Source: Acidobacteriaceae bacterium
GTDB lineage: Bacteria; Acidobacteriota; Terriglobia; Terriglobales; Acidobacteriaceae
Direction of reading: 5' to 3'
Assembly: GCA_025462735.1 (NCBI GenBank)
Contig: JAOAPC010000008.1
Coordinates: 310,001-374,000, forward strand
Length of the DNA: 64,000 bases
Part shown: positions 1 through 64,000 of the stretch, piece after piece
Layout of the letters: every line of letters starts with the position of its first letter
How positions within the stretch are numbered: the stretch's first letter is position 1
Notes under the pieces: generated by a model
What the model was told of the DNA's origin: nothing
What the model saw: the letters and a program-made list of their open reading frames with translations, nothing else
Database searches by the model: none
Position numbers and translations under genes: made by a program

Positions 1-192
1 TTGCGAGCTGGTTCGGATCACGCGGACGTTTTCCTTTGCCGACCGTCATGGATACATCATGCCATGCCAAACGATGCTAAAGCGAGCCTGTGAAAACTGA
101 AACTGACCCACTACCGTAAGCTCCCCTCTGCTGGCAGACACTCCTCAGAAGCTGGTATCTTTCTAAGTTGCTCTCATTCAATCGGAGGAATC

Positions 193-435
193 ATGGCTGC
201 GGTCAAAATTACTGTTAAGAAAAACGGACCTTATCGAGTCGAGGCTCCTGAAGGCTCGGTTGAGCTGGTCGATGCCGACGGAAATAAATTTGATCTGACC
301 GGGAAGCCGGCATTTTCGCTCTGCCGTTGCGGAGGTTCAGTGAATAAACCATTCTGCGATGGAACCCACAGCAAACTCGGATTCCAGGCGGCGGAAAGCG
401 CAGTCAAGAAAGCCGATCAAGGCCAGCAGCCTTAG
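193..435 (+). CDS. CDGSH iron-sulfur domain protein
   Basis: This 80-residue protein is a short CDGSH-type iron-sulfur protein. The signature is complete: Cys44, Cys46, Cys55 and His59 fit the C-x-C-(x)8-CDGxH pattern that binds a 2Fe-2S cluster with three Cys and one His. Proteins of this family carry redox-active clusters; the partner is not known here. A strong GGAGG lies just upstream of the ATG. The flavin oxidase gene starts about 40 bp downstream on the same strand, so the two may be co-transcribed. The C-terminal tail (about residues 68-80) is polar and probably disordered. The family call is firm, the role is unknown. Confidence 0.9.
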   Translation: MAAVKITVKKNGPYRVEAPEGSVELVDADGNKFDLTGKPAFSLCRCGGSVNKPFCDGTHSKLGFQAAESAVKKADQGQQP

Positions 436-475
436 GTGCACCGGGCGTTAAGTCTTTTCAGGATCAAGGGGACAC

Positions 476-2461
476 ATGAAAGACCCGAACGGTACGGACC
501 CGAAGAATGACTCGACCGATAACGATCTAGGAATGCACCGCGGCATCACGCGGCGCGATTTTCTAAACGGAGTCGCAGTCACATCGGGACTTGCGGCCCT
601 TCCGCCGCACCTGCTGGCGGCGCTGCAACATGATCTCGATGGGGAAAAGTCGCCGAACTATTATCCACCGGCGCTGACCGGACTGCGCGGCAGCCACGTC
701 GGGTCTTTTGAAGTGGCCCATAGCCTGCGCGACAGCGACTTCTGGCAAAAAGCTGGAACGCCGACCGAAACTGGCGAGACATTCGACCTGATCGTTGTGG
801 GCGGAGGAATCAGCGGCCTCTCCGCCGCTTACTTCTTTCGCAAGGCGAACCCGAATGCGCGCGTTCTGATTCTCGACAACCACGACGACTTCGGCGGACA
901 CGCCAAGCGAAACGAATTCACGGTAAGCGACCGCAAGCTTCTCGGCTTCGGCGGCACTTTCTCGATTGAAAGTCCCGCTCCATACAGTTCGGTCGCCAAG
1001 GGCATTGTCGAAGACCTTGGAATCGACGTGGCGTCTTATCCGAAATACGTTTCGAAGGACCTTTACAGCTCGCTGGGGATGTGGCCAAGTATTTTTTTCG
1101 ACCAGCAAACGTTCGGAAGCGACAAACTGGTAGTTAATCCAGCGCCCATTGGCGGAGGCGAAGACAGCGATTCTCTGCGCGGATCGGCGGCAGCGTGGAA
1201 AGATTTTCTCGCCCAAGCGCCCATGTCGGAAACAGCGAGGCAGGACTTCCACGGACTGTTCACCGCGAGCAAAGATTATTTCCCAGGTCTTTCCTCAGAC
1301 CAGAAAAAAGACCGGCTTGCACGGATCAGCTATGCCAAGTTTCTCACTGATATCGCGCACGTCGATGAACAGGTCGTGAAGCTTTATCAGGCCGCGCCAC
1401 ACGGTCTGTTTGGCGTAGGGATCGACGCAGTCTCGGCGCAGGACGCGTGGGGTTTGGGTCTGCCGGGCTTCTCAGGAATGAAACTCGAACGGGGGCCCGG
1501 CAAGGGCATGAACCGCGATTGTATTCCGAACGCCGAAGCGGACAAATATTTTTTTCATTTCCCCGACGGCAATGCATCTATCGCACGCATGTTGGTGCGA
1601 AAGCTGATTCCGACGGCCATTCAGGGGGGTTCGGCAACAGACATCGTGACCCAAAAAGTAAACTATGCCAAGCTCGATGATGCATCCGCGCAGGTTCGAA
1701 TACGGCTGAACAGCACGGCCGTCCGCGTTAAACATGTAGGCAATCCCGCAACCGCAAAAGAAATTGAAATCACATATTCGCGGCAAGGAAAGCTTTACAG
1801 CGTGCGTGCGCCGTTCACGGTGCTCGCGTGCTGGAACATGGTTATTCCATATATGTGCGCCGATTTGCCGGAGCATCAGAAGCAAGCCTTGAATTCCGCG
1901 GCGAAGGTTCCGCTGCTGTACTCCAATGTTGCGATCCGCAACTGGACCTCGTTTCAGAAGCTGGGCGCCAGCTCGGTTTATGCTCCGCACTGTTATCACT
2001 CCGCTTTCACTCTGGATCTGCCGGTGAGCATCGGCGAATACCAGTGCTCAAAATCTCCCGACCAGCCGATCGTGATCCACATGATGAAGACACCGTGTAA
2101 GCCTGGTTTGCCGGCGCGTGATCAGCATCGGATGGGCCGCATCGAGTTGTTCACGACGGAGTTCGCAACCATGGAGCGAAATATTCGTGACCAGCTTGCC
2201 CGTACGCTTGGCCCGGGAGGGTTCGACCCGGCGCGTGACATCGCTGCGATTACCGTTAACCGCTGGCCGCATGGTTACGCCTACGAATACAACTCGCTGT
2301 GGGACAAATTCTGGATCGATGGCGGAGAGATTCCTTGCGAGATCGCGCGCAAACCGTTTGGCAGAATTACCATCGCTAACGCCGATGCCGGAGCCTATGC
2401 CTATACCGATAGCGCGATTGATCAAGCGTGGCGGGCAGTGCAGGAACTGCCGAAGAGCTGA
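476..2461 (+). CDS. Tat-exported FAD-dependent amine oxidase, spermidine dehydrogenase-like
   Basis: The 661-residue product has a twin-arginine signal (TRRDFL at residues 25-30, followed by a hydrophobic stretch to about residue 50), so it should be exported folded to the periplasm. A dinucleotide-binding motif GGGISG lies at residues 109-114, followed by an acidic end of the second strand (LILDN), as in FAD-binding amine oxidases. Length and Tat signal fit the spermidine dehydrogenase (SpdH) group, which oxidises polyamines; the substrate here is inferred only from that resemblance. An AAGGGG ribosome site precedes the ATG. It follows the CDGSH gene by 40 bp, which might suggest electron transfer between them, but nothing in the sequence proves it. 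Confidence 0.75.
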   Translation: MKDPNGTDPKNDSTDNDLGMHRGITRRDFLNGVAVTSGLAALPPHLLAALQHDLDGEKSPNYYPPALTGLRGSHVGSFEVAHSLRDSDFWQKAGTPTETGETFDLIVVGGGISGLSAAYFFRKANPNARVLILDNHDDFGGHAKRNEFTVSDRKLLGFGGTFSIESPAPYSSVAKGIVEDLGIDVASYPKYVSKDLYSSLGMWPSIFFDQQTFGSDKLVVNPAPIGGGEDSDSLRGSAAAWKDFLAQAPMSETARQDFHGLFTASKDYFPGLSSDQKKDRLARISYAKFLTDIAHVDEQVVKLYQAAPHGLFGVGIDAVSAQDAWGLGLPGFSGMKLERGPGKGMNRDCIPNAEADKYFFHFPDGNASIARMLVRKLIPTAIQGGSATDIVTQKVNYAKLDDASAQVRIRLNSTAVRVKHVGNPATAKEIEITYSRQGKLYSVRAPFTVLACWNMVIPYMCADLPEHQKQALNSAAKVPLLYSNVAIRNWTSFQKLGASSVYAPHCYHSAFTLDLPVSIGEYQCSKSPDQPIVIHMMKTPCKPGLPARDQHRMGRIELFTTEFATMERNIRDQLARTLGPGGFDPARDIAAITVNRWPHGYAYEYNSLWDKFWIDGGEIPCEIARKPFGRITIANADAGAYAYTDSAIDQAWRAVQELPKS

Positions 2462-2481
2462 AGCCGGAAGCTTGCCGGCCC

Positions 2482-3723
2482 TTAGTGGATGGTCTTAGTC
2501 TTCCGCGACATGTAATCCATCAGCAGATATTGGCCAAGCGTGTAGGGCGTCGTGAAGTAAGCTTTACCGCGGCACATTTCAGTGACTTTCTGCACGAACT
2601 GAACAAGGCCGTAGTCGGATGCAAGCATGAACGTATTGATCATCACGCCGGCACGCTTGCACTTCGAGACTTCTTCCAGCGTTTGGCTTACCACTAACGG
2701 ATCAAGCCCGAATGCATTTTTGTAGATTCGCCCATCTTCCAATGTGAGGGCCGACGGCTTGCCGTCCGTGATCATTACGATCTGTTTCATGTCCTTGCGT
2801 TGGCGCTGCAAGATGCGCTGTGCCAGCCGCAGGCCTTCGCGGGTATTGGTGTAATACGGGCCAACCTTGACTCGCGCAAGTTGGGACAACGGAATCTCTT
2901 CAGCAGAATCATGAAACAAAATCAGCGAGAGCGAATCGCCGGGATATTGTGTGCGCAGCAAATGCGACAGCGCCATCGCGACCTTCTTTGCCGGGGTGAA
3001 GCGGTCCTCGCCATACAGAATCATCGAATGCGAGCAGTCGAGCATTAATACTGTTGCGCAAGATGACTGGTACTCGCACTGGTGTACCTGCAAATCGGAA
3101 TACTCGATATTCAGCGGGATGGTCAGCCCTTCACGCTGAATGGCGCTCGAAAGAGTCGCAGTGATGTCGAGGTTGAGAGTGTCACCAAATTCGTATTGAC
3201 GCGACGCGCCGCTCGCCTCTATTCCGGTAGACATATCTCGGGTATCGTGTCGCCCGAAACTTGATTTACCTAACGATCCCAGCAGATCGCGCAGTGTTTT
3301 GTATCCCAGAAAGTCCAGGCTCTTGTCCGTGATCTCGAATCGCGCTTGCTGCTGCGCATCTCCGACTTGACCGCCGGTGCTCGATCGCTTTACAGGATCG
3401 TGTGGCTGATCGATGCTGATGTAGTCTTCCTGCTGCATACGCTCGATCAACTTCTCAATCAATTCGTCGAGCGATCCCTGGGCCTGCATTTGCTGCAATT
3501 GCTCGCGAAGTTCGTCGTTCAGCAGATCGCCTTCGAGCAGCGCTTGCTCAATCGCGCTGCGCAGGTCATCCAGCGTCTGTTCACCATCGGGGAGATCGTA
3601 ATAGGAAAGATAATTCTGGAAACCACTCTGCAAGAGGTAATCGGAAAGAGCGCCGAGCAAGTCCTCCAGGCTCATTTCGCCCGCAGGGTCGGGAACGTAC
3701 TTGGTGTAGCGGATACGTTTCAT
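2482..3723 (-). CDS. VWA domain protein partnered with a MoxR-type ATPase
   Basis: This 413-residue cytosolic protein has a C-terminal von Willebrand A domain with a metal-ion (MIDAS) motif DCSHS at residues 229-233 and a later TDG near residue 320. The N-terminal half is helical and acidic (about residues 50-100). Together with the upstream AAA+ ATPase gene on the same strand it resembles the ATPase/VWA pairs of the MoxR and Mg-chelatase I/D type, which act as chaperone-like remodelling or metal-insertion machines. The client is unknown. Roughly 140 bp of repeat sequence separates the two genes. The 3' end converges with the amine oxidase gene, 20 bp apart. No signal peptide or membrane span is visible. 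Confidence 0.8.
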
Positions 3724-3727
3724 AAAA

Positions 3728-3868
3728 AGCTATCAGCCGTCAGCTCTCAGCCATCAGGCAAACCCAAGCATGAGCCTTAAAAAGAGCAACCGTTCCCAAT
3801 GAAGCCACCCACGCCGGCCATCAGTACCAACGGTTTAACTGAGAGCTGATAGCTGAAGGCTGATGGCT
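3728..3868. repeat. Intergenic element with inverted AGCTATCAGC-type ends
   Basis: The two ends are roughly 30-bp imperfect inverted copies of a sequence built from CAGC, ATCAGC and GTCAGC words (3728-3757 and 3838-3868). The element fills the space between the VWA gene and the ATPase gene. A similar pair occurs at 29666-29796 and a single arm near 59237. No coding capacity is seen. Confidence 0.7.
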
Positions 3869-5363
3869 AATTCAACGGCCTTCTGCTTCTGCTGTACGGA
3901 AGCTCTTCGCGCTCGTACGGCTTCTCGCTGGCCCGGGGCTGTTTTTCGCCCGCAGTGAACACGCGTTCTTCATTGCGGCCAATTCGCTTGAGCGCGTACA
4001 GCCCCTCAAGAATGAATTCCGCCGCCGAGACTTGCGCCTCCGCGCTGTCCTTTGGACCGACATTCACGCGCGTCAGCTTGTCCATCAGGCCCTGAATGCC
4101 GCGAAGCATTTGCAGCAGGTCCGCGGCCGCTGCGCTCTCGGCGATTTGGATTTCCCCTCCCAGATCGAACCACTGAATCACCTGCTGCATATTCGCGCCG
4201 GCGAAATACTGGTCATAGGTCTTGGCGATCGCGTTGCGGATCAGCTCGCGGCTAACGTAGTCGGCGCCTTTCATCTCGCCTTCATATTCCAGTTCCAGCT
4301 TGCCCGTGATTGCCGGCAACGCCGCATAAACATCCCCGATACGCGGGACTGTAACCTGTTCGTTGTAACGGATCGCCCGTCGTTCGGCATTCGAAATAAC
4401 ATTCTCCGTACACGAAATAGGCAGCCGCTGGCTGACGCCAGACCGTTTGTCGACCCTCTTATCTTCGCGGGCGGTAAATGCGATGCGCTCGATCACTTCG
4501 CGCACATATTTCGGAATGACAAGCTTGCTGCCGTTTCGCGCGGCCCAGGCTTCCTGAGCGGTTATCGTGATGCCTTCGTCCACTGTCGCCGGATAGTGAG
4601 TGCGGATCTCCGAACCGATGCGGTCCTTGAGCGGGGTAATGATCTTCCCTCGCGCCGTATAGTCTTCAGGATTGGCCGTGAATACCAGTCCAACGTCCAG
4701 AGGCAGGCGAACCGGGTAACCCTTAATCTGCACGTCGCCTTCCTGCATGATGTTGAACAGGCCGACTTGGATTTTTCCTGCGAGATCGGGTAATTCGTTG
4801 ATCGCGAAGATTCCGCGGTTCGCTCGTGGCAAGAGGCCGTAGTGCACGGTCAACTCGCTTGAAAGCTCATGGCCTCCGCGTGCTGCTTTGATCGGGTCGA
4901 TGTCGCCGATGAGGTCGGCAATCGTCACATCCGGCGTCGCCAGCTTTTCAACATAACGCTGCTCCGGCGTGAGATAAGCAATGGCGGTGCTTTCTCCGCA
5001 TTCGGCAATCAGCTCCTGGCAACGGCGGCAAATGGGCGCATAAGGATTGTCATGAATTTCGCAACCGGCAATGTACGGCACCTGCTGGTCAAGCAGGGAT
5101 GTGAGCGCGCGAAGAATGCGGCTTTTTGCCTGCCCTCGCAGGCCAAGCAGAATAAAGTTATGCCGCGACAGGATTGCATTCACAATCTGCGGGACCACGG
5201 TATCGTCGTAGCCGACGATCCCAGGGAAGATGGGCGCGTCTTCGTTGGCGCGAAGCCGGGCAATCAGGTTTTCACGCAGCTCGTCCTTCACACGCCGGGT
5301 ATGCAATTTTTCTTCTGAAAAAGGACTTCGACGCAGTTCGCCAAGAGTACGGGGAAAATTCAT
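3867..5363 (-). CDS. MoxR/Mg-chelatase-like AAA+ ATPase
   Basis: The product (498 residues from the ATG at 5363) is an AAA+ ATPase of the MoxR/ChlI type. The nucleotide loop reads GLRGQAKS, where the usual Gly before Lys is Ala. The Walker B region reads [11 protein letters not shown], with Asn where Asp is usual. The [12 protein letters not shown] sensor-like segment follows. A Cys/His cluster ([15 protein letters not shown]) interrupts the domain and could bind zinc. The start was moved 18 codons in from the longest frame because GGAG lies about 12 bp upstream of 5363. It precedes the VWA gene on the same strand, as in other ATPase/VWA pairs. The client is unknown; ATP binding is inferred despite the altered motifs. 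Confidence 0.8.
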
Positions 5364-5459
5364 TGCGGCAAGACTCCAAAAAACTCTCGGCTGCCGAGCG
5401 TCAGCACAGGCCCGCACCAGCAGCCAAACTGTTCCGATTATACGCCCGCAGTCTGGCCC

Positions 5460-6071
5460 CTATTTCACGTGGCCGTTTCCGCCGGCCCGCTGCTTGGCGC
5501 GCGCATTGCGGTGTAATGCAGGTAGGATGCGTTCAAAAAATGAAATGATGGCCCGGATGCGCTGCGCCTCGGAGTTCATCTCCAACAGCGCCTGCTGAAA
5601 GTCGGGATCGAACGGGAGCGAGCCCGCGAGCCGGTAGGCAAGTTGCGCAGCATTGGCTTTCTCAGTCTCCTCCGCCGTCGCGCCCGCCAACTCCATGATC
5701 TCGCCGTGCAGATGAAGTGCTTTTTCCACCTCGGTGGTCGCCGCTGGGTCGGTTTCATCCTCAAGATAAAAAACTTCTGCCTGTAGAAAAGCTCGCTCCT
5801 GGTTGACCTGCAGCACCTCAAACCGCTTCTGGCCTTCCACGAGGATATTCATGCGGCCATCAGGATAAGTTTTGAGCACATTGATGATTTCCGCAGTACA
5901 GCCCGTGTTTACGAACGCCTCTTCTTTGGCGCGAATGATGCCGAATTGCCGCTTCTGATCCAGACATTCCTTGATCATCTCCTTATATCGGGGCTCGAAG
6001 ATGTGCAGCGGCAGGGGCACGCTTGGGAGCAGCACCAGATCAAGCGGAAATAACGGCAGTAGCATGGTCAC
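5460..6071 (-). CDS. LON substrate-binding domain protein
   Basis: This 203-residue protein is a stand-alone LON N-terminal domain. It begins with the typical LPLFPLDLVLLPSVPLPLHIFEPRY strand segment and continues with the GCTAEI and DGRMNILVEG blocks. There is no AAA or protease domain, so it is not a Lon protease; such short proteins are presumed to bind unfolded or peptide substrates. The start may be the GTG at 6071 or the ATG at 6065; neither has a strong ribosome site. It lies about 100 bp upstream of the ATPase/VWA pair on the same strand and could belong to that unit. Confidence 0.8.
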   Translation of the reverse strand: MTMLLPLFPLDLVLLPSVPLPLHIFEPRYKEMIKECLDQKRQFGIIRAKEEAFVNTGCTAEIINVLKTYPDGRMNILVEGQKRFEVLQVNQERAFLQAEVFYLEDETDPAATTEVEKALHLHGEIMELAGATAEETEKANAAQLAYRLAGSLPFDPDFQQALLEMNSEAQRIRAIISFFERILPALHRNARAKQRAGGNGHVK

Positions 6072-6176
6072 GATCGCTCGGCGCTGCGAACTTGGAATGA
6101 AAGGCGCGACATCGGCGTCCGACCTCGATTGTAATCGCGTCTTGACTTGGCCCGCTCAGCAGGGTACAAACCCCGC

Positions 6177-6992
6177 ATGGCATCTTCGGACTCCGTGAAA
6201 GAAAAACTCTCGGGAAAAGTGGCCGTCATCACTGGCGCATCCATGGGAATCGGAGAGGCGATCGTGGACCTTTTCGTGCGCCAGGGAGCACAGGTCGTAC
6301 TGCTGTCGCGGGATTCTGGCCGCCTTGAAGCTGCACGCGCGCGCATCGGACACCTCGATCAAACACTGGCTCTTGCCTGTGACGTTCGCCACCGCGAGGA
6401 AATTGATCGCGTGATCGGGCTCATCATGCATCACTTCCACCGCATCGATATCTGGATCAACAACGCCGGGCACGGGCTGCTCGATTCCGTTGCAACCATG
6501 CGAATGTCGGATTGCCGCGAAATGTTTGACACTAATTTTTTTGGCACCGTCGAAGCTATGCAAGCAGTTATTCCCATCATGAAACAGCAAGGTTCGGGAG
6601 CGATCATTAATGTTTCCAGTGTCGCCGGGCATATTCCGTTGCCGTTCCATGCCGCTTATAGCGCCACAAAGTTCGCTATGAATGCGATTGGAAAGGCCGC
6701 GCGCGTAGAACTGGCCGGCTCAGGAATCCAGATTACAACTGTCTGCCCCGGGTACGTGCGGACCGACTTTGGCGCAAACGCGATCAAGGGCAATGAGCAA
6801 AAACAAGTCCGGCCAGCGGCAGCACGTGGCATCAGTGCCCGCAGGGTTGCGCGCGCCGTGCTTCAGGGTTACTTGAAGCAAAAGCGTGAAGTGATTGTGC
6901 CTTGGACGATGCATCCGGTCGTCAAGATCTACCAACTATTTCCTGGGCTCGTCGAGTGGTCGATGGTGCGAATGAGCAGAAGCAGATCCTAA
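6177..6992 (+). CDS. SDR family oxidoreductase
   Basis: This is a classical short-chain dehydrogenase/reductase of 271 residues. It has the cofactor loop TGASMGIG, the NNAG motif, the catalytic Ser in INVSSVAG and the YSATK active-site pair. The Arg after the second strand (SRDSGR) favours NADP(H). The substrate cannot be told from sequence. The ATG at 6177 was preferred to a TTG ten codons upstream. A C-terminal hydrophobic stretch (IYQLFPGLVEWSMV) resembles membrane-associated SDRs of the DHRS7 type. A second SDR gene follows after 14 bp, so both are probably in one transcript. Confidence 0.85.
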   Translation: MASSDSVKEKLSGKVAVITGASMGIGEAIVDLFVRQGAQVVLLSRDSGRLEAARARIGHLDQTLALACDVRHREEIDRVIGLIMHHFHRIDIWINNAGHGLLDSVATMRMSDCREMFDTNFFGTVEAMQAVIPIMKQQGSGAIINVSSVAGHIPLPFHAAYSATKFAMNAIGKAARVELAGSGIQITTVCPGYVRTDFGANAIKGNEQKQVRPAAARGISARRVARAVLQGYLKQKREVIVPWTMHPVVKIYQLFPGLVEWSMVRMSRSRS

Positions 6993-7006
6993 ATCTCTAA
7001 TTTCCC

Positions 7007-7783
7007 ATGGCTCAAGACGGATCCTTTGCGCATTATCCAAGCTTGCAAAACGCTCTGGTGCTGATTACCGGAGGAGCCTCGGGAATTGGAGCGGCACTCG
7101 TTGAACAGTTCGCGCTCCAAGCCGCACGGGTTGCATTTCTAGACATCGCGGAGCAAAGCGCCGTCGAGCTGATCGACAAACTAGGGCTGGTGGCCGTACA
7201 TCGTCCTGCGTTTTTGAAATGCGATCTGACCGACGTAGCGGGGTTGCGTTCGTCTATCAAGAGCATCGAGACGCAATTTGGCGCAGTCCGAGTGCTGGTT
7301 AACAATGCCGCTAGCGATGATCGCCACAAAATGTCCGAGGTGACTCCCGAGTACTGGGACGAGCGGATGAACGTCAATCTGCGCCATCACTTCTTCGCAA
7401 TCCAGGCAGTCGCGCCAGGAATGACGCAGGCCGGCGGCGGCTCAATCATTAATATGAGTTCCATTGCGTGGATGATTCCCTCCACTGGCCTGCCCGCCTA
7501 TGTGACCGCCAAAGCTGGAATCGTAGGCCTTACGCGCACCCTGTCACGGGAACTTGGAGGCGCAAACATTCGAGTTAACTGCGTCTCGCCGGGCGCAATC
7601 ATGACCGAACGCCAGCGTCGGTTGTGGGTCACTCCTGACTATCTTGCCGAGATCATGCAGCGACAAAGCTTGAAGCGGGAGCTGTTGCCGGAAGATGTGG
7701 CTCGACTGGTTCTGTTCCTCGCCTCAGACGACGGCTCTACGATTACCGGGCAGAACTTTGTGATTGATGGTGGTTGGGTGTAA
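7007..7783 (+). CDS. SDR family oxidoreductase
   Basis: This 258-residue protein is a second classical SDR. The cofactor motif is TGGASGIG, Asp in LDIAEQ at the end of the second strand suggests NAD(H), NNAA replaces NNAG, and the active site is MSSIAW plus YVTAK. The C-terminal GQNFVIDGGW is the usual end of sugar or polyol dehydrogenase-like SDRs. The substrate is unknown. It starts 14 bp after the preceding SDR gene, so the two are likely co-expressed. It is only weakly similar to that neighbour, so this is not a recent duplication. Confidence 0.85.
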   Translation: MAQDGSFAHYPSLQNALVLITGGASGIGAALVEQFALQAARVAFLDIAEQSAVELIDKLGLVAVHRPAFLKCDLTDVAGLRSSIKSIETQFGAVRVLVNNAASDDRHKMSEVTPEYWDERMNVNLRHHFFAIQAVAPGMTQAGGGSIINMSSIAWMIPSTGLPAYVTAKAGIVGLTRTLSRELGGANIRVNCVSPGAIMTERQRRLWVTPDYLAEIMQRQSLKRELLPEDVARLVLFLASDDGSTITGQNFVIDGGWV

Positions 7784-7837
7784 CCCGATTGCTACATCCG
7801 GCTGTGATGTGTGAACATTTCCTCCGTCTCTTTGTTT

Positions 7838-7866
7838 CCCACCCTTTGAAAAGCGCAAAGGATGGG
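7838..7866. repeat. CCCACCC hairpin repeat, degenerate copy
   Basis: An 11-bp arm CCCACCCTTTG (7838-7848) pairs with CAAAGGATGGG (7856-7866) across a short loop, with one mismatch. It belongs to the same family as copies at 25055-25092, 53757-53827 and 53937-53978. It sits between convergent genes. Confidence 0.6.
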
Positions 7867-7944
7867 GCAGCCATCATTTATAGTGCTGCAAAGATGGGCC
7901 AGCCCGCCCGGTTGGGTATAACCCAGACCGCTAAGGCTATGCGA

Positions 7945-8253
7945 TCAGCCGATTTCCTCGAGCATAGCCTGCATCTCTGATTGCGCGTGACGGTCGCCTT
8001 TGCGCTCGGCCGCTCCGATTCCATCTTGCAGCATCTTTCTGGCTTCTTCTGAGCGGTCGCATTTCATGAGGGTTTGTGCAGCCATGAAATATCCGGCTGC
8101 GTAGTCAGGGTTAGCTGATAGCAGCTTGTGGAACTCATCGATCGCCTGTTCCAATTGACCGGAATTGGAGTACTCCATTGCCAGGCCATAGCGCGCGAAG
8201 GCATTGTTCGGATCTTGCCCAAGAAGCTCACTCAGCATTGCAATGCGGTCCAT
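7945..8253 (-). CDS. Small TPR protein
   Basis: The 102-residue product is made of about two to three tetratricopeptide-like helical pairs (NNAFARYGLAMEYSNSGQLEQAIDEF, then NPDYAAGYFMAAQTLMKCDRSEEARKML). TPR units mediate protein contacts; no enzymatic part is present. The ATG at 8253 has GGAG about 10 bp upstream and is preferred to a GTG five codons earlier. The next gene upstream is divergent, so it is probably a single-gene unit. Confidence 0.75.
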   Translation of the reverse strand: MDRIAMLSELLGQDPNNAFARYGLAMEYSNSGQLEQAIDEFHKLLSANPDYAAGYFMAAQTLMKCDRSEEARKMLQDGIGAAERKGDRHAQSEMQAMLEEIG

Positions 8254-8347
8254 GGTTTTATTCTCCACAATAACTCACAATTGGCTAGAGCAATGCGCAT
8301 GAGTACAATCGATCTTCAATCTTCAAAAGATTCCAGGAGCAGCATTT

Positions 8348-8758
8348 TTGGCTTGTCCTTTTTTTGTGCCCACAGAGCGCGCGGGTGACATCGCTTTCGC
8401 CCATCCTGCGCGGTTGCCGCTAGGCTCGAGCTGGCGCGGGACATGCTCCGTTGCCGGACATGAACAGTCAGTACTCGACCATAAAGAGCTGGAAGTGTGC
8501 AATCTGGGATACGCCAAGTCCTGTAATCGTTTGCCGAAAGAGCGCGCCTGTGATGCGGTACGCTTCGCTGTCGTCGGTGATTCAGAGAACTTGATTTCAC
8601 TGCAATTCGTCCTCGAGGCAAAATACCTTCCAGTCGCACACGGAGTCCTGGAATACGATCAACGTTTGAGAACCTGGATCTCGTCGCATTCTGACAACCG
8701 CATCCAGAAAATGGCAGAATGTTTTTTGCAGTCCTATCTTGACCGAAAATGCCCATAA
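8348..8758 (+). CDS. Cysteine-rich protein of unknown function
   Basis: This 136-residue protein starts at a TTG with AGGAG 8 bp upstream. It has four cysteines placed as Cys3, Cys33, Cys51 and Cys59, inside a well-structured N-terminal half with HPARLPLG and CNLGYAKSCNRLP segments. The spacing could suit a zinc or iron-sulfur site, but that is inference. I recall similar sequences in other acidobacteria but cannot name a function. Its stop overlaps the start of the thioesterase gene by 10 bp, so the two are translationally coupled. Antisense frames here (8316-8843) are weaker candidates. Confidence 0.7.
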   Translation: MACPFFVPTERAGDIAFAHPARLPLGSSWRGTCSVAGHEQSVLDHKELEVCNLGYAKSCNRLPKERACDAVRFAVVGDSENLISLQFVLEAKYLPVAHGVLEYDQRLRTWISSHSDNRIQKMAECFLQSYLDRKCP

Positions 8759-9261
8759 ACGAAGCTCCTGACCGCATGATGCCGCGACCCGTCTCCGACT
8801 CGCAGTCGGAGATGAACGAAATTGTCCTTCCCAATGACGCCAATCCTTTGGGCGCGCTGCTCGGCGGCCGTCTAATGCACTGGATCGATCTCGCCGGCGC
8901 GTTGGCCGCACACCGCCACTCGCGGAATTACGTGGTGACGGCTTCCATCGATCATCTCGATTTCTGGACTCCCGTTCACGTCGGCGATCTGGTCGTACTG
9001 CGCTCATCGGTCAATCGTGTCTTCACGACCTCGATGGAAGTCGGAGTGACGGTTTGGGTTGAAAACTATTTAGCCGATGAGTTGCGGCACGTCAGCTCGG
9101 CGTACCTGACGTTCGTGGCCGTCGATGCCGCGGGCCGACATCTGAAAGTTCCGCCCGTGATACCCGAAACCGACGAGCAGAAACGGCGCTATGAGGACGC
9201 AGGACGGCGACGCGATATCAGAAAAGCGGAACGTAAGCGCAGGGAAGCGAACGCGCGTTAG
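8749..9261 (+). CDS. Acyl-CoA thioesterase, hotdog fold
   Basis: This 170-residue protein matches the acyl-CoA hydrolase (YciA/BFIT-like) hotdog family. The block NDANPLGALLGGRLMHWID contains the usual Asn-Asp and the long helix, and VVTASIDHLDFWTPVHVGD is the second core block. Such enzymes hydrolyse acyl-CoA to acid and CoA in the cytoplasm. The C-terminal 40 residues are rich in Arg, Lys and Glu and probably helical. The ATG at 8749 overlaps the preceding cysteine-rich gene; a second possible start lies at 8776. Family is clear, chain-length preference is not. Confidence 0.85.
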   Translation: MPINEAPDRMMPRPVSDSQSEMNEIVLPNDANPLGALLGGRLMHWIDLAGALAAHRHSRNYVVTASIDHLDFWTPVHVGDLVVLRSSVNRVFTTSMEVGVTVWVENYLADELRHVSSAYLTFVAVDAAGRHLKVPPVIPETDEQKRRYEDAGRRRDIRKAERKRREANAR

Positions 9262-9289
9262 GTAGTATGTAGCTTGGCCAGCCGGTCCG

Positions 9290-9502
9290 GCGAAGAAAAT
9301 TCAGAATCACGCGGCGATGGTTGCCATTCATGCTGTGCATTACAATTTCGCCAGAATTCACAAAACGCTGCGAATCACCCCAAGCATGGCTGCTGGTTTA
9401 AGCGATCATGTTTGGAGCTTGGAAGAAATCGTAATGATGGCCGATGGCTATCTGCCGAAAGCAGCCAAGCGTGGGCCTTACAAGAAGAGGAACGCGGCAT
9501 GA
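9290..9502 (+). pseudogene. C-terminal remnant of an IS transposase
   Basis: The frame encodes KKIQNHAAMVAIH, then HYNFARIHKTLR and TPSMAAG, ending with a basic tail. This is the conserved C-terminal end of IS1-like or related transposase proteins that read YNFxRIHKTLRxTPAMAAG. Nothing resembling the catalytic domain is upstream, and the match begins abruptly near 9290, so the gene is a truncated relic. Its stop overlaps the start codon of the next small gene (ATGA). Confidence 0.7.
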
Positions 9503-9702
9503 AACGCTCGCTGAGCAAAAGGGCTGCTCTTGTATTTTGGTTCGTCGGCTCGTGCGGAGCAGTACTCTTTAGTTGCTGGTGTATTTTCGGCATGATCTAC
9601 ACAAGAAAGATCAACTTCGCTGTGCTAATGATGCTGGCACTTGGCATTATGGCCGCGTGGGAAGGGTTCAAGATGTTTAGGATCGAACGAAATTCAAACT
9701 GA
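9499..9702 (+). CDS. Small two-span membrane protein
   Basis: The frame starting at ATG 9499 encodes 67 residues with two hydrophobic segments, about residues 9-30 (ALVFWFVGSCGAVLFSCWCIF) and 37-53 (INFAVLMMLALGIMAAW), with basic ends. An AGAGGAA site lies about 8 bp upstream, inside the transposase remnant, and the start overlaps that remnant's stop. I do not recognise the family. It could be a genuine small membrane protein or a chance frame after the IS relic. Confidence 0.45.
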   Translation: MKRSLSKRAALVFWFVGSCGAVLFSCWCIFGMIYTRKINFAVLMMLALGIMAAWEGFKMFRIERNSN

Positions 9703-9798
9703 GGCACTACCCGGCACTTCCCGGCACTTCCCTTACCCAAGCCTGACTAAGTCTCACCCCGTATAATCAAGCTTGGACTCTTCCTCCAAGGAAACCTT

Positions 9799-10650
9799 TT
9801 GAGCGCACATATGCCCCCTCGTCCCGGACAGCCACCGCCGGGCCCTCAGCCGCTCCCCGGAGTTGATGCCATCGTCGCCGTCGGTTCCGGCAAAGGAGGC
9901 GTGGGTAAAACCACGCTAGCAGTAAATCTGGCTCTCGCGCTTTCGAAACTCGGCCATAAGACAGGATTGCTCGACGCCGACGTGTACGGGCCCAACGTTC
10001 CCCTTATGCTCGGAACCAGCGGGCAGCCGAAGGTGGTGGGTGAAAACCGGATCATTCCGCTGGACGTGCACGGATTAAAGGTGATCTCGGTTGGCCTGCT
10101 CAATCCCGGAGACAAGCCGCTGATCTGGCGCGGTCCGATGCTGCACTCAATCATCAAGCAGTTCTTGGGCTCGGTAGAATGGGGCGCTCTCGACTATCTG
10201 ATTGTCGATCTCCCACCAGGCACCGGGGACGTAGCTTTGTCTTTGATCCAAACCGTTCCGCTCACGGCAGCCATTGTCGTTTCCACGCCTTCCGATGTTT
10301 CGTTGCAAGATGCCCGCAAGGCAATCGAAATGTTTCGTCAGATGAAAGTAGACATCGCGGGCATAGTCGAAAACATGAGCTACTTTGTCTGTCCCCATTG
10401 CCATACTGAAATCGATATCTTTTCGCGCGGGGGAGCTGAAAAGACTGCCCGCCAATTCGGCGTGGAGTTCCTTGGTGCCATTCAACTCGACCCCGAGATC
10501 CGCAAATCCGGAGACGAAGGCAGACCCGCGGTGCTGGAAGGTGAATCATCCTCCCATGCCAAGCCTCTTTTTGATTTTGCGCATCGGGTGGTGGAGCGGG
10601 TCGAGCAGATCAAGTCCGCCGCACCCGAAAGTGTCATTCAAATCCAATAG
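9799..10650 (+). CDS. mrp: Mrp/NBP35-type iron-sulfur carrier ATPase
   Basis: This 283-residue P-loop ATPase has the deviant Walker A motif GKGGVGKTT at residues 31-39, a DADVYGPN switch I block, VDLPPGTGD, and the C-terminal CPHC pair that binds a bridging Fe-S cluster. Mrp/ApbC proteins carry and transfer iron-sulfur clusters in the cytoplasm. It lacks the N-terminal MIP18-like domain seen in many Mrp proteins. A TTG at 9799 with AAGGAA 5 bp upstream is the likely start; an ATG lies four codons on. It stands alone, with hrcA 200 bp downstream. Confidence 0.9.
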   Translation: MSAHMPPRPGQPPPGPQPLPGVDAIVAVGSGKGGVGKTTLAVNLALALSKLGHKTGLLDADVYGPNVPLMLGTSGQPKVVGENRIIPLDVHGLKVISVGLLNPGDKPLIWRGPMLHSIIKQFLGSVEWGALDYLIVDLPPGTGDVALSLIQTVPLTAAIVVSTPSDVSLQDARKAIEMFRQMKVDIAGIVENMSYFVCPHCHTEIDIFSRGGAEKTARQFGVEFLGAIQLDPEIRKSGDEGRPAVLEGESSSHAKPLFDFAHRVVERVEQIKSAAPESVIQIQ

Positions 10651-10814
10651 GCGGCATTCCTCATCTAATGAGTAGATAATCGGGTACTAACATGGAAGTA
10701 CCTGAGTGGACTAGAATTGGTGCCCAGTGGAGGGCCCACATTCGGAGCGGGGGCTGGCGATCGGCACGTTTCTAAGTCGCTGTTTTCCAAGTTGTTACTG
10801 ACCATCCGCGACGC

Positions 10815-10828
10815 CTTCGTCGACGAAG
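10815..10828. promoter_or_regulatory. Perfect 14-bp palindrome upstream of hrcA
   Basis: CTTCGTCGACGAAG is its own reverse complement and ends 20 bp before the hrcA start. It is not a CIRCE element (TTAGCACTC-N9-GAGTGCTAA), and no CIRCE was found in the 200-bp leader. It might be an operator or an mRNA hairpin near the ribosome site; the role is inferred from position only. Confidence 0.35.
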
Positions 10829-10848
10829 ATCACATATAAAATAAGAGT

Positions 10849-11889
10849 ATGGCAGCCGGTCCAAATATCGGGGAGAGGGAACGTGAAATCCTTACCGCAA
10901 TCGTCGAGACGTTTATCTCGACGGGCGAGCCGGTGGGATCACGGATGCTCTCGCGCGCCAGCCGCGAGGGGCTGAGCCCTGCTACGATCCGCAACGTAAT
11001 GGCCGACTTGGCCGACGGCGGATACCTGGAACAGCCGCACACTTCAGCCGGTCGCGTGCCAAGTCCAGCCGCCTACCGTTACTACGTGGAACAACTCAGC
11101 GGCAAGACGCAGCTATCGCAAGCAGATGCCGGAATCATTCAGGATTCGCTGCAAGGAGTGACCGACGTTCAGGAATTCATGGAGCGCACGTCACATGTGC
11201 TGTCTCTGATTTCCCGCAATGTAGGCGTGGCGGTGGCCGCTAGTGGTCCGAAGAACGCGCTAGAGCACGTTTACTTTTCGCGGCTTGGCGACCAAAAGGT
11301 GCTGGCAGTCGTGGTCACCAAATCCGGATTGGTTCGCGACCGGCTCATGCGCCTTGACCTGCCACAATCTGATCTGGATGCTGCGGCCCGGTTCATCAAT
11401 GAGAATTTTCGCGGATGGACTCTCGAAGCCGTACGCAATGAGATTGCGCGCAGGTTGGAAAAGGAACGGAGCGAGTATGACCGGCTGATGTCGTCGGTAG
11501 AGCAGCTTTACAAGCAAGGCGTGCTCTCCGGTGACGAGTCGTCGCAGGTTGTGTTCATCGAAGGCGCGTCCAACCTTGTTGCAGGAGAACACGATCGGCA
11601 GCGGCTGCAGGAGTTACTCAAGGCACTCGATGAAAAGCAAACTTTGGTCGAGTTGCTTGGCGCATATCTCGATGCAAAGCAGGAGGCAGTGCGCGTGGTG
11701 ATCGGGCTTGACGAGGCCCAGCCGTCGATGCGCAATCTGGTCCTGATCGGTACCCCGGCCCGCGTCGGAGGTGAAGTCATGGGCTCGCTTGCAGTACTCG
11801 GCCCTACGCGCATGGATTATCAGCACACAATAACCGCCGTGTCATATATAGCGCGGCTGTTCGACAAAATTCTTAACGAAACTGAGTGA
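10849..11889 (+). CDS. hrcA: Heat-inducible transcription repressor HrcA
   Basis: The 346-residue product has the HrcA winged helix (TAIVETFISTGEPVGSRMLSR, then LSPATIRNVMADLADGGYLEQPHTSAGRVPS) and the C-terminal GAF-like part ending with LGPTRMDYQHTITAVSYIA. HrcA normally represses groE and dnaK genes through CIRCE elements, aided by GroEL. It heads the hrcA-grpE-dnaJ cluster, with 5 bp between its stop and the grpE ATG. No CIRCE is visible upstream, so autoregulation here would have to use another site. Confidence 0.95.
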   Translation: MAAGPNIGEREREILTAIVETFISTGEPVGSRMLSRASREGLSPATIRNVMADLADGGYLEQPHTSAGRVPSPAAYRYYVEQLSGKTQLSQADAGIIQDSLQGVTDVQEFMERTSHVLSLISRNVGVAVAASGPKNALEHVYFSRLGDQKVLAVVVTKSGLVRDRLMRLDLPQSDLDAAARFINENFRGWTLEAVRNEIARRLEKERSEYDRLMSSVEQLYKQGVLSGDESSQVVFIEGASNLVAGEHDRQRLQELLKALDEKQTLVELLGAYLDAKQEAVRVVIGLDEAQPSMRNLVLIGTPARVGGEVMGSLAVLGPTRMDYQHTITAVSYIARLFDKILNETE

Positions 11890-11894
11890 AAGTT

Positions 11895-12458
11895 ATGGCA
11901 AGAAATGGAAAACCCGAAGTTGAAGACCAACACATCGACACGGAGCACGAGTTGCCACCGGCCGAAGAATCCGGCGCATCGGAACAAGCGCCTGCATCCG
12001 GTCGAGTTTCAGAAATCGAAAAACTTCGCGCCGAGCGCGATTCCCTGGTGGATCGCCTCGCGCGGATGCAGGCTGAATTCGACAACGCCCGCAAGAGAGC
12101 CACGAAAGAACAACAGGACTTTCGCGATTACGCGCTCGTGGACACCATCAAAACAATTATCCCGGTCCTCGACAGTTTCGATCGCGCACTGCAGAGCTCG
12201 CCCGAGAAATCAGAGTTCCATTCTGGCGTCGAGTTGATTCATAAGCAATTGGTGGATGCTCTGGCGAAGCTCGGAGTCCGTCCGATTTCCGCCAAGGGCG
12301 AGCAGTTCGATCCCCGCTATCATGAAGCGATCGAAATGGTCGATACCGAAGACGCAGAAGACCACCAGGTGATCGAGGAGTTGCAGCCCGGCTACAAACT
12401 AAAAGATCGGTTGCTGCGTCCCGCTATGGTGAAAGTCGCCAGAAATTCAAGGCGCTAG
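11895..12458 (+). CDS. grpE: Nucleotide exchange factor GrpE
   Basis: This 187-residue protein has the acidic, disordered N-terminus, the long dimerising helix (about residues 40-85, EKLRAERDSLVDRLARMQAEFDNARKR) and the C-terminal beta domain block that includes VRPISAKGEQFDPRYHEAI. GrpE releases ADP from DnaK. The ATG at 11895 was chosen over a GTG three codons upstream that overlaps the hrcA stop. It lies between hrcA and dnaJ in one transcript. Confidence 0.95.
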   Translation: MARNGKPEVEDQHIDTEHELPPAEESGASEQAPASGRVSEIEKLRAERDSLVDRLARMQAEFDNARKRATKEQQDFRDYALVDTIKTIIPVLDSFDRALQSSPEKSEFHSGVELIHKQLVDALAKLGVRPISAKGEQFDPRYHEAIEMVDTEDAEDHQVIEELQPGYKLKDRLLRPAMVKVARNSRR

Positions 12459-12490
12459 TTCAACAATAAACGAAAGGCACAAGAAGAGAC

Positions 12491-13624
12491 TTGCCAAGCG
12501 TAAAACGAGACTACTACGAAATATTAGGCGTGCAGCGTGGTGCGACCGAGCAGGAAATCAAGAGCGCCTATCGCAAACTTGCGCTGCAGTTTCATCCCGA
12601 TCGGAATCCTAATAATCCTGATGCGGAAGAAAAATTCAAAGAGTGCAGTGAGGCTTATGCCGTACTCGCTGACACCGAAAAGCGCGAGCTGTACAACCGC
12701 TTTGGTCACGCGGGGGTGGGCGCTGCCGGTCCCGGCGGCGGCTTTGATGCCACTGTGTTCCAGGATTTTGGCGACATATTCGGCGAGTTTTTCGGATTCG
12801 GCGATCTCTTTGGCGCGGAGCGTTCAGGTCGGCGCTCACGTTCACAACGCGGCGCCGATCTGCGGGAAGACATCACCATCGAATTCGAAGAAGCGGCCTT
12901 CGGAATTGAGAAGAAGATCACCTACCGCAAGCACGAACTTTGCGACCACTGCCACGGATCGGGAAGCGCGCAGGGCAAAGCTCCCGCATCTTGCCGTACC
13001 TGTGCCGGGCGCGGGCAAGTCAGATATCAGCAGGGCTTCTTCAGCATCGCTCGCACTTGCCCCACATGCCACGGAGCGGGAAGCGTTATCAGCGACCCTT
13101 GCACGAATTGCCGGGGCGAAGGTCGTGTCGTCCAGCAAAAGACAATCGACGCCAAAATTCCTGCGGGAGTTGAAGACGGTACTCGCATCCGGTTTACCGG
13201 TGTTGGCGAAGCCGGCGTTCACGGCGGCCCAGCTGGAGATTTGTATCTTGTCCTTCACGTAAAGGAACATGCGTTCTTCGAGCGCCAGGGAAACGACCTT
13301 TATTGTGTGGTTCCGATTTCATTTACTCAGGCCGCCGTGGGTACCGAAATCCAGGTCCCAACACTCGAGGGCGAGCACACGCTCAAAATACCCGAGGGCA
13401 CACAATCAGGAACGATTCTCAAAGTCCGCGGCAAAGGCGTTCCTGTGCTAAACGGGCATGGCAAGGGAAATTTGTTTGTTGAAGTCCGCTTGCAGACGCC
13501 TACCAAACTAACTAAGCGGCAGCGCGAACTGCTGCAAGAGCTTCAAACCATCTCCCAGGTGGAGAATAAACCGCAGCGCACCTCTATCCTCGGCAAGATG
13601 AAGGACATGTTCACCCAGGCCTAG
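12491..13624 (+). CDS. dnaJ: Chaperone DnaJ
   Basis: The 377-residue protein has a complete type I DnaJ layout: J domain with HPD at residues 35-37, a Gly/Phe-rich linker, four zinc-binding CxxCxGxG repeats ([32 protein letters not shown]) and the C-terminal substrate-binding domains. It stimulates DnaK ATPase and holds unfolded clients. The start is a TTG with AAGAAGAG just upstream. It follows grpE by 32 bp; dnaK is not in the window, so it must be encoded elsewhere. Confidence 0.95.
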
Positions 13625-13706
13625 CGCTGCGGCCGATCCGTTTACAATCTGTGTTTCGACGGGCAAGGCCTCTTTGGCGTCGCGGCATTGTGCCGAAACA
13701 ACGCAC

Positions 13707-14753
13707 ATGAAATTGCAGGAGAACATCGCGCTTGCGCCATTGACTACGTTGCGTATAGGCGGCGACGCTAGGTTTTTCGTGCGTGCGGAAGCGGTCGAGG
13801 ATGTAGAAGCTGCTGTCGCTTTCGCCCACGATAAAAACCTGCCACTTTTCGTGCTCGGTGGCGGCAGCAACGTTCTGATCTCAGACAAAGGGTGGCCCGG
13901 TCTAGCTTTGCAGATCGGGATTTCAGGAATCGATCACAGTCATGAGCGGGAGACGATCCGCTTTGTTGTCGGCGCGGGTGAAGAGTGGGACGCGTTCGTT
14001 GCGCTTTGTGTCTCGCGCAACTGTGCTGGCGTCGAGTGTCTTAGCGGAATTCCGGGAAGCGTCGGCGCAACTCCGGTGCAGAACGTCGGAGCCTATGGCC
14101 AGGAAGTTTCACAAACCATCACTTCCGTGCAGGTGTTCGATCTCGCGACGAAACAAGTACGCGAGATGAATCCCGAAGACTGCGAGTTCGGCTATCGCAC
14201 TAGTATTTTCAACACACGAGAGCGCGGACGCTACATCATTTTGGGTGTGACCCATGAACTGCGTCACGGTGGGCCTCCAAGCCTGCAATATGCTGATTTG
14301 CGAAACTATTTTTCGGGGCGCAAAGAAACGCCGACCCTTTCCGAAACTCGTGAAGCAGTTCGAAAAATACGCGCGACCAAAGGCATGCTGATTACGCCCG
14401 GGGACCCCGACAGCCAAAGTGCTGGATCGTTCTTCAAAAATCCGGTACTCACGGCGGCACAGTTTGAACAATTAGCGCAAAGGACGAAGGAGCGAAATTT
14501 GCAGGTACCGAGCTTTACGGCTTTATCGCAACAGAAGAAAATCTCCGCCGCATGGTTGGTAGAAAATTCTGGATTCGCGAAAGGCTACGTAAAAGGACAC
14601 GTTGGAATTTCCAGTAAACACGCACTCGCGCTGGTGAACCGCGGAGGCGCCAGCGCCTCCGAAATAGTAGCGTTGAAAAATGAAATCCAAGAGCGCGTCG
14701 AGCAGGTGTGGGGAATCAAGCTCGAGCCGGAGCCGGTGTTGGTGGGCTTCTAA
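13707..14753 (+). CDS. murB: UDP-N-acetylenolpyruvoylglucosamine reductase
   Basis: This 348-residue FAD enzyme reduces UDP-GlcNAc-enolpyruvate to UDP-MurNAc in peptidoglycan synthesis. The FAD-binding half shows LGGGSNVLISD and the SGIPGSVGATPVQNVGAYG block. The catalytic set is visible: the Arg in GYRTSIF, the Ser in SAGSFFKNP and a Glu in the C-terminal EPEPVLVGF. The YRTSIF loop and overall length fit type I (E. coli-like) MurB. The ATG at 13707 was chosen because the family begins there; upstream codons of the longer frame are unrelated. It stands alone, convergent with the glycosylase gene. Confidence 0.93.
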   Translation: MKLQENIALAPLTTLRIGGDARFFVRAEAVEDVEAAVAFAHDKNLPLFVLGGGSNVLISDKGWPGLALQIGISGIDHSHERETIRFVVGAGEEWDAFVALCVSRNCAGVECLSGIPGSVGATPVQNVGAYGQEVSQTITSVQVFDLATKQVREMNPEDCEFGYRTSIFNTRERGRYIILGVTHELRHGGPPSLQYADLRNYFSGRKETPTLSETREAVRKIRATKGMLITPGDPDSQSAGSFFKNPVLTAAQFEQLAQRTKERNLQVPSFTALSQQKKISAAWLVENSGFAKGYVKGHVGISSKHALALVNRGGASASEIVALKNEIQERVEQVWGIKLEPEPVLVGF

Positions 14754-14785
14754 GTGCGAAAGCACGTCTGGCAAGAACCGCCGTT

Positions 14786-15478
14786 TCACTCGTTCGCAAT
14801 TCGTGCAGCTTCTCTAAAAATCTCCGCAAACATCTCTCGTGTCAGCTTGCCTGTCTGCGTGTTCTGGTTGGACGGATGATACGAAGCCAGCAACGTCCGG
14901 CCATCCGGCATCTTGTATTGGGCCCCGTGCTGGAAGATGTAACCGGTCTTGCGAGTAAGCACGCCCCGCCGCTTTAGATGGTTGAGATAGGCTTCAAATC
15001 CAATTCTTCCCAGCGCGACCACGAGCTTTACTTTTTTTAATCCGTCCAGTTCGCGATCCAGGTATGCGGCGCAGTTCGCCAGCTCTTGCGGTAAGGGCTT
15101 GTTGTCGGGCGGAGCGCAGCGCGCCGAAGCGGTGATGTAGAGGTTTTTCAGGATCAGCCCATCATCGAGCTTGGTGGCAGAAGCTTGATTGGCAAAGCCG
15201 GTTTCGTAGAGCACGGGGTACATAAAGTTTCCGGAGGAGTCCCCGGTGAAAGGACGGCCGGTACGGTTCGATCCGTGCGCCCCTGGGGCGAGAGCCAGCA
15301 CTAGCACGCGGGCGTTGGGATCGCCGAAACCCGGCACAGGTTTCCCCCAGTAGTCCCAATCCTTGTAGGCCCGTCGCTTTTCACGCGCGATCTGTTCGCG
15401 ATATACAACCAGCCTTGGGCATCGCGTGCAGGCGATAACTTCGGAATTGAGGACGTTGAGCCAATTCGGGAGAGGCAT
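14786..15478 (-). CDS. Uracil-DNA glycosylase, family 5 (UdgB)
   Basis: The 230-residue protein belongs to the iron-sulfur uracil-DNA glycosylases. Four cysteines that would hold a 4Fe-4S cluster are Cys17, Cys20, Cys121 and Cys136. The active-site block reads LALAPGAHGSNRTGRPFTGD, which is typical of family 5 (UdgB), where Ala/Gly replaces the catalytic Asp or Asn of other families. The late SYHPSNQNTQTGK is the DNA-contacting loop. Such enzymes remove uracil, hypoxanthine and related bases. It is a single gene, convergent with murB. Confidence 0.88.
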   Translation of the reverse strand: MPLPNWLNVLNSEVIACTRCPRLVVYREQIAREKRRAYKDWDYWGKPVPGFGDPNARVLVLALAPGAHGSNRTGRPFTGDSSGNFMYPVLYETGFANQASATKLDDGLILKNLYITASARCAPPDNKPLPQELANCAAYLDRELDGLKKVKLVVALGRIGFEAYLNHLKRRGVLTRKTGYIFQHGAQYKMPDGRTLLASYHPSNQNTQTGKLTREMFAEIFREAARIANE

Positions 15479-15619
15479 TTAGGGCGTTAACCACGTCAAA
15501 GCATTGACCACGAAGGACACGAAGTTACACGAAGGAAACCGAATTCCAAATTCCAAACCCTGAAACATAAATGCCTGAGTTTGGCGGGAATCAAATTCTC
15601 ACCGAAGATCGAGCGCGAT

Positions 15620-16699
15620 CTATTCTTTGTCCGGCACTGCGAAATATCCGCTGCGCGATTGAACTTTGTAGCCGTCTTTGGAATGAATCTGCACTTTGCG
15701 GAAGCCGCCGTTCTTCACCGCATTCGTCGGCACATAACCGATGTTGTACTGGCTGCGAAGCTCCTGCGAGATCTGATCAAAAGCGGCCTTCAGCTTGTCG
15801 GTCTTGTTGCCGACTTCGATCAAGCGTCCGCCGGTTTCGGTGGTCAGCTTCTTCATGTCGCTGTCGCCACTGTAGCCGCCAAAGCCGTAAAATCCGCGGT
15901 CAGCGCAAAGCAAAACGTACACAATTGTGTCAGACTTCTGCGCCGCCTCGATTGCATCTCGAAGCCTGTATTGGCTGCCCTGGTCCTCGCCGTCGGTGAG
16001 CAGGATCATTGCCTTACGATCGACTTGCTGCGCCATTTCGTCATGCGACGCGAGATAAACGGCATCGTAAAGCAGCGTCCCTTTGGGCACGCCCATAGTT
16101 GGAACTGGGCCACCACCCTGGCCCGGTATGCCGGGCAACGACGCCTGGCCGCCACTGTCAATTTTCACGCTGTTCAAGGCAGCCTTCAGCCGTCGCGCGC
16201 TGCTGGTGAAATCCTGCAGAAGGCTGACCTTGATGTTGAAGTCGATTACGAATGCCATGTCCTTTTCGCGCAGGATCTCGCTGAGAAATGCGCCGCCAAC
16301 TTCCTGCTCCATGTTCAGCACCCTCTCCTGACTGGCGCTGGAGTCGATGAGGATTCCCAAAGTCAGGGGCAACTGGGATTCGGCAGAATAGTACTTAATA
16401 GTTTGCGGCTTGCCATCTTCAAGAACATCAAAGCTGTCTTTCGACAAGTTCGCAATCAGGCCGCCCTTCTTGTCCTTCACATTGAAGAAGAGCTGAACAA
16501 CGTTCGTGTTGGCTTTGAAGGTCGTGACCGGCTCATCCGGATCCTTGTCCTTCGGAGACTGGGCCTTGTCCGCGGCTTCGCGGTCTTGCTGGTCGGGCAC
16601 CATTTGTACATCCTGGGCCACCGCAAGCTGCGCCCCGAAGGCTAAGCCAAGCAACGCGAGTTGGATACAAAATACCTTTAGGCGAAACACCGACCGCAT
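15620..16699 (-). CDS. Secreted VWFA-related acidobacterial domain protein
   Basis: The 359-residue protein starts with a signal peptide (MRSVFRLKVFCIQLALLGLAFGAQLAVAQ) and carries a von Willebrand A-like domain of the acidobacterial VWFA-related family: VVQLFFNVKDKKGGLIANLSKDSFDVLEDGKPQ, LPLTLGILIDSSASQ as the metal-site strand, and MILLTDGEDQGSQ. It ends with RSQYNIGYVPT and a KVQIHSKDGYKVQSRSGY tail typical of the family. Function is unknown; expected location is periplasmic or extracellular. It is divergent from a second family member, with 47 bp between the starts. Confidence 0.88.
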   Translation of the reverse strand: MRSVFRLKVFCIQLALLGLAFGAQLAVAQDVQMVPDQQDREAADKAQSPKDKDPDEPVTTFKANTNVVQLFFNVKDKKGGLIANLSKDSFDVLEDGKPQTIKYYSAESQLPLTLGILIDSSASQERVLNMEQEVGGAFLSEILREKDMAFVIDFNIKVSLLQDFTSSARRLKAALNSVKIDSGGQASLPGIPGQGGGPVPTMGVPKGTLLYDAVYLASHDEMAQQVDRKAMILLTDGEDQGSQYRLRDAIEAAQKSDTIVYVLLCADRGFYGFGGYSGDSDMKKLTTETGGRLIEVGNKTDKLKAAFDQISQELRSQYNIGYVPTNAVKNGGFRKVQIHSKDGYKVQSRSGYFAVPDKE

Positions 16700-16746
16700 A
16701 GATTCGGTTTCCTGTAGTTTCTGGTAGTCTACTTCTCTGCGGTTAG

Positions 16747-18201
16747 ATGCACCAAACCTGCTCTCTCAAGCATCCCAATGATCAGAACTTTCGACAGAGG
16801 ACATCGTTGCTAAAACGGTTCGTAATGTGCTTTCTTGTATTTGGGGCAGCAGTAGCCACCCCCTGCGCTGTTTTCGGCGAACAGAATTCGACCGGAGCGC
16901 CGCAAGTCCCTGCCGCTGTGGAGCAGAGCCAAAACCCGACACAGACGCCCGCGCAGGATTCCAACCAACCGAAGCAAAGCATTCCGGATGCACCGTCTAC
17001 AGTGCAGCCGCCGGCCCCATTGCCTCAGCCACCTGCAACACCCGGTTCTGAGCAACAGCTAGCCCCGCAACCCCCTGCGGCCGCCAACGAGCCGCCGCCT
17101 AGGCAAACCCCTGATGAGGGCCCTACAGGACCGCCTCCGCCACTCAACGTTAAGACCGTTCCGCAGGGCGGGGCCACTAACTCGGGCTCTGACACCCAGG
17201 ACGAACTGTTCAAAATTGTGACCAACGTAAATCAGGTTATGGTCCCGGTTACGGTGAAGGATGAATCGGGCCACCTGATCGGCGGACTTCTCTCCAAGGA
17301 CTTCACGGTCAAGGAAAACGGAAAGAAGCAGACTCTAAACTTCTTCACCAGCGATCCATTTGCGCTCTCGGCTGCAATCATCTTCGACCTGGGGATGAAG
17401 GACGTCGATGTGCAGAAGGTGAACCACACGTTTCCCGCGCTGGAGGGAGTGTTCAGCCCATTTGATGAAGTCTCGATCTACAGCTACAGCAACGTCGTTG
17501 GCCAGATCTCCAACTGGACTCCCGTCGGCCAAAAGCTATCAGCCACGTTCGACCGCCTGGCGACTGCAAGTGGCAGAAATAACGGGCCGCCGGTTGTCGA
17601 TGGTCCGTTTGGACCGCAGGGACCGACCGTCAATAACATGCCCGTTGATCCCAACGCGGCGATCGTCGCCCCGTCGGCCCAGCAGGAATCGCACGTACTG
17701 AATGACGCCATTCTGAAGGCGGCGCTCGATCTTTCTAAACGGCCGCGCGAACGCCGCAAAGTGATTTTCATCATCAGCGATGGCCGCGAATACCGCAGCA
17801 ACGCCAGCTATCGTGATGTGCTCAAGGTCCTGCTGAGCAATAACATTATGGTTTACGCAATCGGAGTGGGCGGCAGCGCGATTCCGATTTACAACAAGGT
17901 CGAAAGGCTTCACCTTCCCCGATTCGGCTACAGTGACATCCTTCCTAAATACGCGGGTGCAACCGGCGGCGAGGTTTTGAACGAACTCACTCGGACCGGC
18001 CTCGAAGATGCCTACTCACGGCTGATTGGTGATGCAAGGAACCAATACACGCTGGGATACCTGACGCACCAGCCGGCGGTCGGGGAACACAATGAAGTTG
18101 AGGTGCTGGTGGATCGCCCTAGCTGCAAGCGATCTTCAATCCGGCCTTGCGTGGATGTGACCGCGAAAGAGGGTTACTACGCGATGCCTCCAGCGCGGTG
18201 A
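16747..18201 (+). CDS. Secreted VWFA-related acidobacterial domain protein, Pro-rich
   Basis: This 484-residue paralogue of the divergent neighbour has a hydrophobic signal near residues 24-44, then a long low-complexity Pro/Gln/Ala linker (about residues 48-145), then the VWFA-related domain (VNQVMVPVTVKDESGHLIGGLLSKDFTVKENGKKQ) and a C-terminal NQYTLGYLTH block. The metal-site strand reads ALSAAIIFDLGMK, so the usual DxSxS is lost, unlike in the neighbour, which retains DSSAS. Starts at 16747 or a TTG at 16807 are both possible. Function unknown. Confidence 0.85.
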   Translation: MHQTCSLKHPNDQNFRQRTSLLKRFVMCFLVFGAAVATPCAVFGEQNSTGAPQVPAAVEQSQNPTQTPAQDSNQPKQSIPDAPSTVQPPAPLPQPPATPGSEQQLAPQPPAAANEPPPRQTPDEGPTGPPPPLNVKTVPQGGATNSGSDTQDELFKIVTNVNQVMVPVTVKDESGHLIGGLLSKDFTVKENGKKQTLNFFTSDPFALSAAIIFDLGMKDVDVQKVNHTFPALEGVFSPFDEVSIYSYSNVVGQISNWTPVGQKLSATFDRLATASGRNNGPPVVDGPFGPQGPTVNNMPVDPNAAIVAPSAQQESHVLNDAILKAALDLSKRPRERRKVIFIISDGREYRSNASYRDVLKVLLSNNIMVYAIGVGGSAIPIYNKVERLHLPRFGYSDILPKYAGATGGEVLNELTRTGLEDAYSRLIGDARNQYTLGYLTHQPAVGEHNEVEVLVDRPSCKRSSIRPCVDVTAKEGYYAMPPAR

Positions 18202-18238
18202 GTTTCTTGGCCCTCGCGAAAGATATGGCGTGTTAAAT

Positions 18239-18556
18239 TCAACTGCTCTCCGCCGGTGCGAAGATCACGAGTAATACTAGTTCTTCCACGATGTCGAAGA
18301 AGCGGTGTTCAAGGCCTGCTTCGACAAAAATTACTTCAGCCTCGCGAACCTCGCGCTCTTCCCTGCCCAGCCGCATCTTCGCCTTACCACGAACCACGTA
18401 GTAAATCTCGTCTTCATTGTGCGGAGTTTGATTGTCCGTTGCGCCAGGCGGCAGAACATAAATGCCGGCGCTCATTGCGGGAACGCGGAGAAATTCGTGG
18501 TAGCGTTTGTCCCCAAGCCTCGCCAACAAATCTGCGATCTGCAGGACTTCGCTCAA
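18239..18556 (-). CDS. Small cupin protein
   Basis: This protein is a single-domain cupin of about 105 residues. It has the metal-site blocks PHNEDEIYYVVRGKAKM and VEAGLEHRFFDI, giving the usual His, Glu, His ligands. The likely start is a TTG at 18556 that overlaps the stop of the upstream TetR gene (TTGA), with AAGG about 9 bp upstream. A longer frame to 18637 would run 85 bp into the regulator. The coupling suggests it shares a transcript with the TetR gene. The ligand or substrate is unknown. Confidence 0.75.
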   Translation of the reverse strand: MSEVLQIADLLARLGDKRYHEFLRVPAMSAGIYVLPPGATDNQTPHNEDEIYYVVRGKAKMRLGREEREVREAEVIFVEAGLEHRFFDIVEELVLLVIFAPAESS

Positions 18557-19140
18557 ACGAATGCGCCTTGAAAGAAAATCTCGGTATATTGTCGCGCTAG
18601 GCTTTCTTCTTGCAGGCTGCCATTCGGGCGATACCACTGGTAGATCCAGTTAATCATTCCTAGTAGCGCGAACGCTGCCGCGCGCGGCGTAACGGTACCT
18701 TTGGATACGCGCGAGCGCTGCACTTCCCCAATCAGATTTTCCAGGAAGTGTACGTAATCTTTTTTTCGCGCGTTGATCCGTTTTCTCAATGCCGGCGAAA
18801 GTGGATGATTTTCGTGCAGCATGACAGTGATCTCTCGGTCGCGCTCACTCAACACCACCGCGATGTGCCGGCGGATCACCGTTCGCAGCCGTTCCTCCGG
18901 GTCAGGAATTAACTTAGCCGGGGCAATTACCCTCTCTTCTGTGATGTCCATGGCATGGCTCATCAGATTAAAGAGGATTTCGTCCTTGCTTTGAAAATGA
19001 TGATAGAGGCCGCCTTTGCTGAGCTTTAGCGCAGCCGCCACATCGTTCATAGAGGTAGCGTCATAGCCTTGCTGCTGAAAGAGGCGAGCAGCGGCGCGGA
19101 GAATCTCCTGGCGGGAACCGGTTGTGGCGTCACGAGGCAC
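18553..19140 (-). CDS. TetR family regulator
   Basis: The 195-residue product has a TetR N-terminal helix-turn-helix (AARLFQQQGYDATSMNDVAAALKLSKGGLYHHFQSKDEIL) and an all-helical C-terminal ligand domain resembling the fatty-acid degradation regulators of this family. Its stop overlaps the TTG start of the cupin gene. A second TetR gene ends 60 bp upstream on the same strand, so both may share a transcript. Targets are unknown; a TetR-like palindrome lies upstream of ilvC at 21808. Confidence 0.85.
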   Translation of the reverse strand: MPRDATTGSRQEILRAAARLFQQQGYDATSMNDVAAALKLSKGGLYHHFQSKDEILFNLMSHAMDITEERVIAPAKLIPDPEERLRTVIRRHIAVVLSERDREITVMLHENHPLSPALRKRINARKKDYVHFLENLIGEVQRSRVSKGTVTPRAAAFALLGMINWIYQWYRPNGSLQEESLARQYTEIFFQGAFV

Positions 19141-19199
19141 GGCGAACAGTATTACATGAAGCTTAGCGGTATAGCTGCACCGGTACCTGTTGACACGAA

Positions 19200-19817
19200 T
19201 TACCTCCTCGTAATTGCAGACTGAGCCAAGGCCAGAACAATTTTCACAATGTTTTCGTCACTATGCCCTGCCCGCGAAAGCGAGTCGTAGGCTTCGAAGC
19301 TGGTGAGCATACTGATGGTGTCGGGAATTGATCCTCGTTGCTCGGGTCGATATTTCCGGCGCTGAGAAAGCGCAATGCGGCGAAGTATCTCTCCAGCTGC
19401 GTGCACCCGCCGAGAATCGCGGGCGCGGATTCCCGCCCCGATTTCCGCATCGAGAGCGCCCATCGCGCGCAGCCGACGAATTACAACCGGGTCTGAGGAC
19501 CAGAAGTCGACAAAAGTGCGGATTAGTTTCTGCAACGCCATGGACGGGTCAGGTTCATGGAAAACCTGACCCATCTGGCGCATGTTGCCGCGGCCCGCCA
19601 GGTGGTCATAAAGCGCTTCCAGCAAACCCGGCCGCGACTTGAACTGGTAGTAAATGGTCAAACGGGAAACGTCGGCGGCGCGCGCGATGGTCTCCATACT
19701 GAAATCGGCCGGACTCGCCTCATCCGCAAGTAGCTTCCGCGCGGCCTCGAGGATGCGCGACCGAGTCTCGTCGGCCGAAGCCTGGCGCTTTCCCAAATTG
19801 TATGCACGCGGAGACAT
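19200..19817 (-). CDS. TetR family regulator, divergent from a small operon
   Basis: This 205-residue TetR protein has its helix-turn-helix at about residues 20-65 (RILEAARKLL, METIARAADVSRLTIYYQFKS). It is divergent from the membrane protein/SDR operon at 19874. The 56-bp space between them holds a good promoter and a CAGTAT-N9-ATACTG inverted repeat overlapping the -10 box, so this regulator most likely represses both itself and that operon. The ligand is unknown. Confidence 0.87.
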   Translation of the reverse strand: MSPRAYNLGKRQASADETRSRILEAARKLLADEASPADFSMETIARAADVSRLTIYYQFKSRPGLLEALYDHLAGRGNMRQMGQVFHEPDPSMALQKLIRTFVDFWSSDPVVIRRLRAMGALDAEIGAGIRARDSRRVHAAGEILRRIALSQRRKYRPEQRGSIPDTISMLTSFEAYDSLSRAGHSDENIVKIVLALAQSAITRR

Positions 19818-19822
19818 GTTTC

Positions 19823-19858
19823 TTGATATTAATCGTACAGTATGTATAATTAATACTG
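19823..19858 (+). promoter_or_regulatory. Sigma70-type promoter with TetR operator-like repeat
   Basis: TTGATA (19823-19828) and TATAAT (19845-19850) are separated by 16 bp. An inverted repeat CAGTAT-N9-ATACTG (19838-19858) covers the -10 box. Downstream, AAGGAGG precedes the GTG start at 19874. The arrangement fits repression by the divergent TetR protein. Confidence 0.7.
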
Positions 19859-19873
19859 CACAAGGAGGTTCCT

Positions 19874-20470
19874 GTGAACGTTTTTTCCGTAGTCCTCTTT
19901 ATTCACGTGCTCTCGGCAATGGCGTTATTTATTGCTATAGCTCTCGAGGGAGCGCTTCTGGTCCGGTTGCGCTCGGCTCGCGATCGTGAACAACTGCAAT
20001 TTCCCATTCACGCGTCACGACGCCTGGGAATGATCTACGCTCCTGCATTCCTGGGACTTCTGCTAGGAGGAATCTATCTTGCGTCCCAACTTGGAAGCCG
20101 TGCGGCATGGATTCCGCTGGCTCTTGGCGCAACTTTACTGATGGCTGTCGCGGGGGGACTAATAACTGGCAGAAGAATGTCCCAACTGCGCAAAATGCTA
20201 ACTACGGACGCGGATGCGCTTGAATCGCTGCTATCGTCGGCAAAAAGCAAGACGCTCGTGGTCTCTTACGGATTTCGTGCAGGCTTGGCGGTAGGAATTG
20301 TATTCCTAATGACAGCCACGCCGGCGCTGCTCACTTCCCTGCTGGCGCTCGGCACGAGCTCGGTTGCGGGAATACTGGCTGCGCTCGGCTTGCAGCGTTT
20401 CTCCTTGCGGTCTCGCGATGCCTGCAACTACCGCAGCGCTGGAACCTCGCAAGTGACTCAAAGGAGCTAA
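19874..20470 (+). CDS. Integral membrane protein, DUF2269-like
   Basis: The 198-residue protein has about four membrane segments (residues 3-27, 52-70, 74-98 and 135-165). The N-terminal VVLFIHVLSAMALFIAIALEGALL resembles DUF2269-type membrane proteins, but I cannot assign a function. The GTG start has a perfect AAGGAGG site. It is first in a TetR-controlled operon with an SDR (2 bp downstream) and a second small membrane protein. Confidence 0.75.
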   Translation: MNVFSVVLFIHVLSAMALFIAIALEGALLVRLRSARDREQLQFPIHASRRLGMIYAPAFLGLLLGGIYLASQLGSRAAWIPLALGATLLMAVAGGLITGRRMSQLRKMLTTDADALESLLSSAKSKTLVVSYGFRAGLAVGIVFLMTATPALLTSLLALGTSSVAGILAALGLQRFSLRSRDACNYRSAGTSQVTQRS

Positions 20471-20472
20471 CC

Positions 20473-21255
20473 ATGACTCCTGCCGCGAAAACCATTCCAA
20501 CCTTCCCGGATCTCGCCGGTAAGGTCGCTGTGGTGACAGGATCTTCGCGCGGAATCGGCGCGGAGACGGCGCGCTACCTGGCGGCCAATCAAGTCAAGGT
20601 GGTGATTAATGGCAGAGATGGCGCAGCCCTGCAACGAGTTGTCGGTGAAATTGAATCGGTCGGTGGCGAAGCTCTTGCAGTAATTGCAGACTGCACAAAA
20701 TCGGACCAAATTGAAAATATGCGACGCCAGGTCGAGAACCGGTTCGGTGACATCGACTTGCTAATGCCGTTTGCGGGCAGCGGCGGACCGATCCAGCCGA
20801 TCGAGGATGTTTCTGAAGAGCAGTGGAATTTCCTTTTGTCCGCGAATTTGACATCGAAATTTCTGACTATCAAGAGCTTCCTTCCTGGCATGAGAAGGCG
20901 CGGGGCGGGTTCCATTGTGCTCATGTGTTCGAGCGCGGGCCGTGCAGCGTCGCACGCTGCACTCGCATATTCGGCGGCGCAGGCGGGCGTTGCCATGCTC
21001 GCGCGAAATTTCGCCCAACAACTGGGAAGGTATTCCATACGCGTGAATGCCATCGCTCCTTCGGCAATCCGTAATGACAGGATGGCCCAATCGATGAGCG
21101 GCGCGGACCAGGAGTCGCTCGCAAAAACGTTTCCAATTCAGCGCATCGGAGAACCCAGCGATGTGGCCGCGGCCGCACTATTTCTCGGGTCCGGAGCTTC
21201 TTCGTGGATTACCGGCATAACGCTTGACGTCGCAGGTGGAAAAGTAATGGTGTGA
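20473..21255 (+). CDS. SDR family protein lacking the catalytic Lys
   Basis: The 260-residue protein has the SDR cofactor loop TGSSRGIG and the C-terminal GITLDVAGGK end, so it folds as a Rossmann SDR. However, the active-site motif reads YSAAQ: Gln stands in place of the catalytic Lys of YxxxK. NNAG is also replaced by PFAG. Either it uses a changed mechanism or it binds cofactor without classical catalysis. Residues before the cofactor loop (ANQVKVVINGRDG) suggest NADP(H). It is the second gene of the TetR-controlled operon and may act on the inducer or a related compound, which is inference. Confidence 0.8.
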   Translation: MTPAAKTIPTFPDLAGKVAVVTGSSRGIGAETARYLAANQVKVVINGRDGAALQRVVGEIESVGGEALAVIADCTKSDQIENMRRQVENRFGDIDLLMPFAGSGGPIQPIEDVSEEQWNFLLSANLTSKFLTIKSFLPGMRRRGAGSIVLMCSSAGRAASHAALAYSAAQAGVAMLARNFAQQLGRYSIRVNAIAPSAIRNDRMAQSMSGADQESLAKTFPIQRIGEPSDVAAAALFLGSGASSWITGITLDVAGGKVMV

Positions 21256-21277
21256 ACTGCAGAAATGGAGAGCGACT

Positions 21278-21655
21278 TTGAAGACACTCCTTGGATTTCT
21301 GATGATGGCGAACGCTGTCCTTTTTTTCTTCGGCGCGATCCAACACGTTGGGGTCACAATTGGACGATTCCATGAACCGCGAATTATTCCTGCAGCTATC
21401 GTAGAAACAATCTGCGGAATTTCTTTGGCTTCGGGAGCCGTGATCGTGTTGAGCCGTACGGTCCTTCCCTGGAGCGCGCCGCTGGTTTCGAATTTCATCG
21501 CACTTGGCGGTGTGCTGCTTGGAATGATCGCGCTAGCCGCTGGCCGCGGACCTCGCACTGCGAGCAATGACCTGTATCACCACATCATGCTTAGCCTGAT
21601 TGGGGCGAGTCTTCTGGCCTTAATGCTAGCGAAATCGGGTGCCCGACAACCTTGA
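21278..21655 (+). CDS. Small integral membrane protein
   Basis: This 125-residue protein begins at a TTG with GGAGAG upstream. It has about four hydrophobic helices (residues 3-22, 35-53, 61-80 and 98-118), including VLFFFGAIQHVGVTIG. I do not recognise a named family. It lies 22 bp after the SDR gene and is the last gene of the TetR-controlled operon. Confidence 0.7.
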   Translation: MKTLLGFLMMANAVLFFFGAIQHVGVTIGRFHEPRIIPAAIVETICGISLASGAVIVLSRTVLPWSAPLVSNFIALGGVLLGMIALAAGRGPRTASNDLYHHIMLSLIGASLLALMLAKSGARQP

Positions 21656-21767
21656 TTTCCGCGATTTCCGTTGCCGCACCGACCTAGCAGTACGGTGTAT
21701 GTGCAAGTAACCACGCAACTTAGTGTAAGAGACTCCGGTTCGGCGGTTTCGCATACATCAAATAATC

Positions 21768-21821
21768 TTGACTTTAACCGCGTGGCCAGCTACGATTTTT
21801 GATACCAACCGACCGGTCGGT
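21768..21821 (+). promoter_or_regulatory. ilvC operon promoter with TetR-type palindrome
   Basis: TTGACT (21768-21773) and TACGAT (21791-21796) are 17 bp apart. The perfect palindrome ACCGACCGGTCGGT (21808-21821) lies just after the expected start of transcription, a roadblock position for a repressor. The sequence resembles classical TetR-family operators. The ATG-like GTG of ilvC at 21862 has AAGGAG 7 bp upstream. Confidence 0.6.
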
Positions 21822-21861
21822 ATGCACTCATCATTTTTATGCAATTTCAAGGAGCTTAACT

Positions 21862-22914
21862 GTGGCTACCATCTTCTACGAACGTGACGCTAATCCCTCC
21901 GCCCTCAAAGGCAAGACCATCGCTATCTTTGGATACGGCAGCCAGGGACACGCCCAGGCGCAGAACCTGCGCGACAGCGGCTACAACGTGATCGTCGGGC
22001 TTGACCCGACCCGTGCCAGCGCGAAACAGGCGAAGGCTGATGGCTTCACAGTGGTTGAGCCGGCCGAAGCCGCCAAGCGCGCCGACTGGATTCAGATACT
22101 TACACCTGACGAGACCCAGGCAGCATTTTATGATTCGGCGATTAAGCCTGGTCTGACCAAAGGAAAGGTCCTTGGCTTCTCGCACGGCTTCAGCATTCAT
22201 TTCAAGGCAATCGTGCCGCCGGCTGACGTCGATGTCGTCATGATTGCTCCCAAGAGTCCCGGTCATTTGCTGCGCCGGGTTTATGCCGAAGGTCGAGGCG
22301 TGCCATCGCTGATTGCGATTCAGCAGGATGCGAGCGGCCGAGCTCACGAACTGGCACTTGCCTATGCATATGGGATCGGGTCTACCCGCGCCGGTGTCTT
22401 GCAAACAACATTCAAAGAAGAAACTGAAAGCGATCTCTTCGGTGAGCAGGCAGTGCTTTGCGGTGGCCTGACCTCGCTTATGAAGAAGGGCTTCGAAACT
22501 CTGATCGAGGCAGGCTATCAGCCTGAGATTGCCTATTTCGAGTGCATCCATGAAATGAAGTTGATCGTGGATCTGATTTACGAAGGCGGCTTGGACCGCA
22601 TGCGTTATTCCATTTCCAACACCGCGGAATATGGCGACCTTACACGCGGCCCAAAAGTTGTCGGTGACGAGACCCGCGTGGCGATGAAGAAAATTCTGGC
22701 CGATATTCAATCCGGCACATTTGCCCGCGAGTGGATCGACGAGAACAAAACTGGCGGAAAGAAGTTTGCTGCTCTGCGCCAAGCCGAGAAAAACCACCGG
22801 GTGGAAGAGGTCGGAGCCAACCTGCGCGGCATGATGTCGTGGTTGCAGAAAGATTCCGGCAAGCAAGCGCAGAAGTCCGAGTCAACAGAGAAGAAGAAGG
22901 TCGTGAATGCTTAG
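21862..22914 (+). CDS. ilvC: Ketol-acid reductoisomerase
   Basis: The 350-residue enzyme converts acetolactate or acetohydroxybutyrate to dihydroxy acids in valine, leucine and isoleucine synthesis. It has the NADPH loop [17 protein letters not shown], the KSPGHLLRR block, and the C-terminal knotted domain with [18 protein letters not shown] and [19 protein letters not shown], which supplies Mg-binding acids. This is a short class I enzyme. The GTG at 21862 was chosen (AAGGAG, 7 bp spacing) over a frame 21 codons longer. The last residues are Lys/Glu rich. Its stop overlaps the ilvB start. Confidence 0.95.
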
Positions 22915-24601
22915 AGGGGCAGACATATTCTTGCAATGCCTGCGTGCCGAGGATGTTGACCTGGTATTCGGCTACCCCGGCGGCGCGATTATGCCGTTGT
23001 ACGACGCCCTCGAGGGAAGCGGCATTCGTCACGTACTCACACGGCACGAGCAAGGCGCGGTCTTCGCTGCTGAAGGTCACGCGCGTGCCACCGGCAAAGT
23101 CGGCGTTGCAATCGCCACCAGTGGTCCTGGCGCTACCAACCTTGTGACCGGTATCGCGGACGCAAAAATGGATTCGGTTCCGCTGGTTTGCATTACCGGC
23201 CAAGTCCGCAGCGCTTTGATCGGAACCGATGCCTTTCAAGAAACCGACGTCTTTGGATTGACGCTTTCACTCACGAAATGGAGCCGCCTGGTTCGCTCGA
23301 TTGATGAGATCCCCTCGGTAATTGCTGAGGCGTTCTACTGGGCGCGCGAGGGTCGTCCTGGGCCAGTTGTAATCGACATCCCCACGGACTTTCTGAAAGC
23401 GAAAATGGAGTTCGCGGGACCGGTAAAGTTCACGCCCAAACCTCGGCCATCGGATGCCAAGGCAGATGGAACTTCTACGGACACTCTAATCGCGCTACTC
23501 AAGAATTCGCAGCGACCGGTAGCGCTGATTGGCGCCGGAGCGAAACTCTCCGGTGCGATACCGCAACTGCGGCAACTGTTAGACGAGCTCAACATCCCAG
23601 CTTTCGCCACAGTGCACGGACTGGGTGCGGTTTCGCCCGAGGCCTCGTACTACTTGGGCATGGTGGGCATGCATGGCACGCGCGCTGCGAATATGGCGCT
23701 GCACGAGAATGACCTGCTGCTAGTTTTCGGCGCCCGCCTGGATGACCGCGTCACCGGCGACCCTGCGCGCTTTGCGCCGCATTCCAAAATCGTTCACTTC
23801 GAAATTGATCCTGCTCAGCTTGACCGCGTACGCCCGTGCGAGTTGCCGGTCATAGGCGACCTCGCGCAGACGATCCCCGCGTTCCACAAGAAGGTGCGCG
23901 GTGCTAAACTGCCTGACTGGAGTGAATGGCGCAGCATCGCCTGCGGTGATGATCGAGCCGAGCTCGACCCGCGCGGGCTGGCACAACCGACAATCCGTTT
24001 TCTAGACGAGCTGTTTGGCCGCCTGCCGGAAAATAGCATTGTGATCGCCGATGTAGGCCAGCACCAGATGTGGGCGGCCCAGCGCTATCGCTCATCGTCG
24101 CCACGTGGTTTTATTACATCGGGCGGTTTGGGATCGATGGGGTTCGCGCTTCCTGCGGCTGTTGGCGTGCAGCTTTCGAAACCCGGGGCGACGGTTCTTT
24201 GCGTCTCCGGAGACGGTGGCTTCCAGATGAACATTCAGGAGCTAGCGACCGTGCGTCGCCTGAACCTGCCCATCAAGCTGGTGATCATCGACAACAAGTA
24301 TCTGGGCATGGTTCGGCAATGGCAGCAGCTCTTCTATCAGCGTAATTACGCTGAGACTGATTTGAGCGACAACCCTGACTTTGTCGAGATTGCGAAAGCT
24401 TACCGGATCAATGCATCTCGCCTGAATGAGGACGCCATGCGCGAGTATCCGGTCACTGAAGAAACAGGGGATGCCTTGGAGCGTTTTCTGCGCTCGTCAG
24501 ATCCGGAGCTGTTGGTGTTCGATTGCGCGCCCGAGGCAAATGTTTATCCAATGGTTCCCGCAGGGGCCGCGCTTTCGGAGATGTTATTCGAAGAGGAATA
24601 G
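22907..24601 (+). CDS. ilvB: Acetolactate synthase large subunit
   Basis: This 564-residue thiamine diphosphate enzyme makes acetolactate or acetohydroxybutyrate from pyruvate. The catalytic Glu48 lies in [16 protein letters not shown], the FAD/middle domain follows, and the cofactor motif is [17 protein letters not shown] with NNKYLG-like [16 protein letters not shown]. The ATG overlaps the end of ilvC by 8 bp. The small regulatory subunit gene follows after a 74-bp spacer that contains two perfect hairpins. Confidence 0.95.
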
Positions 24602-24610
24602 TCATGTAGT

Positions 24611-24653
24611 GGCGGGTCTCCAGACCCGCCAGGACGGGCGTGGACGCCCGTCC
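24611..24653. repeat. Twin perfect hairpins between ilvB and the small subunit gene
   Basis: GGCGGGTCT-CC-AGACCCGCC (24611-24630) is followed by GGACGGGCGT-GG-ACGCCCGTCC (24632-24653). Both stems are perfect with 2-nt loops. There is no T tract, so these are not simple terminators. They resemble REP-like intergenic repeats and sit inside an operon, where they could affect mRNA stability or subunit ratio. Confidence 0.75.
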
Positions 24654-24675
24654 CCACACGGCCTAGGGGGAAAAC

Positions 24676-24999
24676 ATGCACGCATTTCACATTCATTATC
24701 GCAACACTCAAGGAACGCTAATGCGCATTCTCACCGCGGTGTCTCGCCGTGGGATCGAGATGCCGTACGTGCAAGCCTCAGCTGCCGGACACGGTCAGCG
24801 CGCCAGTCTCTTGCTCGACGTAAATACGAAGCAGATTGGCCAGCTCTGCCGCGACTGGTACGCGATCGTTGATGTGATGGATGTAAATGTCGGAGTGCCC
24901 ACGCCAGAAATGCTCGATTCAGCTACGGGACTACCTAGCGCACACCCTCCTGCTTCCGCCAGTGCAGGGGGAAATACTGCCAGCGCAGCGATGGCTTGA
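24676..24999 (+). CDS. ACT-domain small subunit of acetolactate synthase (IlvM/IlvN-like)
   Basis: The 107-residue protein is a single ACT domain: FHIHYRNTQGTLMRILTAVSRRGIEMPYVQAS forms the first strand-helix unit and VDVMDVNVGVP closes it. It lacks the second domain of longer IlvN/IlvH proteins, so it is close in size to IlvM. It would bind the large subunit encoded just upstream and may bind valine or a related effector. GGGGGAAAAC lies before the ATG. The C-terminal 20 residues are Ala/Ser-rich and likely disordered. Confidence 0.8.
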   Translation: MHAFHIHYRNTQGTLMRILTAVSRRGIEMPYVQASAAGHGQRASLLLDVNTKQIGQLCRDWYAIVDVMDVNVGVPTPEMLDSATGLPSAHPPASASAGGNTASAAMA

Positions 25000-25054
25000 T
25001 AATCGGGGCCCGTTTGCAAGAACCGGTTTGCCGAGTCGATGGTGACGGTCAAAA

Positions 25055-25092
25055 GCCCCACCCTGTCGCAAAAGGCGCGACAAGGATGGGGC
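25055..25092. repeat. GCCCCACCC hairpin repeat
   Basis: GCCCCACCCTGTCGC (25055-25069) pairs with GCGACAAGGATGGGGC (25077-25092), with one mismatch and one bulge. It lies between convergent genes and has no T tract. It is the same family as the copies at 7838, 53757 and 53937. Confidence 0.7.
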
Positions 25093-25109
25093 AACCGAAA
25101 TAAAGGGGG

Positions 25110-26384
25110 TTACGGATTTCCGCAGGTTGTGGTCAGCAAATCACAGATGTTCCCGCTCTGCGCTTCCCGTGCTGCCTGTCCCGCATCGGTAAACGTTCCC
25201 AGCGCCCAATTCCACTGGATAAATCGCAGAATGGAAACAAAATCCATTTGCTGTGACGAGATGTAGTTGGTTTTTGCCAGAGGGGAAATAACAAGAACCG
25301 GAACCCGCGCACCCAACCCTAGTGTCCCGTTCAACTGAGGCGGGGCGACGTGGTCATACCAGCCGCCACTTTCATCCCAGATCACAATGATCGCGCTGTT
25401 CGTCCAGGCGCTTGAACCCTTCACCGCCTGTACAAAACTGTCCAGCCACTCGATGCTGTTGCCAATATTTCCCTGGCCAGGATGCATGCTATGCCCTGGG
25501 GAGCCCGTCACCCACATGATCGATGGCAGGGTCCCCGCAGACAATTGCGATTGAAATCCTGAGAGTGTGAAATTTTGCACGTTGGCAGAATTTGCGGTGG
25601 ACTGAAAATACTGAAACGGGTTCTCTTGCGGAACATAATGCAGGCAGGTCCCATTCTGCTCATTAGAGAAATATTCGTGAAACCATGTCCAGGAAATCTT
25701 AGCCGAGGAAAGTTGATCGCCAACATTCTGGAACGTCAACGGCGGCGTGATGGTCGCGCTAATGCCCTTGTTCTGTTGATACAACGCAGCGCTACAGGAG
25801 TCCAGTTGCGGGTACCCGTAAGGATCAGAACCCGCGCCTACATTCGCCGCGGTCATGTAAAGCATATTGCTAGGTTCGCTGGCCATGGCGGAGGCAAAAA
25901 AGTTGTCGGCCAGCGCGTATTGCTGCGCATAACTCCAGAGCGTAGTCACGCCGAACAACTGCCCGTCGTTTGCAGTTCCGGTGCTCGTGTTGTCAAAATA
26001 ATCCATGGAGACATCGCCGTTCTCCCAGGCGTACTTGTCCATCTTTCCTGAATCGTAGGCGGCCTGATAGCTGTCACGCGTGTGCTGGAGGTCGTCAGGA
26101 CTCAAATTGCTCAGCAACTGCGGCGTGATCGTCCTTCCTGCCTGGTCGGTCTGGTGATAACTAGGGAGCGAGGGATCCAAACCATGGGCAAGAGGATAAG
26201 TGCCAAATAGGTGGTCAAAGGAATTGTTCTGCATTACGACGATTATCAGATTTTTGATTGACGAGCGCGGCACCTGTGACAGGTGCTTGGGAACTTCGGT
26301 TGTCGGCTGGGGATTTGAACCACCACCGCAACTGGCGAGAACTAGACACAACAAAAGGAGCCCTATTCGTTCAAGTTGACACAT
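25110..26384 (-). CDS. Lipoprotein phosphoesterase (phospholipase C/acid phosphatase family)
   Basis: This 424-residue protein starts with a lipoprotein signal ending in LASC (Cys19), so it should be membrane anchored outside the cytoplasm. The rest is the phosphoesterase family that includes bacterial phospholipase C and AcpA: VVMQNNSFDHLFGTYP, MWVTGSPGHSMHPGQG, VIWDESGGWYDHVAPP and RVPVLVISP. In the first block the usual Glu of MQENRSFDH is missing, and Asn-Asn stand there instead. The substrate is unknown. It lies between the ilv genes but on the opposite strand. Confidence 0.85.
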   Translation of the reverse strand: MCQLERIGLLLLCLVLASCGGGSNPQPTTEVPKHLSQVPRSSIKNLIIVVMQNNSFDHLFGTYPLAHGLDPSLPSYHQTDQAGRTITPQLLSNLSPDDLQHTRDSYQAAYDSGKMDKYAWENGDVSMDYFDNTSTGTANDGQLFGVTTLWSYAQQYALADNFFASAMASEPSNMLYMTAANVGAGSDPYGYPQLDSCSAALYQQNKGISATITPPLTFQNVGDQLSSAKISWTWFHEYFSNEQNGTCLHYVPQENPFQYFQSTANSANVQNFTLSGFQSQLSAGTLPSIMWVTGSPGHSMHPGQGNIGNSIEWLDSFVQAVKGSSAWTNSAIIVIWDESGGWYDHVAPPQLNGTLGLGARVPVLVISPLAKTNYISSQQMDFVSILRFIQWNWALGTFTDAGQAAREAQSGNICDLLTTTCGNP

Positions 26385-26614
26385 ATGTGCGCTTTCTTCG
26401 AAGCGTCAGACTTCGATGCCCGTGCCGAGATGCAAGTTGCTCAATTTGAGGTGCAATGAGGGACTTGCGCCGACGCACATCTTCTTGGCTACAATGCCTT
26501 CGGTTTTACGCGTTTTATGTTTCAAGTGTTCCAATACGAAGTCCGCTAAGGACCGTCTGCGGTAGCGCAATGCCGCTTTCGCATTCGGTTTCGTTGTCGT
26601 AATCTTTTAAACCT

Positions 26615-28288
26615 ATGGATCCGAAACACCGCAGCCGGCTCATCACCGAGGGGCGCGACCGTGCGGGCGCTCGCTCTATGTTCAAAGCAATTGGTTTCAC
26701 CAGCGAAGATCTTGCCAAGCCTCTGATCGGAGTTGCCAACACCTGGATTGAAACCATGCCCTGCAACTTCCACCTACGCCGGTTGTCCGCGAAGGTGAAG
26801 GAAGGTGTCCGTGCCGCAGGTGGTACGCCGATGGAGTTCAACACCATCGCCATCAGCGATGGCGAAACTATGGGAACTGAGGGCATGCGCGCTTCCCTTG
26901 TCAGCCGCGAAGTGATTGCCGATTCGATCGAACTGGTTTGTCGAGGGCAGTTGTTCGATGCCGTAGTTTGCGTTGTGGGCTGCGATAAGACGATTCCCGC
27001 TGCTGCAATGGCGCTGGCGCGTCTCGATCTGCCCGGTCTTATTCTCTACGGCGGGACAATTGCCGCCGGAAGCTATCGTGGCAAAGACGTCACGATTCAG
27101 GATGTATACGAGGCGATTGGCGCGAATGCGGCTGGCAAAATGAGCGACTCCGATTTGACGGAACTGGAAAACGTTGCCTGCCCTGGCGCCGGCGCGTGCG
27201 GCGGTCAGTACACCGCCAACACCATGTCCACCGTAATGGAGATAATCGGTCTCTCACCTATGGGTTACAACAGCGTGCCCGCGATGGATCCCCACAAGGA
27301 TGAAATTGCATTCCGGTGCGGCCAATTGGCGCTCGATCTATTGAAGCGTGGGGCGAACATTAAAGAAATCCTCACCCGCCAGGCATTTGAAAATGCGATC
27401 GCTGCCGTAGCCGCCAGCGGCGGCTCCACGAATTCAGTCCTGCACTTACTGGCCATAGCCCGGGAGGCAGGAGTTCCCCTTGAAATCGATGATTTCCAAA
27501 AAGTAAGCGAGCGCACCCCGCTACTCTGCGATCTCAAGCCGTTTGGGCGGTTTGTCGCCGCCGACATGCATCGCGCCGGGGGAATCCGCTTGCTCGCGAA
27601 TCGCTTGCTGCAAGGCCGAAAGCTGCACGAGAATGCGAAGACGGTCACGGGCAAGACTATTGGCGAAGAAGCTGCGGCCGCGGTTGAAACCCCCGACCAG
27701 GAAGTAATCGCGCCGCTTGATCGGCCTCTCAAAGGAAGCGGAGGGCTTGTCATCCTGCGCGGAAATCTTGCTCCACAGGGTTGCGTGGCAAAAATCAGCG
27801 GACATGAGCGACTGAGCCATCGCGGGCCGGCGCGGGTCTTTGAATCTGAAGAGGAAGCCATGAACGCGGTGACTGGCAAGCGTCTCAAGGCGGGCGATGT
27901 GGTAGTGATCCGCAACGAAGGGCCGCGCGGAGGTCCGGGAATGCGCGAGATGTTGGGCGTTACCGCTGCCATTGTGGGAGAAGGACTTGGCGAATCGGTC
28001 GCCCTTCTTACCGATGGTCGCTTCAGCGGCGCGACCCGCGGTCTGATGGTTGGCCATGTTTCGCCCGAAGCCGCTCTGGGCGGACCCATTGCGGCAGTGC
28101 ATGAAGGAGACATCATCCGCCTGGACGTGACCCAGCGATTGCTAGAGCTTGAGATCAGCGATACTGAAATTCACCGCCGGATGTCCCAATGGAAGGCGCC
28201 GAAACCCCGTTATGCCACGGGAGTCTTCGGGAAGTATGCTGCCCTGGTCTCTTCCGCGTCCGAAGGCGCCATTACCCGACCCAAGTGA
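26615..28288 (+). CDS. ilvD: Dihydroxy-acid dehydratase
   Basis: The 557-residue enzyme dehydrates the dihydroxy acids made by IlvC to the 2-oxo acids of branched-chain amino acids. It has the iron-sulfur ligating cysteines in [18 protein letters not shown] and CPGAGACGG, and the C-terminal block [19 protein letters not shown]. Length is normal. It is about 1.6 kb from ilvCB and separated by an opposed gene, so it has its own promoter. Confidence 0.96.
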
Positions 28289-28386
28289 TTCATTCGGCTA
28301 AGTCCATGGTCTTAGCCGAGTTAACGAAACTTTTACCAAACAAAATTTGCAAGTCTCTGTGCATCCAAGTAACTTGGTTTGAGGCG

Positions 28387-29667
28387 GTGACGGTTTTGGG
28401 CAGGCGTCGGGGTCTTTTCCAGCTTCTATTGTTTCTAACTGTTGCGGCTTGGGGCGCGAATGTGGCTCTCGCGCAGAGCCGGGACCAGATTGCGCCTACC
28501 CTCTCAAGCGCGCATCGCGGGTTCACCGTTTTTGCGCCTCGAGGCCATTCCAACGCTGGGGCAGCCTCCACTCAGCCAACAGCTTTTGGCATCGACTCAA
28601 TCAAGAATTTCAGCGGTGATTTCCGTGCCTCTGGCGTCGGGCCTACAGGAAATCCGCAGCGTAAGTGGCTTTACACCATCGCAGGTGGCCGTCCTGAAGT
28701 GGGTGGAACGACAACATTCGACGCTCCCATCGTACCGGTGTCGCTAGATCTGCTTGACTATGACGGCTCAGTGCGCGTGGTGCATGGACACAAGCTGCAC
28801 TACTCTGTCGAGCCGTTCATAAACGCGGTGGTGAACTCTCCCATTTTTCAGCACGCTGATTACACCAGCAGCGATGTGCCGACGCAATTTTCGGACGCGG
28901 TGCAACGGGCCGAGTTTTACGACGTCATGCAACCTGACTGGCATACGCTGCTGAAGCCTTCTATAAAACCCGCGCGCACGCTGTCCATTCCGCGCGGATC
29001 GTATTATTTCGCGCTCAATGACGACGGTTCCTGCTGCGCCTTTGTGCTCGCGGATATCGACATGTTCTCGAACCGGCTATTCCCGCCCTCTGCGCACGAC
29101 ACTTCCACTCCCATTGGGGCTGCCGAGCACGCTGGCGACATCACAACAAAAGGTGTAGCTACTTTCCTTTTCCCGAACACCTATCTTTACCTCAATCGCA
29201 ATCCGAACCACTGCTGCGTGCTCGGCTTCCATACTTATGATTTTGAGCCCGGAGATGCCAGCAACGGCTTTCGCGAAAAACGCTACGTTCTCAACTACTC
29301 AAGTTGGATAAGCCCCGGCCTCTTCGGTCCTGGATTTGAGGATGTAACGGCCCTCAGCCACGAGATCACAGAAAGCCTGAATGATCCCTTTGTGGGCAGT
29401 GATGGGGTTCACGGCATCACTCCCTGGTGGCTTTCGCAAAATGGAAATTGTCAGAATGACCTGGAAGTCGGAGACGTAATTGAGGGCCTGCCCGACGCCA
29501 CGGTCACGATCAAAACCAAAGGCCGGACCTACCATCCGCAGAACGTGGCGCTATTGCAGTGGTTCCAGTTTCAGTCGCCTTCGACCGCTCTCGGAGGCGC
29601 ATATAGTTACCCTAACCAGAGCGTTCTCACTTCGCTTTCTCCGAGCCAAGGCGTGAACTGCAAGTAG
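28387..29667 (+). CDS. Secreted protein with HExxE-like motif
   Basis: The product (about 426 residues from a GTG at 28387) has a signal peptide (GLFQLLLFLTVAAWGANVALAQ). I do not recognise a named family. A SHEITESLNDPF segment near the middle of the C-terminal half resembles a metal-binding HE motif, and a later NCQNDLEVGD block follows. It could be a zincin-like hydrolase, but this is inference. A longer frame begins inside ilvD; the start was set by the signal peptide, with a TTG at 28396 as an alternative. It may be read through from ilvD. Confidence 0.65.
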   Translation: MTVLGRRRGLFQLLLFLTVAAWGANVALAQSRDQIAPTLSSAHRGFTVFAPRGHSNAGAASTQPTAFGIDSIKNFSGDFRASGVGPTGNPQRKWLYTIAGGRPEVGGTTTFDAPIVPVSLDLLDYDGSVRVVHGHKLHYSVEPFINAVVNSPIFQHADYTSSDVPTQFSDAVQRAEFYDVMQPDWHTLLKPSIKPARTLSIPRGSYYFALNDDGSCCAFVLADIDMFSNRLFPPSAHDTSTPIGAAEHAGDITTKGVATFLFPNTYLYLNRNPNHCCVLGFHTYDFEPGDASNGFREKRYVLNYSSWISPGLFGPGFEDVTALSHEITESLNDPFVGSDGVHGITPWWLSQNGNCQNDLEVGDVIEGLPDATVTIKTKGRTYHPQNVALLQWFQFQSPSTALGGAYSYPNQSVLTSLSPSQGVNCK

Positions 29668-29796
29668 CTGCCAGCTATCAGCCGTCAGCCGTCAGGTTCA
29701 GCATTAATTCTTCTGCGCTCAGTTTAATTCCCATACTTAACTCAATGGGTTGTAGGTCCGTTGGTTTAGCTGATGACTGAGGGCTGACGGCTGAAT
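29666..29796. repeat. Intergenic element with inverted CAGCTATCAGC-type ends
   Basis: Arms of about 30 bp (29666-29695 and 29767-29796) are imperfect inverted copies built from ATCAGC, GTCAGC and TGATGACTGAGG words. It fills the space between two convergent genes and touches the stop codon of the TonB receptor gene. It is the same family as 3728-3868. Confidence 0.7.
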
Positions 29797-32723
29797 TAAA
29801 ACGAAAATCTCACCTGCAGATCCACGCGCCGGTTTGCTGACGCGGATGCGAACGGCCCGCCCGCAATGTTGATGGATTGTCCGAAGAACGGCGAGCTCAG
29901 ATTTCCCACCGGCGGGCCCGGGTTGAAGGTATTGAGAAGGTTCCGCGCCGACATACTGAACGTGAGACTGTAGCGCCGGTTCGTCGAACTCCCGGAGCCG
30001 ATCGGATTGGCGCCGCCGGCCCCGCTCAGACCCCCGGGTCCCAGACCGCCTCCTCGGCCGCCGCGCGGACCGCCGTAGCCGCCATCGCCACGCCCTCCGC
30101 CCGATGAGCTACCCTTCGTTTCGCGGCCAAAGCTAATAGTCTTGCTCAACCGCAAGTTAAGAGTTGCATTCGCTGGGCCGGTGCAATAGTTTACCGGCGC
30201 TTGTCCGAAGTTCGCGGACGCTGCAGAAAAATCTGCTTTGGAATTGCAAACTACATTCGCACTGCTGCTTCCAAACCACGGGCGGTCGTTGAAGATGGAA
30301 TCTCCGTTATTATCCTGGCCAGTTGTCAGATTGTAGGGCTGACCAGAATTGATGACGACGAACGGGCTTAGCGCAAAAGCGTACGGCAGTGAAACATTCC
30401 CGCCGATAAATGCTCGATGGCGCACATCGAAGGCGGCGCGTCCATAATCCGCCATCGGATCGTACTGATTCGAAAGAAAGCTCGCCGCGGATGTGGTGCC
30501 GCTCGAGAAGAACCCTCCGGGGTTGCCGCCAGAGCTGGCGTTGCTCTTAGCGTAGTTCAGAGTGTAGAAGCCGAATAGCGAAATCCGATGTCCGGCATTG
30601 ATGCGCACATTTGCGATGAGCTGGTTCTGGCGAAAGATTCCTCCGGACGTGTACTGGTAGATGTTCTTATTCGTTCCATTCGAAGTGCGTCCTCCTGCAA
30701 CCAAGGGTGCATTGATGTTATCGATGTAGAACGCATGCTCTCCGCGGGAATTGAGGTACGTGAGCGAAACTGTGGCAGCCTTTGTGATCTGACGTTCAAT
30801 GCTGGCAGCGCTCTGGATCGTGTATGGAGCGCGCAAGCTGGGCGAAATCTGGTAAACAGTAGGCGAAGCTGACGATGAGATTGAATTGAAACTTGGGGCT
30901 TTCGATCCGTTGGTCAGGAAGAACTGCGGATTCTTCAGCACAGCGCTCTGTTGCGTGACTCCGTTGAGCAGATTCGCTTCCTGCACCAGGTTGTATCCAA
31001 ACCGGTCGTAAAAAATTCCGAAACCGCCACGGAGCACGGTTTTTGGCGCTGATCCCCGGTTTCCGCCGAGTCCCCACGCCACCCCCAATCGCGGAGCAAA
31101 ATCGGCGTGATCGTGAATGTCGTTTTGCGACTCGAATCGCAGACCGTAGGTGAACGACAAGTTCGGCTTTACACGCCATTCGTCCTCAGCGTAGAGGCCC
31201 GCATCAACCCAACCCACACTGACTCCCGGGGAGCCTGTGGCGATCGAAAACTGTGTTGGGCAGTTTTGAGGCTGGTAACTCAGCCCGGGGCAATTGTTTT
31301 GGGCCGCGTTCTTGTAAGCCTGCAGAGCGGTAGCGACAAGAGTGCCATTGTTGAACACTGGCGAGAAGATGAATCTGCCGTTGAAATTTGCGTCCGTAAA
31401 TTCAGAAGACTTAATTCCGCGCAATCTTGCACCGAACTTAATTAAGTGATTGCCATGCGTGATTGACGTGTAATTCTGCAACTCGTAATTGTCTTGTGTG
31501 GTGCGAACCAGCCCTTCAGAATTGCCTCCGCTCGTGAATGCGCCCTGCACCTCAATAGTTGGAGCAGTGCTAAGGGGCTGCTGATGATTTGTCTCCCGCT
31601 GAAACTGGAAGCGGGTCTCGTTGACAATTTTCGGGCTAAGAATTTGCGTGTCATTGATTTGAAACGTGTGCTCCGTCTCGTTCAGGCTATAGGCCTGCGA
31701 AGGTAGTGAGAATGACCCCAGCCCGGAATTCTGATCGCTGTTATGCGTCAGTTGATAACGCATGGCCAAGGTGTTGTTCGCGTTGAGCTGGTAATCGATG
31801 CGCGGGCTGATGCTCGTCCGAGTCCTAGGATTGGCAAGCGATTCCTGCAGATGGACTGGATTAAGATTCGAGTCCAAAATCGTCGCATTGATCGCCGAAA
31901 ATTCATTCACGTTGCGCCGCGATGCGTCCAAGAAAAACGACGTCTTTTTGTTGATCGGCCCACCCAGGTTTCCGTCAAACATCGCTGAGTTGTAATCGGG
32001 CCTCGTTGGCACGTATGGATTCTTCGAGTTCAGCACAGCATTGGTGTCATTGAAGGAAAACTGCCCGTGATAGTGATCGCTTCCCGGCTTGGTAAGAATC
32101 TCGATTCTGCCATAGCCCAACTTGTCATACTGCGCTGAGAAGGGGTTCTGATTGACGCGAATTTCACGGATCGCCGACTTCGGCGGAAGCTGGCCCCCGG
32201 TAAACCCATCGATATAGATTTGTCCGCCATTCGGCCCCGCCGCCGGACCCGCCAAAGCCTGCAATTCGTTCTGTAGTTCGTCGGGATCGTCCGACAAGGC
32301 CTCGAGGTCTTTGCCCTTGATCACCAAGGAACTCGCATTCGAAGCCCCACCTACATCGAGTTGGTTGCCCTCGGCTTCCACGTTGACTTTTTCTTCTTCC
32401 ACGTGAACCTGGAGCGAGAGATTCAGAGTTTGCCGCTGACCAGCGGTGAGTTCCACTCCAGATTTCTGATAAATGGCAAATCCCGTCGCGCCCGCAGCAA
32501 CGTTGTAGGCTCCCGGCGCGAGCGCCTGGATTTCAAACGATCCCTCCTGGTTTGTTGTAGCAGAGGTCTGTTTTCCCCCGGGCGCAGTAACGGTCACCGT
32601 CGCCTGAGGAATGACAGCGCCGGTCTGGTCGGTGACCTTGCCGTTGAGAGTCGCCGTTGGTGTCTGCGCGAGTGCCGTAACCGAAACCGACACTAACGCA
32701 AAAATAAGGAGTGCATTTCTCAA
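29796..32723 (-). CDS. Oar-like TonB-dependent outer membrane receptor
   Basis: The product (975 residues from a TTG at 32723) has a signal peptide (LRNALLIFALVSVSVTALAQ), a carboxypeptidase regulatory-like beta domain (TATLNGKVTDQTGAVIPQATVTVTAPGGKQTSATTNQEGSF), a plug-like region and a large beta barrel ending in aromatic RVDLQVRFSF. A Gly/Ser-rich stretch (about 70 residues before the end) interrupts the barrel near its C-terminus. Such proteins are abundant in acidobacteria and are presumed to import or bind large ligands. GAGGGA lies upstream of the TTG. The DUF5666-like gene ends 22 bp upstream, so they are co-transcribed. Confidence 0.85.
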   Translation of the reverse strand: MRNALLIFALVSVSVTALAQTPTATLNGKVTDQTGAVIPQATVTVTAPGGKQTSATTNQEGSFEIQALAPGAYNVAAGATGFAIYQKSGVELTAGQRQTLNLSLQVHVEEEKVNVEAEGNQLDVGGASNASSLVIKGKDLEALSDDPDELQNELQALAGPAAGPNGGQIYIDGFTGGQLPPKSAIREIRVNQNPFSAQYDKLGYGRIEILTKPGSDHYHGQFSFNDTNAVLNSKNPYVPTRPDYNSAMFDGNLGGPINKKTSFFLDASRRNVNEFSAINATILDSNLNPVHLQESLANPRTRTSISPRIDYQLNANNTLAMRYQLTHNSDQNSGLGSFSLPSQAYSLNETEHTFQINDTQILSPKIVNETRFQFQRETNHQQPLSTAPTIEVQGAFTSGGNSEGLVRTTQDNYELQNYTSITHGNHLIKFGARLRGIKSSEFTDANFNGRFIFSPVFNNGTLVATALQAYKNAAQNNCPGLSYQPQNCPTQFSIATGSPGVSVGWVDAGLYAEDEWRVKPNLSFTYGLRFESQNDIHDHADFAPRLGVAWGLGGNRGSAPKTVLRGGFGIFYDRFGYNLVQEANLLNGVTQQSAVLKNPQFFLTNGSKAPSFNSISSSASPTVYQISPSLRAPYTIQSAASIERQITKAATVSLTYLNSRGEHAFYIDNINAPLVAGGRTSNGTNKNIYQYTSGGIFRQNQLIANVRINAGHRISLFGFYTLNYAKSNASSGGNPGGFFSSGTTSAASFLSNQYDPMADYGRAAFDVRHRAFIGGNVSLPYAFALSPFVVINSGQPYNLTTGQDNNGDSIFNDRPWFGSSSANVVCNSKADFSAASANFGQAPVNYCTGPANATLNLRLSKTISFGRETKGSSSGGGRGDGGYGGPRGGRGGGLGPGGLSGAGGANPIGSGSSTNRRYSLTFSMSARNLLNTFNPGPPVGNLSSPFFGQSINIAGGPFASASANRRVDLQVRFSF

Positions 32724-32745
32724 GTGTTCCCTCTTCGAAATATTT

Positions 32746-34023
32746 CTACTCGGACGATGCCGCGCCGCCGGGGGACGATCCCAGGTTCCACGGCGAAAGA
32801 ATCGTTGCGGCAGCGGCCCCACTTGGAGCTGCGGTAAGAATCGATTCGACTCCGGAGAGAAGCGTAATGGCAGTGGGCGCGGAAGTCGGGCTGGCCTCGG
32901 TGGCCACCAGCATCACTGCGTCTCCCTTTTTTAAGTCGGATATTGCGAGGCTCGGCAGGCGACTCAACATCTGTTGGAAGTCAGGCGAGCCTCCGGCACG
33001 CTGGTTCTCTCCACCGCCGGTCGGCGATTCAGCCGGACCCTGGCCGCTGCGTTCTCGCCAATTTCCCTGATCGCCATGGCCCTGACCACGGTTCGCGGTC
33101 CCGCCCTTTCCATTCGACGATACTTCCCCGCTCGCCACACCCGTCCCGGCGTCCGCCGATGGCGCACCGCCCTTCAGCCTTGCCGCAAACCTTTGGGCCA
33201 CGAATGGTGGCAGTTTATGCATTTGCGACTCTGCGCTGATCTTCAGCGTTGTTGGCTTCTTCGTCACAAGATCCATCACTGTAACGCTGCCGCTGCTTGC
33301 GTCAGTTGCTACGACCGTTCCCGCCATGTTTTTGAACGTTCCTGAGACGATGGCTTGCGCTGTAAATTCGCTTCCATCGGCACTCTCCGCGCCTCGCGCG
33401 CGAAGCTGATCTCCCGGCTTGATTTGATCTAACGTACCGAGCTTCGCTTCATCAAAATTTACTGACTCGGGCGAATAACGCCGGATGATGGTCGTCGGTG
33501 ACACATGAATCACGATCGGCTTACCGGACGACGTGAGCGCATTTGAAATCGTAACCGTCGCGGCAGCCGGATTCACTTCCTTCACAATTCCGCCGGTTCC
33601 CTTGCGCCACTCTTCACGCTCTTGCTGCTGCTTATCGGCGATGTCGCTTTGCTTCATTACCACAAGCGTGGACGCGGTGAAGGAATTCCCTTCGCCGCTT
33701 GGCCCTAGCGCAAGCACGCGGTCGCCGACGCGAATATCCGAAGCCTGAATCGGTGCAGCGCTCTTCAAATCAGTTTGCCCCGGCGTTGCCTGCAGAATCC
33801 GCGTGGAATCGTTGATTAGTACCGTCACTTCGGCACCGCTATCGGTCGTCAATACAACCGAATTGGCGCTGATCGACTTCACCGTTCCCACGGCTTTAGC
33901 GAGCGCGGCCTGCGCAAAGACTGCGCTTCCAAATATCAGGAAAGCTGCCCACTTCACGGCCGTTGCGGTCCGGGCTGATAGCGGCTTTGGACGCGCATTT
34001 TTCATAGATACTCTGTTCATCAT
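32746..34023 (-). CDS. Secreted DUF5666-like protein
   Basis: The 425-residue product has a signal-like N-terminus (AVKWAAFLIFGSAVFAQAALA) and repeated small beta units of the DUF5666 type: VGTVKSISANSVVLTTDSGAEVTVLINDSTRI, then GGIVKEVNPAAATVTISNAL, then GTVVATDASSGSVTVMDLVT. A Gly/Ser/Gln-rich linker occupies about residues 285-340. The function is unknown; OB-like folds of this type bind surfaces or small ligands. It lies immediately upstream of the TonB receptor gene. Start may be 34023 or the ATG at 34008. Confidence 0.75.
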   Translation of the reverse strand: MMNRVSMKNARPKPLSARTATAVKWAAFLIFGSAVFAQAALAKAVGTVKSISANSVVLTTDSGAEVTVLINDSTRILQATPGQTDLKSAAPIQASDIRVGDRVLALGPSGEGNSFTASTLVVMKQSDIADKQQQEREEWRKGTGGIVKEVNPAAATVTISNALTSSGKPIVIHVSPTTIIRRYSPESVNFDEAKLGTLDQIKPGDQLRARGAESADGSEFTAQAIVSGTFKNMAGTVVATDASSGSVTVMDLVTKKPTTLKISAESQMHKLPPFVAQRFAARLKGGAPSADAGTGVASGEVSSNGKGGTANRGQGHGDQGNWRERSGQGPAESPTGGGENQRAGGSPDFQQMLSRLPSLAISDLKKGDAVMLVATEASPTSAPTAITLLSGVESILTAAPSGAAAATILSPWNLGSSPGGAASSE

Positions 34024-34133
34024 TCAATCATGCGACCGAATCAAGGTGGGTAAAGAATTGTCAAACCCTGGTAAACGGAAGACGAGGAGATGCAACTGCG
34101 CCGGGCACGTGCAGGTGCGCAATTCAGCGCTGG

Positions 34134-35186
34134 CTAATAGCGGGATGATTCGATTTCGAGCAGTGCCTTCTTGCGTTGCAAGCCCCAGCGGTATCCACCT
34201 AGGTCGCCATTCGAGCGAAGCACACGGTGGCAGGGGATTGCAATCGCCACCGGGTTCGTGGCGCATGCGTGCGCGACCGCGCGAACGGCTGAAGGATGCC
34301 GGATTGCTTTCGCTACTTCGGAATAGGACCGCGTCTCGCCGAAGCCGATCGATTGCAAATACGACCAAACCCGCCGCTGAAATGCCGTGGCTTGAATATC
34401 TAATGGTAGAGATGACGTTGGCTCGACGCCTGAAATCTGACGTATCACTTGGCCAGCCAGCTTGGCCAAATCTTCATCATCGCGGCGTCTTACAGCGTAC
34501 GGAAATTCCTGCTTAAGACCCTGCTCCAATTCTTCATCAGAGTCTGCAAACTGAATACTGCATATCCCCTTATCGGTCGCCGCGATGAGCATGCGCCCAA
34601 GAGGCGAATCAGTACAACCATAACGAATCGGAGCAGCGATTGCTCCCCTCCGATACTTAGCGGGATCCATGCCCAGTTCGGATGAGGTGCGCGAATACAA
34701 CCGACTGGTCGAGCTATATCCCGCATCGTGCATTGCGCGCGTGACCGAATGGCCGGCTTTCAAGTTTTGCCGAAAACCGCGCATGCGACAGGAGTTCGCA
34801 TATTCCTTGGGGGTAATTCCGAGCACGGACTTGAATGTCCTTTGCAGATGAAATGGGCTCTGATGAAATTCTGTCCCTAGGCGCGCCAGTGTGACTGGCT
34901 CATCCAGGTGTTGCTCGATATAACGGCAAACCGATTTGATCAGCTCTTGCCGCGGATTTCCTGGGACCGCTTTAGGACGGCAACGCAAACATTCGCGGAA
35001 CCCGGCAGTCTCAGCTTCCTGCGGCCTGCGAAAGAACGTCACATTTTCGCGCCGGGGCCGCTTGGACGGGCACGATGGCCGGCAGTACACGCCGGTAGAA
35101 GACACCGCGAACACGAATTTTCCATCGCTTGCGCCATTACGCGCCAGCACTGCCTCCCAGCGCGAATCCTCGACGACGTTCTTCAT
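34134..35186 (-). CDS. ada: Ada methyltransferase-regulator
   Basis: The 350-residue protein matches E. coli Ada in order and size. The N-terminal phosphotriester repair domain has four Cys (VYCRPSCPSKRPR and ECLRCRP). An AraC-type helix-turn-helix follows (TLARLGTEFHQSPFHLQRTFK). The C-terminal O6-methylguanine methyltransferase has the active site IPCHRV. The ATG at 35186 was chosen by alignment to E. coli Ada; a longer frame to 35249 adds an N-terminal EEPRQ duplication. It repairs alkylation damage and activates repair genes. It is divergent to nothing and stands alone. Confidence 0.93.
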   Translation of the reverse strand: MKNVVEDSRWEAVLARNGASDGKFVFAVSSTGVYCRPSCPSKRPRRENVTFFRRPQEAETAGFRECLRCRPKAVPGNPRQELIKSVCRYIEQHLDEPVTLARLGTEFHQSPFHLQRTFKSVLGITPKEYANSCRMRGFRQNLKAGHSVTRAMHDAGYSSTSRLYSRTSSELGMDPAKYRRGAIAAPIRYGCTDSPLGRMLIAATDKGICSIQFADSDEELEQGLKQEFPYAVRRRDDEDLAKLAGQVIRQISGVEPTSSLPLDIQATAFQRRVWSYLQSIGFGETRSYSEVAKAIRHPSAVRAVAHACATNPVAIAIPCHRVLRSNGDLGGYRWGLQRKKALLEIESSRY

Positions 35187-35334
35187 GTCCGATTGCCTTG
35201 GCTCTTCGACCTGCCTTGGCTCCTCGACGCTTAAAATTGTACTGTTCATGGTCGCAGATTACGCCCCCGCGAAAATTCAGAATATCCGCATCTTGCGGTC
35301 AAACTGAATTTTTTAGCTACAACTTAATGATGAT

Positions 35335-35520
35335 GTGTCATCCCGAACTTGCAGTCCGAAGGAGGGCAGGAGAGGGACCTAACGTTGGGTGGCGATACCG
35401 ATGCCGCTACGACGATCCGGACACTTGCGTTACCGTTGTCCGGATCACGTCGGTGGTGATCGACACGCATGGTAAGGTCCCTCTCTCAACCGCTTTCAGC
35501 GTCTGAGTTCGGGATGACAC
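35335..35520. repeat. Solo copy of the 190-bp TIR element (copy A)
   Basis: The element is bounded by 15-bp perfect inverted ends, GTGTCATCCCGAACT and its complement. Internal arms GAGAGGGACCTAAC and its near complement follow. It is the same element as copies B-D near 59.5-61.0 kb, without a nuclease gene beside it. Its right end touches the stop codon of the rfbD gene. Confidence 0.8.
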
Positions 35521-36360
35521 TTATACGGTGGCGCGCTCACGCAAATAATCTGGCAATGTTTCTTGCCAATTCCGCATCGTGATTCCGTATTTCGAAAGGC
35601 TGGCGTCAGAGAGCACCGAATATTTTGGCCTCGGCGCCGGACGAACAAAGCGCTCGCTGGTGGTTGGCCGAATCAACGTTTTCGATCCCGCCTCGCGCAC
35701 GATTTCCGAAGCAAACTCATACCAGGAGCAGACTCCCCGGTTTGTGCAATGAACAATGCCTTTTGCACCTGCCCGGCAGAGCTTGATAATTGCATCCGCG
35801 AGATCGAAGGTGTAAGTTGGGCAGCCGTGCTGGTCGTTCACCACTTCGACCTCGGGACGGCTGGCTGCCAGTTTCAGAATCGTATCCGGAAAGCACTTCC
35901 CTCCCGGACCGAACAACCATGACGTTCGGACGATGCATGCGTTCGGCGCCAAGCTGAGAATCTTCTCTTCGGCATCTGCCTTACTCTTTCCGTACGCGTT
36001 GATAGGATTGCGTGGGTCAACCGACTCGTACGGTACAGTCTTCTTACCGTCGAAAACATAGTCGGTGCTGACGAACAGAAGGTTCGCCCGACAGTTCGAT
36101 GCTGCCTTTGCCACATTCACCGCGCCCTGAGTATTCACGGCAGAGGCGAGCGTAGGATTGATCTCACACCCGTCCACGTCGGTGTAGGCGGCGGAAAGCA
36201 CAATCCACTCGGGATTGCTCTCACTGACGGCTTTATCGACTTGATCGGGAGACCGAATATCGGCGTCAGAGCTGCCGAGTCCGGTGACTTCGTCTCCGGT
36301 CCACTGGCGCATGAGCGCCTTGCCCAACATCCCGGTTGCTCCGAAAATGGCTATTCGCAT
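35521..36360 (-). CDS. rfbD: dTDP-4-dehydrorhamnose reductase
   Basis: The 279-residue extended SDR shows the cofactor loop GATGMLG, the DYVFDGKK block and the active-site YGKSK. This is the RfbD/RmlD group that makes dTDP-L-rhamnose. No other rhamnose pathway genes are adjacent, so the call rests on sequence alone. The gene is flanked by the repeat element at its 3' end. The start ATG is at 36360, with nothing unusual in front. Confidence 0.85.
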   Translation of the reverse strand: MRIAIFGATGMLGKALMRQWTGDEVTGLGSSDADIRSPDQVDKAVSESNPEWIVLSAAYTDVDGCEINPTLASAVNTQGAVNVAKAASNCRANLLFVSTDYVFDGKKTVPYESVDPRNPINAYGKSKADAEEKILSLAPNACIVRTSWLFGPGGKCFPDTILKLAASRPEVEVVNDQHGCPTYTFDLADAIIKLCRAGAKGIVHCTNRGVCSWYEFASEIVREAGSKTLIRPTTSERFVRPAPRPKYSVLSDASLSKYGITMRNWQETLPDYLRERATV

Positions 36361-36520
36361 AATTGGTCAATCAAACTCAAAGCCAGCTACAAAGCACCTG
36401 CCAACTCACGGCATGTTAGTCGAATATAGCGTAAGCCGAGACCACGAGCGTCCACCGACAGAAACAGCATGGACGTTATAAAATAGAAGTTACCGCTTGG
36501 ATCACTCCCGAGGTGCAATG

Positions 36521-38116
36521 ATGGCAACCGTTGAAGCTCCAATTCGCCCCCGTACGCGCGCTCAGCAAGATCGCTTTCGCAACGAACCCGCGATTGATTT
36601 CACAAGATCAGACGTTGCCCGGCAAATGCGCGCAGCCCTGGACCGGGTCCGCGGACAACTCGGTCGCGAGTACGACCTGATCATCGGCGGCCACAGGGTA
36701 AGAACGGCAGAGAAGATCCAGTCGCTGAATCCCGCTCGCCCTTCGGAAGTGGTTGGCATTCACCAGAAAGCTGGTAAAGAGCACGTTGAACCGGCAATGC
36801 AGGCGACATTGAAGGCCTTCGAAAGCTGGAGCCGCACTCCTCTGGAAGAACGCGTTTCTTTGTTATTCCGCACCGCCGAATTGCTGCGCGAACGCAAGTT
36901 CGAGCTGATGGCGTGGCTGGTTTTCGAGGTGAGCAAGAACTGGGCCGAAGCTGACGCCGACATTAGCGAGACCATTGACTTCTGCGAATTCTACGCTCGA
37001 GAGGCCCAGCGACTGGGCAACGCGAAAGCTCCGGTGCAATTACCCGGCGAAATTGACCACTTGTTTTATATTCCACTTGGCGTCGGGGCCGTCATTCCAC
37101 CCTGGAATTTTCCCGCCGCAATCATGGCGGGTATGACTCTGGCATCTATCGTTTGCGGAAACACTGTCATCCTGAAACCGTCGAGCGACTCGCCGACGAT
37201 CGCCGCAAAGTTTGTCGAAATTCTCGAGGCAGCCGGAATGCCCGAAGGGGTAGTGAACTTCTGTCCCGGCGCCGGCGCCAGCTTTGGTGATGCCGTTGTA
37301 GCGCATCCGAAGACGCGATACATCGCGTTCACCGGATCGCGGGAAGTTGGCCTGCGAATTAATAAAGTTGCGGCCGACCGGGCTCCCGGCCAGATTTGGA
37401 TCAAGCGCACAATCCTCGAAATGGGCGGGAAAGATGCAATCATCGTTGACGCTGATGCTGATCTCGAAACCGCGGTCAATGACGTTGCCGCCGCGGCATT
37501 TGGCTTTCAAGGACAAAAATGCTCGGCATGCTCCCGCGCGATCATCGACGAACGTATCTATGGCAAATTCCTGGAGCGACTGAAGGACCGTGTGGAACGG
37601 CTCACGATTGGCGACCCTGCGACGAACACCAACATGGGCGCGGTCATCAACGAAGGATCGATGAAGTCGATCCTGAACTACATCGATATTGGGAAGCGTG
37701 AAGGACGGCTGATCACAGGCGGCGCGCGCGACACGGATGCCGGCGAGGGCTACTTTATTCAGCCAACCGTGATTGCCGACATCCAGCCGAAATCAAAACT
37801 CGAGCAGGAAGAAATTTTCGGCCCGGTGCTGGCGGTCATCAAATCGCGTAACTTTGAGAACGCGCTCGATATAGCCAACGACACTGAGTTCGGATTGACT
37901 GGCGCTGTTTATACCGGACCGCGCGACAAGATTGAACTTGCAATGCGCGAATTTCATGTCGGCAATCTCTACATCAACCGTAAGTGTACGGGTGCAATAG
38001 TAGGCGCACACCCATTTGGCGGCTTCAATATGTCAGGAACAGATTCGAAAGCCGGCGGCCCGGATTACCTGCTGTTGTTCACGCAGGCGAAGTCAGTAGG
38101 GGAGAAAATTCTCTAG
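36521..38116 (+). CDS. pruA: L-glutamate gamma-semialdehyde dehydrogenase
   Basis: This roughly 531-residue aldehyde dehydrogenase has the NAD-binding VIPPWNFPAAIMAG, the FTGSREVGLRI loop, the catalytic Glu in LEMGGKDAIIV and the catalytic Cys in GFQGQKCSACSRAI. It fits the 1-pyrroline-5-carboxylate dehydrogenase group, which makes glutamate in proline breakdown. There is no proline dehydrogenase domain fused to it. The ATG at 36521 (GAGG 7 bp upstream) was preferred to 36518. Confidence 0.9.
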   Translation: MATVEAPIRPRTRAQQDRFRNEPAIDFTRSDVARQMRAALDRVRGQLGREYDLIIGGHRVRTAEKIQSLNPARPSEVVGIHQKAGKEHVEPAMQATLKAFESWSRTPLEERVSLLFRTAELLRERKFELMAWLVFEVSKNWAEADADISETIDFCEFYAREAQRLGNAKAPVQLPGEIDHLFYIPLGVGAVIPPWNFPAAIMAGMTLASIVCGNTVILKPSSDSPTIAAKFVEILEAAGMPEGVVNFCPGAGASFGDAVVAHPKTRYIAFTGSREVGLRINKVAADRAPGQIWIKRTILEMGGKDAIIVDADADLETAVNDVAAAAFGFQGQKCSACSRAIIDERIYGKFLERLKDRVERLTIGDPATNTNMGAVINEGSMKSILNYIDIGKREGRLITGGARDTDAGEGYFIQPTVIADIQPKSKLEQEEIFGPVLAVIKSRNFENALDIANDTEFGLTGAVYTGPRDKIELAMREFHVGNLYINRKCTGAIVGAHPFGGFNMSGTDSKAGGPDYLLLFTQAKSVGEKIL

Positions 38117-38131
38117 GCATCGGCAACACTT

Positions 38132-38229
38132 GTGTGGGTCGGACACTCTTGTCCGACGCTTTAGGTTTTGCTACTCGAGGGCTAAGCCAATCAAGTAAAC
38201 GGCGTCGGACAAGAATGTCCGACCCACAC
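38132..38229. repeat. 98-bp inverted repeat between convergent genes
   Basis: Two 28-bp arms (38132-38159 and 38202-38229) are inverted copies with one mismatch. Each arm also contains a small hairpin of its own (GTCGGACA/TGTCCGAC). The 42-bp centre is unrelated. It lies between the convergent pruA and acyl-CoA dehydrogenase genes, where it may stop transcription on both strands. Confidence 0.75.
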
Positions 38230-38230
38230 G

Positions 38231-39406
38231 TTATTTGCTGAGCACCAGCTTGGCAATTGTGGCGAGCTGCATGTTTGACGTGCCTTCGTAGATTTTTCCG
38301 ATCTTTGCGTCCCGCCAGTACTTCTCAACCGGATAATCCTTGGTGAAGCCCGCGCCACCGTAAATTTCGATCGCCAGCGAAGTCACCCGCTCGGCCACTT
38401 GCGAGCAGAACAGTTTCGTCATTGCTGCCTCTTTCACGAATGGCACGCCTGCATCTTTCATCCGTGCCGCGTTGTATACCATTAGCCGCACGGCTTCGAT
38501 CTCCGTCGCCATCTGGGCCAGTTGAAATTGGATTCCCTGGAACTCCGAAATGCTCTTGCCGAACTGTTTTCTCTCCTGCGCGTATTTAGCGGCGTATTCC
38601 CACGCTCCCCGCGCCACCCCTAGCATTTGCGCGCCAATTCCGATGCGACCTTCGTTCAGGGTTTCAATTGCAATTTTGTATCCCTTGCCAGCTTCGCCCA
38701 ACACATTAGTCTTGGGAACCTGGCAATCTTCCAGGATTAATTCGCAAGTCGACGACGCCCGAATTCCGAGCTTGTCTTCTTTTTTCCCAACGGTGAAACC
38801 TGGAAATTCTTTCTCAATAATGAACGCTGTGATTCCCTTGTAGCCTGCAGATGGATCTACCGTCGCAAACAAGACAAAAATCCCGGCTTCTTTCGCATTG
38901 GTGATCCACAGCTTGCGGCCGTTCAGAACGTAATCGCTGCCTTTCAACTCCGCCCTGGTCTGCAGCGCAAAGGCGTCAGAACCAGAACCAGCCTCGCTTA
39001 ACGCGTAAGCGCCCGCCGTATCCGAAGCCATGCGCGGCAGATAATGCTTCTTCTGCTCGGGATTTGCCCAGCGCAGCAGCGCGTTGTTCACTAACGTATT
39101 CTGCACATCGACCACTACGCCCGCCGAAGCATCGGCGCGGGAAAGTTCCTCGACTGCAACGATTGCCTCAAAAAACTTCCCGCCTGCGCCTCCGTACTGC
39201 TCCGGAACCTCAATGCCCATCAGCCCTAGCTGAAAAAACTGCTCGATGAGGGACTTGTCGAAAACGCCCTTTTCGTCCATCTCTTTCGCAAGCGGTCGGA
39301 CCTTCTCCTCCGCAAATTGACGTACATTCTCACGAAAGAGAATTTCGTCCTCAGAGAGAGAAGTCAGAGGGGTTGCAGTCAAATTCTGCAGAGCAGTTTC
39401 CGGCAT
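38231..39406 (-). CDS. Acyl-CoA dehydrogenase
   Basis: The 391-residue flavoprotein has the standard acyl-CoA dehydrogenase layout: helical N-terminus, YALSEAGSGSDAFAL and WITNAKEAG in the middle beta domain, and the C-terminal helices with the catalytic Glu in YEGTSNMQ. It oxidises acyl-CoA to enoyl-CoA and passes electrons to ETF. It is close to short-chain or butyryl-CoA dehydrogenases by layout; chain length cannot be told. It is a single gene convergent with pruA. Confidence 0.92.
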   Translation of the reverse strand: MPETALQNLTATPLTSLSEDEILFRENVRQFAEEKVRPLAKEMDEKGVFDKSLIEQFFQLGLMGIEVPEQYGGAGGKFFEAIVAVEELSRADASAGVVVDVQNTLVNNALLRWANPEQKKHYLPRMASDTAGAYALSEAGSGSDAFALQTRAELKGSDYVLNGRKLWITNAKEAGIFVLFATVDPSAGYKGITAFIIEKEFPGFTVGKKEDKLGIRASSTCELILEDCQVPKTNVLGEAGKGYKIAIETLNEGRIGIGAQMLGVARGAWEYAAKYAQERKQFGKSISEFQGIQFQLAQMATEIEAVRLMVYNAARMKDAGVPFVKEAAMTKLFCSQVAERVTSLAIEIYGGAGFTKDYPVEKYWRDAKIGKIYEGTSNMQLATIAKLVLSK

Positions 39407-39480
39407 AAAATTCCTTTCGACGTAGGCGTTAGAAATTTTACACCGGAAGGACTAGAGGTAAGGGTGATGAGAGGAGAGCT

Positions 39481-40395
39481 CTAAGCTGGGGGCGCGGAAT
39501 TCGCGCCGACGACCAACTTCAGTGGATCAGTTTTCAGAATACGCTTGATCTGGGTCCGCGCGTGGGTGGACCACGGCCCGGTCGCGTCTAACTTCACGTA
39601 AGACTGCCAGTGCCTGAGCGCCTTGCGCGGTTCACGCATCTTCTCGTAGGCGAGCGCGAGGTTGTAATGGGCGTCGGCATATGTAGGCGCCAACTGCAGC
39701 GCAGTCAAATAGCTCTCTACTGCGTCTGTTATCCGCCCAGTCTCATCCAGTACATTGCCGAGGTCAAAGTGCGCCAGTGCGTATCGCGGATCGATTCGCA
39801 GCGCCTCGCGATAATGATCTTCCGCAGCCCTATAGTCCTGGCGGTTGTAATAAAGAGTGCCGAGGTTAATGTGCGCGGCCGCATGCTCCGGATCAAGCTG
39901 CAACACCCGTTCATATGCTGCGATCGCCTGGAGTTGATTTCGCGGATCATCTTCCAGCGCAACTCCGCGGGCAAACAGTTCGGCGACGTCGGCGTCAGCG
40001 GGCTCCTGCGGAGCGGTCGAAGTTCTAGTTACGGGAACGCTCGCAATCACTTTTTCACCGGGTGAAAAATCAAACATGAATTGTCCCGCGATCGGCTCCA
40101 GCAGCCTGCCCTCGTGTCGAAACGCGACCCGGTGGCGTCCGCTGGTGGAAGCGTTTGCTTCGAGCAACGGATGATCCATCCCCGCAGCCTGCTTTTGCAT
40201 GGCCACTAACGACTGGCGGATCTCGATGGGCCGCACGTGGCGCGCGCACAGGTCACGCACTTTCTTCACCTGCAGAAGATCGAAGAAAGTGTAGCTTTCT
40301 GAAGCGGCAAGCAGACCGGCTTTTTCCCACGCAACCAGCTGCCGCGTGCTTACCCGCAGGATTCGAATCAGATCTTCTCGGCTATATCGATACAC
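39481..40395 (-). CDS. MerR-type HTH fused to TPR repeats
   Basis: The protein (about 304 residues from a GTG at 40395) begins with a MerR-like winged helix (YSREDLIRILRVSTRQLVAWEKAGLL) and continues, after a beta-rich middle (FMFDFSPGEKV), with about four TPR units (HAAAHINLGTLYYNRQDYRAAEDHYREALRID and similar). It looks like a DNA-binding protein with a TPR partner-binding tail. The regulator target is unknown. A longer frame runs to 40554, but the family seems to begin near 40395. The fusion is unusual. Confidence 0.7.
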   Translation of the reverse strand: MYRYSREDLIRILRVSTRQLVAWEKAGLLAASESYTFFDLLQVKKVRDLCARHVRPIEIRQSLVAMQKQAAGMDHPLLEANASTSGRHRVAFRHEGRLLEPIAGQFMFDFSPGEKVIASVPVTRTSTAPQEPADADVAELFARGVALEDDPRNQLQAIAAYERVLQLDPEHAAAHINLGTLYYNRQDYRAAEDHYREALRIDPRYALAHFDLGNVLDETGRITDAVESYLTALQLAPTYADAHYNLALAYEKMREPRKALRHWQSYVKLDATGPWSTHARTQIKRILKTDPLKLVVGANSAPPA

Positions 40396-40605
40396 GGTTG
40401 TCGGTGAAACTAAACGTATTATCGAAAGCCCGAGCTTCTCTTCGCAATAGGAAAATAGGCCCAAGAGGAACCTTTTATATAACAACTGCAACTCACTTGG
40501 TGCAAAGGGCGTGAACTGCTGTGGAAGACACGGTCTAAATTTCCTTTTCCACAATCATCGTGACACTTGTGTGAGAACACGTCATGCATTGGGCGGCACA
40601 AAACA

Positions 40606-41370
40606 TCATCGCGGTAAACGGCCGACCGGGCGGCCTGGGCCAAGCCGCAAGATCTTGGGCGAGTCGGCGTCAAACTCTATTACGGGTGGGTGCGGCGCTG
40701 CGCCATGCTCGGAACGAATGCAGGGCACCAGGTCCACCCGAGCAACGAGTCGACCCATCGCGGTCTCAGATGCCTCGAAATGCACACGCTGCAGGGGATC
40801 GGCGGCAATTCCATTTCTGTTTCCACTTCGGTTGCCGATGCGCTGGATGCGACTCACGGCCCGAGCAAGCACGCGAGCGAACTCGCCAGCATCTTCCGGA
40901 GTGCGCCGCTCCTTCAAACGCAGCGACGCCTTTTCGGGAGCAAACCAGGTGGGAGCACGGTTGTCCTCTTGTGGCGGCCCAATCCGCAGGACTTCACACA
41001 GGTAAGCGTCAATCGCCACCTCGGCCGCAGATTCCGCGCCACGCTTTCGAAGAACGTAGCGGGTGAACGATATCTCCTCAATCCGGCCGTGAACTCCACC
41101 CTCTTCAAATGCTTCCAAAGCAGCGGATTGCGCGTGCGTTAGCCCCGGCACCACACCGCCCTTGGGGAAAGTCCAGCGTCCCTTGCGGGTTCGAACCAAC
41201 AGAAATTCGACTTTAAGTTTGCGTATTCGATAACAAACTGCTGCGACCTGCTCACGCTCGCGTGATCGTCCGGCTCGAGGCGGAAGCAGAACTTGGGTTA
41301 AAGCTTGGCCCGACCCCTGACGTCTTCGGATTAAGTGCAACTTTGCGGTTGCCACAAACCAAGAGTGCAC
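40606..41370 (-). CDS. Nudix hydrolase
   Basis: The 254-residue protein contains a Nudix domain at about residues 40-150. The Nudix box reads GGVVPGLTHAQSAALEAFEEGGV: the key Glu residues of the REuxEExGu part are kept, while the first Glu and the Arg are replaced by Leu. This pattern resembles the diphosphoinositol-polyphosphate/Ap4A-type group. The start is uncertain because the N-terminal 30 residues are not family-like. The C-terminus extends about 100 residues beyond the domain. Substrate unknown. Confidence 0.7.
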   Translation of the reverse strand: MHSWFVATAKLHLIRRRQGSGQALTQVLLPPRAGRSREREQVAAVCYRIRKLKVEFLLVRTRKGRWTFPKGGVVPGLTHAQSAALEAFEEGGVHGRIEEISFTRYVLRKRGAESAAEVAIDAYLCEVLRIGPPQEDNRAPTWFAPEKASLRLKERRTPEDAGEFARVLARAVSRIQRIGNRSGNRNGIAADPLQRVHFEASETAMGRLVARVDLVPCIRSEHGAAPHPPVIEFDADSPKILRLGPGRPVGRLPR

Positions 41371-41508
41371 GAAGCTATTCCTTCTGCCTAGAGCACACCT
41401 TGATTCTCAATTGTCAGAAGCTCTCGGCCTTTCAATTCACAAGAATCTCTCTACACACTTGCTGCCGGTCCCTTGCCGGAGCAATATTTTCTTTCCACTT
41501 CTTTCGGG

Positions 41509-41871
41509 ATGATCAGGAGCAGTTTTTTGGAGAACCTATATTGTCTTCGCTGTAATCGGGAACTGGAATCAGGGCAGAAATCGGTTGCAGTCTACGTCTT
41601 TGCGCAAACCGTAGGGATACGTCCACGCCAGAAATCTGCTGCACGGCGAATTTGTTTCTGCCCGCAGTGCTCTGTTTCACTAGCAATGGGGCCTCCACCT
41701 GAGGGCGCGCTCAATGTAGCAGCGTGGCAAATGATGCGAGAACTTGTCAGCTCAGACCCGGCGCTGACTTCCGCGGCATGGGAGGCGCTCCGGGCGATTG
41801 ATGGATTCTTGCCAGCGGATGAAACCTACGAAGGGTTTCGTCGGGCGGTCGGAAGTTTTTTGCAGTTTTGA
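41509..41871 (+). CDS. Small zinc-ribbon-like protein
   Basis: The 120-residue product has a CLRC pair (Cys12, Cys15) and a CFCPQC group (Cys49, Cys51, Cys54), as in small zinc-ribbon proteins. The second half is helical (AAWQMMRELVSSDPALTSAAWEALRAIDGF). I do not recognise the family. The ATG at 41509 is preferred to a TTG twelve codons upstream. It stands alone, with CHAD-HD 150 bp downstream. Confidence 0.6.
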   Translation: MIRSSFLENLYCLRCNRELESGQKSVAVYVFAQTVGIRPRQKSAARRICFCPQCSVSLAMGPPPEGALNVAAWQMMRELVSSDPALTSAAWEALRAIDGFLPADETYEGFRRAVGSFLQF

Positions 41872-42022
41872 TCGTAAGTCAGCCAAATCCCCATCTAATA
41901 GTTAGGGTATATTCAACACGAGGCCGCAAGCAGTCCTGCTGTCTCAAGACTTCTCCAGGGATTCCGATTTTTTTTACATGGTCCTGCATAATCACTGCTA
42001 GTGATCTGCAGATTTGAGTGAT

Positions 42023-43486
42023 ATGGCAATGTCAGCGATTGTCGAAAGGCGTATGGGACTCGCGTACTGGATGGAAGAGGTACTGAACCAGTGCGCGAAA
42101 GCAGAACAGAGTTTCAGTTCCGATCCGGTTCATGATCTACGCACAGCCTTGCGGCGTTGCCGATCCATGGCTGATGGCATTCGGGTTTTTGATCGTGATC
42201 CTGCGTGGAAAAAGATGCGGCGCGCGGGCAAGCAGATCTTTGGCAGCTTAGGTGATCTGCGCGACACTCACGTAATGTTGGAGTGGGTCGAGAGGCTCGC
42301 ACCAGAAGGGGATGCGACCCGTAAGAATCTAACTGCGTTTCTGATCGGACAGGAACAAGGGTTGAAGAAGAGCGCCGCCCTCGCGCTCCAGAATTTTGAT
42401 CGCAGGCAATGGAAAAGTTGGTCCGCTAAATTGCCGGACCGTGCAGCTCGCGTTCCCCTCGATAGTGCGGTCTTCGCTCACCTCGCGCTGGAACGCTGGT
42501 TGGAGGCTCACACTCTCCATCTGCGGGCCTTGCGCAACCGAAGCAACATTGCTCTTCACGACTTACGTATCGCGCTAAAGCGCTTTCGTTACACCTTGGA
42601 GAATTTCTTGCCGCGGCTGCATGAAACCTGGGGTAGGGACCTCAAGGAGCTGCAGGACCTGCTCGGAGAAATTCACGACCTTGACGTACTTTGGCAAACG
42701 GCCATTCAGGTCAAAGCTTTTCCTAACTCCGAGGAGCGCGCGCAGTGGCGGACTCGTGTTGAGCAAGAACGCAGGCACCGGCTGGACGTGTACCGGGCAA
42801 AAATGGCGGTGAGGAATTCACTTTGGCTCGTCTGGCGAGCTAGTTTGCCAAAGTGGGAGGACTGTCGATCCCTAGGGTTGGAGCGCCTTAGGATTTGGGC
42901 CTCCTTCCTCGATCCCAAAATTTCTCACTCAAAGCGGGTAGCCCGGATTGCCCTGCAGCTCTATGATGGATTGCCAACCAATGGAATTCTGCGTGGCCCC
43001 AAGCGGGAATCGTACCGCGGCATCCTCCAGGCGGCGGCTTTGATGCACGACGTTGGCCGTTCAAGAACAAATCCAGGGCACCATAAGGTCTCCGCACGCC
43101 TGGTACGAAAATTAAAACCGCCATTGGGGTGGACTGCTGGCGAACTGCGGATCGCTGCACTCGTGGTGCGGTACCACAGAGGCGCTCTGCCCAGAGGAAC
43201 ACAGAGAACTTTTGCCGCTCTTTCACAATCGAGGCAGCACCTGGTGCAATTCCTTGGAGGCATTCTGCGGCTGGCTTGCGCCTGCGACCGGCAGCACGAT
43301 AATAAAATAGTGAGCGTCAGCGTTGAATCCTTGGACCCCATAATCACTATCCGTGCTGAAGGATATGTTGAATCGACGCCACTGGCCGAGCATATTGCGG
43401 CAGCACGGCATTTGCTTGAACTCACTTTTCGTCGACCCGTATTAGTTTTGTCTGCGCAGGAAAAGGTCCAGGCGCAAGCGGCTTAA
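42023..43486 (+). CDS. CHAD-HD fusion protein
   Basis: The roughly 487-residue protein begins with a CHAD domain (VHDLRTALRRCRSMADGI, later LHDLRIALKRFRYTLENFLPRLHETWGRDLKELQDLLGEIHDLDV), a helical bundle with conserved His/Arg that binds polyphosphate. An HD-type domain follows (HSKRVARIALQLYDGLP, AAALMHDVGRSRTNPGHHKVSARLV), which is usually a phosphohydrolase. The C-terminal part resembles the Ppx/GppA-like HD extension. A PhoU-like gene starts 67 bp downstream, so a phosphate or polyphosphate role is likely. Start may be 42023 or 42029. Confidence 0.8.
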   Translation: MAMSAIVERRMGLAYWMEEVLNQCAKAEQSFSSDPVHDLRTALRRCRSMADGIRVFDRDPAWKKMRRAGKQIFGSLGDLRDTHVMLEWVERLAPEGDATRKNLTAFLIGQEQGLKKSAALALQNFDRRQWKSWSAKLPDRAARVPLDSAVFAHLALERWLEAHTLHLRALRNRSNIALHDLRIALKRFRYTLENFLPRLHETWGRDLKELQDLLGEIHDLDVLWQTAIQVKAFPNSEERAQWRTRVEQERRHRLDVYRAKMAVRNSLWLVWRASLPKWEDCRSLGLERLRIWASFLDPKISHSKRVARIALQLYDGLPTNGILRGPKRESYRGILQAAALMHDVGRSRTNPGHHKVSARLVRKLKPPLGWTAGELRIAALVVRYHRGALPRGTQRTFAALSQSRQHLVQFLGGILRLACACDRQHDNKIVSVSVESLDPIITIRAEGYVESTPLAEHIAAARHLLELTFRRPVLVLSAQEKVQAQAA

Positions 43487-43553
43487 GTCTTCGCAGCCTG
43501 ACCTGAATTTCCCCAGTGGCGCTCAGGCAAACAGTTCTCTGACATGGCCGCGT

Positions 43554-44258
43554 ATGCAGAAGGTTCGATTACGAAAAACGAAAACGCCGCGCGCGAAACA
43601 GAATCGTCCAGCCACTCGCGACGCAAATGGATTAACTGAATTAGCGGTGCGGGCATGTTTGATCGCCAGTGACGCCACTTTCAACACCAAGGATTTCCTT
43701 ATCAACTCCTCACGCTTGGCTTTTCTTGCCGTGCGGGACTGCGAGAAGGAACTTGATCGTATCGAGCAGCAGATCGACGAACAGCTGCCGGCCGCCATAA
43801 CTGAAGTCGCCGAATTGAAAGCGCGCGAGCTGCTTGCATGTCTCAGATTCAGCACCGACCTTGAACGGATCGGTGATTTGCTTTGGGGGGTGGCACAAAG
43901 GGCCCACAATCTTGAAACCCCGCTACCGAAGGCGGATTTGCACCAGCTCATCGACATGCTGGATGTCCTCGCAAATATGCTGCAGCGTGTGCGCGAAGGG
44001 TTCGTCGAACGCGACCTGGATCCGGCAAGCTATGTGCTCCGGGCTGACCGCGAAATCGATCAGACCTACAAGTTGCTGTTTCGCCGGCACGTCGAGAATG
44101 AACGGCCCGGCAACATCAAACACGGCGCCGACGCGCTATTGATGGCGCAGGCCTTGGAACGAGCTGGAGATCACGCCACCAACCTTGCCGAAGAACTATT
44201 CCGGCTTATCGAAGGTCGCAGTCTGCGTCACTCGCCGAAAAGGCAGCTTAATGATTAG
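43554..44258 (+). CDS. PhoU-like protein
   Basis: The 234-residue product is a PhoU-type helical bundle with two PhoU repeats: ELDRIEQQIDEQLPAAI and LLACLRFSTDLERIGDLLWGV in the first, and QALERAGDHATNLAEELFRLIEG in the second. PhoU proteins bind metal clusters and control phosphate transport and PhoR signalling. Here it is not with pst genes but 67 bp after the CHAD-HD gene. The N-terminal 20 residues are basic. Regulation of polyphosphate is a possible role, by inference from the neighbour. Confidence 0.85.
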   Translation: MQKVRLRKTKTPRAKQNRPATRDANGLTELAVRACLIASDATFNTKDFLINSSRLAFLAVRDCEKELDRIEQQIDEQLPAAITEVAELKARELLACLRFSTDLERIGDLLWGVAQRAHNLETPLPKADLHQLIDMLDVLANMLQRVREGFVERDLDPASYVLRADREIDQTYKLLFRRHVENERPGNIKHGADALLMAQALERAGDHATNLAEELFRLIEGRSLRHSPKRQLND

Positions 44259-44389
44259 CGGGTTGCGCGTGATACCTGCGCGTTAGCTATCAATCCAGGC
44301 TAGGTACGAGGCGATGCTCTGTGTACCGTTCAGCGTCTCGCGCACGGAAGGTGCCCGAAGCCTTCGCCCTTGCAGTCGAATGCCAGTTT

Positions 44390-45469
44390 TTAGCTGTGCT
44401 TGATGATGAATGCGGTTTTGTCATCAATGCGGTCTTCCTCGCCAATCTGCCGGAAATGCTCGTCCTGCTTTAGCGCGTGGTCCAAGATTGCGTTACAAAT
44501 CTCCTTTGCCCCACGTTCTTTATGATCACGAACTATTTGTTCGAGCAGTAAGCGACTCTCCTCATCGCTGCCGTCATACACACCGTCGGAGTAAAGAAAA
44601 ACGATGTCTCCAGGGCTCATCAATGTGATCTTCGCTATATTCGAGGCGTTTATTTGCCGTTGCCTGAGCGCCGCCGAAAAGTATTTATTTCGGTCAGGGT
44701 GATCTTCGGGAATTTCCAACCCGAGCGCGGGGAATTGCACCAGCAGATCCGTATTCATCGGCATGAAGCGCCCGTACTCGGCGGAAAAGATCAATGGCGG
44801 AGGACTGCCAAAATTTACAAAGCGGAACTGTCCGTCGGGACGTATTTCACCGTAAATCATGGTGGCGATTTCGCGCGAATGGTCATACGCGTCGAGGCCC
44901 AAAGCGTTGCGGGCGGTGACGGATTGCGCCAGTCGGAGATTGATGTTTTCGAATAGTTCCGGGGTAGTCCTTCCGTGATGGTCGAGCTCCGCGAGGATAA
45001 AAGCATGAAAGGTGTCGTGTACAGTCGAGGCTATCTTCGCCGAAATGATCCCATGACCCTCAGCATCCACCAGGAGGACGCCTGCAGTTGTGTATAGGTC
45101 GCGCAAGTTGTCAGCGACCATTCGTTGTTCTGAACTTTTCGCCCTTCTGTACTCAGCCTCTCGCACTTCGCCGGGCTCAGATTTCGACGCAAGCCATTGC
45201 ACGTGTTCGTCTACCGCGTTCCGCGGAATTTGAGCCTCGGGAAGCGCTTCTAGATACTCTTTCGACAACCGGAGCGCGTTCGCGATACGTGCGTCGATAT
45301 TGTAACGTTGCTGAAAATTGAGGTACTCAAAGAGATCGCCGCCCACGCTTCCCACGGGAATGGAATTCCCATACATATCAGTTCTGGCCAGATGTGGGAT
45401 CGTGCCCTCAACCGGCATTAGCCGATTGTGAAGGTACTCGTCAATGCCCGATTCTGTACGAATTGCCAT
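44390..45469 (-). CDS. SpoIIE/RsbU-type PP2C phosphatase
   Basis: The 359-residue protein contains a PP2C-like serine phosphatase domain of the SpoIIE type: VLLVDAEGHGIISAKIAS with the metal-binding Asp-Ala-Glu, then IYGEIRPDGQFRFVNFGSPPPLIF, and MSPGDIVFLYSDGVYDG. The N-terminal 110 residues have no clear domain. Such phosphatases act on anti-sigma antagonists in partner-switching. No anti-sigma gene is adjacent. It lies directly downstream of a radical SAM pseudogene on the same strand. Confidence 0.85.
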   Translation of the reverse strand: MAIRTESGIDEYLHNRLMPVEGTIPHLARTDMYGNSIPVGSVGGDLFEYLNFQQRYNIDARIANALRLSKEYLEALPEAQIPRNAVDEHVQWLASKSEPGEVREAEYRRAKSSEQRMVADNLRDLYTTAGVLLVDAEGHGIISAKIASTVHDTFHAFILAELDHHGRTTPELFENINLRLAQSVTARNALGLDAYDHSREIATMIYGEIRPDGQFRFVNFGSPPPLIFSAEYGRFMPMNTDLLVQFPALGLEIPEDHPDRNKYFSAALRQRQINASNIAKITLMSPGDIVFLYSDGVYDGSDEESRLLLEQIVRDHKERGAKEICNAILDHALKQDEHFRQIGEEDRIDDKTAFIIKHS

Positions 45470-45472
45470 TTG

Positions 45473-45860
45473 CTAATTCTCTCGTGTCCGACACTCTGGC
45501 TCTCCGCGCTGTGCATCCTGTTCGTCTTGGGTGGCGTAATCGAGAGAGAACTCGATGCCATGGAAGGCACACAGCTCATTGTCCTCCAGAAGAGCAACAC
45601 TATGACCATTGGAAGTTATGGTGAGCTTTACCCCTGTCGTTTGCAGGTAGGCCAGTATTGCCTTGAAGTCGGGATGCATGCCGTTCTCGCCGGTGCCGAG
45701 ATTCACCAACCGTACGGGCAAGCGTTCCATGACTGCCTTCACTTGATCGAGGGAGAGACGATCCTCGCGAGTCGGGTCGTGGTAACCAAAAGGAACACGC
45801 GAGATTACATTCATTGGTGAGCCCGAGTCCGAGCGAAATGCCGGTGTTTGGTGTCATCAT
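45473..45860 (-). pseudogene. Frameshifted and truncated radical SAM gene
   Basis: The first frame encodes MMTPNTG and TNECNLACSF, the start of a radical SAM CxxxCxxC motif, then goes out of frame. The second frame continues with DPTREDRLSLDQVKAV and LVNLGTGENGMHPDFKAIL, which is a radical SAM core. One extra G at the TTTTGG site breaks the third Cys codon; removing it gives CSFCYHDPTRED. The open frame then ends about 130 residues in, far short of a full radical SAM protein. So the gene is disrupted twice. Confidence 0.75.
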
Positions 45861-45892
45861 TCGAGATCCGGACGACGATCGAAGGGTTAGGA

Positions 45893-45968
45893 TGGAGCCG
45901 ACGATCGGACTTGAACCGATGACCTGCCGATTACGAATCGGCTGCTCTACCAACTGAGCTACGTCGGC
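45893..45968 (-). tRNA. tRNA-Thr (CGT anticodon)
   Basis: The 76-nt sequence folds as a tRNA: acceptor stem GCCGACG/CGTCGGC, D arm AGCTCAGTTGGTAGAGC, anticodon loop TTCGTAA with anticodon CGT, T arm ATCGGTTCAAGTCCGAT, and an encoded CCA end. An integrase remnant ends 17 bp to the right, on its 5' side. Confidence 0.93.
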
Positions 45969-45985
45969 TTTATGGTGATTTTAAA

Positions 45986-46440
45986 CTAATTCGGAACCGT
46001 CGCCGTTGTGATCTGCTCCATCTTTGCTCCATAGTCGGCGAATGCACGCTCCACAGCGGTCATCGCTGCCAACGTCTCAGCAGGAACAGTCTGAATATAA
46101 TTCCGATCTGTTGTTGACAACTGCGAGTGCCTGAGCAGACCTTTCGCAGCTAGACCATTATCCTTCGCCAGCGCCGTGGCAATGGTACTGACACCCGTTC
46201 GATTGGGCCTGAATCCATGCCATGCGATACCAACAGCTTTTAGTGCCGGGGAGATCACACGGCGATTGAGATTATCCAAGTTCAGCGGGTTGCCTCTTTT
46301 GCCTCTCAGGATCGGCCCTGATGCAGGATTACCGTCCGCGATTCGCAATTCCGCGAGAATACGCCTCAACGGCTCTCAATGGGGATCGGGGCCTCTCGTG
46401 CTTCGGTCTTCACGGGTCCCGGCTGGACAACCTTGTCACC
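45986..46440 (-). pseudogene. Tyrosine recombinase remnant
   Basis: The frame to 46369 encodes the C-terminal half of a phage-type integrase: HGFR (box II), LLRHSQLSTTDRNYIQ with His and the Tyr nucleophile. The next upstream frame reads VKTEAREAPIPIE and can be joined to LRRILAELR if two bases (AG) are removed at GAGAGCCG, so the gene is frameshifted. The N-terminal part, including the first catalytic Arg, is missing beyond about 46440. It lies beside tRNA-Thr, a typical integration target. Confidence 0.75.
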
Positions 46441-46495
46441 GGTACATGGACTCAAAGGTGAGCTGGATACGGTATGCCTTGCCAAAGGAGAAATT

Positions 46496-46735
46496 ATGGC
46501 CGAAAATCCAAGCGCTACCCTGCCTGCTATCGTGGAGAAAATTATCAAGCCCCCGTACCCTGGTGCACATGAAAAGGCGCAGATCGCTGTAGAAGGCGCA
46601 GACGAACTATACCGAGAGATTCGCATTGAGAACACCTTAACTGACGAGAATGGTCAGAAGGTCGGCCTGAAGCTAGGCGCTGAAGTGCAAGTGACGGTCG
46701 AAGCCGAACCTGAGGACACCACTCCGAAGCGTTAG
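46496..46735 (+). CDS. Small acidic protein of unknown function
   Basis: The 79-residue product starts at an ATG with AAAGGAG 5 bp upstream. It is acidic and beta-rich (YREIRIENTLTDENGQKVGLKLGAEVQVTVEAE). I do not recognise a family. Its gene converges with the zinc-finger gene and overlaps it by 4 bp. Function unknown; the clear ribosome site supports a real gene. Confidence 0.6.
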   Translation: MAENPSATLPAIVEKIIKPPYPGAHEKAQIAVEGADELYREIRIENTLTDENGQKVGLKLGAEVQVTVEAEPEDTTPKR

Positions 46736-47073
46736 CTATTCATTAAATCTTTAGCGGCTAAGCGTCGGTCACGATGCGGGGCTGTGCGGGGCTGCCCCGT
46801 GTTCAGTTCGCACTTTTCTCCGGGTTCCGCGCCACAAGTAGGGCAAGGAACGGCGCGGATCTGTTCCATAGCCAAACGATTGCTGATATCCAAATATTGG
46901 GAGTCACGCGCTTTCCTTAACTCACGAATCTGATCCAGTTCGTCGATTAATTCGCTGTGGATTGGGTCGGGAGGGCACGGGCAAGGGACAACATGGAGGT
47001 CTTCTTTGCTGCTTAATCGCATATCCAAAATGATGTGGCAGCCCGCAAAAGAAAACTGCTCAAAATCGCACAT
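46732..47073 (-). CDS. Phage-type zinc-finger protein
   Basis: The 113-residue protein ends with CPTCGAEPGEKCELNTGQP and APHRDRR, the zinc-binding pattern (Cys77, Cys80, Cys88, His100) of small phage and plasmid DNA-binding zinc-finger proteins. The middle (about residues 38-75) is a charged helix. A fragment of a related gene lies at 47755-47830. It supports a mobile-element origin for this area. Confidence 0.65.
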   Translation of the reverse strand: MCDFEQFSFAGCHIILDMRLSSKEDLHVVPCPCPPDPIHSELIDELDQIRELRKARDSQYLDISNRLAMEQIRAVPCPTCGAEPGEKCELNTGQPRTAPHRDRRLAAKDLMNS

Positions 47074-47571
47074 TTTTCAAATAGACCGAAGACTGTTCAA
47101 AAGTGACCAGTCTTGGGGTGCGACAGGTTGTAAAAAAGAACGGGTGTCGCAACGAAATGGGACACGGAAACGGGCGGGTCTCGGGGGAGGGCTACCCGTT
47201 TCCGTGTAAACTTACTGAGGGCCAGAACGTCGCTGCCCCCGGCCCTTCGTTATTTTCGCGTTGTGAGATTAGTCGAAACCTATCACACTCTCTGCACATT
47301 GCAGCTAGATTTTTATCGGTCGGAACACCGACGCCCGCGCTGTTACGAAATCGGAACAATTTTTGTTACGGAATCGAAACGTGCCACGACGCACGTTTTA
47401 TGCCGCGATTAAAGCCACGTACCGAGTCGTATTGCTCAGTTACATTTTGCCAGCAAGAGTAGCGTCACAGTATGTGTTCATTCCGTCTCCCAAAATGCTG
47501 GAGGAACTCTTCGGTGGAAGGTCCTCCAACATTTCGCTTTAAGGTGAAACCTTCCTTGTAATCGTGCTGAA
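47074..47571. other. Roughly 500 bp without a recognisable gene
   Basis: Frames here are short and without family-like features. The stretch is more AT-rich in its right half and contains two nearby TTACGAAATCGGAAC-like words (47343-47378). I see no promoter or RNA that I could defend. Confidence 0.5.
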
Positions 47572-47730
47572 ATGACAGAGCGTAAATTTGATGATGTTCA
47601 ACGAGAGCTGGACGAAACCCTTTGGAACCTGAAGGGAACCACGGACCGCGAATTCAAACACTCGCTCTTGCGGAAGATGCATCGCCTACTGGAAGAAGCC
47701 CATCGCCTCCTCGACCCCTCACAACAGTGA
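47572..47730 (+). CDS. Small helical protein, 52 residues
   Basis: An ATG at 47572 opens a 52-codon frame whose product is a charged amphipathic helix (FDDVQRELDETLWNLKG, then FKHSLLRKMHRLLEEAHRLL). No clear ribosome site is seen. The regular heptad-like pattern supports a real peptide with a coiled coil. Function unknown. Confidence 0.5.
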   Translation: MTERKFDDVQRELDETLWNLKGTTDREFKHSLLRKMHRLLEEAHRLLDPSQQ

Positions 47731-47754
47731 CAATCCGAGGACCCCATACACTAG

Positions 47755-47830
47755 CTATTTCAATAGATGCTCAGCTTCTAGCCGTCGGTCACGATGCGGG
47801 GCTTTTGAGTGGTCTTTTCCCGAACAGAGA
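47755..47830 (-). pseudogene. Remnant of a second zinc-finger gene
   Basis: In this frame the strand reads LCSGKDHSKAPHRDRRLEAEHLLK and a stop, matching the end of the zinc-finger gene at 46732 (APHRDRRLAAKDL). DNA identity is strongest over about 20 bp of the APHRDRR segment. The upstream part is missing and a stop lies about 12 codons before. It is a truncated paralogue. Confidence 0.55.
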
Positions 47831-47866
47831 GAAAACGTGAGTTGATGGTAAAGTGTTTCCGCTCAG

Positions 47867-48244
47867 ATGGAAGATCGAACGCTGGGATTTAAACTCTTGC
47901 TTGTTGACGATGAGCCTAGCATCTTGGCTACGTTGCGGCTGATTTTGAAATCCGAAGGCTTTGATGTCGAGACAGCCTCCTCTGGCAAGGCAGCGAAGGC
48001 TGCACTGCTTCAAACCTCGTTTGACATGGTAGTGACCGATCTCAGTATGGAAAGCACGACCGCTGGTTACGAGGTCGTCCGTGCCGCCCAAGCACAACTG
48101 AAAAAGCCAGTGACATTAGTGCTGAGCGGATACCCTGAGTTGCTTGATAAATGGCAGACCGAGGGAGCCGACGCCGGACTTCAGAAACCCACCGACGTAC
48201 CAGAACTCCTAGAGACAATTCACAGGCTTGTCAGGAATCGCTGA
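47867..48244 (+). CDS. Single-domain response regulator
   Basis: The 125-residue product is a receiver domain only: acidic pair Asp14-Asp15, phospho-acceptor Asp58 in MVVTDLS, a Ser in LVLSGYP and the conserved Lys in LQKPTDVPE. There is no output domain, so it may work like CheY or as a phosphate relay. No histidine kinase is adjacent. A DUF4118-like membrane protein gene converges on it. Confidence 0.85.
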   Translation: MEDRTLGFKLLLVDDEPSILATLRLILKSEGFDVETASSGKAAKAALLQTSFDMVVTDLSMESTTAGYEVVRAAQAQLKKPVTLVLSGYPELLDKWQTEGADAGLQKPTDVPELLETIHRLVRNR

Positions 48245-48333
48245 CTTTTCCGAGAACTTAACGCGCATCGAAGCGGCTCAACTGCAGTTTTTCCGCGAAT
48301 GCGACTGTTCCACGATCACGTCAGGAATGCTTA

Positions 48334-48762
48334 CTAGCGCTTGTAAACTGCAGTAGTTTTGCGGCGTCCCAAAAGCTCGGACGCACATACGCCAAGGATC
48401 ACCATCGAAAACAAGAGATTTCTTTCGAGGGGACTGCTAATCGCGAGGCTTGGCCGGGGCTCGAAGAGAATCGATGCAAACACGAGGGCGGCGCAGACTG
48501 TGCCGATTATTCCAGCAATATTCCCGAACCGCAAGGCGACATACAAAATCACAAGCAAGAACAACAGTGGCACCGCCGGACTGAGTTTAGTCCCCGAGAA
48601 AACGGGAACCAAACACCCTGCAACCGCTGTGCAGGATGCCGCGCCCACGGATGAACGCAACCAGCCCGTCATGTGCCACTGATATTTCCAGCTTGCGGAG
48701 GATTCGATTTTTGCGTTAGGCAAAACTTGCTTTTCCCGCTTCCAGGATTCCAACAGTTCCAT
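48334..48762 (-). CDS. DUF4118-like membrane protein
   Basis: The product (about 142 residues from 48762) has three or four membrane segments like the DUF4118 sensor part of KdpD: LVPVFSGTKLSPAVPLLFLLVILYVALRFGNIAGIIGTVCAALVFASILFEP, then LLFSMVILGVCASELL. There is no kinase domain, so this is a truncated or stand-alone membrane part. A longer frame runs to 48963; the start is uncertain (48762 or 48672). Its neighbour is an orphan response regulator. Confidence 0.65.
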   Translation of the reverse strand: MELLESWKREKQVLPNAKIESSASWKYQWHMTGWLRSSVGAASCTAVAGCLVPVFSGTKLSPAVPLLFLLVILYVALRFGNIAGIIGTVCAALVFASILFEPRPSLAISSPLERNLLFSMVILGVCASELLGRRKTTAVYKR

Positions 48763-48976
48763 CCATAAGCACGCGCGCAAGAAGCAGCGGCCGACAAAAT
48801 CGACGAAGGGAACTCCGATGGAACCACAATTGGACACGATGTCGTTTGCAGAACCTCGATCGGGTCCAATGAGCTGGATTTGTGGGGTTGCAACTGCAGC
48901 TACACCCGGGACGGATATTGCTGCCGGATCAGGATCTTTCGCAGCCGACGCTTCGACGGACATACTTCCGCACCTT

Positions 48977-49026
48977 AAAAGGTTCGTACAGCAGCATCTT
49001 CAAAAGGTTCGTACAGCAGCATCTTC
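48977..49026. repeat. Tandem 25-bp duplication
   Basis: Two perfect 25-bp units (48977-49001 and 49002-49026), each beginning AAAAGGTTCGTACAGCAGC, lie in non-coding sequence upstream of the membrane protein gene. Confidence 0.8.
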
Positions 49027-49245
49027 GATGCAGACACAATCCCCTGAGATGCCGGGCAGCAATCGTCAGGCGAATATAGCTATTGGTCGTAAGACCGCGC
49101 ACTACCTAAGTGATAGACCTTACAAAATATGCCCTTTTTATTGCTAGTTTCTAATGTTTTCCCTTTAACGTGAGTTGATGCCCACATAGAATGTTTTCAA
49201 CTTAGCTGCTTCTTAGCAGAACAAAATTCACGCTGGAGATTTGTA

Positions 49246-50022
49246 ATGACAGTTGGAAAGCTTTTCGCAATCGTGTGTCTGTTTTTGTCCATTTTGGTGC
49301 CGTCGTTCGCGAGCGGAACTACCGTCTACAATTTGCAATCCCAAAGCGGCTGGTCAGGTTACGCGCTTTTGCCACCTAGTTGGGGTATTTGTTCCAGCTG
49401 CACATCGACCGGGTCTCGGCTGAAGTGGTCTTGGACTCCTAAAGTAAGCTCGCCGTCGATGGACGGCATCTCTACCAAGTCAGTCTACGGTGGTGGAAGC
49501 ACGCAGTGGGGCGACGTACTCTGGAACAACCACCTCATCGGATCGTTCTCTTCACAAGGCTTGCCCGATTCCAGTCACACCCTTACCGCCTCGTTGCACA
49601 GCTTCACCTATGACGTATATTTCTGGGTTAGCAATGCAAGCGTATCGCAGGCGATGGAGTTTGATATCAACCAGTTCACCGGAGGAAAGTCATTCATTTG
49701 GGGCCACGAGTGCCGCATCGCAGGTGGTCATCAATGGGACATCTATGACAACGTGAACCACAAATGGGTTCCCACCGGAGTTGCCTGCAATCCGGTGAGC
49801 GGCGCTTGGAACCACTTGGTCATCCAGGTGCAGCGCACATCGACCGATAAGTTGCTCTTTAAAACCATCTCGCTGAATGGAAAAACCGCGACCCTGAACC
49901 GCTACTACTCTCCTACTTCAACCTCATGGCACGGCGTCACTATCAATTATCAACTTGACGGAAGCAGATACATGACGCCCTACACGGTTTACTTGGACAA
50001 GCTGAACTTCACGATGCAGTAG
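49246..50022 (+). CDS. Secreted protein, possibly lectin/glucanase-like fold
   Basis: The 258-residue product has a signal peptide (LFAIVCLFLSILVPSFA) and then a beta-rich body with many Trp and Ser residues: GWSGYALLPPSWG, QAMEFDINQFTGG, GHECRIAGGHQWDIYDN, WNHLVIQVQRT. This resembles concanavalin-like proteins of the sort found in acidobacteria. I cannot name the family or an activity. Cys pairs may be disulfides. It is followed by a good terminator at 50071. Confidence 0.65.
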   Translation: MTVGKLFAIVCLFLSILVPSFASGTTVYNLQSQSGWSGYALLPPSWGICSSCTSTGSRLKWSWTPKVSSPSMDGISTKSVYGGGSTQWGDVLWNNHLIGSFSSQGLPDSSHTLTASLHSFTYDVYFWVSNASVSQAMEFDINQFTGGKSFIWGHECRIAGGHQWDIYDNVNHKWVPTGVACNPVSGAWNHLVIQVQRTSTDKLLFKTISLNGKTATLNRYYSPTSTSWHGVTINYQLDGSRYMTPYTVYLDKLNFTMQ

Positions 50023-50070
50023 CGCCAGTCCAAAATTGATCCAATCTGATTGCAAATTCGCAACTTAAGA

Positions 50071-50103
50071 AAAAGGGCCACCCGAAAAGCAGGTGGCCTT
50101 TTT
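50071..50103 (+). terminator. Rho-independent terminator
   Basis: The stem GGCCACC (50076-50082)/GGTGGCC (50092-50098) is extended by a five-position A-rich/T-rich pair, with the T tract at 50099-50103. It lies about 50 bp after the secreted protein gene. Confidence 0.85.
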
Positions 50104-50189
50104 ATTCTTTCGTACTCTCGGTTGAGATTCGAAGCTCAGGCAATCTAATCTTGCTAATGTTCAATGCGAACCATTAAGCGGCTTCGTTG

Positions 50190-51335
50190 CTAAGCTGGTG
50201 GAGCTTGAACATTCAACCGGGCAAGATGGCTTGCTCCGGCTTTCACCCTTCTTTTGCTCGCAACAGAAGCGGTGAGCAGAAGCGCGCACAAGCTAATAAC
50301 GATCAGTGCCAGCGCCGGCCAGCCAGTCAGCATGGCATTGTTCCCCATTACGGTCAGCGCAAAAAACACGCAGAGCAGGTGTACACAGAAGACCGGAAGC
50401 GAACACTGTCCCAGCATCACCAGCGGTCGAATAGCCAAAGGCCTGAGCACAGCCCGGAACCGGATGGCCAACACGGCGACGGCCGTGAAATCGATCATTC
50501 GGCCGACTCCGAAGTCCCACTTATCGAGCAAGGGCGCAAACTTCCCCAAGTCCAGACCTGTTCCCATTTGCATGTAACGTAGCGCCAGAAACAATACTGC
50601 TATCGCGGCAGCAGGGATCACGACCGTCATCTTCCTCGCCCACTGGTCGAGATGTAAATCGTCCCTGGCCCATCGAACACCGAGCCACAGGCCCACCAGC
50701 CACCACAGCTGCCATGCCCAAAGATCGAATGCTCCCATCTCATTTAGCGGGATCTGCAAGCCAAACAGGTGGGTCAGCCAGTTGTAAACGATTGTCTTGA
50801 GCCCAAACTGCGCGAACAGCCAGAGCGCAAATCCTCCAGCGAATGCGTACTTCCAACCGAATCGAATGCCCAGCAATACCGCGAAAGGGGTAAAAGCAAG
50901 AAAAATGATGTAAATCGGCAGAATGTCGAGCAGTGGCGGCCGGTAGATCATCAACGCGGCATCAATAAAAGCGCGCGAGTGACCCACGGTGAAATAGTAA
51001 TCGAGCAGGTTGTGCACTGCCGGCCGATTTCCGCGCGCGGCGATAGGAGCTTCTATGACGAAGGCGAACGCCAGCAACAGGAGCTGATAACCGTACAAGC
51101 GGGCCGCCCGCATCCAGACGTTGCGGCACATAGCACGGTTGCCTTCGCGCTCGACGAGCCGGGCAGAGATCCGGCCGGTAAACAGCGCAGACAGAAAGAT
51201 GAAGCCTTCGGTGGCGGCGAAAAAACCTATCGGCTGGTTGACGTATATGCTCAGGACGGTCGGCAGATGGGTGCAGGTCATCCAGACCAGCATCACGCCA
51301 CGAAGGGCATCGACCTCTTCGATTCGAGTCTTCAT
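50190..51335 (-). CDS. OpgC-like membrane acyltransferase
   Basis: The 381-residue protein has about ten membrane helices and begins with RIEEVDALRGVMLVWMTCTHLP, the start motif of the OpgC/acyltransferase 3-like family. OpgC proteins succinylate periplasmic glucans; the substrate here is unknown. It ends with a run of hydrophobic helices and a basic tail. The gene is alone on its strand and faces the secreted protein terminator. Confidence 0.8.
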   Translation of the reverse strand: MKTRIEEVDALRGVMLVWMTCTHLPTVLSIYVNQPIGFFAATEGFIFLSALFTGRISARLVEREGNRAMCRNVWMRAARLYGYQLLLLAFAFVIEAPIAARGNRPAVHNLLDYYFTVGHSRAFIDAALMIYRPPLLDILPIYIIFLAFTPFAVLLGIRFGWKYAFAGGFALWLFAQFGLKTIVYNWLTHLFGLQIPLNEMGAFDLWAWQLWWLVGLWLGVRWARDDLHLDQWARKMTVVIPAAAIAVLFLALRYMQMGTGLDLGKFAPLLDKWDFGVGRMIDFTAVAVLAIRFRAVLRPLAIRPLVMLGQCSLPVFCVHLLCVFFALTVMGNNAMLTGWPALALIVISLCALLLTASVASKRRVKAGASHLARLNVQAPPA

Positions 51336-51820
51336 CGACCTGGCTCATCGCACGTGAATCGCCAACGTGCGCCGTTTTGCACTCCGTTGCCGCATACGCG
51401 TTGTTCTGGCGCCGGAACATCGCGCCGAAATCTTCAGTTCAAGGCTGCGCACCATCTCGAGAGCCCGCAAAACATCTTCGATGCGTTCCGGTTGAAGATT
51501 GTGCTCAGGTCAGGAATTTAGTTCCACCAAACTTGCCCGGAGAACCATGACGGCAAACTCAATTTTACCCAATCATCTTCTTGCAGTCGCGTTCTTGCCG
51601 TCGGTTTCGAGCGTTCCTGGCCCGTTCGCTTTTTCCCGATTTTCACGCACGTGCCCACCCACAAGAACAGCTTTGCTGGAATTTCAATTTCATCTGTAAT
51701 GCAATCACATATGAGATGTGGGCGAAGGTAAAAAGTCCGTCAAGAAAAGTGAAGTTTCGTCAGAATTGGTGGAGTATAAGAGGCGCAAACGCGGCCAAGT
51801 AAGGCCGATCCGGACTTAAT
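51336..51820. other. 485 bp without a convincing gene
   Basis: Only short frames occur. A 32-codon frame near 51719-51817 with many Lys and Arg is too short to call. I see no RNA or strong promoter. Confidence 0.5.
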
Positions 51821-52423
51821 ATGGCTCAAGAAACCAAGTCAACGATTCGCTTCACTGCCAAGTTGTTTCGGCCTAAGGCAACCGAAAAGATTGGATCGTG
51901 GGCCCTTCTGACTCTGCCCAACAACGCGAGTGCGAAGCTTCCATCACGAGGTATGACGATGGTTGAGGGAACTATCAATGGCTTCCCTTTTCGAGCCGCT
52001 CTCGAACCAAATGGCAAAGGAAGTCACTGGCTCAGGGTTAACAAAGCCATGCACGATGCTGCAGGCGCAGACGCTGGAGACACGGTAACGGTGGAGATTA
52101 CGCGGGCCGGGGAAGAACCGGAGACCAGGGTGCCAATGGATCTACGCAAAGCCCTTGCATCTGCCCCGCTGGCGCAGGCATTGTGGGCGGATATCACACC
52201 AATCGCGCGCCGGGACTGGATTCTCTGGATAAGCTCAGCCAAGCAACCGGAAACGCGCGGGCGCCGGATCGAGAAAGCTTGCGCCATGCTTGCATCTGGA
52301 AAGCGACGAGTATGTTGTTTTGGCGGTATAAAGTGGCTTATGAGAAATCACCCAACATCAGGCGGAATATGGCTTCAGTTGCCGAAGGCAGAAAATCGTT
52401 TTTCGGCGAGATCGACAAAGTAG
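51821..52423 (+). CDS. YdeI/OmpD-associated family protein with DUF1905
   Basis: The 200-residue protein has an N-terminal DUF1905 domain (IRFTAKLFRPKATEKIGSWALLTLP, MVEGTINGFPFRAALEPNGKGSHWLRVNKAM) followed by the YdeI/OmpD-associated segment (ARRDWILWISSAKQPETRGRRIEKACAMLASGKRRVCCF). Members are linked to bacteriocin or antimicrobial peptide resistance, but evidence is thin. The last 35 residues are not family-like. It lies just left of the tRNA-Lys remnant. Confidence 0.75.
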   Translation: MAQETKSTIRFTAKLFRPKATEKIGSWALLTLPNNASAKLPSRGMTMVEGTINGFPFRAALEPNGKGSHWLRVNKAMHDAAGADAGDTVTVEITRAGEEPETRVPMDLRKALASAPLAQALWADITPIARRDWILWISSAKQPETRGRRIEKACAMLASGKRRVCCFGGIKWLMRNHPTSGGIWLQLPKAENRFSARSTK

Positions 52424-52446
52424 AAAACCGCGAAGTTTGGAGAATG

Positions 52447-52490
52447 TGGTGAGCGCGGAAGGAATCGAACCTTCAACCTACTGATTATTG
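52447..52490 (-). other. tRNA-Lys 3'-half copy, possible attachment site
   Basis: This segment matches the 3' half of the intact tRNA-Lys at 54614, from the anticodon loop to CCA, in the same orientation, with two differences. The sequence to its right does not fold as the 5' half of a tRNA. It can be an attR-like scar of an element integrated in tRNA-Lys. The two changes are paired in the T stem, so a decayed tRNA gene is the other reading. Confidence 0.6.
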
Positions 52491-52604
52491 AAGGAACTTC
52501 CGCAAGTGATTAAACCATTGAGCTTACAGCGGTTCGCCGGAGACGCTTCGAGCAGGAATGAGCAGTTTTAATCGCAGTTGAACCCAAATTTTAACCCAAA
52601 ATCT

Positions 52605-53342
52605 TTATGAAGTTGCCGTGAGGCTAGCAGGAAGCTCAAACGCCCAGCGCGGATTATCAGGACTGGCCAGAACGATCTTGTCCCAACTGTGCTCGAATCT
52701 CAAGTGCTCGCGATATAGCTTTTCATCACAGGCTTCGACGCCGAATCCGATTCGATCAATCAGAACCAACCACCACTCGGGGTACTTGTGTCGGTAGGCC
52801 GCGATCTTACGTGTCTTTTCCTCGATGCAGAGGCGCAGGTTCTTCTGGGTCTCCTGAAAGACCCAGCCTCCAGTGTCATCGTCCGCAGAACCACCTGGAA
52901 CGAAGAATTGAGAATGTGAGTTGCTGGCGCGGCGCAACTCGATCTCAAAGCGCTTGCAGATGGTTGCGGAGACCTCTCGCCCACTTGCAGGATTATCGCG
53001 GAACGCCAGCAGGTACTCACGCAGCGCGGAATTCAGTTCCTTCCATTCGGGGAGTGGACGACCAAAATCGTAGCAAACGAACCAACTGACACCAGACGGC
53101 GGTGAGCCAAAGGACGAGAGCAATCTCCGCATTCTGGCGGCGAGAGGAATTCGAGTCACTTCAAGACCGCGATGACCTGACTCGGTTATCTCATTCTGGT
53201 TCAGGCGGCGCACTTCGACAGCGATTGTTCCGTTCACCAAGAAATCGGGAGGCACATTGCCGTCAGGCTCGTACACTACCGCGCCACAGGCCAAACTCAG
53301 CAGGTATTCGTGCGCCACCTTCTCGGAATCGTCCATTTTCAA
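52605..53342 (-). CDS. Uncharacterised protein, PD-(D/E)xK-like N-terminus
   Basis: I do not recognise the 245-residue protein. Its N-terminus has a pattern of Glu12, Asp33 in PPDFLVNG and Glu43-Val-Arg45 in AVEVRR, spaced like the PD-(D/E)xK nuclease core with Arg for Lys. This is inference. The rest is mixed helix and strand (KRFEIELRRA, WWLVLIDRIGFGVEACDEKLYREHL). It ends an apparent two-gene unit: the next gene upstream ends 9 bp before its start. It lies within the tRNA-Lys-bracketed segment. Confidence 0.6.
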   Translation of the reverse strand: MKMDDSEKVAHEYLLSLACGAVVYEPDGNVPPDFLVNGTIAVEVRRLNQNEITESGHRGLEVTRIPLAARMRRLLSSFGSPPSGVSWFVCYDFGRPLPEWKELNSALREYLLAFRDNPASGREVSATICKRFEIELRRASNSHSQFFVPGGSADDDTGGWVFQETQKNLRLCIEEKTRKIAAYRHKYPEWWLVLIDRIGFGVEACDEKLYREHLRFEHSWDKIVLASPDNPRWAFELPASLTATS

Positions 53343-53351
53343 AGTCGTCAG

Positions 53352-53696
53352 CTATGCGAGGGCGGCTTCCTTTACGGAAGGTACATCATTGTACTCCGCC
53401 GTAATCTTCAACTCGAACTGCGTGTCGCAATCTTCCATTTGTTGGGCAGACTCTTGAAAACCCGAACAAGCAAACGATAGCTCGTTTTTTGTTGATCTCG
53501 ACCCAAGTAACGTCCAATAAACCATTTCACCGAGATCAAAACCGCCACCTCTGCATCGCGGGTTGCGGCAGCGTTGGTGGTAATTTGGGAGCTCGATCAG
53601 GGGATACAAATCGGTCCGCTCGAACCCCTCACCAATGGAGTGAATCTCGACCGTTAGCTTCTTGATCGTTGGAAGTGCCCCGTCAGCAAAAGTCAT
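53352..53696 (-). CDS. Uncharacterised Cys-containing small protein
   Basis: The 114-residue product (from ATG 53696) is beta-rich with Cys43 and Cys48 in RCRNPRCRGGGFDLG and further Cys in the C-terminal half. I recall similar proteins with a CxNPxCxGGGFD block, but no function. Its stop is 9 bp before the next gene. A longer frame to 53801 runs into a hairpin repeat, so the shorter start was chosen. Confidence 0.6.
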   Translation of the reverse strand: MTFADGALPTIKKLTVEIHSIGEGFERTDLYPLIELPNYHQRCRNPRCRGGGFDLGEMVYWTLLGSRSTKNELSFACSGFQESAQQMEDCDTQFELKITAEYNDVPSVKEAALA

Positions 53697-53756
53697 ACAC
53701 CAATTGGATGATAGCGGACACCTGTGGAGGGACTTACTACTTTGATTCCCTCGGCG

Positions 53757-53827
53757 GGTGGCCCACTCTTTCGGGGGCACAGTATAAAGAGGGTGCCCCA
53801 CCCTTCGCGGTTTTTGCGAAGGGTGGG
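53757..53827. repeat. GGTGCCCCACCC hairpin repeats, two overlapping copies
   Basis: The left hairpin pairs GGTGGCCCACTCTTT-type sequence with AAAGAGGGTGCCCCACC. The right hairpin has perfect 12-bp arms, CCCACCCTTCGC (53797-53808) and GCGAAGGGTGGG (53816-53827). No T tract follows. Confidence 0.7.
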
Positions 53828-53936
53828 TACAACGAACACTTGCGCGAATGGCTCGGTTTAACTAAACCGATCTGCATTAAGGAATGCACCTGATTGGCCA
53901 ACTTTAAACATGGACCCTTGGGCCTTTGCGGTCCGT

Positions 53937-53978
53937 GGTGCCCACCCTTTCGCCAAGAACGCGAAAGGATGGGGCACC
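53937..53978. repeat. GGTGCCCACCC hairpin repeat
   Basis: GGTGCCCACCCTTTCGC (53937-53953) pairs with GCGAAAGGATGGGGCACC (53961-53978), with one mismatch and one bulge. It lies in the tRNA-Lys-bracketed segment, close to the copy at 53757. Confidence 0.75.
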
Positions 53979-54047
53979 CTGCAGATTCGTTCCAAGGAAG
54001 ACCGTTTGCGTAAGCAGCTTTGATTTGAATCGCCATACGTTCGGTTC

Positions 54048-54380
54048 CTATTTCACTACACTTGCAACAACTTTGTTCTTCTTGGCGATCACTCGAATAC
54101 CAGCCACGTCCCCAGGCGGCTTATTCCACTGGTAGCTCGCTAAAACTGGCGTCATCACATCATTCGCGGCCTCCGGCTTTTCCGCCACGAATGAGTAATC
54201 CCAAATCCTGTCTCGCGGGGGTTGGACGTAAACAACCGGGACAAGCTGAGGATTTTTCCAGCCATTTGTGTTGGTCTTGCCAGTAGCGCTAATCAGAATG
54301 CTCACTTCGTTCAGCGCAACGACCTTAGCGTTAACGCTATCAACCTCATGAATGACCTGCTGCTTTGCATCGTTTTTCAT
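54048..54380 (-). CDS. Uncharacterised small protein
   Basis: I do not recognise the 110-residue product. It is beta-rich with an amphipathic centre (NGWKNPQLVPVVYVQPPRDRIWDYSFVAEKPE) and has no signal peptide. The start ATG is at 54380. It lies nearest the tRNA-Lys within the bracketed segment. The frame could be a stand-alone cargo gene. Confidence 0.5.
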   Translation of the reverse strand: MKNDAKQQVIHEVDSVNAKVVALNEVSILISATGKTNTNGWKNPQLVPVVYVQPPRDRIWDYSFVAEKPEAANDVMTPVLASYQWNKPPGDVAGIRVIAKKNKVVASVVK

Positions 54381-54613
54381 TAGGGACCCTTTCGCATTTC
54401 GGATTGAAAATAAATAGCAATGCTTACCATTGCAGCATTCGCTCGTTGTGAGGTTTTTGATTTTGTTACGATTTTGTTACAAGCTCAGGATTCTTGGAAT
54501 GCACGGGCGCGATCCGAGCAGCGAACAGACCGAACCCCTGACATGATCGAGCACACGGCAAGATCGTTGGCCTCGGGCTAACGGATCGCAAGGCAAGCTA
54601 AAGCACTGAAGCA

Positions 54614-54689
<76 letters not shown>

Positions 54690-55078
54690 GATGGAATGGG
54701 TTGGTGCGAAGAGATTAGACCAGAATGACGCAATTTTTGAACGCGGTTCTAGCTACGAGTTCTGCCCTGACGGCTCCAAAGGGATTTTACCAAACTTCGC
54801 GCGGATTGCTCCTGCATTTCAAGTTATATGCCCCTCGTGTAGTCCCCCCGCTATTACCACGCCGCAAATTGTCGATCCAAAACTGATGGTCCGTGGCAGG
54901 AGTTCAACTGCGTGGACATGTGCCTGAGATATGTAGGCAGCAACCCGCCGAAAAGCAGGAGCGATAGGATAGCGAGTTGTCCGAGGAAGTCTGCGCGTTT
55001 TATTGCTGGTGTTATTTGCTCAGTTTGTGTGCTTCCTGAGGCCCTGCGCCAAATCTGCGGGATTCCTTGCCTTACCCT
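54690..55078. other. About 390 bp without a convincing gene
   Basis: Only short frames on both strands. No repeat family, RNA or terminator could be supported here. Confidence 0.5.
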
Positions 55079-55936
55079 TTATTCGAAAACGACTGTCTTG
55101 TTTCCATATACCAGAACGCGATTCTCGATATGCCAGCGGACTGCCCGCGAAAGGACTACTTTTTCGAGATCGCGGCCCTTCTGAATAAGGTCTTCGATGG
55201 AATCGCGATGGGAGACACGCACCACGTCCTGCTCGATGATAGGGCCATCGTCGAGAACTTCCGTCACGTAATGGCTGGTCGCGCCGATAAGCTTCACCCC
55301 GCGTGTGAACGCCTGATGGTACGGCTTTGATCCGACGAATGCGGGCAAAAACGAATGGTGAATGTTAATGATGCGGCCGGGGTAGGCATGCACCATCTCA
55401 TCGGAAAGAATCTGCATGTAGCGCGCGAGCACAATGAAATCGATGTTGTAGCGCTCCAGTCGGGCGCGAATTTGGCGTTCCGCCACTTCTTTATTTTCCT
55501 TTTCGACAGGAACAAGAAAAAAAGGAATGCGGTAGAAATCCGCGATTGCCTGGCTGTCGGGATGATTCGAGAGAATGCAGGGAATCTCGCAAGTCAGCTC
55601 GCCACTTTGGTGACGGTAAAGCAGATCCACCAGGCAGTGATCGTATTTCGAGACCAGAATTGCCATACGCGGACGATAATCCGATTGCGCGAGTCGCCAT
55701 TGCATTTCGAAGGGGGCGGCAATGGGAGTAAAAGGACGTGCAAAATGGTTCAGCGGTATATCGAACTCGGCGGGATCGAATTCAACCCGCATCAAAAATA
55801 TGCCGGAGTCCACGTCACTGTGCTCGTCCGCGTGCAGGATATTGCCGCCGTGCTGGTAAATAAATCCGGCAATGCTGGCGACCACGCCCTTCTTGTCAGG
55901 ACAACTCAACAAGAGGATCGCGGATTTCTTCGTCAT
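55079..55936 (-). CDS. purU: Formyltetrahydrofolate deformylase
   Basis: The 285-residue enzyme has an N-terminal ACT domain (ILLLSCPDKKGVVASIAGFIYQHGGNILHADEHSD) and a C-terminal formyltransferase-like domain with the catalytic set in INIHHSFLPAF and GATSHYVTEVLDDGPII. PurU hydrolyses 10-formyl-THF to THF and formate. Its ATG overlaps the stop of the upstream FAD oxidoreductase gene (ATGA), so the two are coupled; the upstream AAAGG supports this start. A longer frame would run 31 codons into that gene. Confidence 0.93.
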   Translation of the reverse strand: MTKKSAILLLSCPDKKGVVASIAGFIYQHGGNILHADEHSDVDSGIFLMRVEFDPAEFDIPLNHFARPFTPIAAPFEMQWRLAQSDYRPRMAILVSKYDHCLVDLLYRHQSGELTCEIPCILSNHPDSQAIADFYRIPFFLVPVEKENKEVAERQIRARLERYNIDFIVLARYMQILSDEMVHAYPGRIINIHHSFLPAFVGSKPYHQAFTRGVKLIGATSHYVTEVLDDGPIIEQDVVRVSHRDSIEDLIQKGRDLEKVVLSRAVRWHIENRVLVYGNKTVVFE

Positions 55937-57528
55937 CTCCGCGCCTTTAAGTCTTTCAGGATTTCGCGCGCGGCATTTGCCCCCGAGCCTCCGGTGAGCC
56001 CAGTGCCGGGATGCGTACCCGATCCGCACAGATAAAGGTTTTCAATTGGGGTGCGGTAACGCGCCCAGTCGAGCATAGGGCGCATGGTGAAGATCTGATC
56101 GAGCGCCAGCTCACCGTGAAAAATTTGGCCGCCGGTCAGGCCATAGGTTTCTTCGAGGTCAAGCGGTGTGATGATTTGATGATGCAGAATCTTCTCCGGC
56201 AGATCGGGCGCGTACTGCGCCAAAGTTTTCACTACGGTATCACCGAGCGCAAATCGCTGGCCTTCGCCCCGCCAACTGCTGTTCTTCAGTTTGTAAGGCG
56301 CGTATTGCATGTAAATCGACATCACGTGCTTGCCCTCGGGCGCAAGCGATGGGTCAGTGAGTGTAGGAATTGTAACTTCCAGATACGGCGCGCGGGAGAA
56401 ATTCCCGTACTTGGATTCGTCGAAGGCGCGTTCGAGGTAATCGATGTCGGAGCCAATTTGAATTCTGCCGGTCAGGGCGTCGGTGTTTCCATTCAGGGCT
56501 TTGAATGTCGGGAGGCCTGACAAAGCGAGGTTGATTTTCGAGAGGGTTCCGTTCATCCGATAGTTTTGGAGCCGTTTTATGAAGGTAGGTGACAGGAGCA
56601 CTGGATCCATCAGCTTAAGGAAAGTTCGTTTGGGGTCGGCGTTGGAGATTACGGCACGGGCTTCAATTTCTTCTCCGTTCGATAGAACAACGCCTTGAGC
56701 CGTCCCATTCTTGATTTTTATTTCGGCTACTTCCGCGCCAGCGCGAATCTCGGCCCCGGCTTGCTGGGCGGCTTTCGCCATGGCTTGAGTCATCGCGCCG
56801 ATGCCGCCAGTGGCGAAGAAATTACTTCCGGCAGGATTCGAATCTCCCGCGGCACGGAGCAGAAGTACCAGGCTTGTCCCCGCTGACCAAGGGCCAAGGA
56901 AGGTTCCGAAGATGCCGCGAGCCGCGATGGTGGCGCGAAGCAGATCGGTGTCAAAGAACTCGGAAACAATATCCGCGACCGCCATCGGCGCCCAGCGTAG
57001 TAGGTCGTAAGTGCTCTTCTTGCCCAACCCGCGAACCGAGCGGCCGAGTTGTAACAGTCCGAAGAGATCGCCCTTGGAAGGCCGCGCAATTTCTGGCGGG
57101 GTAAGCGCGAGAGCTTTGGAAATTACTCGTGAAGTCTTTTCGAGCGCCAAATGGAATTCGCGATACTTGGCAGCGTCTGCTTCGGAGAACTTGGCAATTT
57201 CCTGCGCGGCTTTGTTGAGGTCGCGATAGAGAATTAGCGCACGACCGTCCGGCGACAGAGAGGTAACAGCAATTTCCGGCGTGATTAGCGTCAGTCCATG
57301 CTTTTCAAGGTGCATGTCGCGCACGATCTCGGGACGTAATGGACCCGCGGAGTGAGCCAGCACGGACGAGCGGAATCCAGGATGGAATTCTTCTGTAATC
57401 GCTGCGCCGCCGACCTGGTTGCGGCGCTCGAGCACGAGAGGCTTGAATCCGGCTTTGGCGAGGTAGAACGCCGTGACCAGGCCATTGTGTCCGCCGCCGA
57501 TGATGACGATGTCGCGAGAGTTAGGCAT
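55933..57528 (-). CDS. FAD/NAD(P)-dependent oxidoreductase, phytoene dehydrogenase-like
   Basis: The 531-residue flavoprotein starts with the dinucleotide loop GGGHNGLVTAFYLAKAGFKPLVLERR and has the C-terminal FAD block YLCGSGTHPGTGLTGGSGANAAREI. It belongs to the phytoene desaturase-like/PYROXD2 group, not to true carotenoid enzymes with certainty. The substrate is unknown. It is coupled to purU downstream, and a paralogue lies upstream on the same strand 100 bp away, separated by an inverted repeat. Confidence 0.8.
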   Translation of the reverse strand: MPNSRDIVIIGGGHNGLVTAFYLAKAGFKPLVLERRNQVGGAAITEEFHPGFRSSVLAHSAGPLRPEIVRDMHLEKHGLTLITPEIAVTSLSPDGRALILYRDLNKAAQEIAKFSEADAAKYREFHLALEKTSRVISKALALTPPEIARPSKGDLFGLLQLGRSVRGLGKKSTYDLLRWAPMAVADIVSEFFDTDLLRATIAARGIFGTFLGPWSAGTSLVLLLRAAGDSNPAGSNFFATGGIGAMTQAMAKAAQQAGAEIRAGAEVAEIKIKNGTAQGVVLSNGEEIEARAVISNADPKRTFLKLMDPVLLSPTFIKRLQNYRMNGTLSKINLALSGLPTFKALNGNTDALTGRIQIGSDIDYLERAFDESKYGNFSRAPYLEVTIPTLTDPSLAPEGKHVMSIYMQYAPYKLKNSSWRGEGQRFALGDTVVKTLAQYAPDLPEKILHHQIITPLDLEETYGLTGGQIFHGELALDQIFTMRPMLDWARYRTPIENLYLCGSGTHPGTGLTGGSGANAAREILKDLKARR

Positions 57529-57551
57529 GCATTATGCTCTGGCTTTTCCTT

Positions 57552-57620
57552 CTGTGAAACTCAGTGCCCTCTGTGGTGAGAAACAAAATCTTTAACCACA
57601 GAGGCCACAGAGTTTCACAG
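57552..57620. repeat. Inverted repeat between the two FAD oxidoreductase genes
   Basis: Arms 57552-57577 and 57595-57620 (26 bp) are inverted copies with two mismatches, built around CTGTGAAACTC and CCTCTGTGGT. Related words appear near 15504 and 62525, so this is a dispersed family. Confidence 0.7.
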
Positions 57621-57630
57621 AGGAAACCTT

Positions 57631-59214
57631 CTAACCTGCATCTTTTAGCACTTCCAGCGCCGATAGCCTTCCGGGTGCGCCCATAATTCCACCGCCGGGA
57701 TGCGTGGCTGATCCGCACATATAGAGGTTCTTGATTGGAGTGCGGAAGCGCGCCCATCCTGACACTGGACGTAAGAAGAAAAGCTGTTCCAGAGAAAGCT
57801 CGCCTTGAAAAATATTGCCTTCGCTCAAACCGAAGTCGCGTTCGAGATCGAGTGGGGTGAGGACTTGCTTGTGCAGAATGATGTTTTTCAAATTCGGCGC
57901 ATATTCCGATATTGTGTCGATTACCGTATTGCCGAAATCGTCGCGAAGCTGGTCCCAGTTCAGCCCAGGCCGCAGCTTGTAAGGCGCGTACTGCACGAAG
58001 CACGACATCACGTGCTTCCCCGGAGGCGCGACGCTCGGATCGGTGAGCGACGGAATTACCATGTCGATGTAGGGACGACGGGAGAACATTCCATACTTGG
58101 CGTCGTCATAGGCTGTTTCCATGTAGTCGACTGCTGGTGAAATCGAAATCGCGCCGCGCAGGTGCGAGCCGGGTCCAGGCATGCACTTGAAATCCGGCAA
58201 AGCGTCGAGTGCGAGATTTACTTTGCCGGATGATCCGCGAAATTTGTAGCGGCGGACTTCGTCGAGAAAGTCGTTCGAGAGGTTTCCGTTATCAATGAAT
58301 TCGATGAATGTATGCCGAGGGTCCACGCTTGAAGAAATTACGCGGCCATAAATTTCGTCGCCGTTAGCCAGGGCAACTCCCGTCGCGCGTCCATTCTTTA
58401 CGATGATCTTTCCGACGCCCGCTTCTTTTCGAATTTCAACTCCGGCTTCGACCGCAGCTTCGGCGATGGCGTTTGAAATTCCTCCCGTACCGCCGCGGGC
58501 GAATCCCCAGGCGCGGAATGCGCCGTCGATCTCTCCCATGTAATGGTGCAACAAAACGTAGGCGGTGCCGGGCGAGCGCACGCCCAGAAACGTCCCAATA
58601 ATTCCCGACGCCGACATCGTGGCCTTGAGCACGTCGGTTTCAAACCACTGGTCGAGAAAATCGGCCGCGCTCATAGTCATGAGTTGCACAAGGTTGTAGC
58701 GGTCTTCACTGGCGAGCTTCTGAAAGCGCCGCGCCAGAAACAGCAGCTTCGAAAGATCCTTGGGATTGAATCCGGTCGGGTCAGGCGGGACCATGTTCAT
58801 GATCGGTTTCACGAAATGGCACATCGGCTGCATGGCCTTGCCAAACTCGTCGTAAGCCTCGGCGTCAAGGCGCGAGTGGCGAGCGATCTCGCGATGCGTC
58901 TTGCCATGATCGTTCACTCGCCATAGGTAATCGCCGCTGAGCATGGGGGTGAAGGTGCCATCAAGGGGAAGGATTTCCAGGCCGTGGCGCGGAAGGTCGA
59001 GGTCGCGAATGATCTCCGGGCGCAGCAGCGAGACGACGTAGGAACAAACCGAGAATTTGAATCCCGGAAAAACTTCTTCCGTGACCGCAGCACCCCCGAG
59101 CACATGCCGCCGCTCAAGGACGAGCACTTTCTTCCCCGCGCGCGCAAGATAGGCGGCATGAGTAAGCCCGTTGTGCCCTCCGCCAATCACGATGACGTCG
59201 TAAGAAACAGCCAC
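57631..59214 (-). CDS. FAD/NAD(P)-dependent oxidoreductase, phytoene dehydrogenase-like
   Basis: This 527-residue paralogue of the next gene has the same loop (GGGHNGLTHAAYLARAGKKVLVLERR) and C-terminal block (YMCGSATHPGGGIMGAPG). Substrate unknown. The two genes and purU form a likely transcript. The gcvT-like gene lies beyond the nuclease-repeat array on the other strand. If the group acts together, demethylation of a methylamine or glycine derivative is one possibility, by inference. Confidence 0.8.
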   Translation of the reverse strand: MAVSYDVIVIGGGHNGLTHAAYLARAGKKVLVLERRHVLGGAAVTEEVFPGFKFSVCSYVVSLLRPEIIRDLDLPRHGLEILPLDGTFTPMLSGDYLWRVNDHGKTHREIARHSRLDAEAYDEFGKAMQPMCHFVKPIMNMVPPDPTGFNPKDLSKLLFLARRFQKLASEDRYNLVQLMTMSAADFLDQWFETDVLKATMSASGIIGTFLGVRSPGTAYVLLHHYMGEIDGAFRAWGFARGGTGGISNAIAEAAVEAGVEIRKEAGVGKIIVKNGRATGVALANGDEIYGRVISSSVDPRHTFIEFIDNGNLSNDFLDEVRRYKFRGSSGKVNLALDALPDFKCMPGPGSHLRGAISISPAVDYMETAYDDAKYGMFSRRPYIDMVIPSLTDPSVAPPGKHVMSCFVQYAPYKLRPGLNWDQLRDDFGNTVIDTISEYAPNLKNIILHKQVLTPLDLERDFGLSEGNIFQGELSLEQLFFLRPVSGWARFRTPIKNLYMCGSATHPGGGIMGAPGRLSALEVLKDAG

Positions 59215-59236
59215 TAGCTCTTAGCTCCTAGCGTTT

Positions 59237-59292
59237 CAGCTGTCAGCTGTCAGCTCTTGCGGTTTGTATCAGGGCACGTCTTCAGACGTGCC
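59237..59292. repeat. CAGCTGTCAGC repeat arm plus perfect hairpin
   Basis: CAGCTGTCAGCTGTCAGCTC (59237-59256) is a single arm of the family at 3728. GGCACGTCT-TC-AGACGTGCC (59273-59292) is a perfect hairpin with a 2-nt loop, similar in form to those between ilvB and the small subunit gene. Confidence 0.6.
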
Positions 59293-59468
59293 GCAGTGGT
59301 TCTTGAATAATTATCGGCTTCGGCCGCTGTGTTTCTTGTGAACAGGAATAATACTCGTGAACGGTGCTTTGCGCAGATGCGGATCAGAGTCCGCTAGGAA
59401 GGACGCTCCATTGGAGAAGGCGGTGCATGAGGACGAGATTACCATTTCTTACGTGCATAACCAAATAA

Positions 59469-59662
59469 TGTCATCCCGAACCTGCCCGCCGAAGAAGGGC
59501 AGGAGAGGGACCCAACGTTGGCTGGCGCTAACGATGCAGTCCGGCCACGCCGCATTCTGTCACCGTGCACTTTACTGCAGTCCCGATTACGTCACGCGGT
59601 GATCCAATCGCATCGTAAGGTCCCTCACCCGTCCGCTTTCAGCGTGCGAGTTCGGGATGACA
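59469..59662. repeat. 190-bp TIR element (copy B)
   Basis: Perfect 13-bp inverted ends TGTCATCCCGAAC (59469-59481) and its complement (59650-59662). Internal arms GAGAGGGACC and GGTCCCTC follow. Its right end lies 11 bp from the stop codon of the first GIY-YIG gene. Confidence 0.85.
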
Positions 59663-59673
59663 CTCGGGGGGAG

Positions 59674-59997
59674 TTAGGAGATTTTGCGCAGCGAGGGAAA
59701 ACGCGTCGGTTGATAGCAGCCATAGCTCAGATCACGCCACTTTGGATTGCTACTCTCAATCAGTGCAATCTTCTTTTCGCGACGCCAGTCTTTGAGTTCT
59801 TTCTCGCGTCGGATGGCCTTCATGACGGAACCATAACGTTCGAAGTACATGAGATTCGTCACGTTGTACTTTGCAGTGAATCCGCCAAAATCGTGCGATT
59901 TGTGCTGGCGCACTCGCCTTTCAATATGACTCGTGATCCCGATGTAGAGCACCCGGCGCTGGCTGGCCATGGTGTACACGTAGTAGGTCTTTTCCAC
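59674..59997 (-). CDS. GIY-YIG nuclease, copy 1
   Basis: The 107-residue protein is a single GIY-YIG domain: YVY at residues 6-8, YIG at 18-20, conserved Arg in ERRVRQHK, Glu53 in YFERYG, and NPKWRDL near residue 84. It resembles the small UPF0213-like nucleases. It cuts DNA or is a relic of such an enzyme; its target is unknown. It starts at a GTG. Both flanks are copies of a roughly 190-bp element with inverted ends. Copy 2 lies 621 bp away and differs at 8 of 107 residues. Confidence 0.85.
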   Translation of the reverse strand: MEKTYYVYTMASQRRVLYIGITSHIERRVRQHKSHDFGGFTAKYNVTNLMYFERYGSVMKAIRREKELKDWRREKKIALIESSNPKWRDLSYGCYQPTRFPSLRKIS

Positions 59998-60099
59998 CTC
60001 GCTATGCTGCGCGCTGGCGCCCGCCGATGTCTGTGCCAGGCATCACAATCAGGCCTGTGGATTTCCCGATCTGGTTATCTCCTTGACTTCCAAAGTGAT

Positions 60100-60282
60100 T
60101 GTCATCCCGAATCTGCAGGAACGCAGGATAGGGACCTCACGTCGGCTGGTGCAACCACGCAGTTCGGCCACGCCGCGTCTAGGCGCTGGCACCTGTTGCG
60201 ATCCTGATTACGTCCGTGGTGATCCAATCGCATCGAAAGGTCCCTCTCCCGCCCGCTTGCAGCGAGCGCGTTCGGGATGACA
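60100..60282. repeat. 190-bp TIR element (copy C)
   Basis: Inverted ends TGTCATCCCGAA (60100-60111) and complement. The internal sequence is nearly the same as that of copy D (53 identical bases in the GCGTCTAGGCGCTGGCACC region) and less like copies A and B. It separates the two GIY-YIG genes. Confidence 0.85.
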
Positions 60283-60294
60283 AGATGCGGGGAG

Positions 60295-60618
60295 TTAGGA
60301 GATTTTGCGCAGCCAGGGAAAACGCGTCGGCTGATACCAGCCATAGCTCAGATCACGCCACTTTGGATTCTCGGCCCCGATGAGAGCAATCTTCTTCTCG
60401 CGACGCCAGTCTTTGAGTTCTTTCTCGCGTCGGATGGCCTTCATCACTGAGCCATAGCGTTCGAAGTACACGAGATTCGTCACGTTGTACTTTGCAGTGA
60501 ATCCACCAAACACGTGTGACTTGTGCTGGCGAACCCGCCGCTCGATGTGACTCGTAATCCCAATGTAGAGCACCCGGCGCTGGCTGGCCATGATGTACAC
60601 GTAGTAGGTCTTTTCCAC
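60295..60618 (-). CDS. GIY-YIG nuclease, copy 2
   Basis: This 107-residue protein is the near twin of copy 1 and keeps every motif residue. Differences are Thr9Ile, Asp36Val, Met50Val, Glu81Gly, Ser82Ala, Ser83Glu, Cys94Trp and Ser102Trp. Its stop is 12 bp from the right end of element copy C, as copy 1's stop is from copy B. The repeated spacing shows that the repeat and the gene were duplicated as one unit of about 620 bp. Confidence 0.85.
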   Translation of the reverse strand: MEKTYYVYIMASQRRVLYIGITSHIERRVRQHKSHVFGGFTAKYNVTNLVYFERYGSVMKAIRREKELKDWRREKKIALIGAENPKWRDLSYGWYQPTRFPWLRKIS

Positions 60619-60721
60619 CTCGCTATGCTCCGCGCTGAACCACGATGATGTCAGTGTCGTGCGTCACATCTTCTAATGTGGATTTCCCAATTTGAACTTT
60701 CTTTTCGGTCTCCAAAGTGAT

Positions 60722-60992
60722 TGTCATCCCGAACCTGCGATCCGCAGGAACGCAGGCGAGGGACCTAACGTCGGCTTGCGCAACCATGCAGTTCGGCTAC
60801 GCCGCGTCTAGGCGCTGGCACCTGTTGCGATCCTGATTACGTCCGTGGTGATCCAACCGCATCGTAAGGTCCCTCTCCCGCCCGCTTGCAGCGAGCGCGT
60901 TCGGGATGACAAGGTAATGGGATGCGAGCAAGCGTGCGCGTTCGGGATGACAGGGTAATGGGATACGAGCAAGCGTACGAGTTCGGGATGAC
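60722..60992. repeat. 190-bp TIR element with triplicated right end (copy D)
   Basis: The complete element is 60722-60911. Its right end, GTTCGGGATGACA, then recurs twice more in tandem (ending at 60952 and 60992) with about 40-bp periodicity and GGTAATGGGAT and GAGCAAGCGT words between. It lies just upstream of the gcvT-like gene. Confidence 0.85.
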
Positions 60993-61046
60993 AGGGTAGC
61001 GAGTGTCGGTATAATCCGGAGTTCGGAGCAACTTGTCGAGGAAATC

Positions 61047-62243
61047 ATGCCCATCGGAACTGCTTTTCACGAACGAACCTTTCCGCTCTGCCAGAGCCTC
61101 AACTACCGCGAGTGGTCCGGGTACTACACGGTCAGCGCGTATGAGGTGCACCATGAGCACGAGTACAACGCCATCCGCAATGCGGCGGCGCTGATTGACA
61201 TCACACCGTTGTACAAGTACCTGCTCACCGGGCGCGACGCTACCAAATTGGTGAACCGCATCATCACGCGCGACATAAACAAAGTGACTAAGGGACAGGT
61301 GATTTATTGCTGCTGGTGCGACGAGCAGGGCAAGGTGGTGGACGATGGCACCATCACACGGCTCGACGAAAATCGCTATCGTTGGACCGCCGCCGAGCCC
61401 AACCTGCGCTGGTTTCATCAGAACGGGTTGAACATGGATGTCGAGATCGAGGACATCTCCGAGCACACCGCGGCGCTGGCGCTGCAAGGGCCGACTTCAG
61501 CGAGGCTGCTCAAGACGGTGGCAGATGCAGAAATTACCAATTTTAAATATTTCCGCATGACCAGCGGCAAAATCGCTGGCGTGCCGGTGGACATCTCGCG
61601 CACCGGATATACCGGAGACCTCGGCTACGAAATATGGGTGGAATGGAAAGATGCGGTCAAAGTCTGGGACGCGATAACGGCTGCTGGGCGGCAGTTCGAT
61701 TTGCATCCCACGGGCATGCTGGCGCTCGATGTAGCGCGAGTAGAGGCGGGATTGCTGTTGCTCGACGTGGACTACACCAGCTCACGCAAGGCGCTGATCC
61801 CTTCGCAAAAATATTCTCCGTACGAGCTGGGCTTTGGGAAGATGGTGCATCTGCAGAAAGAAAATTTCATCGGGCGCTCGGCGCTGGTAGAAGACGAGAA
61901 GCACGGAGTAGAACGCCAGTTAGTAGGCCTGGAACTGGACTGGCTTGAAATTGAAGCCTTGTACGAGAATTTGGGACTAACCCCTAGCGCCCCGAGCCAG
62001 ACTTCCCGCGTGCACGTGCCGGTGTATGCGGGCAATCGGCAGGTGGGGAAAGCGACTTCGACGACCTGGTCTCCGGTGCTGAAAAAATTAATTGCACTGG
62101 CCAGTGTAGAGACCGAACATTCGAAGCTCGGAACCAAGCTGCAGCTCGAAATTACGATCGAAGCAGTGCGGAAGAAGGCGGCAGCGACGGTGGTGAAAAT
62201 GCCGTTTTTCAATCCGGCGAGGAAGACGGCGGTGCCGGTATAG
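61047..62243 (+). CDS. GcvT-like aminomethyltransferase
   Basis: The 398-residue protein is of the GcvT/DmdA aminomethyltransferase family, with DGTITRLDENRYRWTAAEPNLRWF, ALQGPTSARLL, ISRTGYTGDLGYEIWVE, TGMLALDVARVEAGLLLLDVDY in order. These proteins move a C1 unit from an amine or sulfur donor to tetrahydrofolate. It is not beside gcvH or gcvP, so it may be a stand-alone T-protein relative. GAGGAAATC precedes the ATG at 61047. Confidence 0.85.
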   Translation: MPIGTAFHERTFPLCQSLNYREWSGYYTVSAYEVHHEHEYNAIRNAAALIDITPLYKYLLTGRDATKLVNRIITRDINKVTKGQVIYCCWCDEQGKVVDDGTITRLDENRYRWTAAEPNLRWFHQNGLNMDVEIEDISEHTAALALQGPTSARLLKTVADAEITNFKYFRMTSGKIAGVPVDISRTGYTGDLGYEIWVEWKDAVKVWDAITAAGRQFDLHPTGMLALDVARVEAGLLLLDVDYTSSRKALIPSQKYSPYELGFGKMVHLQKENFIGRSALVEDEKHGVERQLVGLELDWLEIEALYENLGLTPSAPSQTSRVHVPVYAGNRQVGKATSTTWSPVLKKLIALASVETEHSKLGTKLQLEITIEAVRKKAAATVVKMPFFNPARKTAVPV

Positions 62244-62439
62244 TATCGCCACGAGTGTACGTCCCGAGAACCGCGCACAGCTCCTGCTGGCGCAGCGTGC
62301 AGCGTTCCAAATCAAGAAATCTTCCTGCGAACAATGCGGCTTGCGCGTCGGCGATCGCACACGCGATCTCCTCGACCAGAGTGCGGGCATCGTTGTATGA
62401 CTGCTCTAGGGATTGCGGCTCTGACAGTGAATTACTCAC
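62209..62439 (-). CDS. Small helical protein, 76 residues
   Basis: The product is mostly helical (ARTLVEEIACAIADAQAALFAGRFLDLERCTLRQQELCAVLG) with a polar, Pro/Ser-rich tail. I do not recognise the family. It overlaps the 3' end of the gcvT-like gene by 35 bp on the opposite strand, which lowers confidence. Its helical pattern is, however, coding-like. Confidence 0.45.
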   Translation of the reverse strand: MSNSLSEPQSLEQSYNDARTLVEEIACAIADAQAALFAGRFLDLERCTLRQQELCAVLGTYTRGDTIPAPPSSSPD

Positions 62440-62614
62440 AAGGCGCGGGTGACGAAGGCTTCTCGTCTTACCGTTCGTATCATCGGCTGTAAATCAAAAA
62501 ACTTTAATGCGAGGACGAAAGCATTACCACAGAGGCCATAGAGTTGCACAGAGACAGAGCTACACAGAGAAATCAAGAACTGCCGCTCCTGTCGTAATCT
62601 AGCAACGGCTCGGA

Positions 62615-63172
62615 CTACTTGTCATAATGCAGTAGCGAAAAGATGTCGTATTTTTTTAGCTTGTCGCGTGGATGAAGGAAATCCAGTTCGATCACAAAAC
62701 CCAAACCGGCGATCTCCGCCCCCAGCGATTCGGCGAGATGGGCGGTGGCCTCGGCCGTCCCGCCTGTAGCGAGCAGGTCATCGACAATGATGACGCGTTG
62801 CCCTTTCTGAATGGCGTCGCGGTGAATTTCGAGTGTGTTGGTGCCGTATTCGAGGGCGTAATCGTATTTGGCGGTGGCTGCCGGAAGCTTTCCAGGCTTG
62901 CGCACGGGAACAAATCCGGCGTTGAGCCGGTAGGCCACCGTAGGCCCAAAAATAAAACCGCGGGCTTCCATACCCAGCACCAAGTCTATGTCTTTCGCCA
63001 AGTAATGCTCGGAGAGCGCGTCGATCAGCGTGGCGAAGCCCAGCTTATCTTTCAGCAGCGTGGTGATGTCATAGAACAAAATGCCGGGCTTGGGAAAATC
63101 CGGCACCTCGCGAATGAGCTTCTTCAGGTGTTCGCATTTCACACTCGCCTTCGACGACGAGGCATCCGGCAT
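62615..63172 (-). CDS. apt: Adenine phosphoribosyltransferase
   Basis: The 185-residue enzyme makes AMP from adenine and PRPP. It has the family blocks [43 protein letters not shown] and the PRPP motif [13 protein letters not shown]. Its ATG abuts the acyP stop, so the two are in one transcript. Length and motifs are normal. Confidence 0.95.
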
Positions 63173-63463
63173 TTACCACGCTCCTTCAATACGAAATGTG
63201 TTCAGGCCCGGCACGGGCTTGGCTTCTAATTCTTGGACGTTGTCCACGCGGGCGGCTCTCGGTCCTTGCTGCAACCGCGATCGAAGGCCGGAAAGCTGAT
63301 CGCGCGTCCCCGTAGCCAGCACCTCTACGCTGCCATCAGAATTGTTGCGGACCCATCCGGAGATACCGAGCGTTTTTGCCTCGCGCTCAACAAACCAGCG
63401 GAAGCCCACACCCTGCACGCGTCCGCGAACTACGAATTGCTTAGTTTGTGCATCTGTTGGCAT
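63173..63463 (-). CDS. acyP: Acylphosphatase
   Basis: The 96-residue protein is an acylphosphatase with the active-site GRVQGVGFRWFVEREA and the Asn in WVRNNSDGSVEV. It hydrolyses acyl phosphates in the cytoplasm. It lies directly upstream of apt with no gap between stop and start. Confidence 0.93.
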   Translation of the reverse strand: MPTDAQTKQFVVRGRVQGVGFRWFVEREAKTLGISGWVRNNSDGSVEVLATGTRDQLSGLRSRLQQGPRAARVDNVQELEAKPVPGLNTFRIEGAW

Positions 63464-63702
63464 GACACGGTTCAGTTAAAAACTCCAGCGCGAATCGACG
63501 GCGTTCAACTCGGACGGATCCAGCGCTTCACTGGCATCCCCACAAAAGCAGCGGCTAGCACAACAAGTGACGCAAGAACAACCTTCCTGGCCCGTTTGCA
63601 CGCGGGAGCTTCTCAGACGGAAGCGAAGGAATTAACGCCTCGAGAATGATCAGGCGGATGTGAACATCTACAGCGTCGAATTGCGATCCATCCCATGCCT
63701 GG

Positions 63703-64000
63703 CTATGCTCTCGACAAGTAAACTCCTTCAGCCGTGTCCACTTTTATTTTTTCGCCTTCATTGATAAACGGCGGAACCTGCACCACTAGCCCGGTTTCGG
63801 TCTTAGCAGGTTTCGTCACGCTGGATGCGGTCGCGCTCTTCAATCCGGGCTCAGTTTCGAGAACGGTCAACTCCACGGTCTGCGGGAGCTCAATGCCAAC
63901 CGCTTTACCGTCGTAGAACTCCACTTTGATCTGCAGGTTGGGAATCAGATAATCGACCGCATCGCCGAGAATGTCTCGGGTCAGGTGGAGCTGTTCGTAA
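63703..64000 (-). CDS. efp: Elongation factor P, 3' part
   Basis: The frame runs from 63703 to the window end and encodes the C-terminal half of [45 protein letters not shown], and the terminal [27 protein letters not shown] relieves ribosome stalling at proline runs. The N-terminal domain with the modified Lys lies outside the window. Confidence 0.93.

Follow-up and report, generated by a model that had tools for sequence, protein, structure and literature searches.

A compact array of repeats and nuclease genes occupies positions 59469–60993 of the window, the 64,000-nucleotide stretch of Acidobacteriaceae bacterium DNA analyzed here. The array probably (probability of roughly 0.7) represents the local amplification of a cognate pair: a single-domain nuclease of the GIY-YIG type, belonging to an Ssn-like subfamily, and its REP-type target. 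By analogy, the nuclease–REP pair would work like a RAYT–REPIN system, probably by cutting single-stranded hairpins. A preliminary description of the DNA had already compared the array to RAYT and REP sequences with a different enzyme, and this remains the best analogy, in which a GIY-YIG nuclease would replace the HUH/tyrosine enzyme. The nuclease–repeat link proposed there has strong support that reaches far beyond the window, as the adjacency recurs across the organism's own genome, named relatives, viral contigs and a plasmid collection.

In the array, three elements (183–194 bp) bearing the inverted ends TGTCATCCCGAA(C) alternate with two GIY-YIG genes, and the ORFs are located between two neighboring genes amid repeats. 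Each element is a gene-less REP pair with no assigned strand. Element B (59469–59662, 194 bp) adopts the order tag-hairpin ... hairpin-tag and is defined by exact 13-bp inverted ends, TGTCATCCCGAAC, and by the DNA fold of both ends. Element C (60100–60282, 183 bp) contains one mismatch in its left end, and element D (60722–60911, 190 bp) folds as a whole element with a z value of -4.68. Two extra single ends on the minus strand to the right of D (60940–60952 and 60981–60993) continue its right end as a 41-bp tandem. The element family has a further gene-less member elsewhere in the window, a dispersed 184-bp copy at 35336–35519 (strand likewise unassigned; L168). The features of the array recorded in the preliminary description were reproduced: the two ends of an element agree at 13 of 13 bases in B and D and at 12 of 13 in C; the nuclease stop codons lie 11 bp (B) and 12 bp (C) from the right ends of the elements; and the repeats are spaced by 620–631 bp. 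The TGTCATCCCGAAC sequence with up to two mismatches occurs 13 times in the window versus a mean of 1.65 in shuffled sequences, and 13 occurrences were reached in 0 of 100 shuffles. A different repeat, ACCACAGAGG..., is present at 57546–57626 and 62526–62553 of the window, with inverted and dispersed copies near neighboring genes.

The two nuclease genes (gene 1, 59674–59997; gene 2, 60295–60618) are ORFs on the minus strand, each of which encodes 107 residues from a GTG start. As described earlier, they differ at 8 of 107 residues; at the DNA level, 33 of 324 nucleotides differ. The dN and dS values between the two copies are 0.047 and 0.398, respectively, and the resulting dN/dS ratio of ∼0.12 suggests that purifying selection acts on the protein. 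Both proteins match only PF01541 (GIY-YIG) in Pfam, with E-values of 3.4e-13 (gene 1) and 4.3e-14 (gene 2), and neither has a match in NCBIfam. A structure model of the gene 2 product, generated from 18 sequences with a mean pLDDT of 86.2, is closest among solved folds to the UPF0213 protein BH0048 (1zg2, E 1.2e-4), followed by the Slx1 nuclease (E 5.6e-3), which cleaves branched DNA. The Y8, Y18, G20, R28, H32 and E53 residues are invariant across 26 aligned sequences and, as is typical of the GIY-YIG family, are presumed to be catalytic. A reading frame of Neisseria gonorrhoeae, which may be Ssn, shares 46.2% identity with the window protein across 86% of the query length.

The own genome (4.36 Mb, 24 contigs) contains eight PF01541 matches, consisting of seven small ORFs and one 711-residue frame taken as UvrC. 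The TGTCATYCCGARC ends occur 99 times in this genome versus 0 times for the reversed pattern, and TGTCATYYYGARC occurs 141 times. TGTC ends are located within 500 bp of all seven small GIY-YIG genes found, and none accompanies UvrC. The seven genes represent six separate loci, with the two window genes counted once as tandem copies, and the rough chance of end adjacency at all six is 4e-9. At three loci (L003, L004 and L006), the gene sits between two inward-facing ends. Judging by coordinates, the end motif itself contributes the TGA stop codon of the gene at L003 and L004, and at L006 the stop codon falls within the hairpin of the end. The genome also contains seven dispersed gene-less elements of the window type (181–217 bp), with unrelated flanks, sharp ends and a common inner sequence. 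Like B, C and D, these copies are inward-facing pairs, in a head-to-head dimer arrangement. No target-site duplication of 4–12 bp was found in any of 12 elements, in which one 2-bp match and one 3-bp match were observed. Because this hallmark is missing from the 12 elements, a standard cut-and-paste event is not recognizable. At several GIY-YIG loci of this genome, the sequence GTCTGTGACG(A/G)ATGAACA is observed either ∼40 bp beyond the right end or in front of the gene (L177 and L178, right flank; L007, ∼1208–1225; L003, ∼1836, partial).

Proximity to the ends follows one protein lineage. Fifty-seven acidobacterial GIY-YIG loci were scored with a profile of seven proteins, with members defined by at least 80 bits and non-members by less than 55 bits; the low scores of L113, L118, L123, L125, L127 and L132 come from wrong-frame translations and are uninformative about the protein. 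Ends or hairpins are present at 20 of 20 subfamily loci (13 of 13 without the seven genes that built the profile). The 37 non-members, including eight UvrC loci, have no TGTC ends (0/37), and a lone hairpin is found at four of them. End adjacency is therefore a property of this protein lineage and not of GIY-YIG genes at large. Many of the acidobacterial loci outside the subfamily are read here, from their sequences, as apparently UPF0213-like. The 57 loci exclude L019, L021, L022 and L023 (partial or weak PF01541 matches), L158 and L159 (the same genes as L115 and L128) and the fragments L161 and L165. Among these excluded loci, a near hairpin is present at L022 and none at L019, L021 or L023.

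The pairing recurs across phyla. A profile of the seven own-genome proteins retrieved at least 578 relatives among at least 591 pattern stretches in GTDB contigs, of which the 80 most similar at the protein level were retained; the counts in this paragraph hold for these best 80 of at least 578. According to the record titles, they belong to Acidobacteriota, Verrucomicrobiota, Planctomycetota, Chloroflexota, Patescibacteria, Proteobacteria, Cyanobacteria, Bacteroidota, Firmicutes, Gemmatimonadota and others. The density of exact ends is 2.72 per kb within 100 bp of the gene versus 0.06–0.07 per kb past 1 kb, and the exact reversed pattern is absent at all distances around the gene. With one mismatch allowed, an end lies within 500 bp of the gene at 62 of 80 loci, and inward-facing ends flank the gene on both sides at 45 of 80; the reversed-pattern control with one mismatch gives 0 of 80 within 500 bp and two matches farther out. 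A test for tagged hairpins with a 5-bp AT stem is positive at 64 of 80 loci, with 217 hairpins in 97.9 kb near the gene versus 76 in 340 kb far from it (reversed-tag control, 3 near and 14 far). By either test, ends or tagged hairpins accompany 77 of the 80 genes, or 76 without L078, which has a GGTC tag only; no REP was detected by either test at L042, L064 or L095. Of 68 genes in the set that were subjected to a crude test for end-formed stop codons, six pass, and ∼4 are convincing.

Beyond this set, ends or hairpins are present at 8 of 10 relatives on viral contigs, some of which share near-identical repeats and are not all independent. A search of a plasmid collection with the window protein matched 33 records, and the flanks of 10 of the 33 were examined. 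CGTC-type REPs lie within 500 bp of the gene at seven of these 10 loci. They are found on both sides in five, from Rhizobium (L235), Shinella (L241), Aeromonas (L242), Planktothrix (L239) and N. gonorrhoeae (L234), upstream only in Sinorhizobium (L240) and downstream only, with a CCTC tag, in R. tumorigenes (L238). The remaining three loci of the 10, two from Sphingobium and one from Novosphingobium, have no REP beyond a chance hairpin. Some of the PLSDB 'plasmid' records are chromosome-like, namely N. gonorrhoeae L234 (2.17 Mb), Aeromonas L242 (4.94 Mb) and the S. meliloti 'pSymB' record L240 (3.7 Mb, with gltA and lpxB). On the Planktothrix agardhii plasmid (L239), the REP-flanked GIY-YIG gene is located between a type IIL restriction-modification gene and the DISARM gene drmA. 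In a close acidobacterial relative (L024, 75% identity) and in Nitrospina (L051), the GIY-YIG frames contain stop codons and the REPs are still there; L051 has 18 end matches within 800 bp.

The ends are hairpins with a conserved ability to pair. Compensation was analyzed at 86 loci, comprising the best 80 of at least 578 relatives and L001–L004, L006 and L007 (L005 shares its locus with L002). A total of 170 exact TGTCATNNNGANC ends, from 57 of the 86 loci, display 12 different stem triplets. A partner GA-N'N'N'-A is located within 67 bp downstream in 0.779 of 77 locus-by-triplet cases, where the GA on both sides is built into the search pattern and GA/GA mismatches are what the matched ends show. 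When the triplets are shuffled among loci, the partner frequency decreases to 0.177 (s.d. 0.038; maximum 0.312 of 2000 shuffles), which indicates that the stem triplet is kept by compensatory change. In all six window ends, a 4-bp TCCC/GGGA pairing is followed by a loop with mismatches and then by an inner stem; the z values range from -3.08 to 0.16, and three of the six fold better than shuffled sequences at z ≤ -1.7. The strict 5-bp AT-stem test detects no hairpin among the window ends (L002 and L005) because the A of the AT faces a C.

The 70 loci with a tagged hairpin bear the tags TGTC (59), CGTC (10) and CCTC (1). Across these loci (CGTC, TGTC or CCTC tag), the protein and end distances correlate with a Mantel r of 0.160 (202 of 5000 permutations). 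A stronger value (r 0.366; 1 of 5000) obtained with 74 loci, from which L005, L017, L018, L020 and L105 had been omitted, was rejected, as it was inflated by the out-group loci L116, L118 and L123 with chance hairpins. That the nuclease may recognize the end is indicated indirectly, by the compensated stems and by a weak protein–end co-variation.

Gains or losses are evident at syntenic sites. The interval between the genes flanking the window array is 1820 bp (59221–61040). Nineteen loci of relatives correspond to this place, and both flanks are present in 14 of them. In 10 of the 14, the interval is 219–439 bp without a TGTC end, and one of these ten (L145) has a lone hairpin. The interval of L151 is 1106 bp and contains no ends, and L135 (G001), L136 (G002) and L141 (G174) contain one end each, derived from gene-less elements or halves. 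The comparison of empty sites suggested in the preliminary description did not yield a base-level empty site, as the flanks are too diverged; insertion junctions are not visible because the intergenic sequence of the relatives has diverged. Nine joined empty-site queries were run for the dispersed elements, and the alignment of L177 was unreliable and not used. The L174 element has 0 bases in place in three of six relatives (G003, G005 and G006), and the other three hold other sequence. The L170 site carries related elements in G001 and G002 and a different REP pair in G007. In Shinella, a REP-gene-REP unit is present in WSC3-e and HZN7 and missing from the same place in PSBB067 and Teo12. Between R. 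tumorigenes and Rhizobium sp. L51/94, whose plasmids are 95.3% identical in this region, a REP-dimer copy differs and the gene is kept. Other intergenic DNA has also been lost or changed in the Shinella and R. tumorigenes comparisons. These syntenic differences are gains or losses and do not themselves give the mechanism.

The REPs are not confined to genomes with the gene. The preliminary description had held that repeat-rich genomes without such a gene would count against the link, and this outcome was found in part. Twelve of 20 acidobacterial genomes with at least 10 ends were picked for the profile search, deliberately including five with a single PF01541 match, and six of these 12 have no subfamily member, namely G077 (373 ends), G114 (77), G090 (32), G154 (30), G029 (27) and G063 (13). 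A match in G114 (L160) reaches only 37 bits and was rejected as a member. The G077 genome (3.1 Mb; L262–L291) contains its 373 ends as TGTCATYYYGARC sequences, many of them closely spaced. Because half of the searched repeat-bearing genomes lack the subfamily, some genomes retain REPs, or allow them to spread, while carrying no gene of this kind, as is also the case for GTAG-REPs. At least two PF01541 matches are present in 14 of 20 genomes with at least 10 ends versus 57 of 129 with fewer (Fisher P 0.052; hand tally of 149 genomes), and the genome-level link of repeat number and gene number is weak.

The array resembles RAYT genes with their REPs and REPINs in that a small nuclease gene sits amid imperfect tagged hairpins and inverted pairs, many of which are gene-less. 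It differs in its enzyme, which is GIY-YIG (PF01541 only) instead of HUH/tyrosine, and in its tag, which is TGTC in the window (TGTC or CGTC in relatives) instead of GTAG. UPF0213-type proteins (PDB 1zg2 and 1ywl) share the fold and catalytic core of the window protein, but the acidobacterial loci outside the subfamily have no nearby TGTC ends (0/37). GIY-YIG homing endonucleases are encoded in an intron or intein and target the uninterrupted allele; the window ORFs occupy an intergenic interval amid repeats. The Ssn family of site-specific single-strand nucleases is a close parallel, reportedly likewise comprising small GIY-YIG proteins with a repeated target; in the window, the repeat near the gene would be the cognate target. 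A 2025 Nat Commun paper on Ssn is said to describe GIY-YIG enzymes that cleave single strands at a repeated sequence in Neisseria, and reportedly also an effect on transformation and thousands of homologs with their own targets.

Among known repeats, the CGTC-tagged REPs resemble the window elements in tag and pairing. Their tag is CGTC, often TGTC or CCTC, their stem of 8–9 bp has AT as its first two pairs, the loop has 4–5 nucleotides, the tail is mostly CCA, and they form mostly head-to-head dimers in Alphaproteobacteria, Neisseria, Rickettsia and others (Di Nocera, De Gregorio, Rocco 2013, PMC3733652). The window elements share the head-to-head pairing and a TGTC tag, but their stem is interrupted by GA mismatches, its first A is unpaired, the loops are longer and variable, and the stems are followed by CCCA, CCTC, CCTA or CCTT and not by a CCA tail. 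Canonical CGTC-REPs adjoin a GIY-YIG gene in Rhizobium (L235), Sinorhizobium (L240), Shinella (L241), Aeromonas (L242), Sphingopyxis (L098) and Neisseria (L234), with uninterrupted stems in L235, L240, L242 and L098 and CCA tails in relatives such as L235, L240 and L098. Several of the best 80 of at least 578 relatives whose ends are unlike TGTCATYYYGARC bear canonical-looking CGTC-REPs, for example CGTCATGCCGGACTTGATCCGGCATCCA in Sphingopyxis L098. CGTC-REPs 'apparently lack a dedicated transposase' according to that text, in which 'giy' is absent (PMC3733652). The N. gonorrhoeae GIY-YIG gene lies amid CGTCATTCCCGCGCAGGCGGGAAT repeats, which fit the ATTCCC(N8)GGGAAT pattern of the dRS3/NIME repeats of Neisseria, described as recombination and phage integration sites in a text that has no 'giy-yig' (PMC3898611). 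In PMC6006769, CGTC occurs once, in the reference list, and GIY-YIG does not occur. No link of GIY-YIG to REP-like repeats is evident from the titles and abstract openings of the open-licence matches listed. As far as checked, the literature examined does not describe REP-bracketed units across phyla, compensated stems or a resemblance to CGTC-REPs.

Amplification of the cognate pair could proceed as follows. The nuclease would recognize the tagged hairpin in single-stranded DNA, such as the lagging-strand template or DNA undergoing repair or uptake, and would nick at or near the tag–stem junction. The nick may help the stretch bounded by two ends to be excised or copied or to undergo gene conversion, and host replication or repair would complete the insertion, since no target-site duplication is seen. 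The 620-bp repeat-and-gene unit has undergone tandem duplication, after which the two nuclease copies diverged mostly at silent sites.

The nuclease could instead be a site-specific single-strand nuclease that serves the host or a selfish gene and is not a mobilizer. Such an enzyme would cut incoming or exposed strands at REP hairpins and modulate uptake or recombination, and the REPs around its gene would be a target field spread by recombination or other enzymes. The N. gonorrhoeae relative (46.2% identity) amid dRS3-pattern repeats and the reported cutting of single strands by Ssn at such repeats, with an effect on transformation, keep this reading in play, but it is unlikely given that inward-facing ends bracket the gene at 45 of 80 loci (best 80 of at least 578) and that gene-less copies have sharp ends. 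The end-formed stop codons of L003, L004 and L006 also suit a dispersing unit over a host gene with scattered targets.

Far less probable still is a passenger scenario, in which another transposase mobilizes the elements as ordinary MITEs with the GIY-YIG gene as cargo. Inverted ends, dispersed gene-less copies and the absence of the gene from some repeat-rich genomes would fit a passenger, but the fixed-length target-site duplication of a DDE transposon or classical MITE is not observed (0 of 12 elements at 4–12 bp), and one subfamily recurs across phyla with a shared type of end that is absent from the other acidobacterial GIY-YIG loci examined (0/37). In addition, transposase genes adjoining CGTC-REPs were sought by others, and only a few, fortuitous cases are reported (PMC3733652). 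Chance adjacency with local duplication confined to the window is scarcely credible. The window genes are indeed tandem copies that count once, but six separate loci of the own genome (rough chance 4e-9) and 77 of the best 80 of at least 578 relatives are positive, with reversed-pattern controls near zero; this explanation is already refuted by the end counts in relatives, the controls and the subfamily specificity.

The cognate nuclease–REP pair has a wider, tentative extension. The CGTC/TGTC-type REPs and the GIY-YIG subfamily may constitute a class of autonomous mobile elements across phyla, compact units of ∼0.4 kb (tag-hairpin, gene, hairpin-tag) that would move through single-strand hairpin cleavage by the GIY-YIG nuclease without a HUH, DDE, serine or tyrosine recombinase. 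The gene-less REP pairs would be non-autonomous derivatives of this possible class. If the Ssn paper already describes REP bracketing, the window array would be a further member of that family.

The analysis points to a GIY-YIG enzyme as the partner that a large class of scattered bacterial repeats had been lacking. The definers of the CGTC-REPs left open which enzyme, if any, moves them (PMC3733652), and a candidate is now named. By record titles, the candidate recurs in Acidobacteriota, Alphaproteobacteria, Cyanobacteria, Chloroflexota, Patescibacteria and Neisseria. It has a likely substrate, the tagged hairpin, and a defined subfamily, so that a single small protein and a handful of oligonucleotides would suffice to put the question to a direct test. 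The nuclease–REP pairing might also explain repeats like TGTCATTCTGAGC...GAAGAATCT, which are very common in environmental genomes.
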